A stretch of 64,000 bases of DNA from Heterohyrax brucei (taxonomy: Eukaryota > Chordata > Mammalia > Hyracoidea > Procaviidae): positions 135,938,829-136,002,828 of the forward strand of contig CM053143.1 in the NCBI GenBank assembly GCA_028571685.1, given 5' to 3'. The position numbers and the translations under genes were made by a program. Positions 1 to 64,000 of this stretch are shown here, piece after piece. The first letter of the stretch is position 1; each line of letters starts with the position of its first letter. The notes beneath the pieces are model-generated. The model had not been told where the DNA came from and made no database searches. It saw nothing but the letters and a program-made list of their open reading frames with translations.

Positions 1-660
1 TCATCGCTGCTTGCTAGCTTGCATTTAAAATCTTTTATACCTCAAAAGAGATTAACTCAAGACATACCTGTCATGGATTGAAATATGTTCCCCACAGAAC
101 ATGTTCAGTTTGGCTAGGCCATGATTCCCAGTGTTGCATACTTGTCTACCATTTTGTCACTTGATGGGATTTTCCTATGTGTTATAAATTCTATCACTAT
201 GATTTAATAAGATGGATTAGTGGCAGTTATATTAATAAAGTCTACAAGATCTGATAGAGTCTTAGCCAATCTATTTGAGATATAAAAGAGAGAGGTGAGC
301 AGAGAGATACGAGGACTTCACACCACAAAGAAAGCTGTGCCCGGAGTAGAATACGTCCACTGGACCTGAGGTTCCTGCACTGAGATGCTCCCGGACCAAG
401 GGAAGACTGAGGCATCACATGGACCTTTATCTGAGCCAACAGAGAAAGAAAGCCTTTCTCTGAAGTCAGCCCCCTGAATTTGGACTTGCAGCCTATTGGA
501 CTGTGAAAGAATAAGCTTTTCTTTGTTAAAATTATCCACTTGTGATGTTTCTGTTATAGCAGCTGTAGATGACTAAGACAATACCCTATACTAATCCTAT
601 CTCATTAACATAACAAAGACAACCCATTGCCAGATGGAATTATAATCATAGGCATTAAAC
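1..660. repeat. Older interspersed repeat (type B) split by the LTR at 69-580
   Basis: The flanks 1-68 and 586-660 join into one sequence that matches 2740-2925 at roughly 85%. Shared words include 'ctcaaaagag' and 'actaatcctatctcattaac'. The copy at 2740-2925 lacks the LTR, so it shows the empty site. Family not named. Confidence 0.75.
69..580 (+). mobile_element. Solo LTR, family A (nested in an older repeat)
   Basis: The element is 512 bp and runs TGTCATGGATTG...CTAAGACA, with 5-bp duplications ATACC at 64-68 and 581-585. It has a TATA-like 'gatataaaagagag' near 278. The same family recurs at 15738-16233 (minus) and 19414-19903 (plus). A 5-bp duplication suggests an ERVL/MaLR-type origin; the family name is not certain. 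Its short open frames are not genes. Confidence 0.85.
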
Positions 661-663
661 AAA

Positions 664-800
664 GCTGTTGTCATCCTGTCAGTTTCAACTCATAGTAATC
701 CTACAGGACAGAGAATATGTGTCCCGTAGAGTTTCCAAGGAGTGTTTGGTAGATTCAAACTGCCAGCCTTTTGGTTAGCAGCCACTGTGTTACCAGGGTT
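664..800 (-). mobile_element. AfroSINE
   Basis: Reverse-complement AfroSINE: 'actcatagtaatcctacaggacagag' region, then 'gccttttggttagcagcc'. Diverged, with the tRNA-like head on the right. Confidence 0.85.
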
Positions 801-913
801 GATATAAGACTTTGCGGATGATGGGATGGGATGAGTGAATTTTGCATGTGGCAGTTATGGATTGAATTGAATTTTACATGTGGCAAAGACATGGATTTTT
901 AAGGGCCATAGGG

Positions 914-1020
914 AAGAAAGTTATGGATTGATTGTGTCCTTCAAAACTTTGTGGTGGAAACCCTAACATTTATGCCTAGGTTCTCCAAAACATATTTTTG
1001 GTAGATACAATTCAATCTAT
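914..1020 (+). repeat. LTR-like fragment
   Basis: 'ttatggattgattgtgtcc' followed by 'ccctaac' resembles the start of the LTR at 61233. Short and diverged; identity tentative. Confidence 0.4.
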
Positions 1021-1035
1021 TACATTCTGCCCTTT

Positions 1036-2125
1036 GTGTTGTAGTTGTTATTAGGTGCCATCACGTCACTTACGACTCATAGCAAAGCTACACACAACAG
1101 AATAGAACACTGCTTGGTCCTAAGCCATCCTCACAATCGTTGTTACACATAAACCCACTGTTGCATCTGGTGTGGTCACTTCTTCTCATTGAAGGTCTTC
1201 TTCTTTCTCACTGACCATCTACTTTACCAAACATGATGTCCTCCTCCAGAGACTCTTGATAACATGTCCAAAGTATATGAGACAAAGCCTCACCATTCTT
1301 GCTTCTCAGGAGCATTCTGGTCATACTTTTTCAAAGACAAATTTTTTTATTCTTTTAGCAATCCACAGTATATGGAATATTATTCTCCAGTGCCACAATT
1401 CAAAGGGGTCAGTTCTTCTGCAGTCTTGATTCTTCATTGTCTAGTTTTCACATGCATACAAGGCAATGAAAAACACCAAGGCTTGGGTGCAATGCACCTG
1501 ATTCCTGAAAGTGGCGTCTTTGCTTTCTATCACTATAAAAAGAGGTGTTTTGTAGCAGATTTGCTCAGTGCAATTTATCTTTTGATTTCTTGACTGGTGT
1601 TTCCATGGGTGTTGATTGTGGATTTGAGTACAATGAAATCCTTGACAACTTCAGCCTTTTTTCCATTCATCATGATGTTGTTCATTGGTCTAGTTGTGAA
1701 GACTTTTGTTTTCTTTATGTTGAGGCGTAATCTGTGATAATGGCTGTGGCCTTTGATCTTCATCAGTAAGTGAAATCAAGGACTCTGCTTTCAGCAAGCT
1801 AGGTTGTATCATCTACATAACACAGGTTGTTAATGAGTCTGCCTCCAATTCTCACGCTGCATTCTTCTTCATATGATCCATTGTGAATAAGTCTGGCAGA
1901 AGAATACAACTCTGACCCACAACTTTCCTGACTTTAAACCACATAGTATCCTCTTGTACTATTCAAACAACTGCTTCTTAGTCTGTGTATAAGTTCCTCA
2001 TAAGTACAATTAAGTATTCTGGTATTCCCATTCTTCCCAACACTATCCATAATTTGTTATGACCTACACAATCAAATGCTTTCCATAGTCAATAAAACAC
2101 AAATCAACATCTTTTCATATTCTTC
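1036..2125 (-). mobile_element. RTE LINE 3' half (Afrotherian RTE), decayed
   Basis: It starts with the reverse complement of the shared tail ('ttgttattaggtgccatcacgt') and runs through the antisense of the reverse transcriptase C-terminal coding region. Coding frames are broken by stops. The tail is the same as the AfroSINE tail. Antisense short frames here are not host genes. Confidence 0.85.
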
Positions 2126-2739
2126 ATCCTTCTATGCCCCCACCCAATTCAAGTCTGTGCCACACACAAAACACATCATTCCATCACCCCAAAAGTTTTA
2201 ATCAAGTCCAAATTCCACCTGATGACAAAATTCTTCTTCATCTGTGAACCTGTGAAATCTATAATATGAATTATTTGTTCTCAAAGCACAATGGTAGAAC
2301 AGGTGCAAGGCAGACATTTCCATTACAAATGAGAGAAATTGAAGGGAAAGAAGGGATAAGAGATACAAAGCCACTCCAAAAATCTAGCAGAACAATTTGC
2401 ATTTGCTGTCAAGGCTTAAAAGTAATCTTGCCTCCTCTGAAACGATCTAGGCAACAGCCTTGTCCTCCAGACTCTAGGTGTTGCCTGTGCCCTTTGCCTT
2501 CCTAGCCTTCTGGGATAGTGATTCTGTTCCCTTGGCTTAAGGGGGCCTCGTACTCCTAGTTCATCTCAGCAGTGACCCCATCAGCCACAACAGGCCCTGT
2601 TCTTGTGCACCTTGGTCATGGCAGCCCCCCCCCCCCCTCAGCTGTAGGCCATAGCCTCATCCTCCTGGCACACTAACAGCAGCCCCCATATTCCAGAACA
2701 GAGTTGGTAAGGACTTGACTCTTTGAAACCTAGGAGTCT
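2126..2739. other. No gene seen; contains a 13-base C run
   Basis: Unique-looking sequence. A homopolymer of 13 C bases lies at 2625-2637. The open frame at 2266-2505 has no recognisable domain. Confidence 0.5.
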
Positions 2740-2925
2740 GTGACTCATACTTGGCATCTTTCTTCCCCTGTCTCTGCTTCCTGGCTTGTTCAATCTCTTT
2801 TATATCTCAAAAGAGTTTGACTCAAGGTACACCCTACACTAATCCTGTCTCATTAACTTAACAAAGACAACTCATTCCCCAGTGAGATTATAATCACAGG
2901 CACAGAGGTTAGTATTCTCAACATA
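2740..2925. repeat. Type B repeat, uninterrupted copy
   Basis: Matches the flanks of the first LTR: 'tctcaaaagagtttgactcaag' then 'ctacactaatcctgtctcat'. It shows the pre-insertion state of the repeat at the window start. Confidence 0.7.
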
Positions 2926-3854
2926 ACAGGTCCATAACAGGTCACATCTTTGCTTTGATGTACAGAACTCAGTTTGCAAAAGTTTGATTTAAGATATGTC
3001 TATAAGACTTTATGCATAGCTCAACAATTACTTTCAAGTATACTTTTTCTGAGTTACAACAGAAGTATAAACTTTCATATCTTTCATGCTCTCCAAATAG
3101 ATAGGGAAGTGGAACTTCATCTTAGAATATTCAAACTTGAAAAGTAGTGTAGGGTGAGTCAGGATTGGGAAAGTAAAGAAAAGAATTAGAGATAATTGAT
3201 GATACTTTTACCCATGCTCCTGTTCTTCTGGAAAGAAATAACTATTATCATTTTGAAAGAGCCTGATGACTTCCCATCCTAGACTTTCTGTGATCATCCT
3301 TCATCCAGATGATGAGAGAGCCATGGTGACGTCCACTTAGCTCTTGGGCACTCACCAGAGAACATGCAGCCCATATGGTCCAAAGCAAAGACCATAAAAT
3401 AAACAGGTGGCGGAGCTGGCAACAGATCTGTCCCAACTTCCAATTATATGCTACTTCCATGGTTTGCTTATCTCAGCCAACTCAGAGGACTATAAACACT
3501 TTGGTTTCTCCTTACTGTGGTTACCACTCAACAGTTTGTCATCTTCCTTCTCAGTTTATTTTTGATATTTGGAGTTCAGCCATTTATGCATCCAAAAATA
3601 AACCATTTTATAGGACATGAAACTGGCCCAATAAGAAAGGGCTAAGGCCGAATGTTCTAGATAACAACTCTCTACTTAAAGCTTCATTCTTTGACTCACT
3701 GTATAATAATGCTGGAGAGTTTGAGGTTGCGAATTATACCCTCTTGTACGATGGGTTTGGGATCAGTTGAGAAATACATTGATCAGTCAACTGGGCATCA
3801 AATATCAGTTTAATTGCCAATAGAGCCACATTTGAGACTTGGCCTGGACCTCAT
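2926..3854. other. No gene or clear repeat seen
   Basis: AT-rich sequence with short chance frames only (3248-3620 on both strands). Nothing recognised. Confidence 0.4.
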
Positions 3855-3953
3855 CCAAATGGATTTCCTAATGCTTTCCCTACAGAATAAACCCAGCCAC
3901 CCTTTAAAAGCTTGGGTTTATTCTGTAGAGAAAGTATTAGGAAACTCATTTGG
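3855..3953. repeat. 99-bp imperfect palindrome (hairpin)
   Basis: Arms of about 43 bases surround a 12-base loop at 3898-3909. 'gatttcctaatgctttccct' on the left answers 'agagaaagtattaggaaact' on the right. About five mismatches and one indel. It could be a small palindromic transposon or an expressed hairpin. Confidence 0.8.
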
Positions 3954-4379
3954 GTTTCTTACCATATGCATGAGGTAACCATGTGTGTACAAAGCATAAA
4001 CTTAAAGGATGAAAGAGGGCAAACTACAGGAGAAGAACAACTCTTATCCTTGAACCTCACCCAGAAGAATGTGGACAGTGGATGTCCAATTTTTGCCATC
4101 TAGGTAAACCACTCCTGGAGAAATAATAAAGAATATAGAACAGAGACAGAAAAAGGAATCTGGCTTTAAGTGGCTAACAAACAAACATAGAACCCTAAAA
4201 TACCATTCATTCCCAGGGGATGAAGTGGGAGTTTCTGCATGACAATATGAAGGCAAAGAATGGGTTGTTTCTGTCTTAAAGGCTATACTTTATTAAGCAC
4301 CAAAAGTGTCAGGTGCTTGAATTCTGTTCCTCACAAAAAGCTTTATGGTTATTTTTATCCCTATGGTACAGATGGAAAT
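3954..4379. other. No gene seen
   Basis: Nothing recognisable; short frames on both strands lack domains. Confidence 0.4.
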
Positions 4380-4465
4380 CCTCATGGCATTGTTGGTTAA
4401 GGGCTACAGCTGCTAAGCAAAAAGTTGGCAGTTTGAACCCATCAGCTACTCCTTGGAAACTAAGT
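4380..4465 (+). mobile_element. AfroSINE head, truncated
   Basis: 'ggttaagggctacagctgctaa' and 'ctccttggaaact' are AfroSINE head and body. The tail is missing; the sequence passes into an LTR-like repeat. Confidence 0.8.
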
Positions 4466-4760
4466 GGCTTGCAAAACACCACAAATTTATCCACTTACAA
4501 TTCTAGAGGCTAGAAGCCTAAAATCAGTTTCACTGGGCCCAAACCAAGATGTCAGTAGGGGCTCACCATCCCTGGAGGATTTAGGGAAAAACCATTTTCT
4601 TACCTTTACCAGCTCTGAGTTATCTTCCTGGGCTCACGGGTTCTTTTTTCATCTTCGAAACCAGATATTCAGCACCTTCAAATTTATCTGTGTTGTCATC
4701 ACTCATCACCTTCTGCCTGCTGGGTCAGACAGCAGGAGTCCTCCCTCCCTCTGATGAGAG
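4466..4760 (-). repeat. Interspersed repeat, LTR-like, family unresolved
   Basis: 'caaatttatccacttacaat' followed by 'tctagaggctagaagcc' is a common mammalian repeat start in antisense. Related segments occur at 40266-40610 and 57405-57755. Confidence 0.5.
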
Positions 4761-4876
4761 TAATTGCATTTAGGGTCCATGAGGATAACCACGATAATCT
4801 CCCCACCCAAGATGGTTCATCGCATCTGCAAAGTCTCTTTTGCTATGTACAATAACATTCACAGGCTTTACTACTA

Positions 4877-4925
4877 CTACCCAGTGCCCTCAATTCGGAT
4901 CCAACTCATGGCGACCCCAGAGGCT
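4877..4925 (-). repeat. AfroSINE tail fragment
   Basis: 'cagtgccctcaattcggatc' then 'caactcatggcgacccc' is the conserved tail, sitting in tandem with the next SINE. Confidence 0.6.
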
Positions 4926-4935
4926 TTAGGTATTA

Positions 4936-5093
4936 CAAAAAAAAAAAAAAAAATCCATTGCTGTCGATTGTAACTCATAGCAATCCTACAGGACGTAGTA
5001 GGATTGCTCCATAGAGTTTCCAAGTAGTGTCTAGTAGATTCACACTGTCAGCCTTTTGGTGAGCAGTCATAGCATTTAACCACTATACCACCT
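4936..5093 (-). mobile_element. AfroSINE
   Basis: A run of 17 A bases (antisense T-rich tail) precedes 'ccattgctgtcgattgtaac'; the head ends near 'cactataccacc'. Confidence 0.85.
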
Positions 5094-5667
5094 TAGGATC
5101 TGGATATTTTAGAGACACTTTTTAGCCTACCACACCAGCTACAGTCAACCAGGATTCACCAGGTGTAGTCCACCTACACTCCCATGAGAGTAAGACTAGG
5201 CGTTGATTTACCACTCATTGTTGCTTTGCAGTGAGCTGTTTTGTAACCCTGTTTTGCATTTCTTATGCACCATTTTGCAGCCATAGCTGATTAACACACT
5301 ACCCGATTTCTGAAACCCTCCCCTTGATTTTCTGAGCTGCTTGGTCTTCTCAGCATGCTCAAATTAACTAGTGTAAATTTCTATTACCTGCAAAAATCCT
5401 ACCAAATACATCCTAACCATGACACATTTGAGAAACTCAGGTGGTAGAATACCAAATGACAACGCTGAGAACATCAAACTCAAACTGTATTATTTCTTAG
5501 TGCTTGTACCATAATGCTGTTTGGAGAAAATTGACAAAATAGGAAATTCAGAAGAGGTAGGACATTTAGACGACTTTAAGTACTTTAAGTGGGTAACACT
5601 GCTTTTCTAACCACAGGAAGCTAAATCAAGACTGGATGAGCAATTAGGACATGTCTTTTAGCAGAGA
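5094..5667. other. No gene seen
   Basis: No repeat or coding signal recognised. Confidence 0.4.
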
Positions 5668-5830
5668 GGAAACTCTGGTGTGATAGTGGCTTCATTGCTG
5701 CTAACAAAAAGATCGGCAGTTCAAATCTGCCAGAGGAGGCTCCTTGGAAACTCTATGGGGCAGTTCTACTCTGAGATCTAGGGTCACTATGAGTCAGAAG
5801 TGACTCCACGGTAGCCAGTTTGCTTTTTGG
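5668..5830 (+). mobile_element. AfroSINE
   Basis: Full-length copy: head 'gctgctaacaaaaagatcgg', body 'tccttggaaactctatgggg', tail 'tgagtcagaagtgactccac'. Confidence 0.88.
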
Positions 5831-6847
5831 TTCAGTTTCAATACAGAGTAGTTGTTGAAACGCGTTCCTCCGTGTATGCTGTCCCAGTAAGGCAGTGACA
5901 AGAACTCTGACAAGACTGTTGAATCAATATTAGACTCCATTTTAACTCCTAGCCATTTCTATCCAGAAGACATTCCACAGGTCAGAGAAGTGGCAATGAA
6001 TTCATGTCATAAAAAAGGTGTAGAGACAGCAGGAAATTGCAGGCCATTAGTTAAGCCCTATGATTCTTTGCCCTCATTTTACATCTTAAACAAAGTGAAA
6101 GAGGACAGTAGATGGAAGGCAACTTAAAAATGGGCTACTCTATACAGGCCAGCCAACAGAGCTCCAGAACATTTATTTGAAGTCAGTGCCAGGTGAATAA
6201 AAGCAATGTAATAGGTTTACGTTTTGACAAAGGGGCCTGACAAATCTATATCAAAGGAAGAATGTCCAAGAGACAGAGTGAATAGGATAATAGGAAGTGG
6301 AATTAAAACTTGGCTTCCAGGGAGACAAAAAGCAGTGATACTATGGCATGCTTCCAAGGTAACTGGTAGTAAGGTGTGTGGGGGGTGGAGTGTGCTAGAA
6401 CAGAGACACGCCTAATATCCAGTGAGTATAGACAAAGGAGACTCCCAAACCTCAGTAGGAGATTCAGCCACCTTCTTGGAAGCAAAGACCTCAATGCAAC
6501 ATTTCACAGGAAGAATCACAGCTCTTTCTTTCTTCCTGAAGCAATTACTTGGAGTAGAAGGTTAGAAGTGTTCTGACAACAATGAACTAAGTGGATCTGG
6601 ATGCTTCTGTTTTTAAAAGAAGCTAGGTGTTCAGAATAAAACAAGACAAAAATAAATGATGCATAAATGAGTTTGAAATATAGAAATAGATCCAGGTGCT
6701 TAATAACAAGAGCAACCACAGTGGGGTGTAGGAGCCGATGCTGCAGTCTTCCAGCAGACCTCTGCTCCCTGACACAGGCCCTAGGTGGGCCCAAGGCTAG
6801 GGACGTGATCAAGAAAGCATGGAGAAAAGGAAGGAAACCCCGGTGTA
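5831..6847. other. No gene seen
   Basis: Several 60-100 codon frames overlap on both strands between 6224 and 6978 without any recognisable domain; judged chance. Confidence 0.4.
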
Positions 6848-7472
6848 GGGGAACCTCAGCGGCTATTGGTTACGGGCTACAGCTGCTAACCAAAAGATTT
6901 GGCAGTTCAAATGAAGCAGGCAGGAGACTTCAGGCCCCTGATTTCAAAGGGGAAATTAAAATGGATGGTCAGAACTAATTCTTGACATTTCTTTCTTTTC
7001 TGGCCCCGAAAATACACATTAACTTGTAGGAGTCCACTCAGGGATCCTCTATTCATACGACAAATAAGAACATCTGTACCCCAACTCCTGATGAGTATCT
7101 CCAAATGACCCCTCAAATCCTGAGCCAGATGCTCTTTCTTCCTCCCATCACTCACGTTGTTTCCCTGGCATTCACACCTGCACCTGCACATAGCCTCTCC
7201 TACACTCCCCCTTGAGGGTTTCAAACAGATTTGGAAAATGAAAATGCTATCTGTCCCCATGTGTGCAGAAAATAAACTTTTGATCACTTACCTGAGCTTA
7301 AAAATGGGTTTAGCACCATCCCACGTCTTTGTCCAGTAGCACAAACCCACCGTGTGCTCCTTGGAAACTCTACGGGGCTGTTCTACTCTGACCTATGAGG
7401 CCACCATGAGTCAGAATGGACTGGAAGGCAATGAGTTTGTTGTAGTTGTTGCTATTGCTGTTGTTGTTGTTG
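6848..7472 (+). mobile_element. AfroSINE split by a solo LTR
   Basis: The head (6848-6911) ends at 'cagttcaaa'. The body and tail resume at 7342 with 'caaaccc', then 'tgctccttggaaactctacg', and finish in a GTT-rich tail near 7472. The 430 bases between are an inserted LTR. Confidence 0.85.
6912..7341 (+). mobile_element. Solo LTR, class I-like, inserted in AfroSINE
   Basis: TGAAGCAGGC...CAGTAGCA, 430 bp, with a 4-bp duplication CAAA at 6908-6911 and 7342-7345, and AATAAA at 7271-7276. TG/CA ends plus 4-bp duplication fit an ERV1 (gamma-like) solo LTR. The 126-codon antisense frame inside it is not considered a gene. Confidence 0.78.
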
Positions 7473-8010
7473 GAAAAAGGAAAGCCTGGGTCCCTGTATT
7501 AGGCCACAAGTTCCACAGAACATCAAGAGGAAAAAGTAAGCAGCATCTTAAATGGTCGCCACTTAACCACCTGGCCAGATACACCACACTCCCCATTACC
7601 GTTGCCCTCCTCTAGAGTCCCTTATTCTCTGTTAGGGGATTCCCTGCTATAACCATACACTTCTGCTTCCATCACTCACCATGATTATCAAAAGTCAGTA
7701 GTTTTGGTTCCTAAACCTGTTATATCAGTATCTGGGTACTTGTGATTTTAACTTAATAATTAATTAAATACTATGGTAACCAACAGAATTGGAATGTGTA
7801 AAAAAAAAGAAGAAAGAAGAGAGAGGATTTATTGTTTCTATAGAAACAGCTTGAGTTCATTGGAACAACTCGATAAAGGTGAATTGCTAAAAATATAGCT
7901 ATCAAATTAGGTATGAATTACAAAACCGTAAGTGTTGAAGAGTCTTAAAAACTTAGAAAAACTCTGCAGTCAGATTGCTTAACAAATGTCTTTAAGTTTC
8001 ACTCTGTTTC
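7473..8010. other. No gene seen
   Basis: AT-rich, with an AAG-rich run near 7801-7822. Nothing else recognised. Confidence 0.4.
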
Positions 8011-8021
8011 AAGTTCTCTTA

Positions 8022-8185
8022 AAACCAAAAAACCCATGGCTATCGAGTCAATTCTGACTCATAGTGACACTACAGGACAAGACTGAATTGCCCCATAGAG
8101 CTTCCAAGGATCCCCTGGTGGATTCAAACCGCTGAACTTTTGGTTAGCAGCTGTAGCATTTAAGCACTATGCCATCATGGTTTCC
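8022..8185 (-). mobile_element. AfroSINE with 11-bp target duplication
   Basis: AAGTTCTCTTA at 8011-8021 is repeated at 8186-8196. A long target duplication is expected from LINE-driven insertion. The body reads 'gactcatagtgacactacag' through 'ttggttagcagctgtagc'. Confidence 0.92.
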
Positions 8186-8196
8186 AAGTTCTCTTA

Positions 8197-9650
8197 GAGA
8201 AAGTGGAAATCAGAGATGCATTATGGGTGTGGGAAAATTCCAATAGAACCCACACAGAAAGACTGGCAAATGTAGGTACATCTGACACGTGCTAAGGTAA
8301 AAAAATGTTTAAGACATTTATCATTTTTTAATTCTTTACATTAACTCATGATGAAAATCCTTAAAGAGTGAATTTAAAAATCAGTTATGGCTGAATTCAT
8401 TTTCAAATGGAAGTCAGAAGACTATATTGTACTAAATAAATTTTTTACTTCTAAAAATTATTTTAAAATTTTGGCCTGTTTTTCTCATCTATAAAATGGT
8501 GTAAAATGAAGACAGTGCGTAAGTTAATTTCTAAGGATGCTTCCAATTCACATATTCCACAGTGTCACTACAGTCCCATGAAAATTAACCTTTGAGGAAG
8601 AACTGTAGAGACTGAGGTTAAATTTAGGTGAAGAAACCTAGTCTTCCTGAAAAAGAAACTTCCTTCTGGTTGTCAGGAAACACAGCACCACAAATAACAG
8701 AGAACTCACCTGTGAATAAAAGATACCCAAGTAAATTAAAGGGCTAACTGAAACTCACTAATCTGGAACTTGCAGAGTTAAGATTGAAAATCTAACCTGG
8801 TCCCCAGCATTAACTAATGCTTTTTGTCTTCTTTTCCCCACTACAACGGTGCCAATTAAGAATAGAGTGTCAGCTGAGAGAGGTTTTTAATGGAAAATGC
8901 TGACAGATTGTTAACTTTAACAGCCAGAAGAGAGTTGCTTTAATAAGGTGTCTGGAAGCAAAAGGACTTTTTTTTTTTTTCAGGAATAGGGAGAAAGGGA
9001 AAATTACTAAGCAGAGATGAAACGGGCAACAGGTAGGATGGCAACACAATGCGCGAGCCCTGAGGCCGGCGGGAAGCTGAATCAAAGCAGGCCCAAGCAA
9101 GGACTGTTCCCTCGCCGTAGGCCCTGTCCCATCCCCACATGCGCTAGCTTGGTATACTGCCCTAGAAGCCAGTGACCTCACCTCTGAGCCTACCCCTGAC
9201 CCCATCACTCTAAGGCCTTGCCCTTCTGCACACAGTGGAAATGAATACGTAACAAAGACCTTTGTCAAAGAAAGCCCTATTTAAAGGAGTACCTTCTAAA
9301 GCGTCTTTAGTATGAGTCAGGTCAAATTAAGTACGATATCTCAAGAGGAATGTCAAAAGAAATGACTCTTCAAATAATGTTATAAAACACGCTCACCCCA
9401 CATCTAATAGGACTTCTCTCTCAGATGCTAAACTGGGGATTACTGAAGAGTCCCACTTCTGGCTACAAACCCAGTAAAGGCCATTCAACAGCTTTGGCCA
9501 GCAGGCCTCCAGCAGAACGCTGCCCTTCCCTACCAGACCTGGCCATGCCTTGCCACCTCTGAAAGGAGTGGCAGTCAAAGGCTCAGATACCCACCTCAGG
9601 CCCCGCAACCAGCCATTCTCTTTTGCGTATCCGCGTTCCTAGCCCCAGAC
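8197..9650. other. No gene seen; weak MIR-like piece
   Basis: 'tttctcatctataaaatggt' at 8481-8500 is a MIR-like core. The GC-richer antisense frames at 8870-9608 show no domain or splice context that I can support. Confidence 0.4.
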
Positions 9651-9806
9651 AAAAACCCATTGCCGTCCCGTCGATCCTGACACACAGTGAGTCTACAGGA
9701 CAGAGTAGAACTGCCCCACAGAGTTCCCACAGTGTGCCTGGAAGGTTCAAACTGCAGACCTTGTGGTTAGCAGACATAGCACTTAACCATTATGCCACCT
9801 GGGTTA
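9651..9806 (-). mobile_element. AfroSINE
   Basis: 'aaaacccattgccgtcccgt' tail and 'gtggttagcagacatagcac' head, antisense. Confidence 0.88.
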
Positions 9807-10002
9807 TAGGCACCTCTATCTGAAGGCCTTGTTATCGGGGTCTTTTGCTGATCCTCAGATGCCTCTGCTAAAACTTCCTTACGGGGGAAAGGGAAGAGAA
9901 CTTGAAGGCACTTTCCCCCTTCTGCCTCAGGACTCAGTGCTTTTCCATTCCTAGTACTTCTCCCCTTCCCTCTCCCTTTCCCTCTCTTCCTCTTACTAAC
10001 CT

Positions 10003-10236
10003 GTAGGGAACAATTTCACATGGGTGTCATTTTCATCACATCACATGAAAGTGTTCCACAAAGATTCACAAATAAGCACACTTAAGCCTATGCTTACCTT
10101 GTTTACTGGGTTAACTACCTCTGTCAGGAATTGCAGTTTTGAAAAGAGGCTTTGATACTATAGGAAGGTGCTGTGCGGTTGGGAGAGAGAGACTGATACC
10201 AGACACACCTAGAAGCAGAATCTTTGATGCAGTAGA
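10003..10236 (+). repeat. Inverted-repeat arm 1
   Basis: About 230 bases that match the reverse complement of 11664-11905 at roughly 88% by eye. Shared blocks include 'gcacacttaagcctatgctt' and 'ctttgatactataggaaggt'. Either two opposite copies of one repeat or an inverted duplication. Confidence 0.85.
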
Positions 10237-10262
10237 AAATGTGAAACTGTTCACTACAGGTG

Positions 10263-10307
10263 ATCTGATAAGCAAAGTAAGCATGGTGCTTACCTTGTTT
10301 ATCAGAT
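10263..10307. repeat. Compact hairpin, 21-bp arms, 3-base loop
   Basis: 'atctgataagcaaagtaagc' pairs with 'gcttaccttgtttatcagat', with two G-T type mismatches. Position is directly beside inverted-repeat arm 1. Confidence 0.85.
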
Positions 10308-10529
10308 ACTCAGCCCCCGCCCATACCTTCTCTAATCCACCTGCCTTGTGCTATTTGTCCTCACAAATGGAGCAAGAAAGAATTAGTGCTTCCTCAGGCT
10401 TAACCTCCTGCTTATACTGTTGCAAAGGTAGTTAAAGGCTTGACTGTTACTTTTATTTTGGCTTGTTGTCTGAATCAACTACTCTACACCTGGAAGCTCA
10501 ACTCAGCCGGGTTCCTTGACACTTTTACT

Positions 10530-10630
10530 GTTTACTACAAAAATTTTTAAACAAAGCAAAAATAAAGAGAATAGGAAAATGAGCCCCCGTAGATCCATCA
10601 TCCTGTTTTAAAAATCATCAATATAGCAAG
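10530..10630 (-). mobile_element. Old LINE 3' UTR fragment
   Basis: 'aatgagcccccgtagatcca' and the following 'tcatcctgtttt' resemble old L1 3' UTR consensus. It appears to continue at 11205-11420, split by a younger L1 end. Strand tentative. Confidence 0.5.
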
Positions 10631-10640
10631 GAAGAATGAA

Positions 10641-11147
10641 GAAAACTGAAAATATAAGGGAAAGATTATTCCAAAAGACTAATGGGCTCCATCTACAAAG
10701 GCCCCTAGCAGACTTAATCCAATGTGGCTAGACGGTGCCCTGCTACCACCACTGATTGCTCCTTCAGGAATCATAACAGAGGGTCCCAGGCAGCTAGAGA
10801 AAAATGTAGAACAAAATTCAAATTCAAAAAGAAAGACCCAACCTGCTGTCTTGACAGAGACTGGGGAAACCCTGCGAGTATGGTTCCCAGACACCCTTTC
10901 GGTTCAGTAATGAAGTAATGCAGTCTCTCCAAAGACTGGAGAGGCCCGTTAAACAAAACAAGACCACAGGGGCCCGCTAGGCCAAGGCCAAGGACTGGAA
11001 AGCAGTAGAGGACGAGAAAGGTGGTAATAGGGAACCCAAGAGCGAGTGTCGACACACCATAGGGTTGTTAACCATTATCATAAAACAATATGCATACAGT
11101 TTAATGAGAAACTAGTTTGTTCGGTAGACCCTCATCTAAAGTACAAA
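10641..11147 (+). mobile_element. L1 3' UTR end (elephant-type), truncated
   Basis: Recognised from the closing part 'ataaaacaatatgcatacag', 'gagaaactagtttgttcggt' and 'catctaaagtacaaa', which ends in a short A run. Similar ends occur at 48970-49334 and 56350-57090. Short frames inside are L1 debris. Confidence 0.65.
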
Positions 11148-11204
11148 AAACCCTATTTACTTGAACTTTAGAGCTAAATAAAGTATCCATATAGAGCCAA
11201 TCTT

Positions 11205-11420
11205 GTTTTATCAGTACATCTCCTCATTTTCCCCATCCCTCCACTGGATAATTCTAATGCAAATTCTGACAACACATCAGTTAATCCATAAATACTTTTG
11301 ATTTATTCCTCTCTTATCATATAAATATCATTATCATACATATCATTATCATAACTAAAAGTACTAATAACAAGTTAGTTCTTAATCATATTCAGTTGGT
11401 ATTCAGATTTCCTAGGGATG
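11205..11420 (-). mobile_element. Old LINE 3' UTR fragment, continuation
   Basis: 'tgttttatcagtacatctcc' through 'ggtattcagatttcct' resembles the same old L1 consensus as 10530-10630. Strand tentative. Confidence 0.5.
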
Positions 11421-11501
11421 TTTTTTAAAAGTGGGGAGGAAGCAATAGACACAGGACAAGCTGAAGCCATCACTGTTTGATGCTAAATAATGTTAGTAGT
11501 A

Positions 11502-11661
11502 CCCCAAACCCATTGCCGTTGAGTCAGTTCCAACTGATAGCAACCCTGGAGGACAGAGTAGAACTTCCCCATACAGTGCTCAAGGACTGCCTAGCAGATT
11601 CAAACTGGTAACCTCTTTGGCTAGCAGCTATAGCACTTAACCACTACACCTCCAGGGTTTC
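11502..11661 (-). mobile_element. AfroSINE
   Basis: 'aaacccattgccgttgagtc' to 'cactacacctccagggtttc'; abuts inverted-repeat arm 2. Confidence 0.9.
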
Positions 11662-11663
11662 CA

Positions 11664-11905
11664 CCACATCAAAGATTCTGCTTCCAGGTATGTCTGGCAT
11701 CAGGCTCTCTCTGCCAACTCCACAGCACCTTCCTATAGTATCAAAGCCTCTTTTCAAAATTACGGTTCCTGACAGAGGTAGATAACCCAGTAAACAAGGT
11801 AAGCATAGGCTTAAGTGTGCTTATTTATGAATCTTTATAGAACACTTTCATGCAATGTAATGAAACTGAAACCCATGTGAAATCTTCCCTACCAACTACT
11901 AACTT
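11664..11905 (-). repeat. Inverted-repeat arm 2
   Basis: Reverse complement of 10003-10236 with scattered mismatches and small indels. The arm begins right after the AfroSINE head. Confidence 0.85.
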
Positions 11906-12539
11906 GACACTCATACACGGTTGTGCCAGAAATACTTCCCCAATTCTGGAAGTATTCAAATAAATTGAATGAGAGTATAAGTATACAATTTAGTGGACTT
12001 GATCCATAGACCCCAGCTGACTGATCAGCAGACTTTCCTGAGATGTTTCCTCAAAATGCAGAGCCTGTGCCCCTTGATTAACTGTAATTCAGGTAGGTAT
12101 GAGAATCAAAATTCTTGTTAAAGTTCCTTGGGTAATTCTGATCAGTAATCTGATCTTGATTACTTCCAAAATTTCCTTTAATCCTCAAGCTTTATGATTC
12201 CAAGAATTTCTAAAGTTTTCTTGTCTCAAGTCCAAATATATATATTCCCAGAAGGACCAAATGTCTAACTATTAAAACTGAAGATGAAGTTTACATAAAT
12301 GTTTTGGGAAGGTTTTGTAGGGTTTGGGGTTTTGAAGGGGAAAGTTGCTTTTTTCATTTGGGGAAAGTAAACATCACACCATCTGCTTCTGAGCCTCTAG
12401 TGGATGTATCCAGGGCAATTCAATCACGTTAGAGAAAATGAGGAACCGAGTGCCAGATTCCTCTGACAAGTGACACAGCTCTGTCCTTGTTCTCAAGCCT
12501 GTAGCAAGACACTGGTTGTGACATTTGTGACAGTGGAGA
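11906..12539. other. No gene seen
   Basis: Nothing recognised. Confidence 0.4.
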
Positions 12540-12680
12540 GTGTTTCAGCATCTGTCTTGCCATTGGGGAAATGGAGAGGTATAAGTGATTTATACCAGGT
12601 CACACAGCAAGCCAGGGGGCAGAGCCAGAAATAGGACCCACGTCTTTTGCCTCAAAGTCCATGGTCCATGCAGCGCACCC
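12540..12680 (-). mobile_element. MIR fragment
   Basis: 'ggtcacacagcaagccaggg' and 'gcagagccagaaataggacc' are the MIR core in antisense. Confidence 0.65.
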
Positions 12681-13489
12681 TGAGGATACAGCAGCGAGGT
12701 CCTTCATCTGAGCAAAGACACAGGTAGAGGAACTTCCATTTTGAGGCTCATAAATGCTGCTCTGAAAAGAAGAACATTCTCCTTTCATGCTCAACCAAGC
12801 CTAAGCCAAGGTGAGGGAACAAGGAAATGCGATTTATTTCTGTAAGAGGAAAGACTGCTGTATTTATTCACTTCTGTCAGCACCCCAAAGGGCCTCATTT
12901 TCCCAGTCATCCTTCATGCCCCGTCTCATGTAATGCTTCTTGCAAGGCACCTTGGGGCAGAAAGAGGTGATTCCTATAGGTGGGCTTTAAAAAATGTAGT
13001 TTTCATTTTCTTTATAAAGCCATGTACGGTTTGAAATGATTAGATTTCTGAGTGTGTGACTCAGTGCAGTAACTTCAATGGTATAATAAGTAAACACTAA
13101 ATGTCACTGGAAGGCCCCAAAAGGGAAAATTTCTTACCCCCTAAAATCTCAATGTATTCCCAGGAAATGGTTCAGTCTCTTTGGGCTGGACCTGTTTGTG
13201 TGTGGTTATATATTTCTTTTTAAAAATATTGACATCTTTTTCAGATCTGTCTTCCCAGGACATGGTTAATTGGTTCCTGACAGGCAAGAATCAAACTTAC
13301 CTTTACACACACGTATGTAATCTTCACAGAACCCACTACAGTGTCCTACGCCAGTTAATGTTTTGGAATTGTTCAGTTCTAGAAGTATATAAATGTACTT
13401 AGTAACATATTTAAACATATCAAAATGCTTCATGGATGGATGGCATGGATGGCAATAAATAGCTGTTAATAGGTATCACGGACAGAGGG
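12681..13489. other. No gene seen; GGAT/ATGG-rich run
   Basis: 'ggatggatggcatggatggc' at 13433-13452 is a short simple repeat. Nothing else recognised. Confidence 0.4.
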
Positions 13490-13642
13490 AAGTCCCTGGA
13501 TAGTATGAAATAGTTAAGTGTTTGACTACTAACCAAAGGGGGGTGGTTCAAACCCACCAAGGTGTCTTGGAAGAAAGCGGAGTGTGGTTCTTCCACAGAG
13601 TTGCCACGAATTGGAACGGACACAAGGGCAACAGACAACAGA
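13490..13642 (+). mobile_element. AfroSINE, second subtype
   Basis: The head 'gaagtccctggatagtatga' and 'cttggaagaaagcggagtg' mark the subtype whose body carries 'ccttggaagaaag' in place of 'ctccttggaaac'. Confidence 0.8.
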
Positions 13643-13817
13643 TACAGACAGAACATGTGAATGCAGAAACGAAATTTCCATCCATTTACTTTTTATATTT
13701 TAAAAATTGGATAAACCCAAAAAGACAAATATTGTACAGTGTCACTTACATAAAGAGAAAAAAAAGATATGCATAAGGAACAAATTTTACTAGTAGTTAC
13801 CCGGGGCAGGAAGGAAT

Positions 13818-13978
13818 GGAATCCCTGGTGGCACACTGATTAAGTGCTACAACTGCTAACCAAAAGGTCAGCAGTTCAAGTCCACCAGGCGCTCCTTGGA
13901 AAAACTCCATGGGGAAGTTCTACCCTGTCCTATAGGGTCGCTATGAGTTGGAACTGACTTGATGACAACGGGTTTAGG
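13818..13978 (+). mobile_element. AfroSINE, well preserved
   Basis: 'aatccctggtggcacactga' to 'cttgatgacaacgggttta'. One of the copies closest to consensus here. Confidence 0.92.
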
Positions 13979-15737
13979 CGCAAGAGGGAAGCGGATTGTC
14001 ACTTTTGGAGTGGTGAGTTTGGGTTTAAATGCAGCTGTTGCATTTCCAATTACTTTCAGTTCTGTCAACAAGTTGCACCCTGTGAAAAGTTGAATTGGCA
14101 GGAACTTGGATGTGATGGGGGAGGTAAAGAAGATGAAGCAACACCAGAGAAATAGACTCCCAGACTCCTGTTAAAGGTACAGTCCATTCTCAAAAACACA
14201 ATGCTCCCTCTAGATGACCATAAGCACAAAGCTCTGAAAGGTACAAGGGATTGATTTGGGTTTCCCTTCGAATAACCTTTCCCTTCCTGTGAAGGGAAAA
14301 TACTTCAACGGAAGGATGTCCAAGAATTCTTGCTTTCTCTGAAGGCTTCCCATTTCCTTCTCATCCCTAAGAGCCACCTTTTTCTCATTTCCATCCTGGA
14401 GACATTTTACAAAGTCTTTGAGACCATGAACGACATTCCACACTTTAACTTTGCTAGAAAAGTTAGATATTTTACACAGTTGAACTAGACCAACATTTTT
14501 CTTGGTAAAATTGACTCTTATAGCTCAGTTTGTATGTATGTTAGGCAAAGTCACTGTTTCTTAACAGTGACTAACAAAGACCTTCTTTTCACCAAGAAGA
14601 ACTAGGGGAGCAAAAATCCCATCCTGCCACATACAGGCAGAAAGAATATGAAAAAAAAAGGTACGCAGTTGCTTATTTTGTACCTGGTCCTCTTTGAAAC
14701 AGGGTTGACAAACATACAATCTTATTCTCAAAAAAATCAATCTGGCGGAAAACATAGACACAGACATTGAGTTACAATAGGATGAGAGGTATCTTTAAAA
14801 ATAATTTTTAAATTGAAGAAAGAGCACAGGTTGGACTCAATGATTTCCACCAGCAGATATGTGAAAATGCTTCATATTGGACTGACCAAGTAGGCCAGTG
14901 GGGTGAGAACATAGGAACATATCTGGGAGTGCAATGTCAGCATAAAACATAGGTGGTAGATAGTCAGGTGTCCCAAAGCCACAGAGCAAAGAAATATGTG
15001 AATAAAGTGTTGATCTGCCTTCTAGTCTATTAAAAAAGACTCACCAGCTCTTGATCACTCTTCGTTCTGCAAGTTTTCCCATGAAAGCCTACGAGTTTTG
15101 TCGTGTTCTCACTGACATAAAGAACATCTGTCCACCTCACCCTCCATATCTTCCCAAGCCAACTACCCCTTCCCCAGTGAGTAAGCTCAAATTTCATGTC
15201 CACATTCTTGTTAGAGGGACTAGAAATGGGGCCTCTTTTTCCTTCTTCAATTTGCTAGTGTCAAGATTGGGAGCAACTGTTCCTGCAATCGGTATCGATG
15301 CCTTCTTTTTCTTTATATTCCATTTCTAACAATTGCAGTCAGCTGGAAAGTAAGGACCAGAATAGCCAAGTATCCATTTGTATGAATGTTTATGCAGGTT
15401 CAATATCTCATATTATTCTTTTTTTTTTCCTGAAATAATAGCATGTCTGCCAAAAATCAATAAACTTTCATGAAAGGAAAAAGCTAAACACATTACAGAG
15501 TTAGGTACTAATTGGAGAAGGCAAACGAATGCTGATGGTAAGGTTTTCGAAAGAAATCGTGTGGCTCTTATAAGGTCCAACCATTGCTGGTTTCTCAAGT
15601 TCATGGATGTTTTCAATTTAGGATTGGAGAAACTTTTGTAATTACTATTTTATATATTTGCTTTTTATGGTTTTCTTTTTTTACTTTATTGGTGTTCCTT
15701 AACCTCTCTTTGTATCTTTCTTGCAAGAAATGGGGAG
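13979..15737. other. No gene seen
   Basis: 1.7 kb of AT-rich sequence without recognised repeats. Frames of up to 92 codons show no domains. Confidence 0.4.
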
Positions 15738-16233
15738 TGCTAAGCCATCAAGAGCTGCTGTAACAGAAATATCACAAGTGGATAGCTTTAATGAAGAGAA
15801 ATTTATTTTCTCACTGGAAGGCAGGGTAAAAGTCCAAATTCGGGGTGTCAGCTCCAGGAGAAGTCTTTCTCCGTTAGCTCTGGAGGAAGGTCTTTGTTGT
15901 CAATCTTCTCCCGGACTGGGAGCTTCTGATGTGTTGGGACCCGGGTCCTTTTCAAAGGACACACTCTTCTCCCTGCTCCTATCACTGCTTCTTAGTGGCA
16001 CAGGTCCTCACTCTCTGATTTCTTCCCTTTCCTTTATTGTCCAAAAGATACACTCAAGGCACAGTGCAGTCTTACACACTGATTCCTGCCCCATTAACAC
16101 AGCTGCCCTCCATCCTCCCTCTTGAACGTCACAGAGGCAGGATTTACAGAATATAGGAATATCACAGAATACCTGGAGTCATGGCCTAGCCAAATTGCTA
16201 CAAATATTTTAGGGGGGCACAATTCAGTCCACA
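15738..16233 (-). mobile_element. Solo LTR, family A
   Basis: Antisense copy of the 69-580 family: 'tgctaagccatcaagagctg' at one end, 'tcatggcctagccaaattgc' and 'cagtccaca' at the other. No clear duplication. The 134-codon frame at 15721-16125 runs antisense through it and is not a gene. Confidence 0.8.
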
Positions 16234-16273
16234 ATAAGGAGTGAATTCTGTAGAATATGCAAGAAGCTACAAT

Positions 16274-16431
16274 AATAAACCCACTACCATCAAGTCGATT
16301 CTGACTTATAGCAATCCCACAGGACAGAGTAGAACTTCCCATAGAGTTTCCTAGGAACCTCTGGTGGATTTGAACTGCGAATCTGTTGGTTAGCAGATGT
16401 AGCACTGAACCACTACCACACCAGGGTTTCC
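16274..16431 (-). mobile_element. AfroSINE
   Basis: 'aaacccactaccatcaagtc' to 'accacaccagggtttcc'. Confidence 0.9.
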
Positions 16432-16740
16432 TTTCTTTTATATCAAAGACTTTTTTGATTGTCTAAATATAAAATATACAAAAGTAACAATAGAAAAACC
16501 TGGTCATCTAAATATGACATTTTTCTTATGAACTATAAGGCACAACAATCTGTCCAGCCAGCTCCAGGGACAAGCCAAAAGAGTAACAATGACACTAAAA
16601 TAGTCCAGAAATTGCTAACATTACGGAACAAGGCAACAGTTCAGAAAGCGCTGGTGCACGATAACGATGTTTGAAGTGCAGAAAGCAGTGGATTTAATTG
16701 TGCGATTGCGGTACCACTGGCAAGTTCTGAGGTCTTTGTA

Positions 16741-17339
16741 AAGTGTTGTTGTTGTTGTTGTTGGGTGCCACTGAGTTGGTTCCAACTCACAGCAACCCTG
16801 TGCACAACAGAATGAAACGCTGTCCAGTCTTCTGCCGTGTCCACAACATTTTTATGGTTAAGCTCATTGTCATGGCCACTGTGTCAATCCATTCGGTTCA
16901 GGGTCTTCCTCTTTTTCACTGACCCTCCACTGTACCAAGCATGATGTCCTTCTCCAGGCACTGATCCTTCCTGACAATGTGTCCAAAGTATATAAGATGT
17001 AGTCTGTCCATCTTTGGTTCCAAGGAACACTCTGGTTGTACTTTTCCAGGACAGAGCTGTTTGTTCTTTTGGCAGTCCATGGTACATTAAGTATTCTTCT
17101 CCAACACCACAATTCAAAGGTGTCAATTTTTTTGGCTTCCTTGTTCATTGTTCAACTTTCACACGCATATGATGCAATTGAAAATACCATGGCTTGGGTC
17201 AGGCAAACCTTGGTCTTCAAGGTGACATCTTTACTCGTCAATACTTTAAAGAGGTCCTTTGCAGCATATTTTCCCAACACTGTGTATCTTGATTTCTTGG
17301 CTGCTGCTTCCATAGGTGTTGATCATGGACCCAAGTAAA
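16741..17339 (-). mobile_element. RTE LINE 3' fragment
   Basis: Starts with (GTT)n and 'ggtgccactgagttggttcc'. Antisense reads recognisable RTE C-terminal coding (for example 'NCGVGEEYLMYHGLPKEQT') broken by stops. Confidence 0.88.
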
Positions 17340-17520
17340 GTAAGTCATTATAAAAGTCTTGCCTGTTCCTTAAGTAGGGTTACCTAGAGCTGAGAAATGG
17401 CCTGGAATTACAAGATCAGCAGCTGGCTGTTACTCCCTCACTACCTGACTGTCTGTATGTTACTCACATACTTATACAATCACAAAATCATTCAGCTTTT
17501 CGAGACCACCATAAACCTTA

Positions 17521-17722
17521 ACCCAACTAGTTGCTGTCAAGTCAGTTCCAACTCATGACAATCCTACTTGTGTCAAAGTAGAACCATGTTCTATAAAGTT
17601 TTTAGTGGCTGCTTTTTAAAAGTAGGTTGCCCGGCCTTTCTTGTAAGGCACTTCTGGGTGAATTTAAACCTTCAGCCTTTCAGTTAGCCGCTGAGTGCAT
17701 TAACCATTTGTACCACCTACCC
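17521..17722 (-). mobile_element. AfroSINE, long subtype
   Basis: 'ttgctgtcaagtcagttcca' tail; the middle has 'ggctgctttttaaaagtagg'; head at 'cagttagccgctgagtgcat'. Confidence 0.8.
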
Positions 17723-17882
17723 AAAACCAGCAAGAGCTAAAATCCCCCATTCATTCAGTTCTATTTAATTAGATATAGAGAATATAATAGCAAAGAATCC
17801 TGATATACTTTCTGATCTCATTTACTCATTTAGTAATTATTAAGTGATTATTCTGTGCCATCTTCGGATCATACCAGTCAGA

Positions 17883-17975
17883 TCATGGGGATGGCACAGG
17901 ACCAGGGAACATTTTGTCCCACTGTGCCTGCAACTGCCATGAGTCAGGGGCCAACTGATGGCAGTTAACAATGAT
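17883..17975 (+). mobile_element. RTE 3' tail fragment
   Basis: 'gatggcacaggaccagggaa' and 'catgagtcaggggccaactg' with 'atggcagttaacaatg' match the RTE 3' end. Confidence 0.6.
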
Positions 17976-18037
17976 ACATGCCAAATGCTACTCTAGAAGT
18001 TTATATCTACTGGGAAAAACAGATTTTATAACTAATA

Positions 18038-18098
18038 ACTAATATTACTATACAACATATAGTAATATTAGTACTATATGTTGTATAGTAACATTAGT
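18038..18098. repeat. AT-rich palindrome, 27-bp arms
   Basis: 'attactatacaacatatagt' on the left answers 'actatatgttgtatagtaac' on the right; 7-base loop at 18065-18071, one mismatch. Confidence 0.9.
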
Positions 18099-18151
18099 AA
18101 TATTAATATTACTATATTATCATGTATCTAGTTACTTCTCTCTTTTACAAT

Positions 18152-18346
18152 TGTTATTGCTGTTATTAGTTGCCATCTAGTTGATTCTTCATGTAAGCAC
18201 TGTGGAACTGCTCCATCAAGTTTTCAAGGCTGTGACTTTTCAGAAATAGATTGTCAAGCCTGTCACCTAAGGCACTTCTGTGTGAGTTTAAACTGCCAAC
18301 CATTTGGTTAGTAAGTGAGTGATTAACTGTGCCACCCAAGGACCCC
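18152..18346 (-). mobile_element. AfroSINE, long subtype
   Basis: 'gttattagttgccatctagt' to 'ttaactgtgccacccaagga'; diverged. Confidence 0.75.
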
Positions 18347-19408
18347 TTGAAAATAAAGTATCAGTGGTTTTCTCTACAAGTGTACTACATGACACTGATG
18401 GAAATGTGGAAAAACACAGAAAAGTTGAAAAGAGGAACAAAACAACCTGCAACCCATAAAAAGCTATTTTCAACACTTTGCTATATTGCTTGTCAATCTT
18501 TTTTCTTATGTGTAAGTTTTCATTCTTTCTTTTTCTCAAACAGTGTTGGTTATCCTGTATATGCAATTATGAATCCTATCTTACATCATACATATTTTCT
18601 CATGTTATTAAAGATTATTTGTAAGCATTATTCTTAACAGCTGCAACTATGCCAGGGAGTGGATCTAATCAGCCATCCTATGTTGTTTCCACTACTCAGG
18701 GTTGTGCAGTTAGGAATTATAACCAACTTTCCAAAAAAAATTTCCATACTTTTGAATACTTCCTTGAGATATCAAATGATGATTAATTGACATCTCACTT
18801 TATCCCAAGGGGATGTAAGACGGCTGTTACTTATAATTCTCATATTTGTGAAACAGGTCAGAGTGTGAAACCCTCTTGCATATATGAGTATATCGTCTAG
18901 TGATTTTGTAGTAGGATGTTTTTACTGTCATCAAGAATGAGAGAACCACATGATTCCATGGCCCCCTGTATACCCCAGGCCTGCCTACCATTTTCTCATA
19001 TTCCCAGTGTATTCAGCCACTGGTTAGAGTGATGTATCCTGCTTGTGGTTAGTATAGCAAGACATGCCCCAGTGCGGGTAGCCCAGTTAACTCTGAATTT
19101 CAGATAAACAACAAACAACTGGGACATATTTATGCTAAAACAGTATCCATTGTTTATCCGAAATTCAAATTTAATAAGATACCATGTATTTTTATTTGGC
19201 AAATAATGTCAACCCTGCCAGCTCTGCCTTTTGCTAGTGGTAGGACTCAAAGCAATTTTCCTGTATCTCTCAACCTCTTCTGGGAAATAAAGAGACTCTT
19301 GTTCAGCTCAGGATGAACACATCTTACAGAAGAAAATATAAAAACACCTAGCAAACTAAGTTTTCCTTCCTTTCTTCTTCTCATTTCATATTCTCTTCTT
19401 CTCTGTTA
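18347..19408. other. No gene seen
   Basis: AT-rich sequence with no recognised repeat or coding signal. Confidence 0.4.
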
Positions 19409-19413
19409 CCTGC

Positions 19414-19903
19414 TGTCATGGACTGAAATGTATTCCCCAAAAAATATGTGTAGTAATTTGGCTAGGCCATGATTTCCTGTATTCTGTGAGCACCCTCTGT
19501 TTTGTGATTCCCTTATGCTGTAAATCCTATCTCTGCCTGGGATTAACAGAGTGAATGATGTTAGAGAGGGTTAGGGTGGAACTGTAACACCCCTCCTCAG
19601 GTCACCTTCCCACTCCAGTGTGAAGGGAGATTCCCTGGACTGTGGCTTACACCACCTTTTATCCTACAAGAGATAAAAGGAAAAGAAAGCAAACATAGAG
19701 TTAGAAATCTTATTCCACCAAAAAAGGAGCACCGGAAGTAGAGCGCGTCCTTCAGACCTGAGGTTCCTGTGCCAAAATACTCCTGACCAAAGACACTGCA
19801 ACACAAGAACCTTCCTCCAGAGCCAACAGAGAGGGAAAGTCTTCCCCTAGAGTGGATGCCCTGAATTCAGACTTAGAGCCTCCTGGACTGTCAGACTAAA
19901 ACA
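19414..19903 (+). mobile_element. Solo LTR, family A
   Basis: TGTCATGGACTG...GACTAAAACA. Flanks CCTGC (19409-19413) and CCTAC (19904-19908) are a 5-bp duplication with one mismatch. It carries a small internal deletion near its 3' end. It lies about 165 bp upstream of the provirus. Confidence 0.82.
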
Positions 19904-20068
19904 CCTACCTTCCTCCCAGGTCAGAGGCTCATATTTCTTCCAGATTCAATGTGATGTTTCCAGGCCTGGATGTGCTTCTGATTCTATTTCCCTTCCTTTA
20001 CACCTTGTGAGTTGGTTCCAAGGAATAGCTTATACCAAAGCCTCTGGAATATCACTACAACACAATCT

Positions 20069-20074
20069 GATAAT
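20069..20074. repeat. Target-site duplication, left (GATAAT)
   Basis: The six bases immediately before the 5' LTR TG are repeated exactly after the 3' LTR CA. A 6-bp duplication is typical of betaretroviruses; most class I (gamma-like) elements give 4 bp. Confidence 0.93.
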
Positions 20075-20105
20075 TGTTGGGGACCATGGGGAAGCCCCCC
20101 AGGTC

Positions 20106-20280
20106 CAGCATACAGGAAGCTTGGAAAAGCCCGTGCGTCACTGCTTACCAGCATACAGGAAACTTGGAAAGTCCTGTGTGCCATTGTTTAGCATACAGGC
20201 AATTTGGAAAGTCCTGTGTGCCATTGTTTAGCATACAGGAAGCTTGGAAGTTTGGAAAGTCCCACGCGTCACTGCCCAGC
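20106..20280 (+). repeat. Four tandem 40-43 bp units in U3 (probable enhancer)
   Basis: GCATACAGG recurs at 20108, 20151, 20191 and 20231, each followed by a variant of 'aacttggaaagtcctgtgtg' and a short T- or C-rich stretch. Units 2 and 3 are nearly identical; units 1 and 4 share a CGTCACTGC ending. The same array is in the 3' LTR from 28475. Repeated U3 units are usually the retroviral enhancer; which factors bind is not known from this sequence. Confidence 0.85.
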
Positions 20281-20304
20281 ACCACCACCCACGCTTGCCC
20301 CTAA

Positions 20305-20379
20305 CCAATCACTGAATGCCAAGCACTTCTTACTAGACCTCACCTAACTGCAAGACCCTCCCCTCCTCAAAGTATATAT
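20305..20379 (+). promoter_or_regulatory. LTR core promoter: CCAAT box and TATA box
   Basis: CCAAT is at 20305-20309 and TATATAT at 20373-20379. Transcription is expected to start about 25-30 bases after the TATA box, near 20400-20405. The same elements in the 3' LTR are at 28672-28746. Confidence 0.75.
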
Positions 20380-20394
20380 TCCGCTGTTGCATTC

Positions 20395-20400
20395 AATAAA
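20395..20400 (+). promoter_or_regulatory. AATAAA signal in the 5' LTR, upstream of the predicted cap site
   Basis: AATAAA lies only 15 bases after the TATA box. If the cap site is near 20400, the signal falls at the end of U3 and is left out of the 5' end of the transcript. It would then work only in the 3' LTR. Confidence 0.65.
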
Positions 20401-20521
20401 GTTTGAGGCTTGATCAGAATTTTGTCTTGCCTCCATTTCTCCGTGTCTCTTGCCCCACCTTCATTTTCTCAGGCTCCCCCCTCGTCTCTCCGTTGATTTG
20501 TCCCGCGGGTCGGGGCAAAAC

Positions 20522-20539
20522 TGGCGCCCAACGTGGGGC
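20522..20539 (+). promoter_or_regulatory. Primer-binding site, lysine tRNA type
   Basis: TGGCGCCCAACGTGGGGC lies four bases after the end of the 5' LTR. Eighteen bases complementary to the 3' end of tRNA-Lys1,2 serve as primer site in type-D and several other betaretroviruses. It appears intact. Confidence 0.93.
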
Positions 20540-20740
20540 CCGAGGGTACGAGACTGCTGAAAGACACCCACTACGGAGAAGAAAGTCCTGGCCAGGCATC
20601 CTGAGCTGCCACACCGGGTGTGAGCCAGCTTGACCGGGGTCTCCACGAGAAAAGTCGCTCGTGAGTCAGACCCGTCCTGATCACCGCGGGAGTAGCCGCC
20701 CTGCGAGTTTTGATCTGCAAAAGGTGAGTGGGTTAAAGTT
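20540..20740 (+). promoter_or_regulatory. Leader: likely packaging region and major splice donor
   Basis: This untranslated leader lies between the primer site and the gag ATG. AAG|GTGAGT at 20721-20729 is a near-consensus 5' splice site, with the cut after 20723 and only 17 bases before gag. It would be the donor for spliced env RNA. The packaging signal should lie here, but no specific fold was worked out. Confidence 0.7.
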
Positions 20741-22762
20741 ATGGGGCAAGAATTAAGTTCACATGATTTGTTCCTCACGGGAATCAAAGAGTCTTTTAAG
20801 ATGCGGAGAATTAAGGCAAAAAAGAAAGACTTAGCTCAGTTTTTTATGTTTCTGTCGGATGTGTGCCCATGGTTTCCTCAGGAGGGCACCATTAGCCCGC
20901 AAATTTGGAAACGGGTTGGAGATTGTTTGAATGACTATTATAAAACTTTCGGACCTGAGAAGGTCCCAGTCACTTGCTTTTCTTATTGGAATTTGATAAA
21001 TGATGTCCTCCAGAGTTCCCATAATGCTCCTGATGTTCAACATCTCGCCCAGATGGGTGAAAGGGTTATGAAGGAACAGTCCCGTCCCCCTTCCGCCTGC
21101 CCCTCAGTTTCTGAGGAGCCTCAGGCCCTCGGAACACACACATCCCCGCAAAAGAGTCATACTGATCCCTCCAAGGGTCTTTACCCGTCCTTAAAAGCCA
21201 GCACCGATAAACCTGATTCTGACCCACTGTCCCCTGAAGATCAGACCACGCTTGAGGAACACGCCGCTCATTACCGTGAGGATGCCTATCCCTATACCTT
21301 TACAGCCCCGGCCTTCCAAAAGCCTCCTCCCTATCCCCCAGGCCCTCCTAACCCGGCCACCCCACCCCTTGGCCCCGGATCCAGCTGTCCTCCCAGTTCA
21401 ACGGAAAACTCCCTTGAGCAAGATATATCGACGCTAGAAAAACTTGTTGCTCGCAGGCAGAGACAGTTAGAGCTCCAAAAAGAGCTCCAAGCCCTTGAGC
21501 AAGAGCTTAACTCACTCAGCCTGGCCCAGAACCCTAAAACGCGATCCCGGGGCGGTGTGTCACAAGGTACCCCTGGCCGTCCTAAGACTCTCCTCACCTT
21601 CCCGGTAACCCGTAGTCAGCGCGAGCAGGCGGAAATCGAAATAGAAAGTGAAGAAGAGCAAGAAAGCCCCAGAATAGAAGAGGAAGAAGAGGTCGAGAAT
21701 CCTGATGCAGATGATGTCCAACCTGACAGCCTTAGCCCCCAGAAATATCGCCGCCTAAACGTAAAACATGTTAAAGACCTAAAAGCGGCTGTTAATAACT
21801 ACGGCCCAACAGCCCCTTACAGTATAGCATTACTTGAAAGCCTTAGTGACCGATGGCTTACACCTAATGATTGGCATTTTTTGGCCCGGGCCTGTTTATC
21901 AGGGGGAGATTTTGTTCTCTGGCGTACTGAGTTTGCTGAACAGTGCCGAGAGACGGCACAACGTAATGGAGAAAGCAAAACCTCCCGCACCTGGACAAGA
22001 GATAAACTCTTGGGGCGGGCTCCATATAACACCAATGAAAAACAGGCAAATTTTCCCCCTGGTTTGTTATCGCAAATACAAAACGCTGGCCTTCGAGCCT
22101 GGAGACGGCTCCCCCCCAAGGGCGCGGCCACTACCTCTTTGGCTAAAATTCGCCAGGGACCTGATGAGCCATATAGTGAATTCGTCAGCCGATTAACTGA
22201 CGCTGCCGAAAGGCTAGTAGGAGAAGGTGAGACCGGCAGTGCTTTTATCAAACACCTTGCCTTTGAAAATGCTAACCCCTCTTGTCAAGAAGCCTTACGG
22301 CCTCATCGCAGGGGAGATCTCTCCGATTACGTCCGACTTTGCTCGGGTATCGGAGCCTCCCACACCATTGGCATTGCCATAGGCGCGGCGCTTAAGGGTT
22401 TGGACCTCAGCTCATCACAAAAAACTTGTTTTAATTGCAAACAGCCTGGCCATTTTGTACGCGAATGTCCCCTGGGAAAACAACATCGAGGGCCTCCCAC
22501 CTCAGTGTGCCCCCGGTGCAAAAGGGGCAAGCATTGGGCTGTAGATTGTTATTCCAAAACTGACATTAACGGTCAGCCTCTCCCCCCGAAACAGGGAAAC
22601 TCCCAGCGGGGCCAGCCCCTGGCCCCACCCTCGGAACAGAACCTAGGGGCAGTCAGGTTTGTTCCCCCCAAACAGACACAGAGACAGGTTTCAGCTCCCT
22701 CTGCCGCGCCACCCCTGGAAGTGCAGGCCTGGACCTCCGTTCCGCCACCAGTACAATACTGA
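20741..22762 (+). CDS. gag: Retroviral Gag polyprotein (complete, 673 aa)
   Basis: Gag is the structural polyprotein that assembles the virion core at the membrane. The ATG begins MGQ, giving a Gly2 myristoylation context. The N-terminal ~100 residues form a betaretrovirus-type matrix. A PPPY late-domain motif lies at 195-198 in a proline-rich stretch. Residues 221-262 form a charged coiled coil, followed by an acidic run at 300-320. The capsid spans about 325-545, with a major homology region near 470-494. Nucleocapsid has two CCHC knuckles (563-576 and 590-603) with all zinc ligands present. The frame is open throughout, and the stop lies 162 bases beyond the gag-pro frameshift site. There is no visible break, so the protein could be made if the LTR is active. 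Confidence in identity is very high; expression is unknown. Confidence 0.96.
   Translation: MGQELSSHDLFLTGIKESFKMRRIKAKKKDLAQFFMFLSDVCPWFPQEGTISPQIWKRVGDCLNDYYKTFGPEKVPVTCFSYWNLINDVLQSSHNAPDVQHLAQMGERVMKEQSRPPSACPSVSEEPQALGTHTSPQKSHTDPSKGLYPSLKASTDKPDSDPLSPEDQTTLEEHAAHYREDAYPYTFTAPAFQKPPPYPPGPPNPATPPLGPGSSCPPSSTENSLEQDISTLEKLVARRQRQLELQKELQALEQELNSLSLAQNPKTRSRGGVSQGTPGRPKTLLTFPVTRSQREQAEIEIESEEEQESPRIEEEEEVENPDADDVQPDSLSPQKYRRLNVKHVKDLKAAVNNYGPTAPYSIALLESLSDRWLTPNDWHFLARACLSGGDFVLWRTEFAEQCRETAQRNGESKTSRTWTRDKLLGRAPYNTNEKQANFPPGLLSQIQNAGLRAWRRLPPKGAATTSLAKIRQGPDEPYSEFVSRLTDAAERLVGEGETGSAFIKHLAFENANPSCQEALRPHRRGDLSDYVRLCSGIGASHTIGIAIGAALKGLDLSSSQKTCFNCKQPGHFVRECPLGKQHRGPPTSVCPRCKRGKHWAVDCYSKTDINGQPLPPKQGNSQRGQPLAPPSEQNLGAVRFVPPKQTQRQVSAPSAAPPLEVQAWTSVPPPVQY
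22594..22650 (+). promoter_or_regulatory. Gag-pro -1 frameshift site with H-type pseudoknot
   Basis: The heptamer G GGA AAC (22594-22600) sits in the gag frame exactly as needed for simultaneous -1 slippage. After a 7-base spacer, GGGGCC (22608-22613) pairs with GGCCCC (22621-22626). The loop GCCCC (22615-22619) pairs with GGGGC (22646-22650). This leaves a 1-base first loop (A22614), an unpaired T22620 between the stems and a 19-base second loop. The layout is that of known betaretroviral gag-pro pseudoknots. Confidence 0.88.
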
Positions 22763-23532
22763 CCCCTGAACAGGGCATTCGGGTCATTCCCACTGAGGTC
22801 CGAGGACCATTGCCCCCGGAAACGTTTGGGCTGATAATAGGGCGAGGCAGCTCCTCCTTGGCCGGTCTTCAAATTCTCCCGGGAGTTATTGATAATGATT
22901 ATACAGGACAGATTTCTCTTTTGGCTTCTGCCCCCTCGGGGCCGGTATCCATACATGCAGGTTAAAGAATAGCTCAGATCTTATTGCTCCCTTTATTACC
23001 TACACCCCATAGGCATTTAGTTCCCCGGCGGCCTGATGTCGCCTTCGGGTCCTCAGATGCATATTGGCTACAACCAGTCACCCCTGATAGGCCAAGGCTT
23101 ACTCTCCAGTTGGATGGCAAAACCTTCGAAGGAATAATGGATACGGGGGCTGATACCACAGTAATTTCCACTAAATATTGGCCTTCCAACTTGCCCTGTG
23201 AAACCGCCATAACCCATCTGGAGGGCATTGGCCAGTCAGTCAACTCAAAACAAAGCTCAAAAATTCTTACTTGGAAAGACTCTGAAGGTAACGCAGGACA
23301 AATTCAGCCTTACATTGTTCCAGGTTTACCTGTTAATCTATGGGGCCGTGATGTTTTATCCCAATTGGGAATCATCATGTGTAGCCCAAATGAGATAATT
23401 ACCCAGCAGATGCTTAACCTGGGTTTCCTACCGGGACAAGGACTGGGGAAGAATAATCAAGGTATAAAACAGCCTCTTCCCTTAGCGCCTAAAACCAATC
23501 GTGCAGGCTTGGGAAGTAAAAATTTTCCGTAG
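22600..23532 (+). pseudogene. pro: Pro frame: dUTPase, aspartic protease, G-patch; one in-frame stop
   Basis: This frame is -1 relative to gag and is entered at the GGGAAAC site. The first part is a trimeric dUTPase: motif 1 (GSAGLDL), motif 2 (GRGSSSLAG), motif 3 (GVIDNDYTG), motif 4 (RIAQ) and motif 5 (FGSSD) are all recognisable. The retroviral aspartic protease follows, with its DTGAD active site at about 23140 and the downstream GRD helix. A glycine-rich G-patch (LGFLPGQGLGKNNQG) closes the frame, as in betaretroviruses. A TAA at 22963-22965 interrupts the dUTPase between motifs 3 and 4. It would end the Gag-Pro product before the protease and prevent Pol synthesis. The frame is otherwise open up to the TAG at 23530. 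Family dUTPase lowers dUTP; protease matures Gag and Pol. Confidence 0.92.
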
Positions 23533-23598
23533 CGGTCATTGACTCGCCTGCACCCCACGCTGATAAGATTAAGTGGAAATCTGAGTCTCCAGTGTGGG
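23520..23598 (+). promoter_or_regulatory. Pro-pol -1 frameshift site and candidate stem
   Basis: The heptamer A AAT TTT (23520-23526) lies in the pro frame just before the pro stop (23530-23532), the canonical type-D pro-pol slip sequence. A 9-bp stem can form between 23554-23562 (CCCACGCTG) and 23590-23598 (CAGTGTGGG), with one G-T pair. GACTC (23541-23545) can also pair with GAGTC (23583-23587) in pseudoknot order. The slip site is sure; the structure is less so, because its stems start 14-27 bases downstream. Confidence 0.75.
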
Positions 23599-26132
23599 TA
23601 GATCAATGGCCCTTGACTGAACAAAAACTCGCAGCTGCCACAAAGTTAGTGCAGGAACAGCTGGCTGCTGGACATTTAGAACCAACCACCTCCCCTTGGA
23701 ATACTCCTATATTTGTGATCAAAAAGAAAAACGGGTCCTGGCGACTCCTCCAGGACCTCAGAGAAATTAATAAAACTATGTTTACAATGGGGGCCCTTCA
23801 ACCTGGACTCCCCTCCCCCGTTGCCATTCCAGCTAACTATTTTAAAATCATTATTGATCTTAAAGATTGCTTCTTTACCATCCCTCTTCACCCACTCGAT
23901 AGGGAACGCTTTGCGTTTAGCCTCCCTGTTATCAATTTTAAAGGGCCGATGCAACGCTATCAGTGGAAGGTTCTCCCTCAAGGCATGGCCAATAGCCCTA
24001 CGCTATGTCAAAAATTTGTTGCCCAAGCAGTGGACCCTCTCCGCCGCCGATGGCCTTCTATGTACATCATTCATTATATGGATGATATCCTGCTGGCTGG
24101 TGCCACCCGTCTTGAAGTGCTTAATTGCAGCCAAGATTTAACCCATAGCCTGGCTCTTTTGGGGCTTCAAATTGCCCCTCACAAGGTTCAACTTACAGAT
24201 CCCTATTACTACCTGGGCTTTGAATTAAACGGTAACCAAATTCGCACACAAAAGCTTAGCTTTCAAACCTCTCAATTACAAACCCTAAATGACTTCCAAA
24301 GGTTCCTGGGAGATATAAACTGGCTCAGACCATATCTCCGACTCACAACAGGAGAATTAAAACCATTATTTGATGTTCTTCGAGGGGACCCCGACCCTCT
24401 CTCCCCCCGGCAACTCACCCCAGAGGCGTCAAAAGCCCTTCGTACTGTCGAACTGGCGGTGCAAAAACAACAAGTCACTTTTCTTGCTTATGACAAACCC
24501 TTTGCTCTGATAGTTTGCCAGACACCCCATATGCCCACAGGAGTGTTGTGGCAAGAGGGACCCCTCCTATGGATACACCTGTCGACCAATCCATCCAAGG
24601 TCCTTGTCACATACCCTGCGCTGGTAGCAAAGATTATAAAGACAGGCAGAGAAAAGGGGCGCCTACATTTTGGACGGGATCCTAATCACCTTATAGTCCC
24701 ATATACCAAGGAACAAGTAGACTGGCTCTCTCAAAATGATGATGACTGGGCAATTACCCTCATTACATTCCAGGGCTCTATAGATAATCATTACCCTTCA
24801 CACAAACTCCTCCAGTTTGCCCAAAGGCACTCCTTCATCTTCCCCAAAATTACATCTGCTCAGCCCTTGAAAGGGGCCTCCCTGGTTTTTTCAGACGGGT
24901 CATCCTCTGGTGTTGCGGCATGGGTCATAAACTCACAGGAATATAGTGTCCAGTCTCCTTACAAGTCAGCCCAGCTTGTGGAGCTTTTCGCTATCATACA
25001 AGTCTTCACCATACTACATGATATCCCCTTTAATCTCTATACCGACAGTGCTTACATAGCCCTCTCGGTCCCTGTGTTGGAAACTGTTCTGTATATCAAA
25101 CCATCTTCCAACGCTGTGCCTCTCTTCCAGCGACTCCAGACACTCATCCTAGAAAGAAAAGACCCCTTTTTTATTGGGCACTTGCGAGCCCATACCGACC
25201 TCCCAGGACCCCTCTCCGAAGGCAATAGCCTTGCAGACAAACAAACACACTTGGTCCTCTCAGCTACCCTAGAGCCCACTGCCAAGGCCCAACAGGCTCA
25301 CGCTCTTCACCACCTCAATGCCCGTACACTTCGTCTTATGTTTAAGATCTCTAGAGAACAAGCGAGGCAAATCGTTAAAGACTGTCCCGCATGCGTAACT
25401 CTTCTGCCTCTTCCCCACCTGGGAGTTAACCCAAGGGGCCTACTTCCCAATGAAATCTGGCAGATGGATGTTACCCATATTCCTGAATTTGGCAACCTCA
25501 AGTATACCCATGTAACTATTGACACCTTTAGTGGGTTCCTCCATGCCACCCTCCATAGTGGTGAGGCCTCTAAAAATGTTATAGCACATGTCCTTCAATG
25601 CATTGCTGTCATGGGACGGCCCCAACAAATCAAAACAGATAATGGACCAGGCTACACATCTCAAACCTTCAAAAACTTCTGTAGTCAATTCCAAATCAAA
25701 CATGTGACTGGTATTCCCTATAATCCTCAGGGACAAGGCATAATAGAACGAGCTCACCAAACCCTTAAATACACCGTATCCAAGCTTAAAGCAAACACTG
25801 TTTATCCCACTAAAGGCTCTCCTCGTAATCTTCTACATCATGCATTGTTCATCCTTAATTTCCTGCAATTGGATCTGAACGGAAATTCTGCAGCCGATCG
25901 CCTTTGGCATCAAGAGACTAAAAATCAATATGCCAAGGTTATGTGGAAAGATCCCATAACCCACAAATGGCACGGTCCTGACCCGGTTCTTATCTGGGGC
26001 AGAGGTCATGCATGTGTGTATGATACTGCAGAAGGAGCCCCTCGGTGGCTACCCGAATGTCTTGTTAAGCCTATCAATGATAATTCCCATTCCAGGGACA
26101 ATACCCCTGAGAAACTTTCTCCTCTTTCGTAG
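23526..26132 (+). CDS. pol: Retroviral Pol: reverse transcriptase, RNase H, integrase (open reading frame complete)
   Basis: Pol is the replication enzyme, translated only through two -1 frameshifts, so the start is the slip site and not an ATG. The frame is open for about 868 codons. The reverse transcriptase has LPQGM and the YMDD active site (24075-24086). RNase H keeps all four acidic residues (codons at 24894, 24981, 25044 and 25236). Integrase has the HHCC zinc domain ending in CPAC, then the catalytic triad D (25467), D (25638), E (25746) with 35 residues between the last two, and a basic C-terminal domain rich in Trp. No stop or frameshift is visible inside. The upstream stop in pro should abolish its synthesis from this copy. 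The TAG stop at 26130 overlaps a probable env splice acceptor. Confidence 0.95.
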   Translation, partial: SVAVIDSPAPHADKIKWKSESPVWVDQWPLTEQKLAAATKLVQEQLAAGHLEPTTSPWNTPIFVIKKKNGSWRLLQDLREINKTMFTMGALQPGLPSPVAIPANYFKIIIDLKDCFFTIPLHPLDRERFAFSLPVINFKGPMQRYQWKVLPQGMANSPTLCQKFVAQAVDPLRRRWPSMYIIHYMDDILLAGATRLEVLNCSQDLTHSLALLGLQIAPHKVQLTDPYYYLGFELNGNQIRTQKLSFQTSQLQTLNDFQRFLGDINWLRPYLRLTTGELKPLFDVLRGDPDPLSPRQLTPEASKALRTVELAVQKQQVTFLAYDKPFALIVCQTPHMPTGVLWQEGPLLWIHLSTNPSKVLVTYPALVAKIIKTGREKGRLHFGRDPNHLIVPYTKEQVDWLSQNDDDWAITLITFQGSIDNHYPSHKLLQFAQRHSFIFPKITSAQPLKGASLVFSDGSSSGVAAWVINSQEYSVQSPYKSAQLVELFAIIQVFTILHDIPFNLYTDSAYIALSVPVLETVLYIKPSSNAVPLFQRLQTLILERKDPFFIGHLRAHTDLPGPLSEGNSLADKQTHLVLSATLEPTAKAQQAHALHHLNARTLRLMFKISREQARQIVKDCPACVTLLPLPHLGVNPRGLLPNEIWQMDVTHIPEFGNLKYTHVTIDTFSGFLHATLHSGEASKNVIAHVLQCIAVMGRPQQIKTDNGPGYTSQTFKNFCSQFQIKHVTGIPYNPQGQGIIERAHQTLKYTVSKLKANTVYPTKGSPRNLLHHALFILNFLQLDLNGNSAADRLWHQETKNQYAKVMWKDPITHKWHGPDPVLIWGRGHACVYDTAEGAPRWLPECLVKPINDNSHSRDNTPEKLSPLS
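26115..26132 (+). promoter_or_regulatory. Candidate env splice acceptor
   Basis: A pyrimidine run (TTTCTCCTCTTTCG) ends in TAG followed by G, a strong 3' splice site shape. The AG is the last two bases of the pol stop codon. Joining 20723 to 26133 would place the env ATG (26193) 60 bases into the second exon. Inferred from sequence shape only. Confidence 0.55.
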
Positions 26133-26192
26133 GCTGTGAAAACCACCTGTGTCCGGCATCGCTGAAGTGAGACGCTGAGAAAACCGTACAGG

Positions 26193-28127
26193 ATGAAAAG
26201 CAACAATTCACCACAGATAAGCCTTTCAGCCATCTTGCTAATACTTGTTTCTACATATATCAAATCCGGCCTTGCCATCTCCCGCAACTCTAACCCCCAT
26301 GCTCCCCGACTACTTAATTGGACAATCATAGATCTAAGCGAAGGCACTGTTCTTAACAGTACCTCACATCAGGCTCCGCCATATACCTGGTGGCCTGATC
26401 TATACTTTTGTTTGCACCAATCCATTCGCTCTGCAAGAAGCACCCCTCCTAATCTAGTACGTAGTTATGGATTTTACAGCTGCCCCGGGAATAACAAAGG
26501 TAGACACTGCGGGGGGACAGCAAATTATTTCTGTAAAAGTTGGAGTTGTGTCACCTCGAATGATGGAGATTGGAAGTGGAATGTGGGCAACCGGGACCTT
26601 TTAACATTCTCCTTTGCCAACGTAGGACCCGGCAAGTATACAACCATGGAATTATATAAACGCCGTGAATGTAAAACCACTGACTTAGATTTCATAAGGG
26701 TCCATTTTAATGAAGCAGCAAAAGGGGAAGCCATAAAAACACAATGGATTACAGGTCTAAATTGGGGTGTGGTGTTCTGGAACTATGGGGAAAGCGAGGG
26801 AGCCCTTATCCAAATTCGCCTCGTAATAAGTAACCCCACATTTCAGTCCATAGGACCAAATACAGTTTTGTCTGAACAACAAAAACCCATAGAGTCTGAA
26901 CAACAAAAGCCCGTAAAGCCAAAACCACAAGGCTCAACTCCCCTAGTCACAGTTACTCCATCACCTCTAGTCACAACTACTCCATCACTTCCATCCTTAG
27001 ATTTATCTAAGGCACACCCATCTTCAAACTTCTCTAGTAGTCAAAGATTATTAAACCTGGTACAAGGTGCTTTTCAAGTCCTCAACGACACTAATTCCAA
27101 CTTGACCAAATCCTGCTGGCTGTGTTTAGCAACTACCCCCCCTTATTATGAAGGACTTACCTTAATGGGAAATTATTCCAACCTAACTGATCACACTAAT
27201 TGCAGCTGGATATCTGAAAAAAGACTCACCCTTACTGCAGTTTCTGGATCGACAGGAACCTGTATTGGTACCCCACCCACCTCCCAACTAGCAAGGCTCT
27301 GTAATCGAACCTTAAAGAGTCCTCACACTTCTGATACATATTATCTTATCCCCCCGATAGGGGGCTGGTGGGCTTGTAACACCGGACTCACACCTTGTGT
27401 ATCCACCAGTGTGTTTAATCAGTCACGTGACTTTTGTGTCATGGTCCGAATCTTCCCCAGAATCATTTATCACACTGGAGATAACTTCCTAACCCAATAC
27501 CAATTGCAAACCGCCAGGTTTAAAAGAGAACCCATCTCTTTAACCTTAGCAGTGCTTCTAGGCCTAGGCGTGGCGGCAGGAGTTAGTACTGGTACTGCAG
27601 CCTTAATAGAGGGACCTAAGCAACTCCACAGCTTAAACCTTGCCATCACTGAAGATCCAAAAGCCATTGAGCAATCCATCTCTAAATTAAAGGACTCGCT
27701 AACCTCCTTATCGGAAGTAGTCCTCCAAAATCGAAGGGGGCTCGACCTAATTTTTCTCAAAGAAGGCGGTTTATGTGCAGCCTTGAAAGAACAATGTTGT
27801 TTTTATACAGATCATTCAGGAGTCATTAAAGACTCCATGGCTAAACTCAGAGAGCGCTTAAACCAAAGACAACGGGAATTGGGAACCGGGTCAGGACCAT
27901 GGGGTCTCAACCTACCCGGAACTTCGTGGCTCACTAATCTACTTCTCAGTTTTGCTGGCCCTGTTCTAGGTATATTGCTGTTCCTGGCCTTCGGCCCCTG
28001 GGCTTTTAGAAGAATAACAAACCTCATCAAGCAACAAATAGATGCTGCACAGGCTAGACCTATTCAAGTTCACTATCATCGCATGGCAGTTGACGAAGCT
28101 TACGCTGCCAGCAATGGGGTGCCCTAG
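26193..28127 (+). CDS. env: Retroviral envelope glycoprotein, gammaretrovirus class (complete, 644 aa)
   Basis: Env is the surface and transmembrane glycoprotein. A signal peptide occupies about residues 1-28. The surface subunit runs to the RFKR furin site at 442-445. It has a cysteine-rich N-terminal domain, then a proline-rich hinge (about 227-280) with internal repeats, then the CWLC isomerase motif at 308-311. The transmembrane subunit starts with a hydrophobic fusion-peptide-like stretch (446-470). Next come a heptad region, an immunosuppressive-like helix (511-527), CX6CC at 528-536 and a membrane span near 578-602. The cytoplasmic tail is about 40 residues. About ten N-glycosylation sites are present. 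CX6CC plus CWLC define the gamma class, unlike a classical betaretroviral Env. The length and hinge resemble murine-leukaemia-type rather than the shorter type-D envelopes. No break is visible. Receptor and any host use are unknown. Confidence 0.95.
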   Translation: MKSNNSPQISLSAILLILVSTYIKSGLAISRNSNPHAPRLLNWTIIDLSEGTVLNSTSHQAPPYTWWPDLYFCLHQSIRSARSTPPNLVRSYGFYSCPGNNKGRHCGGTANYFCKSWSCVTSNDGDWKWNVGNRDLLTFSFANVGPGKYTTMELYKRRECKTTDLDFIRVHFNEAAKGEAIKTQWITGLNWGVVFWNYGESEGALIQIRLVISNPTFQSIGPNTVLSEQQKPIESEQQKPVKPKPQGSTPLVTVTPSPLVTTTPSLPSLDLSKAHPSSNFSSSQRLLNLVQGAFQVLNDTNSNLTKSCWLCLATTPPYYEGLTLMGNYSNLTDHTNCSWISEKRLTLTAVSGSTGTCIGTPPTSQLARLCNRTLKSPHTSDTYYLIPPIGGWWACNTGLTPCVSTSVFNQSRDFCVMVRIFPRIIYHTGDNFLTQYQLQTARFKREPISLTLAVLLGLGVAAGVSTGTAALIEGPKQLHSLNLAITEDPKAIEQSISKLKDSLTSLSEVVLQNRRGLDLIFLKEGGLCAALKEQCCFYTDHSGVIKDSMAKLRERLNQRQRELGTGSGPWGLNLPGTSWLTNLLLSFAGPVLGILLFLAFGPWAFRRITNLIKQQIDAAQARPIQVHYHRMAVDEAYAASNGVP

Positions 28128-28427
28128 CTTCCTCCCCAAGGAGACAGCATGATAAGTAGAGGCATGCTTACCTCCTTACCAGCCTGGGAAGAGAGGTATG
28201 GACATCGGGTTGAGTGCGAAGCAAAGCATTGCAAGGGAAAGTTATTATTAACTCCTCTACGTTTCCCTGGAGCATACCTGGCTTGCATAGAGGTTGGTAT
28301 CTATCACATGACAACACTATCGCTCTGCCTCTCCTCCACAAAAAATACCAAGAGCGAAAGAACAACAGGAGGAGCCATGGTCACTACTCCCTCTCCCGAT
28401 TAAAGCCCACCTCCCAATAAATAAAAC
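28128..28427 (+). other. Env-to-polypurine-tract region, function unknown
   Basis: This 300-base segment lies between the env stop and the polypurine tract, where simple type-D viruses carry an RNA export element. It has short complementary pieces such as AGGTATG (28194-28200) and CATACCT (28273-28279), but I could not draw a convincing constitutive-transport-element fold. An 84-codon open frame (28149-28403) has no recognisable domain and is probably chance. Confidence 0.4.
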
Positions 28428-28441
28428 AAAAAGGGAGGAGA
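28428..28441 (+). promoter_or_regulatory. Polypurine tract
   Basis: AAAAAGGGAGGAGA directly abuts the TG of the 3' LTR. It is the expected primer for plus-strand DNA synthesis. Confidence 0.92.
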
Positions 28442-28884
28442 TGTTGGGGACCATGGGGAAGCCCCCCAGGCCCAGCATACAGGAAGCTTGGAAAAGCCCG
28501 TGCGTCACTGCTTACCAGCATACAGGAAACTTGGAAAGTCCTGTGTGCCATTGTTTAGCATACAGGCAATTTGGAAAGTCCTGTGTGCCATTGTTTAGCA
28601 TACAGGAAGCTTGGAAGTTTGGAAAGTCCCACGCGTCACTGCCCAGCACCACCACCCACGCTTGCCCCTAACCAATCACTGAATGCCAAGCACTTCTTAC
28701 TAGACCTCACCTAACTGCAAGACCCTCCCCTCCTCAAAGTATATATTCCGCTGTTGCATTCAATAAAGTTTGAGGCTTGATCAGAATTTTGTCTTGCCTC
28801 CATTTCTCCGCGTCTCTTGCCCCACCTTCATTTTCTCAGGCTCCCCCCTCGTCTCTCCGTTGATTTGTCCCGCGGGTCGGGGCA
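28442..28884 (+). repeat. 3' LTR of the provirus
   Basis: This is a 443-bp copy of the 5' LTR with two substitutions. It begins directly after the polypurine tract and ends at CA before the GATAAT duplication. It would supply the poly(A) signal for proviral transcripts. As a promoter it could also drive transcription into the downstream AfroSINE region. Confidence 0.97.
28762..28767 (+). terminator. Proviral poly(A) signal AATAAA in the 3' LTR
   Basis: AATAAA is followed by a T-rich segment (around 28782-28800) suitable as a downstream element. Cleavage would occur roughly 15-20 bases after it, setting a short R region. Confidence 0.8.
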
Positions 28885-28890
28885 GATAAT
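28885..28890. repeat. Target-site duplication, right (GATAAT)
   Basis: Exact copy of the six bases before the 5' LTR. An intact duplication shows that both LTRs belong to one integration and have not been shuffled by recombination with another copy. Confidence 0.93.
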
Positions 28891-28901
28891 GAGTGCTAAG
28901 C

Positions 28902-29130
28902 AGACATGGTGGCATAGTAGCTAAGTGCTACATCTGCTAACCAAAAGATCAATAGTTCAAATCTGGCCTACTGCTCCTTGGAAACTCTACGAAGCAGTTC
29001 TACTCTGTCCCATGGGGTTATTGTGAGTCAGAATCAACTCGACAGCACAGCTTGTGTTGGGTTGGGTTGGGTGGCGTGGCGTGGGGTTGGGTGGGGTTGG
29101 GTGGGGTTGGGTTGGGTGAGGTCGGGTGGT
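28902..29130 (+). mobile_element. AfroSINE with G-rich pentamer tail
   Basis: SINE head and body to about 29050. A tail of GGGTT/GGGTG/GGCGT units follows (29056-29130), expanded from the usual GGGTTTGG tail. Confidence 0.88.
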
Positions 29131-29443
29131 TTGTTTTTATGGGAGAGACCTAACCCAGACTAATGGGAACAGGGAAGGCCTTCTGAAGGAATGAATATCT
29201 GACTTGAGAGTGTAAGGATGAGGAGGAATTAACCAGGGAAGTAGGGGAGGTGAGAGTGACTGTATACTGTTCAAGGTAAAGAGACCAGCAGACACAGACT
29301 GCTGTCACTGGAACTGTCACAGAATTAAAAGAAGCTCAGTTGAGCTGAAACAAAGAATAAGAAAAGGAGTACTGAAAGACAAAGATTAGATCACTCAGAG
29401 ACGTGTAGGCCATGTCATGAAATTTTATTTTATCCCATGAACA

Positions 29444-29609
29444 ATAAAACCAAAACAAAAACCAAACCTAAGCTGTCAAGTCAATTCCAATGTATAGCAC
29501 CCTAGAGACAGAGTAGAACTGACCCATAGAGTTTCCAAGGACAGCGTGGTGGATTTGAACCACTGACCTTCTAGTTAGCAGCCTTAGCATGCAACCACTA
29601 TGCCACCAA
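29444..29609 (-). mobile_element. AfroSINE
   Basis: 'aaaccaaacctaagctgtca' to 'caaccactatgccacca'. Confidence 0.87.
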
Positions 29610-30436
29610 AAAATAGTGAATTATTAAACACACAAGTGACATGATCTGTTTTGCAAATCATAACAATTCTTTTGGCTGCAATGTGGAGGAAAAGTTAGAG
29701 GGAGTACAATGGTGTAGAAAGACACACCAGTTCTAGAGGACTGTCACAATAATTCAGTAGAAAGATAACAGTGATGGGGGTAGATATTACTCCTTTCCTG
29801 CCTTAAAAAAAGGGGCAAAGAAAAAGCTTAAAAGGATCCTGTGTGCCCGAAACAGGCAGGGGCAGAAAAGCACAGCAAGGCTTTCTTGTACGATTTATAA
29901 TTCTACTTCTGTCTGTCTCATTAGGACCTTTCACTTGACTGAAACATGAGAATCAATTAAGAATGATTGAGGCAAAGGGGAGATTTATGTCTAAAATCTC
30001 CAGGGATAGAACTACTGGCTTTAAGAAAACCTAAATACGGAGCTTCAAACAATGTCATCAGGACGAGGTTTTTCTTGCTCTTCATCTCAGCATCTCCAGC
30101 ACTACCTCGAAGCTGCTTCCGTTCTCAGGCTCTACATGTTAGCAAGATGGTTGTAGCACCCTAGGCCTCCCATCCTCACAGCTATGACACCAGTGGAAGT
30201 GAAAATCAACTACCAGGACAATGGTCCATGGCATCTATCAAGTATGGTGATATCACACCATCACAAATCAGTGCGGCCAGGTCTAACACATATGTTAGGA
30301 ATGGAGTCAGCTCTACTGCATCCTCAGGGTCTGAAACTGGGAGAAAATATAGAGGCTACTCATAGAAGCAGGGTCTATAAACACCTGGCAGAAAAAGAAA
30401 GAAAGAAAGAAATGGCCACCGAACTCTATTTGGAGC
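29610..30436. other. No gene seen; GAAA run
   Basis: A short (GAAA)n lies at 30398-30412. The frames 29967-30164 and 30184-30441 have no domains. Confidence 0.4.
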
Positions 30437-30583
30437 CATAGTGCTGTAGTGGTTAAACATCAGGGTGTTAACCAAAAGGTCAGTGGTTCACATCATCAGA
30501 TGCTCCTGAAAAACTTTGCAGGGTGGTTCTATTCTGTTCTGTGGGGTCATTATGAGCAGAAGCAACTCCATAGCAATGGGATG
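30437..30583 (+). mobile_element. AfroSINE
   Basis: 'ctgtagtggttaaacatcag', 'aaccaaaaggtcagtggttc' and 'ggggtcattatgagcagaag'. Confidence 0.83.
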
Positions 30584-30714
30584 TTGGACCCTGTACATCT
30601 TCAACTTTGGAAACCCAAAATGAAGCTGAAAAGAAAGATTCAGTAAGAACACTGTCATAGAAGAAAACACAAATACACAACCACCACAGATCACGTGAGC
30701 TAAGAGATGGGTCA

Positions 30715-30830
30715 TGGTTAAAATCTTTCACAAGCTCCATAGTAGGGGTCAATATGAGTTGGACTAGAATAAGTATCAATGGGTTTGGATGGATTTTGTT
30801 TTTTGAGTTTTTGTTTGGTTGGTTGGTTTA
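30715..30830 (+). mobile_element. AfroSINE tail, diverged
   Basis: 'gggtcaatatgagttggact' and 'aatgggtttggatggatttt' are SINE tail words; the head is not recognisable. Confidence 0.55.
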
Positions 30831-30837
30831 TAGAGAA

Positions 30838-31052
30838 GGGGGAACCCCGGTGGCATAGAATTTAGCCCCAAACCAATGGGTAGGCTGTTTGAAACCACCA
30901 GCCACTTCTTGGAAACCCAGTTCTACCCTGTCTTATAGAGTGGCTACGAGTCAGAATCAACCTGATGTCAATAGGTTTGATTTTGTTTTGCCTTGTCTTA
31001 TTGGTATGGTACAGTACAGTACAGTATGGCATGGTATGGTATAGTACGGCAC
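30838..31052 (+). mobile_element. AfroSINE with TATGG/TACAG pentamer tail
   Basis: SINE to about 30998. A tail of TATGG, TACAG and variants follows (31002-31052). Confidence 0.85.
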
Positions 31053-32093
31053 AAGGACTGACAGATGAGGATGGATGCCAGTTGTTGCCTCCGTTAGTGG
31101 GAACTGGTACACATCAGCTCTGCCAAGTGAGACTGTTCAGTTCATCAGGCTGGGATTGATGGAGTCAGTACTGAGGAGTCTCCAAAGCAAATGAAATGGA
31201 ACACTTTACAGAGGCTGTCCAACAAAGGAAAGAGCAATGCAAATGAGGGTAAGGCAAATCATCTTAAACAACTTATCCTGTAAAGATGACTTTTAAGCAA
31301 TACAAAAATGAAATTAGTATTTTTCATAACATATATTCTTATCACCCACTAGTAAGCAGTTCAATTCCCTTACCTCTTCATATATTTTCACCACCAACAT
31401 GGAAACCAAACAGCCAGACACATTTAGTTGCATTGAGAAGCACAGCATTTAGGGTTGACAAAGGGGAGAGATATCCTACACAGTTCCAGTTTTCCAAGCA
31501 GATGTTTACAAGGAGCAGAGAATAAGCTTTCTGTAATTCTTCTCACATGCTCAAATGACCACCTAGGGCCATTACTTCCCATACCACCTTTGCTGAATGT
31601 ATGTACATGAAACTATGTCAAAATCAAATTTTGTTAAATCTAGCCACATTTCAAAAGCATCCCAAACACAGATCTTTCTTGGTAAAAGCAAAAATTAATT
31701 TTGTTAAGCAAATTGGAACCTTGTGTTTTGATCACTTAGTTTATAAAGGGGCCCATAACTCATAACCAAATCCATTGCCATTGAGTCAATGTGGGCTAGG
31801 AGTTTATCACTCCTGATCTCAGTTTCTGAATTTCCGATAGAACTGACTGTGCCCTTGACATGCATCCCAAGCATGGCCCCACCCATTGCAATAAGGGATC
31901 ACAGAACAATAATGACCTAGTGAGAGCTGACCCACATGCCTAACCCTGTGCTGATGAAGAGATGACAAAAAAGAAACTGAAAAACATGTTTTCTGTTATT
32001 AACAAGCTCACAGCTTCTCTGGGGACTTACACACATGAAACATTAAAAGAAGAAAGTAAATGCACATAAGAGCAATATCCATGCCATGTGACA
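31053..32093. other. No gene seen; possible AfroSINE scrap
   Basis: 'aaccaaatccattgccattg' at 31760-31779 is a SINE tail word. Otherwise nothing recognised. Confidence 0.4.
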
Positions 32094-32662
32094 TGAGGTC
32101 TGTCTGAAAATTAAGTCCGTGAACTTAATTGTTCTAAGTGCTGCATACCTCATTGCTGAGTATGGCTATGGTCACTTTCAAAGCATTCCCCTTGGGAAGC
32201 TATGCACCAACCCCAACACCTAGTCCACCCTTCAAAGCAATTTTGGGACTCTTTCTGGAATGGCCATAGCACATGGTGGCATGGTTTATGAACTTAATTG
32301 TATAGCTGCCTGTGAGGGAGTTTTGAGCCAGTAAACAAATAACTGTTTTGCATTCCCCTCCCCACTCACCTGACCTGGCCCACAGTGACTTTTTTCTTTA
32401 TCCCAAAATAAAGGAAGAATTGAAAGGAAGATATTTGGATGACATTCAGGACATCAAGCATAACATGACAATAGCTCTGGTGGCCATTCCAGAAAAAGAG
32501 TTCCAAGATTGCTTTGAACGGTGGCCTAGGCACTGGCATCAGTGCATAGCTTGCCAAGGAGATTACTTTGAAGGTGACCATAGTGACATTCAGCAATGAG
32601 GTATGCAGCATGCTTTCTAGGATGATCTAGGATGAGTTCACTAACTTAACTGTCAGATCTTG
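32094..32662 (+). mobile_element. Foldback mariner element, copy 1
   Basis: Both ends carry a TGAGGTCTG-type inverted terminus next to TA (or mutated TA) target bases. The left arm (32094-32267) is an inverted copy of the right arm (32480-32662). The centre encodes the C-terminal part of a mariner transposase (PHSPDLAHSDFFLYPKIKE). It cannot make transposase. Confidence 0.85.
32310..32602 (+). pseudogene. Mariner transposase C-terminal remnant
   Basis: The reading includes SPDLAHSDFFLYP, the block holding the last catalytic Asp of mariner transposases, then an EEL-KGR-type helix and the C-terminal CIACQGDYFEGD. The N-terminal DNA-binding domain and the first two catalytic Asp residues are absent. 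A dead fragment inside the foldback element; the same remnant is in copy 2. Confidence 0.85.
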
Positions 32663-33540
32663 TATGTCCTGTTAATAGCCATAGAGACAAAGAAGAAAAG
32701 GATTTCTGCTCGAGAAATGCATCAGCAACCTTGAATGAAGGCATGTAATGAACTCAGAGCCAGTACCCACTCACACAGATGGTGGAATCACAGTTGCTCT
32801 TGAGACTACATGCTCCAGCCTCAGGCCTGTCAGCATCCCACTCTTGCACCCTCAGCAGAGTTTACCTCACCCCTCACAACCTGCTCTACAAAGCAGAAGA
32901 AGCAATCAGTGCCTATTCTTCAGCACTGGTGAAGAATAAATAATGAAGAAATTGTGGATTCAGTAAAAGGTGAGGGCCTAATAAATCCTGGCTAGTTAGT
33001 GTCCGGCCCCAAGTGGAATGTTACACAGAACATATGACATTTGGGTTTGTAGATGGTTATGTATCACAAATGTGGTCGAATTTGTCAGGAAGGTGAAAGG
33101 GCTTGCTTACACAGTATGCTATTAACTACTGTGAAGAATATTTGTGACATTGAAATGCAAATAATTTCTCAAATTAAGTACAGACATCTGCCCCCATTGT
33201 ACTCTGAGAGCATAACTGTCATCAGCAAAACCGTGTTTCTCTTACATAGAAATGGAAGAATAAAGTCCCGCAATTAAAGATTTTAACCAACAGAGAGATT
33301 CAAGGGCTGTCTGTGCCACAGCGGTGGTTTGGAAATCAGATTTCTGCACTGCGATCTTATCATGCGAGTCAGATGCAGGTGGTTGGTGGGAAGGATCGTT
33401 GTTTGTGGACTATTTTGCTTTAAAAATGTTTCTTTCTTCTTAGAAAGAGATGTGTTTGGGAGGTAATGTTCATAATTGTCTTAATGTTAAGCTTTTCTCT
33501 TGTTTTTTGTGATTCTTATTGCTGTTAAAAGTAGATAACA
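32663..33540. other. No gene seen
   Basis: No recognised feature. Confidence 0.4.
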
Positions 33541-33840
33541 TGCAAAATAATATTTACTACATGTAAAGCATAGAGTAACAACCAAATGAACCCCCATGTG
33601 GCCATTGCCCAGCTTTAAAACATAGAAGATCACCTTCATGTTTCCTGTATTCTCATTCTTAATTCAAATTCATCAGCCACTATTCTGAATTGTATATTAA
33701 ACAATTTCTTGTTTGTCTTTATGGTTTGTACATATGTGTTTGTCACTGAGAAATAGTATATAATTTTCCATGATTTTGAAATTTATACAAAAGGATTATA
33801 CTACATGCATTCTTGTTCAACTTGTTTATTTCACTTAATG
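33541..33840 (+). mobile_element. Old L1 3' region
   Basis: 'ccattgcccagctttaaaac', then 'aaggattatactacatgcat' and 'cttgtttatttcacttaatg', matches a common old L1 consensus. Confidence 0.55.
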
Positions 33841-33844
33841 TATA

Positions 33845-34059
33845 TGGGAACACCTGGTGGTGTAGTGGTTAAAGTGCTCAGCTGCTAACCATAAGGTCAG
33901 CAATTTGAACCCACTGGCCATTCCTGGGGAGAAAGATGTGGTAACTTGCTTCCGTTAAGACATAAAGCCTTGGATACCCTAGGGGATAGTGCCACACTGT
34001 CCCACAGGGTCACTATGAGTCATAATCAACTTAACAGCAGTGGGTTTGGGGTTTTTGTT
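33845..34059 (+). mobile_element. AfroSINE, long subtype
   Basis: 'acacctggtggtgtagtggt' head, 'gaaagatgtggtaacttgct' middle, 'gagtcataatcaacttaaca' tail. Appears inserted at the end of the old L1. Confidence 0.87.
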
Positions 34060-34639
34060 TTTACAATGTGTATGAAATTCATCCTTCTTAACATATATAG
34101 CCATGGTTCATTCATATTCACTTCAGTGTAGTACTCCAAAGAGGGAACTGCAGCCTGCTGGTTTAACGCTTGTCTGCCAACATCTTGAAATTGTTACCAA
34201 CTTTCAAACAACTCTGCATTTTCACTTTGTCCTCAGTCTCCACAAATTGTGTAGCCGGATGTGGTTCCAGTGGTCCTGGTTTGTGGGGGAGAAGGATTGT
34301 ACACTCCAGTGTAACAGGAAATGAAAGCAAGGAGGTCTGAGAGTTTTAGAACACTTCTAGATACCACAAGATCTCACCTACATATGTTTTTAAATAATAT
34401 ATGTTACCTGTGAGGAAGACTTCAGTATCAAACTGAAAAATGGCTCCCACGTGTCATGTGGCGTATACCAAAAGTATGTCTATTCCATAGCTTTTCTTGT
34501 TTTATGATCGATATAAAGTACTTACTGATACAACTGTAAAACAGTCTGAAAGACGTTCAGTTTCTTATTGAACCAAGGCCTCTTCACAGTGCAGTAAAAC
34601 GCTTTTCACTCTAAGTAAGTGATTGAATGTGAAACAAAT

Positions 34640-34900
34640 AGAGACTGAATCTTAGGTGGTGATTTAGAGGATGAGTTTAGACAATGAATGCCTCAGTTCA
34701 TATCCTGTCTCTGTGACTTAGTAGTTGTGGCATCTTGATGAATCACTTAGTTTCTTTGTGCCTCAGTTTCTCCATCTATAAAAGGGGATGAACAACTACC
34801 TACCTCTTAGAGTAACTGAGTAAGTTAAATTTGTGAAGCATTTGGCATCACTTGGCACTTGGCTTGGCAAGGGCTACACAAGTACTAGCTATGTATTATT
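34640..34900 (+). mobile_element. MIR
   Basis: 'gtgcctcagtttctccatct' is the MIR core, followed by 'ataaaaggggatgaac'. Confidence 0.8.
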
Positions 34901-35340
34901 ATTGCGTAGAATGTCTCTTTCTGCTATCCCCATGACAACTAAAAGGGAGACCTCAGAACTGGGGTTTTGGGACCTTTCTAAACATCAAAAAAGGAAGAAG
35001 AGACTATGGAAATGAGAGTGACCTTACCCTGCAGGCTGGAAGAGACAAGCAGGAGGAGAGAAAGAGGAGTAACCCAGAAAAGGAAGGTCAGATCCTGTCT
35101 GAAAGGACAGTAAAGAGTTTTCAGGAACAAGTGGCTTTGGAATGTCAGGGGAGAGGAGGTCACTGCTTCTGTTACCTGCTTCAGTGGGAAGATGAAAATA
35201 AACATCACCAGGGGTGAGCCACTGCACAGACCAGGAGACGGGTAAAATTCCGCTGCTCATATACAGCCCTCAGTGGGATACGCCTAAGCCCTAAACCTGT
35301 GTCTTCACTCCCATTCCTTGCATAAGGGCTCCCTCTAGCT

Positions 35341-35538
35341 CTCCCTGGTAGTGAAGTGGTTAAGCCTTAGGCTGCTATCCAAAAGGTAGATGGTTGTAAT
35401 CCACCACCCAAGGCGTAGGAGAAAATGCGGCGGTCTACTTCTAGGATGATTACAGCCTTGGAGACCCTATTAGGGCAGCTCTGCTCCGTCATACAGGGTC
35501 ACTGTAAGTCGTAATCAACACAACAGCAACGGAATATT
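35341..35538 (+). mobile_element. AfroSINE, long subtype
   Basis: 'ctccctggtagtgaagtggt' head and 'ttacagccttggagacccta' body, with tail 'gtaagtcgtaatcaacacaa'. Confidence 0.83.
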
Positions 35539-35739
35539 AGTTCTAGCTCTCCACCTGACTTGACCTCCAAGTCTCTCCAGTTTCTGGTCCCTTTAGGAGA
35601 AGTCTCTCTGCCCATGGACTGGCTCATCTCTTATTGATTCTGCTGCCCGACTCCTCTCCCTCACCCGTGAAACCTACCCTGCTTTTTGTATCTCTGATAG
35701 TATACAACAGTAATTCCTATGGGGAGATCACATTCGCTA

Positions 35740-35945
35740 AGGATTAAAATTACACAGCCTCAGAGCCAGACTCCACAGGGTTGTGTCTTGACACCAGCAA
35801 CTAAATACACAATTTGTACCTCAGCTTCCTCATCTGTAAGAGGATGATAATAACAGTACCTCTTTCACATGGTTGTTATGAACACAAAAGAGGACTTTGC
35901 AAGTGATGAATGACATACAGATATTTGCTAGCATTTTATGCTCTG
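35740..35945 (+). mobile_element. MIR
   Basis: 'cctcagcttcctcatctgta' core followed by 'gataataacagtacctcttt'. Confidence 0.75.
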
Positions 35946-36489
35946 TCTAATAAAAAAAAATGCAAGATATTTAAAATTCTGGTCTTCCTGGTTTACTGCC
36001 AAAAGCTTAACTGGTCTTTTGGCCAGAGATCTTGACCTACTCCAATCTATCTTGCATACAGCTATCAGTAGAATGCAGATAAAGTACAAATTTGATTATT
36101 CAAGTCTCCTAATTGAAATCTTTCAAAAGGTCCCATCACTTGGGATAAATCCCAAGCTTCCTAACACTATATAAAATGTTTTCCATGACCTGGTTCCCAT
36201 CTACCTCTGCAGCTATCTTCTCTCTGCTCCCAGCCAAGGACTTAACCCACAGCATCGAACTACTTACAGATCCTGGAAAACACTACGCTCTGCTTCTCAC
36301 CACTTTATCTTTTGCCATTTTGTTTTCTCTCTACCTGGAATTTTTTCTAAACGGAGTAACTCTAAAGAGGCCACTCTACCTTAGTTGCTCCATCACCTAC
36401 TGCAGAAACCGTTCTAAACCCACCTCCAGCTGGGATAGACTGTAGTTTTCTAACACCCTGGGCATCTCCTTGTTATTGTAATATAATGT

Positions 36490-36840
36490 AGTCACTAAGT
36501 GTTCAAACTTTGGAGGTGGACTACGTAGGTTTGAATCCTGGCTTTACCACTTACTAATGGTGTGATCATGGGCAAATTCCTTAAATTGCTGTGCCTCATT
36601 TTCCTTATGTATGAAATGGGAATAATGAAAGTACCTGTTGCATGAAAACCCTGGTGACACAGTGGTTGAGAGCTACAGCTGCTAACCAAAAGGTCTGCAG
36701 TTCAAATCCACCAGGCAGGCCTTGGAAACTCTATGGGGTAGTTCTGTATCTGCCCTATAGTGTCGCTATGAGTGGGAATCAACTTAGTGGCAATGGATTT
36801 GGTTTGGATTTATCTCATGGAGTTGCTGTAAGGAATAAAT
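36490..36840 (+). mobile_element. MIR split by an AfroSINE
   Basis: MIR from 36490 to about 36643 ('gggcaaattccttaaattgc', 'gtgcctcattttccttatg') resumes after the SINE with 'gagttgctgtaaggaataaa'. Confidence 0.75.
36644..36808 (+). mobile_element. AfroSINE inside MIR
   Basis: 'aaaaccctggtgacacagtg' to 'cttagtggcaatggatttgg'. The insertion order (MIR older) follows from the split. Confidence 0.92.
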
Positions 36841-36872
36841 TAATGTAAGGGATTAGAGAGTGGAGGAGTCAT

Positions 36873-37605
36873 TGTTGTTAGGTGCCGTTGAGTCCATTCT
36901 GACTCACAGTGATCCTGTGCACAACAGAATGAAACTCTTCCCAGTGTTGCACCATGTCTGTAATTGCCTTCATGCTTAAGCCTATTGTTGCAGCCACTGT
37001 ATTGACCCATCTTATTGAGTGTCTTCCTCTTTTTCACTGACCCTTTACTCCACAAAGCATGCTGTCCTTCTCCAGGACCGATCCTTCCTGACAACATGTC
37101 ATGTAAGACACATTCTTGCCATCTTTGTTTCCAAGGAGCACTCTAGTTGTACTTCTTCCAGAACAGATCTGTTTGTTCTTTTGGTGGTCCACGGTACATT
37201 AACAATCTTCTCCAACACCACAACTTAAAAGCATCAATTCTTCTTCTGTCTTCTGTGTTCATGTCCAGTTTTCTCATGCATATTATGCAACTGAAAATAC
37301 CATGGCTTGGGTCAGGCACATCTTGGTCTTCAAAGTGACATCTTTACTTTTCAATATTTTAAAGAGGTCCTTTGCAGCAGATTTTCCCAATGCAATGCGT
37401 CTTTTAGTTCTTGACTGCTGCTTCCATGGGTATTGGCTGTGGGCCCAGGTAAAGTGAAATCCTTGACAAGCTCAATTCTTTCCCCATTTATTATGATGTT
37501 TCTTATTGGTCCAGTTGTGAAGATTTTTGTTTTCTTGATGTTAAGGTGCAATCCATACCGAAGGCTGTGGTCCTTGAACTTCATCAGCAAGTATTTCAAA
37601 ACTTA
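36873..37605 (-). mobile_element. RTE LINE 3' fragment
   Basis: Starts 'gttgttaggtgccgttgagt'. Antisense coding is recognisable ('KFKDHSLRYGLHLNIKKTKI') but interrupted. Confidence 0.9.
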
Positions 37606-38849
37606 CTCACTTCTAGTAAATAAGGTGGTAGAGGAGAGTAAACCCAAAAAACTACTCATACCATATCATATTTAAGTTTTCTGTATCCCTTGCCCTCTAG
37701 TCTGAGAATTTCCGACACAAAGCGTTGTTTCTCATTCCCATTTTTATAATTCCCAGTACATAGTAAAGCATCTAGCATTGTGTTAACTAGTTTTCCTCTC
37801 ATTTCTGAATATACAATTGAACTACATTTCCCAGAATTCTCTTCCATCTTCCCACTGTCAGCCTGAAACATGGTCACATGATTGGGTTCTCTCCAGTGAA
37901 ATGTGAGTACACGTAATACTCACATACCAACACTACCAGACCCAACCACAATACACCCCAGGCAATCTTCCACAAGATTCTTTCTCCTTCCATGTAGTCA
38001 GAAGTGAAGAACTCCTATGTCCCTAAATCAGTGGTGCCATGAGACAGAAGAATCCCTACCTCACCTGTGGGAGGTGGTGGCCTTGGCAAACAATCATAGT
38101 GAACTTCAGTTAAGCAAGAAACAAGGCTTGATTGTTCTAAGACACTGAGATTGCTGATTGTTAAAACAGTCAGTACTACTTACTCCAACATGTTCAATTA
38201 AATTTTGTTGCAACAAAGGATTAAATGAATGAATTCAAGAATTAACTGAGATGCTTTAAATAAACATGATGGAGCTCATGGACAGAAAAAGCAAAATTAA
38301 GAATAGAAAAAGATGATTTTAGGAATGAGAGAAGCTTAGACACAAGAAAGAGCATAGGAAAACACAAACTATATGAAGTAATCATGAAAACTTCTGGGAG
38401 CTATTTCTACTACTTCTGCCCTTGCCTGAGTCAGAAACAGAATTTCCTTTGCCTGCTGTTTTCTGGCCTCCTTTTGACAAGTAGCCGTAAAAAAACCATA
38501 AAGAGTCTGAGATGAAGTTGTTGCCACTGGTGGACAATTCCAACCCTTGGGATGGGAAAGTACAGCATTTAGGATTTTAGAGTGAAATGATTGAGGCTCT
38601 TTAATAAGTATGTGTGTGCGTATTATGTATACACTTATACATGTACGCATATATATGTACATATATAAAGCCAGAGAGTTTCTCAAGGGGAAAATATGTA
38701 ACCCTGGAGCTTACTCTCTTCTTTTTCAGTTGCTATTGGAGCTCAGAAAAGTGGTAATGGACCATAGCCATTTACTGCTCTGCAAGCAATCACATTGGCT
38801 TACCTATTTACCATAATTACCACTCATCTGTCAGTTTATTGCATTTTAG
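37606..38849. other. No gene seen; TATG-rich run
   Basis: Alternating purine-pyrimidine stretch at 38607-38666 (TATG/CATA). No coding signal. Confidence 0.4.
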
Positions 38850-40096
38850 TGACAATATCATTAATACCATACGCAACTAAAACTATGCTGAAGATAATTT
38901 GAAAACGGTTACAACAGTACATAGACAAGAAACTTCCAGAAATTTACGCTGGATTCAATAGAGGAGATGAAATCACAGGTATCATTGCTGATGTCACATA
39001 GATTCTGGCTGAAAGCAGAGAATATCAGAAAGACGCTTACCTATGTTTTATTAAACTGTGCATATGCATTTGACTGTGTGAGACATATCAAATTACAGAT
39101 AGCTCTTCAAAGAATAAGGATTTCAGAACACTTAACTGTGCTCTTAAGGAATCTGTACTTAGACCACGACGCAGTCACTCCACCAGAACAAAGGGACACT
39201 CTGTGGTTTAAAATCAGGAAAGGTGTGCATTTGGACTGTATGCTTTCACCATGCTTATTCAGTCTGTATGCTGAATAAATAATCTCAGAGGCTAGACTAT
39301 CTGAAGAAGAACAAGGCATCGAGACTCACTGACAACCTGTGATATGTAGATGGCACCACCTTGCTTGTTGAAAGTGAAGAGGACGTGAAGCAGTCAGTGG
39401 AGAAGAACAAAGACTATACCTTTCAGTGTGGATTACGTCCCAACGTAAAGAAAACAATATTCTTCATAAATGGGCCAAAAAGCAACATCATGATAAGTGA
39501 AGAAAATACTGATGCTGTCAACAATTTCTTTTACTTGGATCCGCAACCAGTACCCATGAAAGCAGTAGTCAAGGAATCAAACAACACATTGCACTGGACA
39601 AGTCTGCTGTAAAAGTTTTCTTTAAAGTGTTGAAAAAGCAAAAGTGCCACTTCGAAGACTAAGAGGGGCCTGATCAAAGCCATAGTATTTTCAGTCGCTT
39701 CATATGCATGTGAAAGCTGGACAACGAATAAGGAAGACCTAAGAAGAATTGATGCTTTTGATTTATGATGTTGCTGAAGAAGACTGAATATGCCATGGAC
39801 CACCAAGAAAATGAACAAATCTGTCTTGGAAGAAACACTGCCAGAATGCTTCTTGGAAGTGAGGATGGCCAGACTTACTTCACATAATTTGGACATGTTA
39901 TCAGGAGAGACCAGTTCCTGGAGAAGGATGTCATACTTAGTAGAATAGGGCAGAGAAAAAGGAGAGTCTCAAAGAGATGCATGGACACAGTGGCTGCAAC
40001 AATGGGTTCAAACATATCAACTATTGTGGAGATAGTGCAGTGTTTTGTTCTGTTGCATATAGGGCCACTGAGTTGGAACCAAATCAACTTCTCCTA
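38850..40096 (+). mobile_element. RTE LINE ORF2 3' half with tail, decayed
   Basis: The plus-strand copy spans RT motifs: 'AFDCVRHIKLQIALQRI', then a V-LDCMLSPCLFSLYAE block. The catalytic YADD box is altered. The C-terminal 'LRPNVKKTIFFINGPKSNIM' follows, and the tail ends 'gccactgagttggaacc'. Multiple stops and frameshifts; a pseudogene copy. Confidence 0.88.
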
Positions 40097-40265
40097 ACAC
40101 CTAGGGATTAGAAACTAGGGGGGACGGGAGGAGAAACCTCTCTAAAAAGGAAAAAGGATAGGAACCTCCATTGGGTCTGAGAGGATGTCCAATATAAACC
40201 TCTATCGAAAGATGAAATTTTGTGTTTATTGTGGGTATTATGGAGAAAGAGGAGAGCGATTAGGT

Positions 40266-40610
40266 GTTAGTTTCCTAGTGCTACTGTACCACACATACTG
40301 TAAATGGGCAGCTCTAAAGAACACGAATGTACTTTTTCACAGTTTTGGAGGATAAACGGCCAAATCAAGGTCTCAGTCCAGTTGATATCTTCCTTGTGCA
40401 TAGTTCCAGGCTGGTATTTCTTAGTTTGTAAATGATTCTCACATGATGCCTGTCTTCTCTCACTTGTATGTCTTTGTGTCAGAAGTGCTCCTTATATAAC
40501 TCAGAAGTGATTAGGCTTAGGATCATACCCCGCACTGATATTACCCCAACTGATTGATTACAATACCTTCATTGCATTATAAAATGTAATTACTTTCTAT
40601 TAAATCTGCA
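40266..40610 (-). repeat. LTR-like interspersed repeat, family unresolved
   Basis: 'ttagtttcctagtgctactg' followed by 'ttttcacagttttggagg' is the common antisense start; related to 4466-4760 and 57405-57755. Confidence 0.5.
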
Positions 40611-40616
40611 AGTATG

Positions 40617-40820
40617 ATGTTATTGGATGCCACCCAGTTGACTCTGACTCATAATGACAACATGTGACACACTAGACCTGCCTCATTGAGTTTTCTTGAC
40701 TGTAATTTTTACATAAGCACATTACTAGGTCTTTCTCTTGTGGAGTTGCTAGCTGGGTTTGAACCACCAGACTTTCTGTGAGCAGCTGAGTGCTTAACCA
40801 TTACACTACCAGGTCTCCTT
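40617..40820 (-). mobile_element. AfroSINE-related SINE, long subtype
   Basis: 'gttattggatgccacccagt' tail; 'ctttctcttgtggagttgct' middle; 'gtgcttaaccattacactac' head. Confidence 0.78.
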
Positions 40821-40987
40821 ATCTAGAAGCATAGAAGTTCAAATTCCAACATGTTACAGCAAGACATAATTCAGTCCACAAGAGGTGGTAAGTAGGATGA
40901 CATAGTAGGTGTCTGGAAAGGCATTTGGTTTAATCCTCATCAAAATATCCACCATACTTGCCATTATTATGCTTTCACAGTACTTGC

Positions 40988-41850
40988 ATGGGGCTGTGGT
41001 GCTATAGTGGTTAAGAGTTGAGCTGTTAATCAAAAGCTCAGCAGTTCAAATCCACCAGCTACTCCTGGGAAATGCTGTGTTGTTGTTAGGTGACTGGGTA
41101 CACAACAGAACCAAACACTGCCTGATCCTGCACCACACCCACAATTCTTTTTGTGCTTAAACCCGTTGTTGCAGCCACTGTAGCACTGCACCTTGTTGAG
41201 GGTTTTCCTCTTTCTTCTTGACCTTCTACTTTACCAGACATGATGCTTTTCTCCAGGGACTAATCCCTCCTAACAATATGTCCAAAAAATGTAAGACACA
41301 GTCTTGCTGTCTTTGCTTCCAAGGAGCACTCTGGTTGTACCTCTTCCAGAACAGATCTGTCACTTCTTTTGGCAGTATATGGTATGCTCAGTAATCTTCT
41401 CCAACACCACAATTCAAAGGTATCAATTCTTCTCTGTCTTCCGTATTCATTGTCCAGCTTTCACATGCATATGACACAATTGAAAACACCATGGCTTGGG
41501 TCAGACACACCTTAGTCTTCAAGGTGACATCTTTACTTTTCAGCACTTTAAAGAGGTCCTCCAAAGCAGATTTTTCCCAGTGTAATGCATCTTTTGATTT
41601 CTTGACTGCTGCTTCCATTGGTGTTGATTGTGGAACCAAGTAAAATGAAATCCTTGACCACCTCAATCCTTTTGTCACTTATCATGATACTGCTTACTGA
41701 TCCAGGTGTGAGAATTTTTTATTTCTTGATGTTAAGGTGCAATCCATACTGAAGGCTGTGGTGTGCCTATGGTACAGTTTTATTGTTTCCTAAAGGGTCA
41801 GTAAGCATCAACACTGACTCAGTGGTACCCAACAATAACAACAGTCTCTG
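40988..41850 (+). mobile_element. AfroSINE split by an RTE fragment
   Basis: The head (40988-41070) ends 'tactcctgggaaatgctgtg'. The tail resumes at about 41767 with 'cctatggtacagttttattg' and ends 'ggtacccaacaataacaaca'. Confidence 0.75.
41073..41763 (-). mobile_element. RTE LINE 3' fragment inserted in AfroSINE
   Basis: 'tgttgttaggtgactgggta' start. The antisense frame 41388-41678 is RTE coding. GCTGTG at both junctions may be a target duplication or chance. Confidence 0.87.
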
Positions 41851-41862
41851 CAGAAGAAGTCT

Positions 41863-42066
41863 CAGTGGTACACTGGCTAAACACTCAGCTGCTAATCAGA
41901 AGTCTGCAGTTGGAACCCACCAGCCACTCTGCAGAAAAAATATATGCAGTCTGCTTCTGTAAAGACTTACTGCATTGGAAACCCTATGGTGCAGTTCTAC
42001 TCTGTCTTACAGGGTCACTATGAGTCAGAATCAACCTGATGGCAAACGGTCTGATTTCTTGGTTTT
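41863..42066 (+). mobile_element. AfroSINE, long subtype
   Basis: 'gaagtctcagtggtacactg' head, 'gcagtctgcttctgtaaaga' middle, tail 'gagtcagaatcaacctgatg'. Confidence 0.87.
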
Positions 42067-42506
42067 AGTCTCTTCACTGGTTTCCCCTCCCGTTGCATTG
42101 GCTCAGATTGGAGAAAAACTGCAGAGGTTGTCCTGAGGTAGGCCTGAGATTGTCCTGTTCTACAGGATGATTGAAAGCACAAGAGCAGTATCAAAACTGG
42201 ACTCATAAGAAGGGTTAGATCTGAAAGAAGACATGAAAAAAGTTTTCACTTTGCTGTTTTGCCTTAAGCTATTTTAGGAACAGCTTAATGTAGACTGTCA
42301 ACATCATTTTGCCTTCGTTTTAACATCAGATCAATTCATCTTAGCCTTTACTGGGATTTTATCATGTGACAAGCACTCTGTGATACTCTGGAAATAAAGA
42401 GATACATTTGGCATGATCTTGGCCTTCAGAGTTCATCACACAGCAGCAAAAATATAATTGTTCAATTAAGTAAATGTAATATAATGATAATCTAACACAA
42501 ATACAG

Positions 42507-42708
42507 GGAGTCTCTGGGTGATGCAAACAGGGTGAACAGGGTGCAAAAGGTTGGAGGGTTGAACCTAGTCACAGGTGCCTTGAGAAAAAATGATCTAATG
42601 ATCTACTTCCAAAAAATCAGCCACGAAAACCCCCTGGGACAGAGTTCTGCTCTAATGCACACGGGTTGCCATGAGTCTGAGTTGAATGATGGCAGCTGGT
42701 TTTGGTCA
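42507..42708 (+). mobile_element. AfroSINE, second subtype
   Basis: 'gatctacttccaaaaaatca' and 'catgagtctgagttgaatga' define the subtype. The short frame inside is not a gene. Confidence 0.82.
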
Positions 42709-43106
42709 TTGATCTAGCTGTTCGTTCGCTGGGCAATAAAGCAAAGGGTAGAAATGTAAAGAAAAGTAAAACTTAGTGTGGAGGGACTATTTCAACTGAC
42801 ACTTGACTATATTGGTGAATATTAACAGACTAGGGGAGGAAAGCACGTCCCAGAAGACAACAATGAAAACAAAGTCATAAAGAAATCTGTTACATCCAAA
42901 ATTTGGGATAAGAAGAGAGAAGTGAATAGAGATCAGCTTAAAATGGTACACTGAGCAAGTCTATGGAATTTGTCAAAAATTTAGAGGTTATTCATAAGAT
43001 GGAAAACCATCACAAATTTTCAAGTCACAAGCTCATTGTCACATCAGTGATTCATTGATAAGATGCCAGATGAGAAGAGAGAAGTAAGTTAATTGCCTAT
43101 ATTAAA

Positions 43107-43263
43107 CCAAAAAAAAAAAAAAAATCTCATTGCCACGGAGTTGCAACCCTACTGGCAGAGTAGAACCACCCATAGGGTCTCCTGAGAGCAGCTGGTGGAC
43201 TTGAACAACCATTCTTCTGGGTAACAGCTACAGTTCTTAACCATCGAGCTACCAGGATTCCTT
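43107..43263 (-). mobile_element. AfroSINE
   Basis: A-rich run, then 'ctcattgccacggagttgca' and head 'ccatcgagctaccaggattc'. Confidence 0.82.
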
Positions 43264-43278
43264 GCCTAGATTGAATGA

Positions 43279-43430
43279 ATGCACTGCTGTCGAGTCAATT
43301 CCAGCTCTTAGCAACCTACAGGACAGGATAACTGTCCAGTAGAGTTTCCAAGGAGCACCTGGGAGATTCTGACTGCCAGCCTTTCGGTTAGCAGACACAG
43401 CACTTAACCACTACACCACAGGGGTTTCCT
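43279..43430 (-). mobile_element. AfroSINE, tandem with the previous copy
   Basis: 'cactgctgtcgagtcaattc' to 'ccactacaccacaggggttt'. Confidence 0.88.
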
Positions 43431-43859
43431 GGCCTAGATTATGGAAGTGGTAATGGAAATGAGGACAAAAGGAGAACTAGAAAATAAATGTGTTGTCAGC
43501 AGAATTTGAGGCTCTAGTTTCCAGGTTGACAAAGATGGTAATTTCCAGATAATACTGTAATATTAATTTACCATCACGCTATCATATTATCACCTAACTT
43601 TTCACCACCTCCTATGAGGCTTACTCATCAGTTTTCCCTTCTCTCTAGGATATGGAGACAATTACACCTGGGTTTTGCCCTTTTCTGTAGGAAGGAGAGT
43701 AGATACTGCACTTATACAAAGTTTAGCAGTAATTACTATTCCTGTGGGTTTGGAGAACCAAGAGATTAAAAAAAAAGCAAAGAAATTCAACAACAAAATC
43801 TTGGTTTTTAAAGCTCTGGGATTCATTTTGAACCAACTGTTGCCATGGTTTCAGGAGTC

Positions 43860-44400
43860 TGAAATCAACATTTCAAGGTAATCCACAGATGAGATTTTGC
43901 TGTGGCATCCAGGTATCAAGGAACAATCAAAGTGCTATACCCCATTAGTGCCCACACTCTGTTAAGGCTATGCGAGTGCTTCAAATTGGTATTCAGCTTA
44001 ACTGCTGAAGTTGTATTACTAATTATAGCATGCTACCATGCAAAGTGGAAATTTTTAAAAGGCTGGCAAACAGCATTATTTTAATAAGTCATTAGGAAAT
44101 TGCTTTTTGAGGATGCAATGAAAGTATAAGTTTCTCAATTAGGGGAATTATGTGGAATTGATGAGATATTTGAGCATGCATGATCCACAGCCAGCAATCC
44201 ATTTGAAGCAGACCAGGCCATTGGGAAGGCTGGCTAATGACAGCCCGGGTGACATGATTCAGTTTGTGAGAAAAGCGGTAATGCGAGCTGTAATTGGAGG
44301 GTGTTGCAAGACTACTTGTCTCACCACTACATTCACCAGTCCTGTGGATCCTTCTTTGTTTGTGTTTAGAGCTGAAGTAAAGATGTCAAGGTGAACCTCG
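43860..44400. other. Repeat-free stretch, possible conserved non-coding element
   Basis: No repeat words for 540 bases. It is rich in homeodomain-like TAAT/ATTA sites such as 'ttttaataagtcattaggaa' and 'ctcaattaggggaattatg'. The 80-codon frame at 44152-44394 shows no domain. This is a shape-based guess. Confidence 0.3.
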
Positions 44401-45044
44401 TCATCTTTGAGAGGATTTGCCAAACTAGTACACTAACACTCATGGGCAAAAAAAATAACTGGACAATCCAAAAGCATTGTGTTCACAGCGTGTTTGTAAG
44501 TTAGGGAAGAATGTTTCAGATAGGAAGGAGGATAACAGAAGGTGAAGAGTCTGAAAATAAAAGATCTTATTATTCTTTCCATGCTCAAATAGAGTATTTT
44601 GTACTAAAACTCTATTCCACAGAAATTCATACCAGAGCTTGAAAAAGTGTTCTATGTACTTTACATGCATCAGTGTAAGTCCGTGTGTATATATGTGTGC
44701 ACATGTGTGAGGAGAAAAAAGGTATTTCCTGTTTATTTTCAGATTTAACTAAGATTATTCATGTTATTTCTCAGATTAACAGTTGCATGATCTCTGAAAT
44801 GCCAGGGATGTTTTCTTTAACCGTTTTTAGAACTTCCTGTGAGAAACTGCCGTTTTCTAAAGCTCTAGTTTTTAACCACTCTCAGAAACGGGTTTCATAT
44901 TTAACAGGCCAACATACCCCCTTGGTACAGAATTTTTCACCTGGATGTTAGTATTCCTGCTTGAGCTCATCAGGGTGCAACAAGCACTTTGTTTACAGAT
45001 TACAGCCAACACAACTCTCAGTAGACGTAGAGACGTTCGCTAAG
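44401..45044. other. No gene seen; TG-rich run
   Basis: A TG/TA alternating run lies near 44675-44710. Nothing else recognised. Confidence 0.4.
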
Positions 45045-46153
45045 CACTAATTTCCATGATGAGGAACTGACGGTACTAAAGGAAAAAGTTCAAGCTGACT
45101 GAAGGCACTGATGAAAAATAAGACACCAGGAATTGACAGAATACCAACTGAGATGTTCCAACACATGAGCGCAGCACTGAAAATGATCACCATCTATGCC
45201 AAGAAATCTGGAAGACAGCTACCTGGCCAACTGACTGGAAGAGATCTACATTGATACCTATTCCCAAGGAAGCTGATCCAACCAGATTCAGAAATTGGTA
45301 AACAGTATCATTAATATCGTATGAAAGCAAAATTGTGCTGCATATCACTCATAAGTGGCTGGGGCAGCCTACTGACAGGAAACTGTCATGAATTTAAGCT
45401 TTAGAAGAGGCTGAGGAACCAGAGCTGTCACCACTGTTATCAGATGAGTTTAACTGACTAGGCTAAGACATTCAACTCTGTGAATGTCATAAATGCTTAT
45501 AAAAAATTAGAGATACATTGCAGAGAATGAGAATTCCATAACACTTGATTGTGCTCATGAGGAATCTGTACACAGATCAAGAGGCAGTAGTTCAAACAGA
45601 ACAAGTGGATACTGCCTGGTTTAAACTCAGGAAAGGAATGTGTCAGAGTTGTATCTTTTTGCCATAGCTATTCAATCTGCATGCTGGGCAAATAATCTGA
45701 GAAGCTAGATGATACGAAGAAAAATGGGGCATCAGAGATGGACAAAAATTCATAAACGGCCTAGGATACAGAGATGACACAACCTTGCTTGCTGAAAGTG
45801 AGGATGACGTCAGTCGCTTACTGATGAAGATCAAAGACCACAGCCTTCAGTATGGATTGCCCCTCAATGTAAAGGAAACAGAATGCACATTGGAAGAAAG
45901 GATGGTGAGACTGCATCTCACGTATTCTACATATGTTGTCAGGAAGGCTCATCCCCGGAGAAGGACACCATGTCTGGTCAAGTCAGTGAAAAACAGGAAA
46001 ACTGTCAAGGAGATGGGCTGACACAATGGCTGCAACAATGGAATCAGGCATAGCAACGATTACGAGGATGGCACAGACCAGGCCGCGTTTCATTGTGTTG
46101 GACATAGCATTGCTATGAGGAGGAAGAGACTCAGTGGCACCTAATAACATCAA
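45045..46153 (+). mobile_element. RTE LINE, internally deleted copy
   Basis: Plus-strand RTE from upstream of the RT ('agacaccaggaattgacaga') through the RT region ('LAESEDDVSRLLMKIKDHSL'). A jump after about 45885 leads to the C-terminal end and tail ('gctatgaggaggaagagact'). Many stops. Confidence 0.87.
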
Positions 46154-46369
46154 CGATTTCCAAATACTTCTTCAAAATCTTAGATAAGCTCTCTACTTTT
46201 GACTTCGTGAAAAAGCTTGGGTTTAACTGATGTGCTCCCAAGATGCCCAGTTTGTTATCTGTGGGCAGGATAGCCAGCTAGCCAGATCGGCAGACAGGCA
46301 AACAGATAGATGGGTATATAAGACAGACAGATCTATATCCCAGAGGTAGAGATATGATAGAGGTGGAGA

Positions 46370-46553
46370 TCACCATTTGCCATCAAGTCAGCTCTTAGCC
46401 ATGGCAACCTCATGGTGTCGGAGTAGAACTCTGCTCCATAAGGTTTTCAATGGCTGATTTTTTGGAAGTAGACTGCCAGGCTTTTCTTCTGAGTTACTTC
46501 TGAGGGGATTCAAATTTCCAACTTCTCCATTAGCAGCCATTTTTACCACCCAG
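46370..46553 (-). mobile_element. AfroSINE, long subtype
   Basis: 'ttgccatcaagtcagctctt' to 'ttagcagccatttttaccac'. A degenerate GACA/GATA run precedes it (46280-46340). Confidence 0.78.
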
Positions 46554-47829
46554 AAACATAAATGTATATAAAGAAGAAAGAGAGAGAAATCACATAATTT
46601 TGAAGACTGCTTAGAAACACAATGTCTGCTGACATTAATGAAAAAACGTAAGTGTCTCGGGGACCATAGATTAAATTTTTATTCCCTAGAACTTCAGAAC
46701 AAATTTCACATTACCCACTTAAATTACTAAAGAGACGAAGCTCAACTCTGTTCTACAGGGAATGAAACTATGAAATAAGACTCTGAATAATCAGAAGACA
46801 TTAATGCTGCTTAGCCACTTGGTTAGGCATTTGACACCATTTATAGTCTGAAAACATGGTGCCTTTGGCCTTATATCAGAACAAAATTCATGGACCAACT
46901 CAGTTGTTCTCAGCAGGAAGGAGAACAGACACATTTTTCAAAAGAAGAAATTGACTTGTTAAAGGTTTGACATATCACAAACATTTTGATGGTGTGATCG
47001 GACTGGATGGTGATTTACTTACCCGCTGACGCGCTGTCAGGTAATTTATAAGTTTACTTCTCAGCTGAGAAGTGTGGAAAACCTTAGGAGGAACTGGTAA
47101 GACAAAGAGAAGGGAAGTGCCAAGATATAATAAAGCTACAGTGTGGCTACAGCGACAAGAAAAACAAATGGAAATCATTTGATTTGTACTGCACCTGTGA
47201 GAGAAGAAATTATGGCCCCTTTTTGCATCTGAATCTCACAGGTCTATTTTGAGAGCTGAGATATCTGTATGAGGGACCTTGTTCACTCTTCTAAAGCACC
47301 TTTTACTTAAAGAGAGCTCAACTGTGAAATTTATAGAAATGCTTTCTAAAGCTAAGAGTTAAAAATTTCTTTGCTCTTGACTATTTCATTAAGCATTTCT
47401 AGTATCTAGAGACAAAGTCTGATGTGATTAAAATATGCTAATTCATGGGTTGCTGTAATAATTAAAACCTTGGTTTATGCAGCACTATGTCCAAGGATCA
47501 GGATCACTTGAGCAATCTCATTTCACTAACCTATCCGGAGCAGGGCAACGTAGTTACTGCTTTTGGTCCCTAGAAGATTCCAAGACTGTATTCATCAGCT
47601 GGGCACTAACAGGCAGTGCTTGGCTGGTACAGTTAGCACAGTGGCAGAGGGACCAGAATGTAGGGCTTCCACCCCAGAAGCCCTCTGCTTCTCTTTCATT
47701 ATTTATTTGCAGCAGAATGTCACACAAGTTACTCCCATTTTAGCCTAGATATCAGGAGTGACCATTTCATCTGATATTGATTTTTATACTCTTCCACAAT
47801 GGTGATACACTCTTCATTTTACATTAGGT
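46554..47829. other. No gene seen
   Basis: 1.3 kb without recognised repeats; the frame 47477-47743 has no domain. Confidence 0.4.
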
Positions 47830-48036
47830 GCTACTGTTTTTGTTAGCTGCTGCTGAGATTCAGACTCACAGTGTCCTACTGTGTGCAGAGTGGAACTGCC
47901 CAACAGGGATTTCAAGGCCATGACCTTTCGGAAGCAAATCACAAGGCCTTACTTCCAAGGCGCCTCTGGCTGTGTTTGAAGCACCAGCCTTTTTGTTAGT
48001 AGTCCAATGCTTAATCATTTGTGCCTCCCAGAGATG
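47830..48036 (-). mobile_element. AfroSINE, long subtype
   Basis: 'ttagctgctgctgagattca' to 'aatcatttgtgcctcccaga'. Confidence 0.75.
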
Positions 48037-48969
48037 CCTATTAGGCCCTGGGGACCTAAAAAATGAATAAGACACGTTGTCTGACTTCAAGGAGCTAAGT
48101 CTTATGAAGAAGATAGACAAAAATTAATAAACACAATACTTGAAAGGGTAGAAACACATTGCTGAAGGATCTGGTGAATTACATGATTAATGTCAATGAA
48201 TCATGATTTAATTCTTATGCCTTTCTCTACTCTGTTCCTCATAGGGAACTGGGCGCATACAGGCACTTAATAAACATGTATTTGAACAGATGGATGAACA
48301 GAGGGATGGATGGATGGACGGATGAGTAGAGACAGGGAGTAACTGAATTAAAATCAACTGACAATTCAAGAAAACAATCCTTTGACAAATGATGTGTTTT
48401 CAGTTGGTGGGGAGTCTGATCAGGACTCATTATTGTATCTGAACATTCAACAAGGCCAAATAGAATGCTACAAACAGAGAAATACAAAACTTGGCCCTCA
48501 TTCTGCAGCACTTAGCTCAAGCATCTTTTCCCAGCAACAACTTTCCCAACCCTCCATCCACACATAATCCAGGCCACGATGTTGGTTCAACATTCTCACA
48601 AAATCATGTACTATTGCTTCTTAGCATTGGTCTCAGCTTGTTATTACAGACACAAAGTGTGTGTGTGTGTGTGTGTGTGTTTCAGTTCATGCCTATTTTC
48701 CTGGTAGACTATATGATCGATAAGAGTAGAGGCCCCATCTGTCTTTGCTTCCCATTGACAGTTCCAACACCTGAGACAAGCTTTGGCATGTAAAGGTGTT
48801 AAATAAGTATTTGCTGAATAAGTGAAGAGAAACACACCTGTCTTACTAACTGAGATGCTGTGAGTATGTAAGAAGGTTTTTAAGAGTTCTCTAAGTGTTT
48901 GCTTTTCAGAAAACATTTTGCACTGGTCGTACATAGCCACTGAAGAAATAGGTGTTCTGTGTTTTTTCA
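48037..48969. other. Old-repeat scraps and simple repeats
   Basis: 'ctggggacctaaaaaatgaa' (48046 on) resembles an ancient LINE. (GGAT)n lies at 48291-48330 and (TG)n at 48656-48681. Confidence 0.45.
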
Positions 48970-49334
48970 GAAAAATGAATCCCCTGGGTGCATGGCCCCT
49001 AGACCCAATGCTGTCCCTGATCATAAATCATTACTGAAGTCAACTCCTGGGACAGGAATGGATTGGACTCGGTGACACAGAATGACCATATCATGTGTAC
49101 ACTTTATGGTTCTATGCATCTATAGGATGCTGTCTTACTGGCCTCTTACTAGAGGGGAATGGAGAGGGCAGAGAAGAGGGGACAGGGGATTGTTAGGGGG
49201 ATAAGACTTGCATGGAACAGAAAGGAGGAGTGTGCTGTCACCAGGCAAAGAGAGCAGTAGAAGCTGCACATAGGTGGGCATGCGAATTTAAACCAGATTG
49301 TACACTTTCACTCAGTCACAGTAAAAAAGAAAAA
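48970..49334 (+). mobile_element. L1 3' UTR end, truncated
   Basis: 'gaagtcaactcctgggacag', 'aatggattggactcggtgac' and 'gagtgtgctgtcaccaggca' lead to a closing A-rich tail (49321-49334). Same type as 56350-57090. Confidence 0.65.
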
Positions 49335-50604
49335 CGCATATGACTTTCATTGGAACCAATCAGTCTCAGTCTGATTCAGACAATCCCAGCTAAGCAGAGG
49401 CTGGAAAATGCCGCTGTTGGTGTTTTAGGGGGTCAAGTAATACTTATTTCATCTCGTTTCAAACCAGCGAAGAAGTAAAGATGATGCCCCAGTGATTAGA
49501 AAGCACTGAGAGGCCCAGTGGAAGATGGATCTTACAATCCATGCGCCATAGTTTGTACCCTGTCCCTTTCCTCCCCTGCCATGTTGGACTTTGGGAGGCC
49601 CATCCCCAGAAAGGTCTGAATATGCAGTACTAATGCACTTAATAGCAAGTGTTTTCTCATTTTATTGAGGATAATAGAGAATTTAAGAGAACAGATTCCA
49701 GAGGTTGGGACTTTTTTCTCCTCTTGAAAATCATGGACCAAGGGATATTACCCAGGTAACTCATGAATTCACAAGGAGTAGCGGATGAGACGGGTTATTC
49801 TAAGTCCCTGAACACGGAAACGGGAAGCCTAGAGGAAAAAGGAAACCTCCCCAACAGGTAAACCCTTGGGGAAATTCTCTTTTTCACACTGAGACACAGT
49901 ATCAAACGGCAAATGAATGTGGGAAGGCAGGAAGTTGGGGCACGGGGGGAGTGGGGTTTGAAGTATGCAAGTTTGCTTCTCCAGTTGTGTCACTGGGAAA
50001 CACGGATCACTACCCTTCCTTTCTGAGAAGCATCTGGTAGCTAACACCCCATCTTTCCTTTGCAGGAGCTGTAGAATAATTTAAAACAATACGAGGACCA
50101 TCAGTTTACACAATTTAGAAGATTCTGATGTCATCAAGTCCAGAGGGAAAACCAGGGAACCTAGATATTTGCGCTTGGCGTCGTTTCACTCATTGCTGCC
50201 AATTCCCCTCCTGGTGTCAGCCTTCTTTCAACACCAAAAGGATCCTCATCACATAAACCCAGCACAGGGGGCATGAAATGCAGTATCAACATCAGAAGCA
50301 GAAACAGAAGATCCATTTGCTCTTCACTAATATTCCTTGGTTTAGAAGATCTTTTCCTATCTTACCACGCCCTCTCAGCATTTCACAGTTTCATGCTCAG
50401 CTCCCCAGTGCTTAGATTTTTCTATCCACTGATTATTCCCCAATGACAGTAGCTACAGTTGCTTGAGCACTCCTTCTGCACCAGGTGCTATGATAAGTTG
50501 TTTGTACGCATTATCTCCGTGTTTATGGTCTATGCGGTAGGATGAACACCTGACTATAAAGATGATGAAGATGATGAAACTGAGGCTTGCAAGCACCGGT
50601 CTCT
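49335..50604. other. No gene seen; MIR piece near the end
   Basis: An antisense MIR-like segment covers about 50440-50604 ('agcactccttctgcaccagg', 'gatgatgaaactgaggcttg'). The rest is unrecognised. Confidence 0.45.
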
Positions 50605-50768
50605 TGCCCAGATCCACACAGTGGTTAAGAACTACAGTTGATAACCAAGAGTTGACAGTTGGTATCTACCAGGCACTCCTTGGAAACTCTATGAGACAGT
50701 TCTACTCTATTCTATGGGGTCACTATGAGTCAGAATTGCCTCTATGGCAATGGGTTTTTGTTTTCATT
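50605..50768 (+). mobile_element. AfroSINE
   Basis: 'cacacagtggttaagaacta' to 'ctctatggcaatgggttttt'; inserted beside the MIR piece. Confidence 0.88.
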
Positions 50769-53245
50769 TTTTTTAATACTTGAAAGGAGCTGAAATTTAA
50801 ACCCAAAAAACTCAACTCCAAAGCTCGCACTCAACCACGCAACCAGAGCAGCTAGAAAAAAGGAGGAATATTGGGAAAAACCTACAGAGACAAAAAAAAG
50901 CGAGTTCTGTTTAATAGATAAGAAAATTCAGGAAAGCAGTAATATTGCTCCATCTCAGAGCAGCTGTTTCCTCAGATCCATTCATTTAAAGGGAAAGCAC
51001 TGACTACCCGCCCACCTGATTCTAACTGCAGTTGCCCACAGTAACAACCAGTGAAGCTGGTGTCAGATAAAGAACAAGACAGAGCTCTTTCAGGGAGAGT
51101 TTCAGGAATACTTGAATGAAATGCCTCCTTTTGTTATGCTCTACAGGCTTATGATAGTCTCCAAGTTCCAGTGAACCATTCCTCCTGGTATCTCCTCACG
51201 TAACCACACTGAACTGGCCCAGTGAACCACTCTTTGACTAGTAGAATACAGCAGAAGTGATGAGCCTTCAGAGATTTATAACTTCCTCTATCTCTTCTTG
51301 AAACATTTCCTCTCATAATCAGGTCCCTTTCTTTAAGAAGCTCACACACAATGGAGAGAACTGGATCCTAGCAACTGCAGAGATTCCAACTGATGACAGC
51401 ACCTACTGCTGACTGTGTAAGTTTGCCAGCCAGAAGTTCCCAGCCCAGGAGAGCACCTAGATGGAATCAGGAAACAGAAAAATGGCCCAGCTGATCCCAG
51501 TCAAAAGTGATAGGGAGATGGAAGTATTTACAAGACTTCTTCCTATAGGTCTTACACATTTCTCATTCTTTATGCTTATTCTTAATTTCTCATTTTTGTC
51601 AAGATTTCTTCTACTTTGTCTTCGAACTAAAAGTTTCTTGTTTTGTTTTTTTTTTTAAGTAGTGATAGGAGATAACAGAACACTTGCTGTTTTGAGTCAT
51701 TAAGTTTGAGGCCGGTTTATTGACAGTGAGGACTGGAACACAGCTCCTCTCTGGCTACTGAGTTTCTGGAACAGAACTGTCATTAGTCTTACCATCCACT
51801 AGGGAAGGCTTCACTTGCAGCATAATTTGTTTACATGGGCATTTAATTGAGAAATGTTTGGGTTTGGGGGGGTGGTTCTATTTTCCTTGTTAAAAAAGTA
51901 AAGCTAAAAAAAATTCTAAAGCAAAACCTAATTACTGTGTCAACTGACCAGCTCATAAAAAGCTTACATATGAATATTATGTTCCAGGTTGGAAGCTGTT
52001 TAGAATTAACCTCAACCAGTTAGGGAACCAAAAAAACCCTCCAAAGACTAGTTTAATGGGAAGACTGGTGGTAGGCTGGCTGGTGATCAAGAGTTTAAAG
52101 GAAGAAAAAGTTCATCTTGTACCCCTTGTCACCACTTAAAACCCAATTTGGTCTAATGTCTGTAAATGGAGAATAGCTATTAGCAAATCAATTAATGAGG
52201 GTCTTGTTGGCTTTCCTGGTGTCAACTCTAATTATTTGTTTGTTTGATCTGAGGTCTCCTTAGATTATTTACAATCATTCCTGCCAACCACAAGACATAA
52301 TAAAGTTGAATCTCAAAAGTGTGTGGGAATAAGAGGATAGCTTTTATCCTAGATGCTCAGTTCAGACAATGTTTGCACAAACAGAGCATTTTAAGACAAA
52401 AATCTCTTACTGAACTTAATAAATTTCAAGGAGGGCAAAAACTAATTAGATATGCTTGGGGGAGGGGGAGAAGACCCTTCCCTAGATTCAGAGACATTTC
52501 TACAGATTCAAAAGACCAGGGTATTTTTTATGTCTCTTTTCTTTTTCCAGCAGTTATTCTCTTGCGTTGTGTCTGAGAAAGAAATTCACACTGATGGAGA
52601 GAAACAGAGGCAGAGGACAAGTAATCACTGTGTACAAAAGCATAGGTTCCCCAATAGCAGTCCTCACAATCTCAGAAATTCTATCTTCAGTTTTCAAATA
52701 CGCACTTGTCTTTCATCAATACAGAACCAGGGTTATTTTTCTTCATTCTACAGCTCAATCTCAGCCTAATTCTATATCTGATCATTTTCATTCTACTTTG
52801 TTATAAAAGAAAAGAATCCAGGTTCCATTTTTAGCTTGAGAAAAAGGGAAAACTCCCTCTCCTAGCAAGCTGGAGAGCAGCTCTTATAACAAAATAATTA
52901 CCTAATTAAAGTGCTCAATTGAATCAGTTACCACAAGCCCAATTAAGTCAAGCTTCCAACAGGAATATATTATATCTGATAAGGAAAGTTAGTGAATAGA
53001 CAGACACAGAGCATGAAAATCTTGCTCTCTGTTAAGCTTCAGAAAGAGACTATTCTTTCTTTTAAAAGGTTTTATATCTTCTGATGAAATACTGTTTCTT
53101 AATATTACAATGAAACTACATACCTGGCAGTGAAAATACTAAATGCCTACATGCAAATTCAGGAACTGAAAGTCAAGCATTTACTTTGTCAACGAACCTC
53201 CAGCCATGAGTCCATGCAAACCAATAGCATGAAAGACTAGTTTGG
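50769..53245. other. 2.5 kb without a recognised gene or repeat
   Basis: A T-rich run lies at 51643-51657. Overlapping plus-strand frames at 52319-52806 (85, 105 and 79 codons) have no domain or splice logic I can support. Confidence 0.4.
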
Positions 53246-53434
53246 AATTGCTTGGTAGTACAAAAGTTAACAGTCTCTGCTACTAACCAAAAGGCTTCAG
53301 GTTCACATTTACCCAGAGGCATCTCATAAGAAAGTCCTGGTGATCTGCTCCAAAAGCAATCCACCATTGAAAACCCCAAAGATTCTCAGATAAAATTTCT
53401 GAGATTGGGATCAACTCAAGGGAAACTGGTTTGC
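53246..53434 (+). mobile_element. AfroSINE, second subtype
   Basis: 'ctactaaccaaaaggcttca' and 'gtcctggtgatctgctccaa', then 'gggatcaactcaagggaaac'. Confidence 0.8.
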
Positions 53435-53694
53435 TAGTAACCGGTTTATCATAAAGCTACCATGTTCCTTTTCCCTGATAGTGGACAATGAAAAGTAGGT
53501 AGATTTCACGCAGGACAGAAATGATAACTCCTGTTCAACTAAAGGGAAACAGATATTTGTCTACTTCCTAACCAGAAAGTTCCATTTCTTTGGGTACTAT
53601 GATGTTTCTTTATCATCCAAACTGGCATTTTTTTCTATTTTCTGGAATTCTGGGATTTTCTCCTTTTTCCTGCTTCCAGTCTCATCTACTGTAG

Positions 53695-54263
53695 TGTCTC
53701 AGGCTGATTCTCTAGAGAAACAAAACCAATAAAGTGTATAAATATATGTAGAGAGAGGTTTATAGCAAGGAATAGCTCATACAGTCATACTGGCCAGAAT
53801 GTCCCAAGTCCGTGGGTCAGGATAGAGGCTTCTCCTGATTCACATATCCAGAGGTACTGGCAAAATCAAGATCATCAGGTCAGAGAGCAGGGCTCTTGTT
53901 CACAGGCTACAGTGACTGATGAATCACAAGATCAGCAGGCAAGACTGCAGGCAAACTGCTAGCTCAGTTCCCAAGAACTGGAGGTCAGATAAACAAGAGC
54001 TAGCTGCAGGAGCCAGACTGAGCAAAAGCCCATGAGCCTTACTAGAATGTCCGCTTATATTTGTTGCAGGCCACGTGCCCAAGGAAACTCCATTTCAAGT
54101 GATTGGCTATGCACAGCGGATCGCATCATGTAGGTAATTGCAATATATCAGTGTTCAATATATATCAATATTCCAAATCATGGAAATCATTGCAACATTT
54201 TATGAGAATCATTTACTGAGAATCATGGCCCATTCAGGTTGACACACAACCTTAACCATGACA
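53695..54263 (-). mobile_element. LTR-like element, family unresolved
   Basis: TGTCTCAGGCTGATTCTCTA...TTAACCATGACA, 569 bp with TG/CA ends. 'ctctagagaaacaaaaccaa' is a recurrent start in related repeats. No clean target duplication; strand uncertain. Confidence 0.55.
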
Positions 54264-54451
54264 CATAGTTTCTTTTTTAACTAGAAGGAGCATCCACGTG
54301 ATTACTGCCATACCCCACCAGAGTTGCTGCCCTACTGGAAGAAATAGACAATGCTGGAAAACAGGAAAAAACAATATTGAATAGGACATACCAGGCATGG
54401 TGTTTACAACTGGCCAGTTGGAAAAGAAGGTATCCTGGAAGAAATAAGTAA

Positions 54452-54478
54452 TTTGTGTGTGTGTGTATGTGTGTGTGT
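54452..54478. repeat. (TG)n microsatellite
   Basis: TG run broken once by TATG. It encodes nothing; an antisense frame reads HIHTHT through it. Confidence 0.9.
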
Positions 54479-54497
54479 CTCATTAAAGAAGTTCTGT

Positions 54498-54760
54498 CAT
54501 TTTTCTTAGCTGCCATCAAGTCAGCCCCTTGACTCACAGCAACCCTCTGCACAGTTAGACCATAGTAATCAACAGAGTTTCCACTGGCTGATTTTCAGAA
54601 GAAGATTGGCAGGCCTTTCTTCCTAGTCTGGAAGCCCCACTGAAACCTATTCAGCAGCCGAGCAACACAAAAGCCTCCACTAACAGGTGAGTTGTGGTGG
54701 TGCTTGAAGTTGCACTGGTTGAGAATGGAACCGAAGATGGTGGGTGAGAATTCTACCCCC
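54498..54760 (-). mobile_element. RTE-derived composite
   Basis: 'ctgccatcaagtcagcccct' (the 3' tail) joins 'tttccactggctgattttca' and 'ctagtctggaagccccactg', which I recall as RTE 5' sequence. That suggests an internally deleted element. Confidence 0.55.
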
Positions 54761-54887
54761 GAAACCCCATCATCCCTAGAAAGCCTTTAGAAGTCTATAA
54801 AAAAGAAATTGCACTGTCAGTCCCCAGAGTCTCACTGTCTCTGTTATTCTCGTCTGTATATACCCTAATGTCTTTATACGCAAAATA

Positions 54888-55040
54888 CCGAACCCACTGC
54901 CATCGAGTCAATTCCAACTCACAGCAACCCTATAAGACAGAGGACTGCTCCGTAGTTTCCAAGGCACACCTGGCAGATTTGAATTGCCGATCTTTCGGTC
55001 AGTAGACTTAACACTTAACTACTATACCACCAGGGTTTCC
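54888..55040 (-). mobile_element. AfroSINE
   Basis: 'gaacccactgccatcgagtc' to 'actataccaccagggtttcc'. Confidence 0.9.
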
Positions 55041-56349
55041 ATCTTTATGCTAAGCTCTGTTTTTTTTCTGAAGGTGTCTGAGTGTGTCTCTGTGTGGCTA
55101 CCAAGGGTCTAATATGTATGTGTGATGTTCTTCAGTGGATAAAACATCATTACACACTCACAATCAGCTTCTGCCTAGATGCATCTTGAAATTTTAAGCA
55201 ACTGCTCCTGAGAAATTTGGAAAGTTTACCAAAATTCTGAAAATATCTACTTTAAATTGTATATACCACATAGCTTTCTCAAAATAGTTTACAGTTTTGA
55301 CATCTATGTTATGAAGAGAATATGGTAGATATCTGCTATCTATAAAGTAGGGATTTGACTTAAAGGACTCCACCCTTATGCTTTTGAAACCACAACAAAA
55401 CCCTAAAATTTCTCCCCAGAAGGATGAATGAATTTACCAACTATTATGACTTTACAAGACCTTTTTTCTATTTTGAGAGATGTTTTTATTTTCTACTTTT
55501 TCTACCTAGTACTCACAATATCCAGTCATTTCACTGGCTAATATTCATGTCTTTTTGAGATATTACTAGTGCTTTTTAAAAAAAGAAATTCTCGATATCT
55601 TTGGGAAATTAATTTCTGAGTCAGCTTCTCACTTTCCCTCATAGCCCTTTGAAGTCAGTGGGAGCTCTGTGCTTGAATCAGCCCCATGAAGTGCAAGTCA
55701 GAGGAGGAATGGGGCCAACACAAAAATATCCAAACACACAGAGACAGGCTCTTCAGTCTATGATGTGTCCCAAAGGGCTGAGCTCAAAAAATGTTCTAAT
55801 TAAAGAATTCTTCAAGGAAAAAGAAAAGCAGTTGCAAAAAGTGGACAAGAGCTAGTCAAAACAGGAAGGAAAAAAAATCAGCAATTTAAGATGAATTTTA
55901 ATGAAGGCTGATTCCAGATTGCAGAGATTCCTTATACAGTTTGTTGGATAGAAGCAGGCTTGGCCTTGATGATAGTGAAAATACAAGGTTGCCCATTAAG
56001 TAAAATTTTTAATTTAACAAGTATCCTTTTTCCCTCCTAGCACACCACCTCCAGTCTCACTCTGCAAATCTTTTTCTCACTGAAAGCTCAAACTTGACCT
56101 TTAATAATTCATCCCTTTGGGTTAGTCCCCCATTGTTGGTCTTTCATAAAGCAAGCTCTCTAGCAACAAGGCAAGGACTATTGAGTGGCATGTAGTATGG
56201 AGAACAGAAGATAACAGAGCAAGGAAAAGCATTCTGCAGAGTAAATTGCAGGGAGCACTCCCCTTAGTAAGACATAAAACAGATGTAGGAGACATGTTTA
56301 AACATATTGTTAAAAGATATTACTAAAATGCTCTGCACCTCATTTTGGT
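55041..56349. other. No gene seen
   Basis: No recognised repeats; the frame 55649-55855 has no domain. Confidence 0.4.
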
Positions 56350-57090
56350 AAGTGGTATAAGGGGTCTTAAGAGCTAGTGAGCAGCCATCTAAGATGCATC
56401 GGTTGGTTCTAACCTACCTAGAGCAAAGGAAAATGAAGAACACTAACGACACAAGGACAACATTAGCCCAAGGAAAGAAAGGGTCACATAAACCAGAGGC
56501 TGAATCAGCTTGAGATCAGAAGAAGTAGATGGCACCCAGCTACCGCCAATGACTCCCCTAACAGACACGTAATAGGGAGTCCCTGATGAAACAGGAGAAG
56601 AGTAGAGTGCAGAACTCAATTTCTAGTAACAAGTCTAGACTTAATGGTGTGGCTGAGACTGCAAGGACTCTAGAAAGCTTGGTCCCCAGACTCTCTGTTA
56701 GACCAGAACTGAAACCATTCCTGAAGCCAACTCTTTAGACAAAGATTAGAATGGACTATATAGACTGGACGGCAATGCGTTTGGTTGTTTTGTTTCAGTA
56801 AGATGTAAAGTGATGCCCATGAATAGAGTAATTCTTAGCCTCAGCAGATACGTGAGACTAAATGGGCAGCTTCTGCTCAGAAGTGATGAATAGGTAGAAA
56901 GGGACAGGAAATGGTTAAATGGGCATGGGAAATCTAGGGCGGAAAGAAAGAGTGTGCTGTGACATTATAGGGACAGCAACTGGGGTCACATAACAATGTG
57001 TGTATAAATATTTATATGAGAAACTAACTTGAACTGTAGACTTTCACTTAATGCACAATAAAAAAGGGAGAAAGGAAAAATAAAGAATAA
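56350..57090 (+). mobile_element. L1 3' UTR end, truncated
   Basis: 'ccccagactctctgttagac', 'gaagccaactctttagacaa' and the closing 'gagaaactaacttgaactgt' with 'cacttaatgcacaataaaaa' are the same L1 end as at 48970-49334, longer. Confidence 0.72.
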
Positions 57091-57404
57091 AGGTATTGTT
57101 AACCATCTAGAGAATAAACTCCTACATTCTCTTCTGTTGCATTCGCCAATGAAAATATCTGTTCCAGCCGTGTCAACCACCCCCAGCTCTTTGAGAAATG
57201 TTAGAACTATCTGACATCATAGTCCCCTGAAGTCACGTGACAATCTCATTCTGGCCACAGATCCAACCAGGATTAAACACCTGACCCAAGGTGGGCCTCT
57301 CAAATTTTCTTTCCCAAGAACTTAACAGTGGTTCTGTGTTAGCTTGGTAGGGGATGCCAACAACAAAAAAATAAAACAGAGTGGGGGGCTTTAAAAAAAG
57401 AGAA

Positions 57405-57755
57405 ATTGGCTTTCTCGCAGTTCTGGAGGTCAAAAGTTCCAGTCAGGGTCTCAGCCTTGTTGATGCCTTCTAGGGGGCCCTCTCTCCTAGTTTCTGTTGT
57501 CTGCTGGCAATCCTTGGCATTTGGGGGCTCATAGATGCATCTCTCTCCATTTGTCACAAGGTGTCTGTCTGCCCCATTGCTGTTCTGCTCATCTTATAAG
57601 ACACTGCTTAGAAGAAATTAAGCTTTTGATCTACCCTCCTCAGATATGACCTCATTCACATAACAAAAGAAAGCCCCTCTTTCCAAACAAGATCATAATT
57701 ATAGATACAGGCATTAAGACTTTCACATTTCTTTGTTGGGGATACAATTCATACC
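57405..57755 (-). repeat. LTR-like interspersed repeat, family unresolved
   Basis: 'ctcgcagttctggaggtcaa' through 'acctcattcacataacaaaa' to 'gttggggatacaattcatac'. Shares words with 4466-4760 and with the type B repeat. Confidence 0.55.
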
Positions 57756-57899
57756 ATAACTGGGTCCCTAAATGACTGTCTAAAAACATGGAAAACCTTA
57801 GTTGGTCTGTGTATACAAGAACAGGAAGACTCAGGGTTGTGCAGTCTCTATACTCCAACCTATGCATGCAACAGAAGAAACAATTATCCTGTACATAAA

Positions 57900-58121
57900 G
57901 AAGTGGAACAGATGCTTTTAATAATGGATGATCTAATATAATAACAAAAAGACAAACAAATAAATGGGAACTTATAAAAATTAAAAACATTTGTTCATCG
58001 AAAGACTACCAGGAAAATAAAAAGACAAGCTACCAACTGGTAGAATATCTTCAGAAACTATATATATCTGATACAAATCTAATAACTGAAATACATACAA
58101 AACCTCCACAGCTAAACAACA
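57900..58121 (+). mobile_element. L1 ORF2 C-terminal fragment
   Basis: 'acaaataaatgggaacttat', then 'aaaacatttgttcatcgaaa' and 'aactatatatatctgataca', match the L1 segment just before the ORF2 end. Stops throughout. Interrupted at its end by the second mariner copy. Confidence 0.65.
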
Positions 58122-58123
58122 TA

Positions 58124-58683
58124 TGAGGTCTGAAAATTGAGCCCATGAACTTAATTGTTCTAAGTGCTACATACCTCATTGCTGAATATCATTACAGTCT
58201 GCTTCAAAGTACTCCACTTGGGAAGCTATGCACCGATGCCAGCACCTAGTCCACCCTTCAAAGCCTTTCAACTCTTGTTGGAATGGTCACTGCACACAGT
58301 GGCATGGTGGCAAGTTCGCAAACTTAATTGATCCGTTGTCTGTGAGGGAGCTTTTAGTCAGTAAACAAATAACTGTATTGGAACAGCCTCCCTACTCACC
58401 TGATCTGGCCCCTAATGACTTTTGCCATTACCCAAAGATAAACAAAATACTGAAAGGAAGACATTTTGATGACATTCAAGACACTAAGGGTAATACAATG
58501 ACACCTCTGATGGCCATTCCAGAAAAAGAGTTCAAAACTGCTTTGAAGGGTGGACTAGGTGCTAGCGTTGGTGCATAGCTTCCCAGGGGGAGACTACTTC
58601 AAAGGCGACCATAGTGATGTTTGGCAATGAGGTATGTCACATTTTTTCTAGGATGCGTTTGTGAACTTAGTTGTCAGTCTTCA
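58124..58683 (+). mobile_element. Foldback mariner element, copy 2
   Basis: It starts TGAGGTCTG after a TA at 58122-58123 and ends in the matching inverted terminus, with TG (probably a mutated TA) after it. Left arm 58124-58290 is the inverted counterpart of right arm 58505-58683. Same internal junction as copy 1, same orientation, 26 kb away. Confidence 0.86.
58340..58578 (+). pseudogene. Mariner transposase C-terminal remnant, copy 2
   Basis: 'VRELLVSKQITVLEQPPYSP' then DLAPNDF keeps the last catalytic Asp block of mariner transposases. The N-terminal two-thirds are missing and the frame breaks before the end. The open frame beginning at 58228 includes translated left arm and is not a real start. 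Confidence 0.85.
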
Positions 58684-59591
58684 TGTGATTTATCCTTTTA
58701 AACTGAAGACATTTGTTTTCCTTCTTAAGAAAAGATTAAAAGTGGTTCAAACCTTGAGGACACAGAAAGCCCAAGAAGAATAGAGAGTGAGGTCTGCAGA
58801 GCCCGGATTCACTACCCAACAGTGTTGCCTCGTGTGGGGCACTCTTAGGGAAATAAAAACAAAGGGGTTTTTCTTATTTGTCTCATTGCCATGAAAACAA
58901 GTATTATAAATGAGATTCTACACCCAAGAAAACGTTTATAAGTTGTAAGGTCAGGTCAATCTTAACAACATGGAGCATGTTCCAAAATCTATTATCCAAA
59001 ATATAACTCAAATCTCAGCTGAATGCCTCTTTAATTTTTAATAATGAGCATTTGGTGTTCAAGAGGATATAGCATTGTAAACTGAGGCCGCTAATAACCC
59101 TAAGAATTAGCTCCCTTGAAATCAGTGGCAAGAGTGTCCTCTCAGGCTTTTTTCTTTTCTTTTTTTTTTCCCCTTTCCCCCTCCTGACCTTGGTATTCTA
59201 TGACTGCAAATATTGCTGATGCTTTTAATTTCCTAGATTATAGTTCTCCTTAAGTGAGTCAAAGAACAGAAGTTTCTCTCTGGAAACAGCCTCTGATTAA
59301 ACACACTATCTTCATCAATTCACCAGAATCATTGAATCACTCTGCCCTTGACCCCAGGACCTAGATTTGCCTACACAGAGATAATTAAAGGGTGGAGGGG
59401 ACTTAATACTGCAGTTAAATGTGCTCTAGTAACATGACCACTTCAGAAGTACACTTGTCAGCTCTTTTCAGTGGTAGTTGCTGTAAGTAACTTGTACACT
59501 TGTAAGAAGTTAATTGTGCTCTAATAGTATGACCACATACCTGTGTTTGTTACACCCACAGGGCCCTTCGGAGTACCTTACCCAAGGGAAA
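58684..59591. other. No gene seen; pyrimidine run
   Basis: A TTTTCTTTT/CCCC tract lies at about 59148-59183. The sequence 59200-59400 is repeat-free but not otherwise marked. Confidence 0.4.
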
Positions 59592-59800
59592 ACTGAAAAA
59601 CCAGTTGCCATTCAGTCCATTACAACTCGGAGCAACCCTATGTGTGTCAGAACAGAACTATGTTCCTCACTATGGATTTTTGATGGTTGTTTTTTCAGTA
59701 GCTCTCCACACTTTTCTTCAAAGTAGCCTCTGGGTGGGTTGAAACTACCAACCTTTCAGCTGGTAGTTAAATACATGACCATTTGCACTATCCAGGGACT
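59592..59800 (-). mobile_element. AfroSINE, long subtype
   Basis: 'aaaaaccagttgccattcag' to 'tgcactatccagggactcct', with 'ttttgatggttgttttttca' in the middle. Confidence 0.85.
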
Positions 59801-61232
59801 CCTTACCCAAGAGAAGCCCTCAGTAAACATGTATCTGCCTAGACGAAATATTCTAAGCCCTCTAACTAGGATGAGAAGGCATCAAGGAGCTATGAGGAAG
59901 TGTAACTCAGAATGGAGTCAATGTCAACAGCGCCTTTTCACTTATGAGAACTCCTAAGAGGTTGCCGCCAGCCCTTGGAGGTACCCCAGTCTGGTGGGGA
60001 CAGAACCTATTGTCCCCAGTAAGCAAACATTACCTTCAACACAAGCTGCCCAGTTCTTGGAATTCTCCAGGGCAAAACATTTCATCTGTTGACCAAAAGA
60101 ACACTTTCTTCATTCCAAATCTAAAACTGAAATGCATCCTCCCAGTTTACTGTTCAGGGCCTTCCTTATGCCCCAAAAGTAATTTTTGAGACATTCTGTT
60201 TAATTTTCAGTATAGCAGATTCATGAATATTTACCAACAGCAAGCAATGGCCAGGGGGAAACATCAAAAGAGGGCTCAACTTCACTGCATTAGTTTAACA
60301 ATAATGGAAGTTTCAAGAGTCAATGTGCTTTCCTTAGTTCATTATAAATAATATGTCACAGCTTAAAGATCTCAAAGCAGACTACAGAAACCATAATATA
60401 GAGTAAAATAAAGAGAGGAGTGAGAATCTTCTTCTCCGAGAAAAAATAAAAAATCATAGACAGAAGTTAGGAAAATTGCCTATAGGTCAGACAGCGACTT
60501 GGGAAAGAAACTAAGATTGCAATCCAGTTGCTTTCTCTTCCTGGGCTCCCTTTAGTCCTTTGAGCCAAATCTCTAAAGTGGCGTCAGCTTTTCATTTATG
60601 TGTAGATTCCTTTAGTACGTAGATTTCTACTTTCAGACACCAGGCACTTATCTAGGCTCTGGAAAGTCAGCAACAAGCAAAACACAGAGAAGTCCCCACC
60701 CTCATGGAGTTTATATTGTACCAGAGGGAGACAGATGATAACTAATTTAAAAAGGAAGTCTGTAGTATGTCTGGTGGGCATAACTGCTAAGAAGAAAAAT
60801 GAAGTTAAGGATGTTAGAAAGGGGAAGAGAGAGTAGGAAGGTAGGGAAGGCATTACTAGTAAACTGATGCATATTTTCAGAGCCTGTTCTTCATCCCATG
60901 GGTGAGGGAAGCAGTCTTACTCTAAGGTCATGGGGTGGCTTGAACACAATACAAACATTGAATAAGCAGGCGTTTATCAGCCCCATGTACTCACAGACCA
61001 ACACGCCACACAGAGCAATACTAGGTTTGGCCTCAGGAACAGAGTGAACAACCAGGCCTTCAGAGGCATGCTTTGTAGTGACAGGAGGATGGGGTGTCCT
61101 CTGGTTCCCACAGGAGAATGTGATTGATTTGAATAATACTACCGGTTGGCAGCAAACTGAAACCTGCCACTGAAGGGTAAGCTGGCACTGCATCTAGTCT
61201 GTTTGGTAAGGAGCTTTGCTTCACTAGGAAAC
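59801..61232. other. No gene seen; ancient-repeat scrap
   Basis: 'ccccaccctcatggagttta' (60697 on) with 'agggagacagatgataacta' is an ancient mammalian repeat word. No gene recognised. Confidence 0.4.
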
Positions 61233-61641
61233 TGCTATGGAGTGAACTGTGACCCCCCCCAAAATGTGTGCTGGAACCCTAACGCCTATACCTGTGGATA
61301 TAATCCCATTTGGGAACAGGATTTTCTTTGCTCTGTTAATAAAGCTGTATTAGTATAGGCTGGGTCCTAAACCTAATCACTGCTGATTCCTGACAAGAGC
61401 AGAATAGACAGAGAAGTAAGAACAAAGCAAGGGAAGATAGATGCCACATGGAGAGCACCAAGGAACTGAGGAATGCCAGAACTGCTGAAGCTGAGGGAAA
61501 GAAGGATCTCCTCCCAGAGCTGACATACAGCTAAATTCAGACATCTAGCCTCCCGAACTGTGAGAAAATAAATTTCTGTTCTTCAAAGCCTTCCTCTTAT
61601 GGCACATGTATTACAGCAGCACTATCTTCATGAGCAGAACA
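61233..61641 (+). mobile_element. LTR-like element related to family A
   Basis: TGCTATGGAGTG...GAGCAGAACA. 'aactgtgagaaaataaattt' and 'tgtattacagcagcactatc' match the 3' part of the family A LTRs. More diverged, with no duplication found. Confidence 0.6.
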
Positions 61642-63127
61642 GAGAGGGGAACTTGCAGGAAAGCCATTCAGTTTTACTAGCTTTCAAAGCAGCAGGTCAT
61701 ACAGAGCTGTGTAATTTTAGGTTTTATGCCACAATGTGCAAAGATTTGAAGGAAGCTAGTCTGCTGGGAGCACAAAGAGCAGCAGGGCTGGATCACGATG
61801 GGTGAAGGGAGGTGTGCAGGAAACAGAGTCAGAGAGAACAAGAGGCTGGATAAGACTGGGGCTTCCGACCACTGTCAGGGCTCTGACAGGCTGGAACTCG
61901 GAGTGGGATCGAACCCACTGGAGGGAGTGAGGGAATACTCACATGATGAGAATTTAGTAGGCTGAAAAACTGTAAGCAGAAAGACCACAAAGCAGGTGCC
62001 TATATCAAACCAGGCAAGAGAGAGTGGACCAGGAAGAAATGTGCCCACCTCCTGCCTGCCCCCTGCGAGGAACAGGGTTTTCAGAATATTCTTTAGAATC
62101 TCAAAGATAGAGCACTGCTGCAGTTGTATATCACCACTGAGGGAACTGAGGTGATGAGTACAGGGATCCCCTTGAACTATTTTTGCAAGTTCTTCTGAGT
62201 ATATGATAATTTCAAAATAAAAGATTAAAATGGAATTCTTTTGTCAAGTCTAATATGAATGCAAGTATTTTGACCCCTCTTTATTTCCTACCGATAATTT
62301 AAATTATCCTCAGACAATTAGCATTAGTAACATTAGGCTTTGTGAATTGGAAAAAGAAAAAATTTACGGTTACTCTAAAACCAAGACTGTTTTAAGACTC
62401 ATGCTCTATTCTTTTATGAAATTGTTGGACAGAAAGAAATTAGCTTCCATTCTGTTTCAGAAAACACACTATGGAAGCCTAAATTTTATACATAGATCTT
62501 CAAACAGAGTTAGCTGCTTTGGAAAAGAGGGTATCTCAGGCCCACAACACAGACACACTATGGCAGAAAAGGGATGGATGAGATGGTCCATAAACTCTAA
62601 TAGAAAACCCATTAGCTGAATTTCATTAGATTAGCCAAGGAGTATTACTGAGGGCATCAGAAAACCTCAAGTGGGAATGTCAGTGGACTGTGTAATAAAC
62701 AGAGGTGAGATACACCCAGAAGGACAAACAGAAATTCTTTTGTTATTTAAAATAAATGTATTTCTAGTTTGTAACCAGCCACCTACATCTTTGATTATAT
62801 CAGAAAAGTTTCTTGTGTTTCAGAAGAAGACTGTTACTGAGATAAAGAAGCAGGCAGATATTTGGTGGTTTGGTACACAAGTCCCTTGATGAAATGACCC
62901 CCATTTGAGTCTGCCACTGTGCCCAGTATTAAGTATTCCTTTGAGCTAAGGCATTATCTCCCCAGAAGGGCTTTGCAAAAGCTGATAGCTTAGTTCAGCA
63001 CATTAACTTCTCAGTTCCTGGCAATGCATACTAGCTCACTGAAACCTTGGCAAAGCAAGGGCCTGAGAAAAGTAATACAAGTGGGCACTGGCCCAACACC
63101 AGCACGTTTTTATCCTTTTATTGATAA
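61642..63127. other. No gene seen
   Basis: Frames 62347-62619 and 62671-62889 carry no recognised domain; no repeats named. Confidence 0.4.
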
Positions 63128-63345
63128 TACCCTTTACTGAGCTCTTACTATGGGCCAGCTGTTAATTGTCAAACTACCCAGAGGTACCTATTATTACTCT
63201 CATTAAACAGGTTTAATAAATCTCCCAAGGTCCTTAGGTGTAATTAGTCAATCTGGAATTCAAACTCAGCACTTAGCATAGTGCTTGGTACATAGTAGGT
63301 GCTCAGAAAACAATCCATGAACAAATGAATGAATGAAATCTAGGT
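63128..63345 (-). mobile_element. MIR fragments
   Basis: 'gagctcttactatgggccag' is an antisense MIR start. A sense MIR end follows ('gtgcttggtacatagtaggt'). Confidence 0.65.
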
Positions 63346-63724
63346 CTGTCTGACTTTAAAGCTCATATTCTTAACTATGGACGTTTATGAAGTTCTTTCT
63401 AGATCTCTAAGTGGTTTTGCATATGTGATGGTGACTTTGAGATAGAAACAATCCATAGTAGTACATGTCCCAATAAAGTACCCTGCTTTAGGATGCCTCC
63501 TCTTCCCCCACTTGCTCTCTATGACCCCAAAACAATCTGGAGAGAATCTAGAAGATCAAAAACATACAGGGTAGGACATTCCCTTGTCAGGCAGCAGAAA
63601 GGAGCAGGAAGAAGGTCCACTAAGCCATCAGCTATAAGCTGTACAAGGGTTTGGTAGGCAAATGGAATAAAAAACACGGGAACAATAAAACGAGCAGACA
63701 CAAGAGTCCTTCAGGCTTAGTTGG

Positions 63725-63895
63725 ATTCCAAGACCCATTCTTACCAGTTGTATGACTTAACCTTCCCGAAATCATCTGTAAAACAGATGTTTATATCTAC
63801 TTCACTAGCTACGTATGAGATTATATGAGAAAATGTGTGTAAAGCAGGGTGTTTGGGACATAAGAAGTGCTCAGTAAAAGTTAGCTGCCGTCATT
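63725..63895 (+). mobile_element. MIR
   Basis: 'tgtatgacttaaccttcccg' through 'agaagtgctcagtaaaagtt' is a MIR 3' half. Confidence 0.65.
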
Positions 63896-64000
63896 ACTAA
63901 AGAGTAAGATGGTGGCCTCTATGGACAAATGTCCCAATTTGATCTATGGTCCTTAATGGAGCAATAAACCACCAAACTGTCCATACTTGGAAGATATTCA

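What the first reader, a model, noticed from the sequence alone, without database searches (positions are those of the whole stretch)
20075..28884. Young, almost intact endogenous betaretrovirus-like provirus
Gag, pol and env are all fully open, the target duplication is perfect and the LTRs differ at 2 of 443 sites. For a mammalian genomic ERV this is unusually fresh. It may be lineage-specific or still polymorphic between individuals, and it may belong to a larger recent family.
Basis: partly seen in the sequence, partly recalled or inferred. Interest (0 to 1): 0.88.

Follow-up and report, generated by a model that had tools for sequence, protein, structure and literature searches.

The report
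Young chimeric provirus with hybrid envelope
A recently inserted retrovirus in a mammal's genome has a betaretrovirus core and an envelope whose outer part resembles pig-type gammaretroviruses while its inner tail matches betaretrovirus relatives in bats; its protease gene carries a stop codon, so this copy is not expected to replicate alone.

Summary
In detail: 443-nt LTRs differing at 2 sites, a perfect GATAAT duplication, and open gag, pol and env. Two things were missed. (1) The pro frame is broken: an in-frame TAA at 22963-22965 lies in the dUTPase, after the gag-pro slip sites and before protease, so as encoded this copy makes no protease, reverse transcriptase or integrase. (2) Env is not beta-type. 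Its receptor-binding part falls in a 14-row clade with porcine endogenous retroviruses (bootstrap 100, SH-aLRT 98). Its fusion ectodomain is 71% identical (median of 76 rows) to type-C Envs, 43% to a type-D-like bat relative. In the tail (residues 601-633) this reverses: 64-67% to two bat relatives, 21% median (74 rows) to type-C. The switch maps between residues 589 and 599 (0 of 20000 permutations). Best reading: a young betaretrovirus that took a PERV-like envelope head and kept its own tail. Beta/type-C recombinants are known (MEBrv 1, PyERV, pangolin ERV-Beta.a); I saw no described head-only swap, in keyword searches of an open-access library. Host, copy number, orthology and polymorphism could not be tested.

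The parts
20069..20074 (.). target-site duplication GATAAT, 5' copy
20075..20517 (+). 5' LTR, 443 nt; 3.5 copies of a 40-bp repeat at 20107-20249, TATA-like site 20373, AATAAA 20395
20522..20539 (+). primer-site-like stretch (I recall it as tRNA-Lys1,2 type)
   Evidence: label recalled
20741..22762 (+). gag, 673 aa, open: p10-type matrix, capsid, two zinc knuckles
22594..22600 (+). candidate gag-pro -1 slip site GGGAAAC (a second candidate lies at 22582)
22570..22962 (+). pro frame, first open piece (dUTPase, profile positions 5-93 of 129)
22963..22965 (+). in-frame TAA that interrupts pro
22966..23532 (+). pro frame, second open piece with stop (end of dUTPase, aspartyl protease, G-patch)
23520..26132 (+). 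pol, 870 aa, open: RT, thumb, RNase H, integrase; candidate pro-pol slip site AAATTTT at 23520
26193..28127 (+). env, 644 aa, open, gamma-type (CWLC, furin-like RFKR, ISD, CX6CC)
26292..26837 (+). receptor-binding part of Env (residues 34-215), PERV-like
27528..27887 (+). TM ectodomain (residues 446-565), type-C-like
27957..27989 (+). stretch in which Env switches from type-C-like to type-D-like (residues 589-599)
27993..28091 (+). Env tail (residues 601-633), closest to two bat gag+env proteins
28428..28441 (+). polypurine stretch
28442..28884 (+). 3' LTR, 443 nt
28885..28890 (.). target-site duplication GATAAT, 3' copy

Best explanation
A young provirus of a recombinant betaretrovirus. Gag, pro and pol belong to a betaretrovirus lineage with relatives in bats (shown by trees and identities). 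Env is a mosaic: PERV-like head and type-C-like fusion ectodomain, type-D-like tail (shown). Inferred: during co-packaging with a PERV-like gammaretrovirus, reverse transcription switched template between the end of pol and the receptor-binding part, and back within the membrane-anchor codons, so the virus gained a new head but kept the tail that meets its own matrix and protease. It then entered a germ line, by an LTR clock with a recalled rate about 1 My ago. Shown: this copy has a stop in pro. Inferred: it can still encode Gag and Env but would need a helper to move.
For: LTRs, duplication and frames. Betaretroviral domains: p10 matrix, dUTPase, G-patch. Pol 73-79% identical to nine unnamed proteins and 60-61% to SRV-1 and SRV-4; pol and gag trees. 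Env: best named hit PERV-B, 49% over 96%; full-length tree set of 10 with porcine Envs, SH-aLRT 100; RBD clade of 14, 100/98. TM against solved chains: 129.5 bits to 4jgs, 78.7 to 4jf3; the reverse in bat relative P0281 (82.3 and 161.6). Tail 64-67% to P0281 and P0233 against a 21% median to type-C; switch at residues 589-599, 0 of 20000 permutations with each of three references; tail tree 99/97.
Against: A tree of the whole TM set the window outside the other 32 type-C-like rows, next to the two bat rows, with weak support (87/46), on a long branch. Ectodomain AU tests were undecided, p 0.306 and 0.312, with one type-D-like row. Residues 566-600 favour neither side (type-C median 31%, bats 27% and 30%). 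The type-D-like references are two gene models from vespertilionid bats; no primate type-D Env was at hand. P0015 and P0064 combine type-C-like heads with related tails (2 of 76). The 5' crossover was not mapped.
Confidence: 0.65

Rival explanations
1. The whole env, head and tail, was captured in one piece from an unsampled gammaretrovirus that already had a type-D-like tail.
For: P0015 and P0064 have type-C-like ectodomains and FGPW/VHYH-like tails (2 of 76 rows).
Against: The window's tail is 64-67% identical to bat proteins that also carry its gag type, but at most 42% (P0015) to the type-C rows. In the RBD tree P0015 and P0064 lie outside the PERV clade.
Confidence: 0.2
2. An ordinary type-D betaretrovirus (group VIII of PMC3621094) whose env has merely diverged.
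For: The core is betaretroviral and the tail is type-D-like.
Against: RBD clade with porcine Envs, 100/98; TM ectodomain 71% (median) to type-C against 43% to P0281; [quoted passage not shown]
Confidence: 0.06
3. An old insertion whose LTRs were made alike by gene conversion.
For: LTR identity alone cannot exclude conversion, and orthology was not testable.
Against: One stop in 7491 coding nt with gag, pol and env open, a perfect duplication, and CpG observed/expected of 0.42-0.62 inside against 0.18-0.19 in the flanks.
Confidence: 0.04
4. The env is kept open because the host uses it (a syncytin-like or restriction gene).
For: Env is fully open while pro is broken.
Against: Gag and pol are open as well, and at 1.03 My the chance of no stop in all three is 0.56 without any selection.
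Confidence: 0.03

Closest known systems
MEBrv 1, marsupial endogenous betaretrovirus (PMC11334065; passages and section 7 read)
   Same: betaretroviral gag-pol with a type-C gamma env; LTR 453 nt; intact copies with identical LTRs reported
   Different: its env is reported to cluster with FeLV and GALV, the window's with porcine viruses; its tail was not compared; its sequence was not at hand
PyERV of pythons and ERV-Beta.a-Mpen of the Chinese pangolin (PMC3758190, PMC12584738; passages read)
   Same: betaretroviral gag-pol with a gamma-type env outside the RDR group
   Different: other hosts; described as whole-env swaps in the passages read; sequences not compared here
Type-D betaretroviruses such as MPMV and SRV, group VIII (PMC3621094; passages read)
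   Same: betaretroviral core with dUTPase; gamma-type Env; tail type-D-like by two bat references
   Different: head and TM ectodomain are type-C-like here; pol and gag lie outside the SRV sets
Porcine endogenous retrovirus B Env (P0003)
   Same: 49% over 96% of Env; RBD 52%, TM ectodomain 72%
   Different: 22% over residues 566-644; PERV is a gammaretrovirus in its core (recalled)
Bat proteins P0281 (Myotis daubentonii) and P0233 (Cnephaeus nilssonii)
   Same: gag 79% over 184 residues (P0281) and 50% over 632 (P0233); Env tail 64% and 67%
   Different: P0281's TM ectodomain is type-D-like, closest to 4jf3 and Syncytin-2 chains, and only 43% identical to the window's

Membership tests
Betaretrovirus-like (class II) core | betaretroviral Gag and Pol | tested here: met
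Betaretrovirus-like (class II) core | dUTPase encoded in pro | tested here: met
   domain present but interrupted by TAA
Betaretrovirus-like (class II) core | lysine-tRNA primer site | tested here: inconclusive
   stretch present at 20522-20539; the tRNA label is recalled, not aligned to a tRNA
Type-D (RDR) betaretrovirus | RDR motif SDGGGxxDxxR in SU | tested here: not met
   no match in the window's Env, nor in any of the 87 hits, so there was no positive control
Type-D (RDR) betaretrovirus | TM ectodomain closest to type-D | tested here: not met
   78.7 bits to 4jf3 against 129.5 to 4jgs; 43% to P0281 against a 71% type-C median
Type-D (RDR) betaretrovirus | tail of type-D kind | tested here: met
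   64-67% to two bat references; tail tree 99/97; no primate reference
Gamma-type Env | CXXC in SU, ISD and CX6CC in TM | tested here: met
PERV-type Env clade | receptor-binding part groups with porcine Envs | tested here: met
   14-row clade 100/98
PERV-type Env clade | TM anchor and tail of the PERV kind | tested here: not met
   22% to P0003 over residues 566-644; tail tree
Replication-competent provirus | gag, pro, pol and env all open | tested here: not met
   TAA in pro
Recent, possibly polymorphic insertion | empty site in other individuals or species | not testable with these tools
   no mammalian assemblies held; own-genome search unanswered

The most novel reading that the evidence does not exclude
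A natural head-only envelope swap between retrovirus genera: a betaretrovirus took a PERV-like head but kept its own tail, with the crossover in the membrane anchor. Keeping the tail that its own matrix and protease recognise would sidestep the protease/R-peptide incompatibility that PMC9967133 suggests, as speculation, may limit env capture. If general, crossovers in the anchor codons should recur among env-swapped retroviruses. The lineage may also have circulated recently in this host.
Probability: 0.5. Interest if true: 0.65.

Novelty: new variant of a known kind. Interest (0 to 1): 0.5.

Why it matters
Env swapping is thought to help retroviruses jump between species, and PMC9967133 (passages read) speculates that a mismatch between protease and Env tail may limit it. 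A young, legible example with its junction in the membrane anchor makes that idea testable by genome comparison alone: do other env-swapped betaretroviruses (MEBrv 1, PyERV, ERV-Beta.a-Mpen) keep their own tails? It also corrects the 'almost intact' label: as encoded, this copy lacks protease and all pol products.

Tried and rejected
Relatives in viral contigs: three scans (env, pol, P0281) gave no confirmed relative. Phage records: no match to pol. Rfam at gathering thresholds over the window: no match; beyond one fold without a shuffled control the stretch between env and the 3' LTR was not tested for an RNA transport element. Other copies in the window: LTR, leader, gag, pol, env and post-env pieces gave three matches of 15-28 nt, best E 0.089, in the flanks; pro was not searched there. 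Trees: full-length Env gave the porcine clade on a long branch; the whole TM set the window next to the type-D-like rows with weak support, which led to the segment analysis; ectodomain AU tests were undecided. The script stopped with an error while printing alignment rows, after its tables. In my scripts P0009 bears the label PERV_A; the source says only porcine, so the report calls it porcine. No structure was predicted.

Full report
Anatomy. The element runs from 20075 to 28884 with GATAAT on both sides. The two 443-nt LTRs differ at two sites, one of them at a CpG. The LTR holds 3.5 copies of a 40-bp repeat, a TATA-like site and a polyadenylation signal. A primer-site-like stretch follows, then gag (673 aa), the pro frame, pol (870 aa) and env (644 aa), with candidate -1 slip sites in the gag/pro and pro/pol overlaps. 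Pfam finds p10 matrix, capsid, zinc knuckles, dUTPase, aspartyl protease, G-patch, RT, thumb, RNase H, integrase and TLV_coat. The Env piece sent began one codon before the ATG.

What is broken. The pro frame has a TAA at 22963-22965, inside the dUTPase, downstream of both candidate gag-pro slip sites and upstream of protease. As encoded, this copy makes no protease, RT or integrase. Gag, pol and env are open.

Age. With 2 of 443 differences and a recalled rate of 2.2e-9 per site per year the estimate is 1.03 My (95% 0.12-3.71); recalled rates from 1.0e-9 to 4.5e-9 widen the range to 0.06-8.15 My. Under the 2.2e-9 rate and no selection, 0.66 stops are expected in 7491 coding nt at 1.03 My (one is seen), and the chance of none in gag, pol and env is 0.56. 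CpG observed/expected is 0.42-0.62 inside the element against 0.18-0.19 in the flanks. Whether the site is polymorphic cannot be told.

Core. Pol: 573 hits, 120 listed. The best nine are 73-79% identical and unnamed; SRV-4 and SRV-1 are at 61% and 60%. In a tree of 68 rows (the window and 67 of the 120 listed) the window groups with the unnamed close relatives (8 rows 98, 10 rows 100, SH-aLRT). A wider set of 33 rows (99) also holds the vampire-bat virus DrERV; the SRV rows lie in another set of 12 (99). Gag: 107 hits, best 57% (Ctenodactylus gundi and an unnamed protein). In a tree of 60 rows (the window and 59 of the 107) the window lies in a 17-row set (99) with bat, pangolin and gundi proteins, apart from the SRV and JSRV rows.

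Envelope head. Of 87 hits the best named is PERV-B, 49% over 96%. Against solved chains the TM region scores 129.5 bits with 4jgs (listed as MLV-related) and 78.7 with 4jf3 (listed only as envelope glycoprotein; I recall M-PMV). The RBD matches 1aol (GP70; I recall Friend MLV) and a FeLV RBD chain weakly, 33.1 and 25.8 bits. A tree of 72 full-length rows (the window and 71 of the 87, those over 520 aa) puts the window in a 10-row set with porcine Envs (SH-aLRT 100), on a long branch. An RBD tree of 70 rows (the window and 69 of the 87) gives a 14-row clade with porcine Envs, 100/98. RBD identity is 52% to PERV-B, 42% to another porcine Env, 32% to GALV and 26% to FeLV.

Envelope tail. Two predicted bat proteins join betaretroviral gag with env: P0281 (Myotis daubentonii) and P0233 (Cnephaeus nilssonii). 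P0281's TM scores 161.6 bits with 4jf3 and 82.3 with 4jgs, the reverse of the window; its best match is Syncytin-2, 192.1. P0233's short env piece matches Syncytin-2 (42.1) and 4jf3 (39.7); 4jgs is not among the 60 of 184 matches shown. P0281 shares 79% with the window over 184 gag residues and 92% over 26 integrase residues. In the window's TM, residues 446-565 are at 71% (median of 76 type-C rows) against 43% for P0281; residues 566-600 do not discriminate; residues 601-633 are at 21% (median of 74; best 42%) against 64% and 67% for P0281 and P0233. The best switch point lies between residues 589 and 599 with each of three type-C references, 0 of 20000 permutations each. With the type-C majority letter, P0281-like sites are 2 of 53 before it and 19 of 25 after. 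A tail tree of 27 rows groups the window with the two bat rows, 99/97.

Results against. A tree of the whole TM (35 rows) set the window outside the 32 other type-C-like rows with weak support, 87/46. The ectodomain AU tests are undecided. P0015 and P0064 carry related tails on type-C-like heads, 2 of 76. The type-D-like references are two gene models; the RDR motif search had no positive control.

Mechanism. Inferred: co-packaging with a PERV-like virus, one template switch between the end of pol and the RBD, a second in the anchor codons, then infection and germline insertion. [quoted passage not shown] Keeping the tail would avoid this. No function was tested.

Literature. Passages were read of PMC3621094, PMC3758190, PMC10536682, PMC12584738, PMC9967133 and PMC4333357 (it tabulates 42 NCBI ERV entries for African and 41 for Asian elephant, none compared here); of PMC11334065, passages and section 7. 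In the listings I saw no title or abstract start describing this element or a head-only swap. The library is open-access only, most listed papers were not opened, and long result lists were shown in part.

Noticed in passing
window 28907-29042 and further places: SINE-like copies (two motifs, 9 and 11 matches up to 3 mismatches; 0 and 0.02 expected by chance) that I recall as afrotherian; one starts 16 bp after the 3' duplication and ends in a G-rich tandem repeat at 29052-29129.
   Followed up: partly
window 1092-1771, 16755-17341, 36917-37582, 39402-40028, 41100-41762: A dispersed repeat family of about 600 bp, copies about 70-79% identical, in both orientations; not identified.
   Followed up: no
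window 32102-32624 and 58128-58655: Two copies of an unidentified 530-bp repeat, 78% identical.
   Followed up: no
P0281 (database protein, Myotis daubentonii): A gene model named syncytin-B-like is made of betaretroviral gag, an integrase piece and env, so it looks like a mis-annotated provirus.
   Followed up: partly
P0015 and P0064 (database proteins): Two of 76 type-C-like Envs end in a type-D-like FGPW/VHYH-like tail; perhaps further head/tail mosaics.
   Followed up: partly
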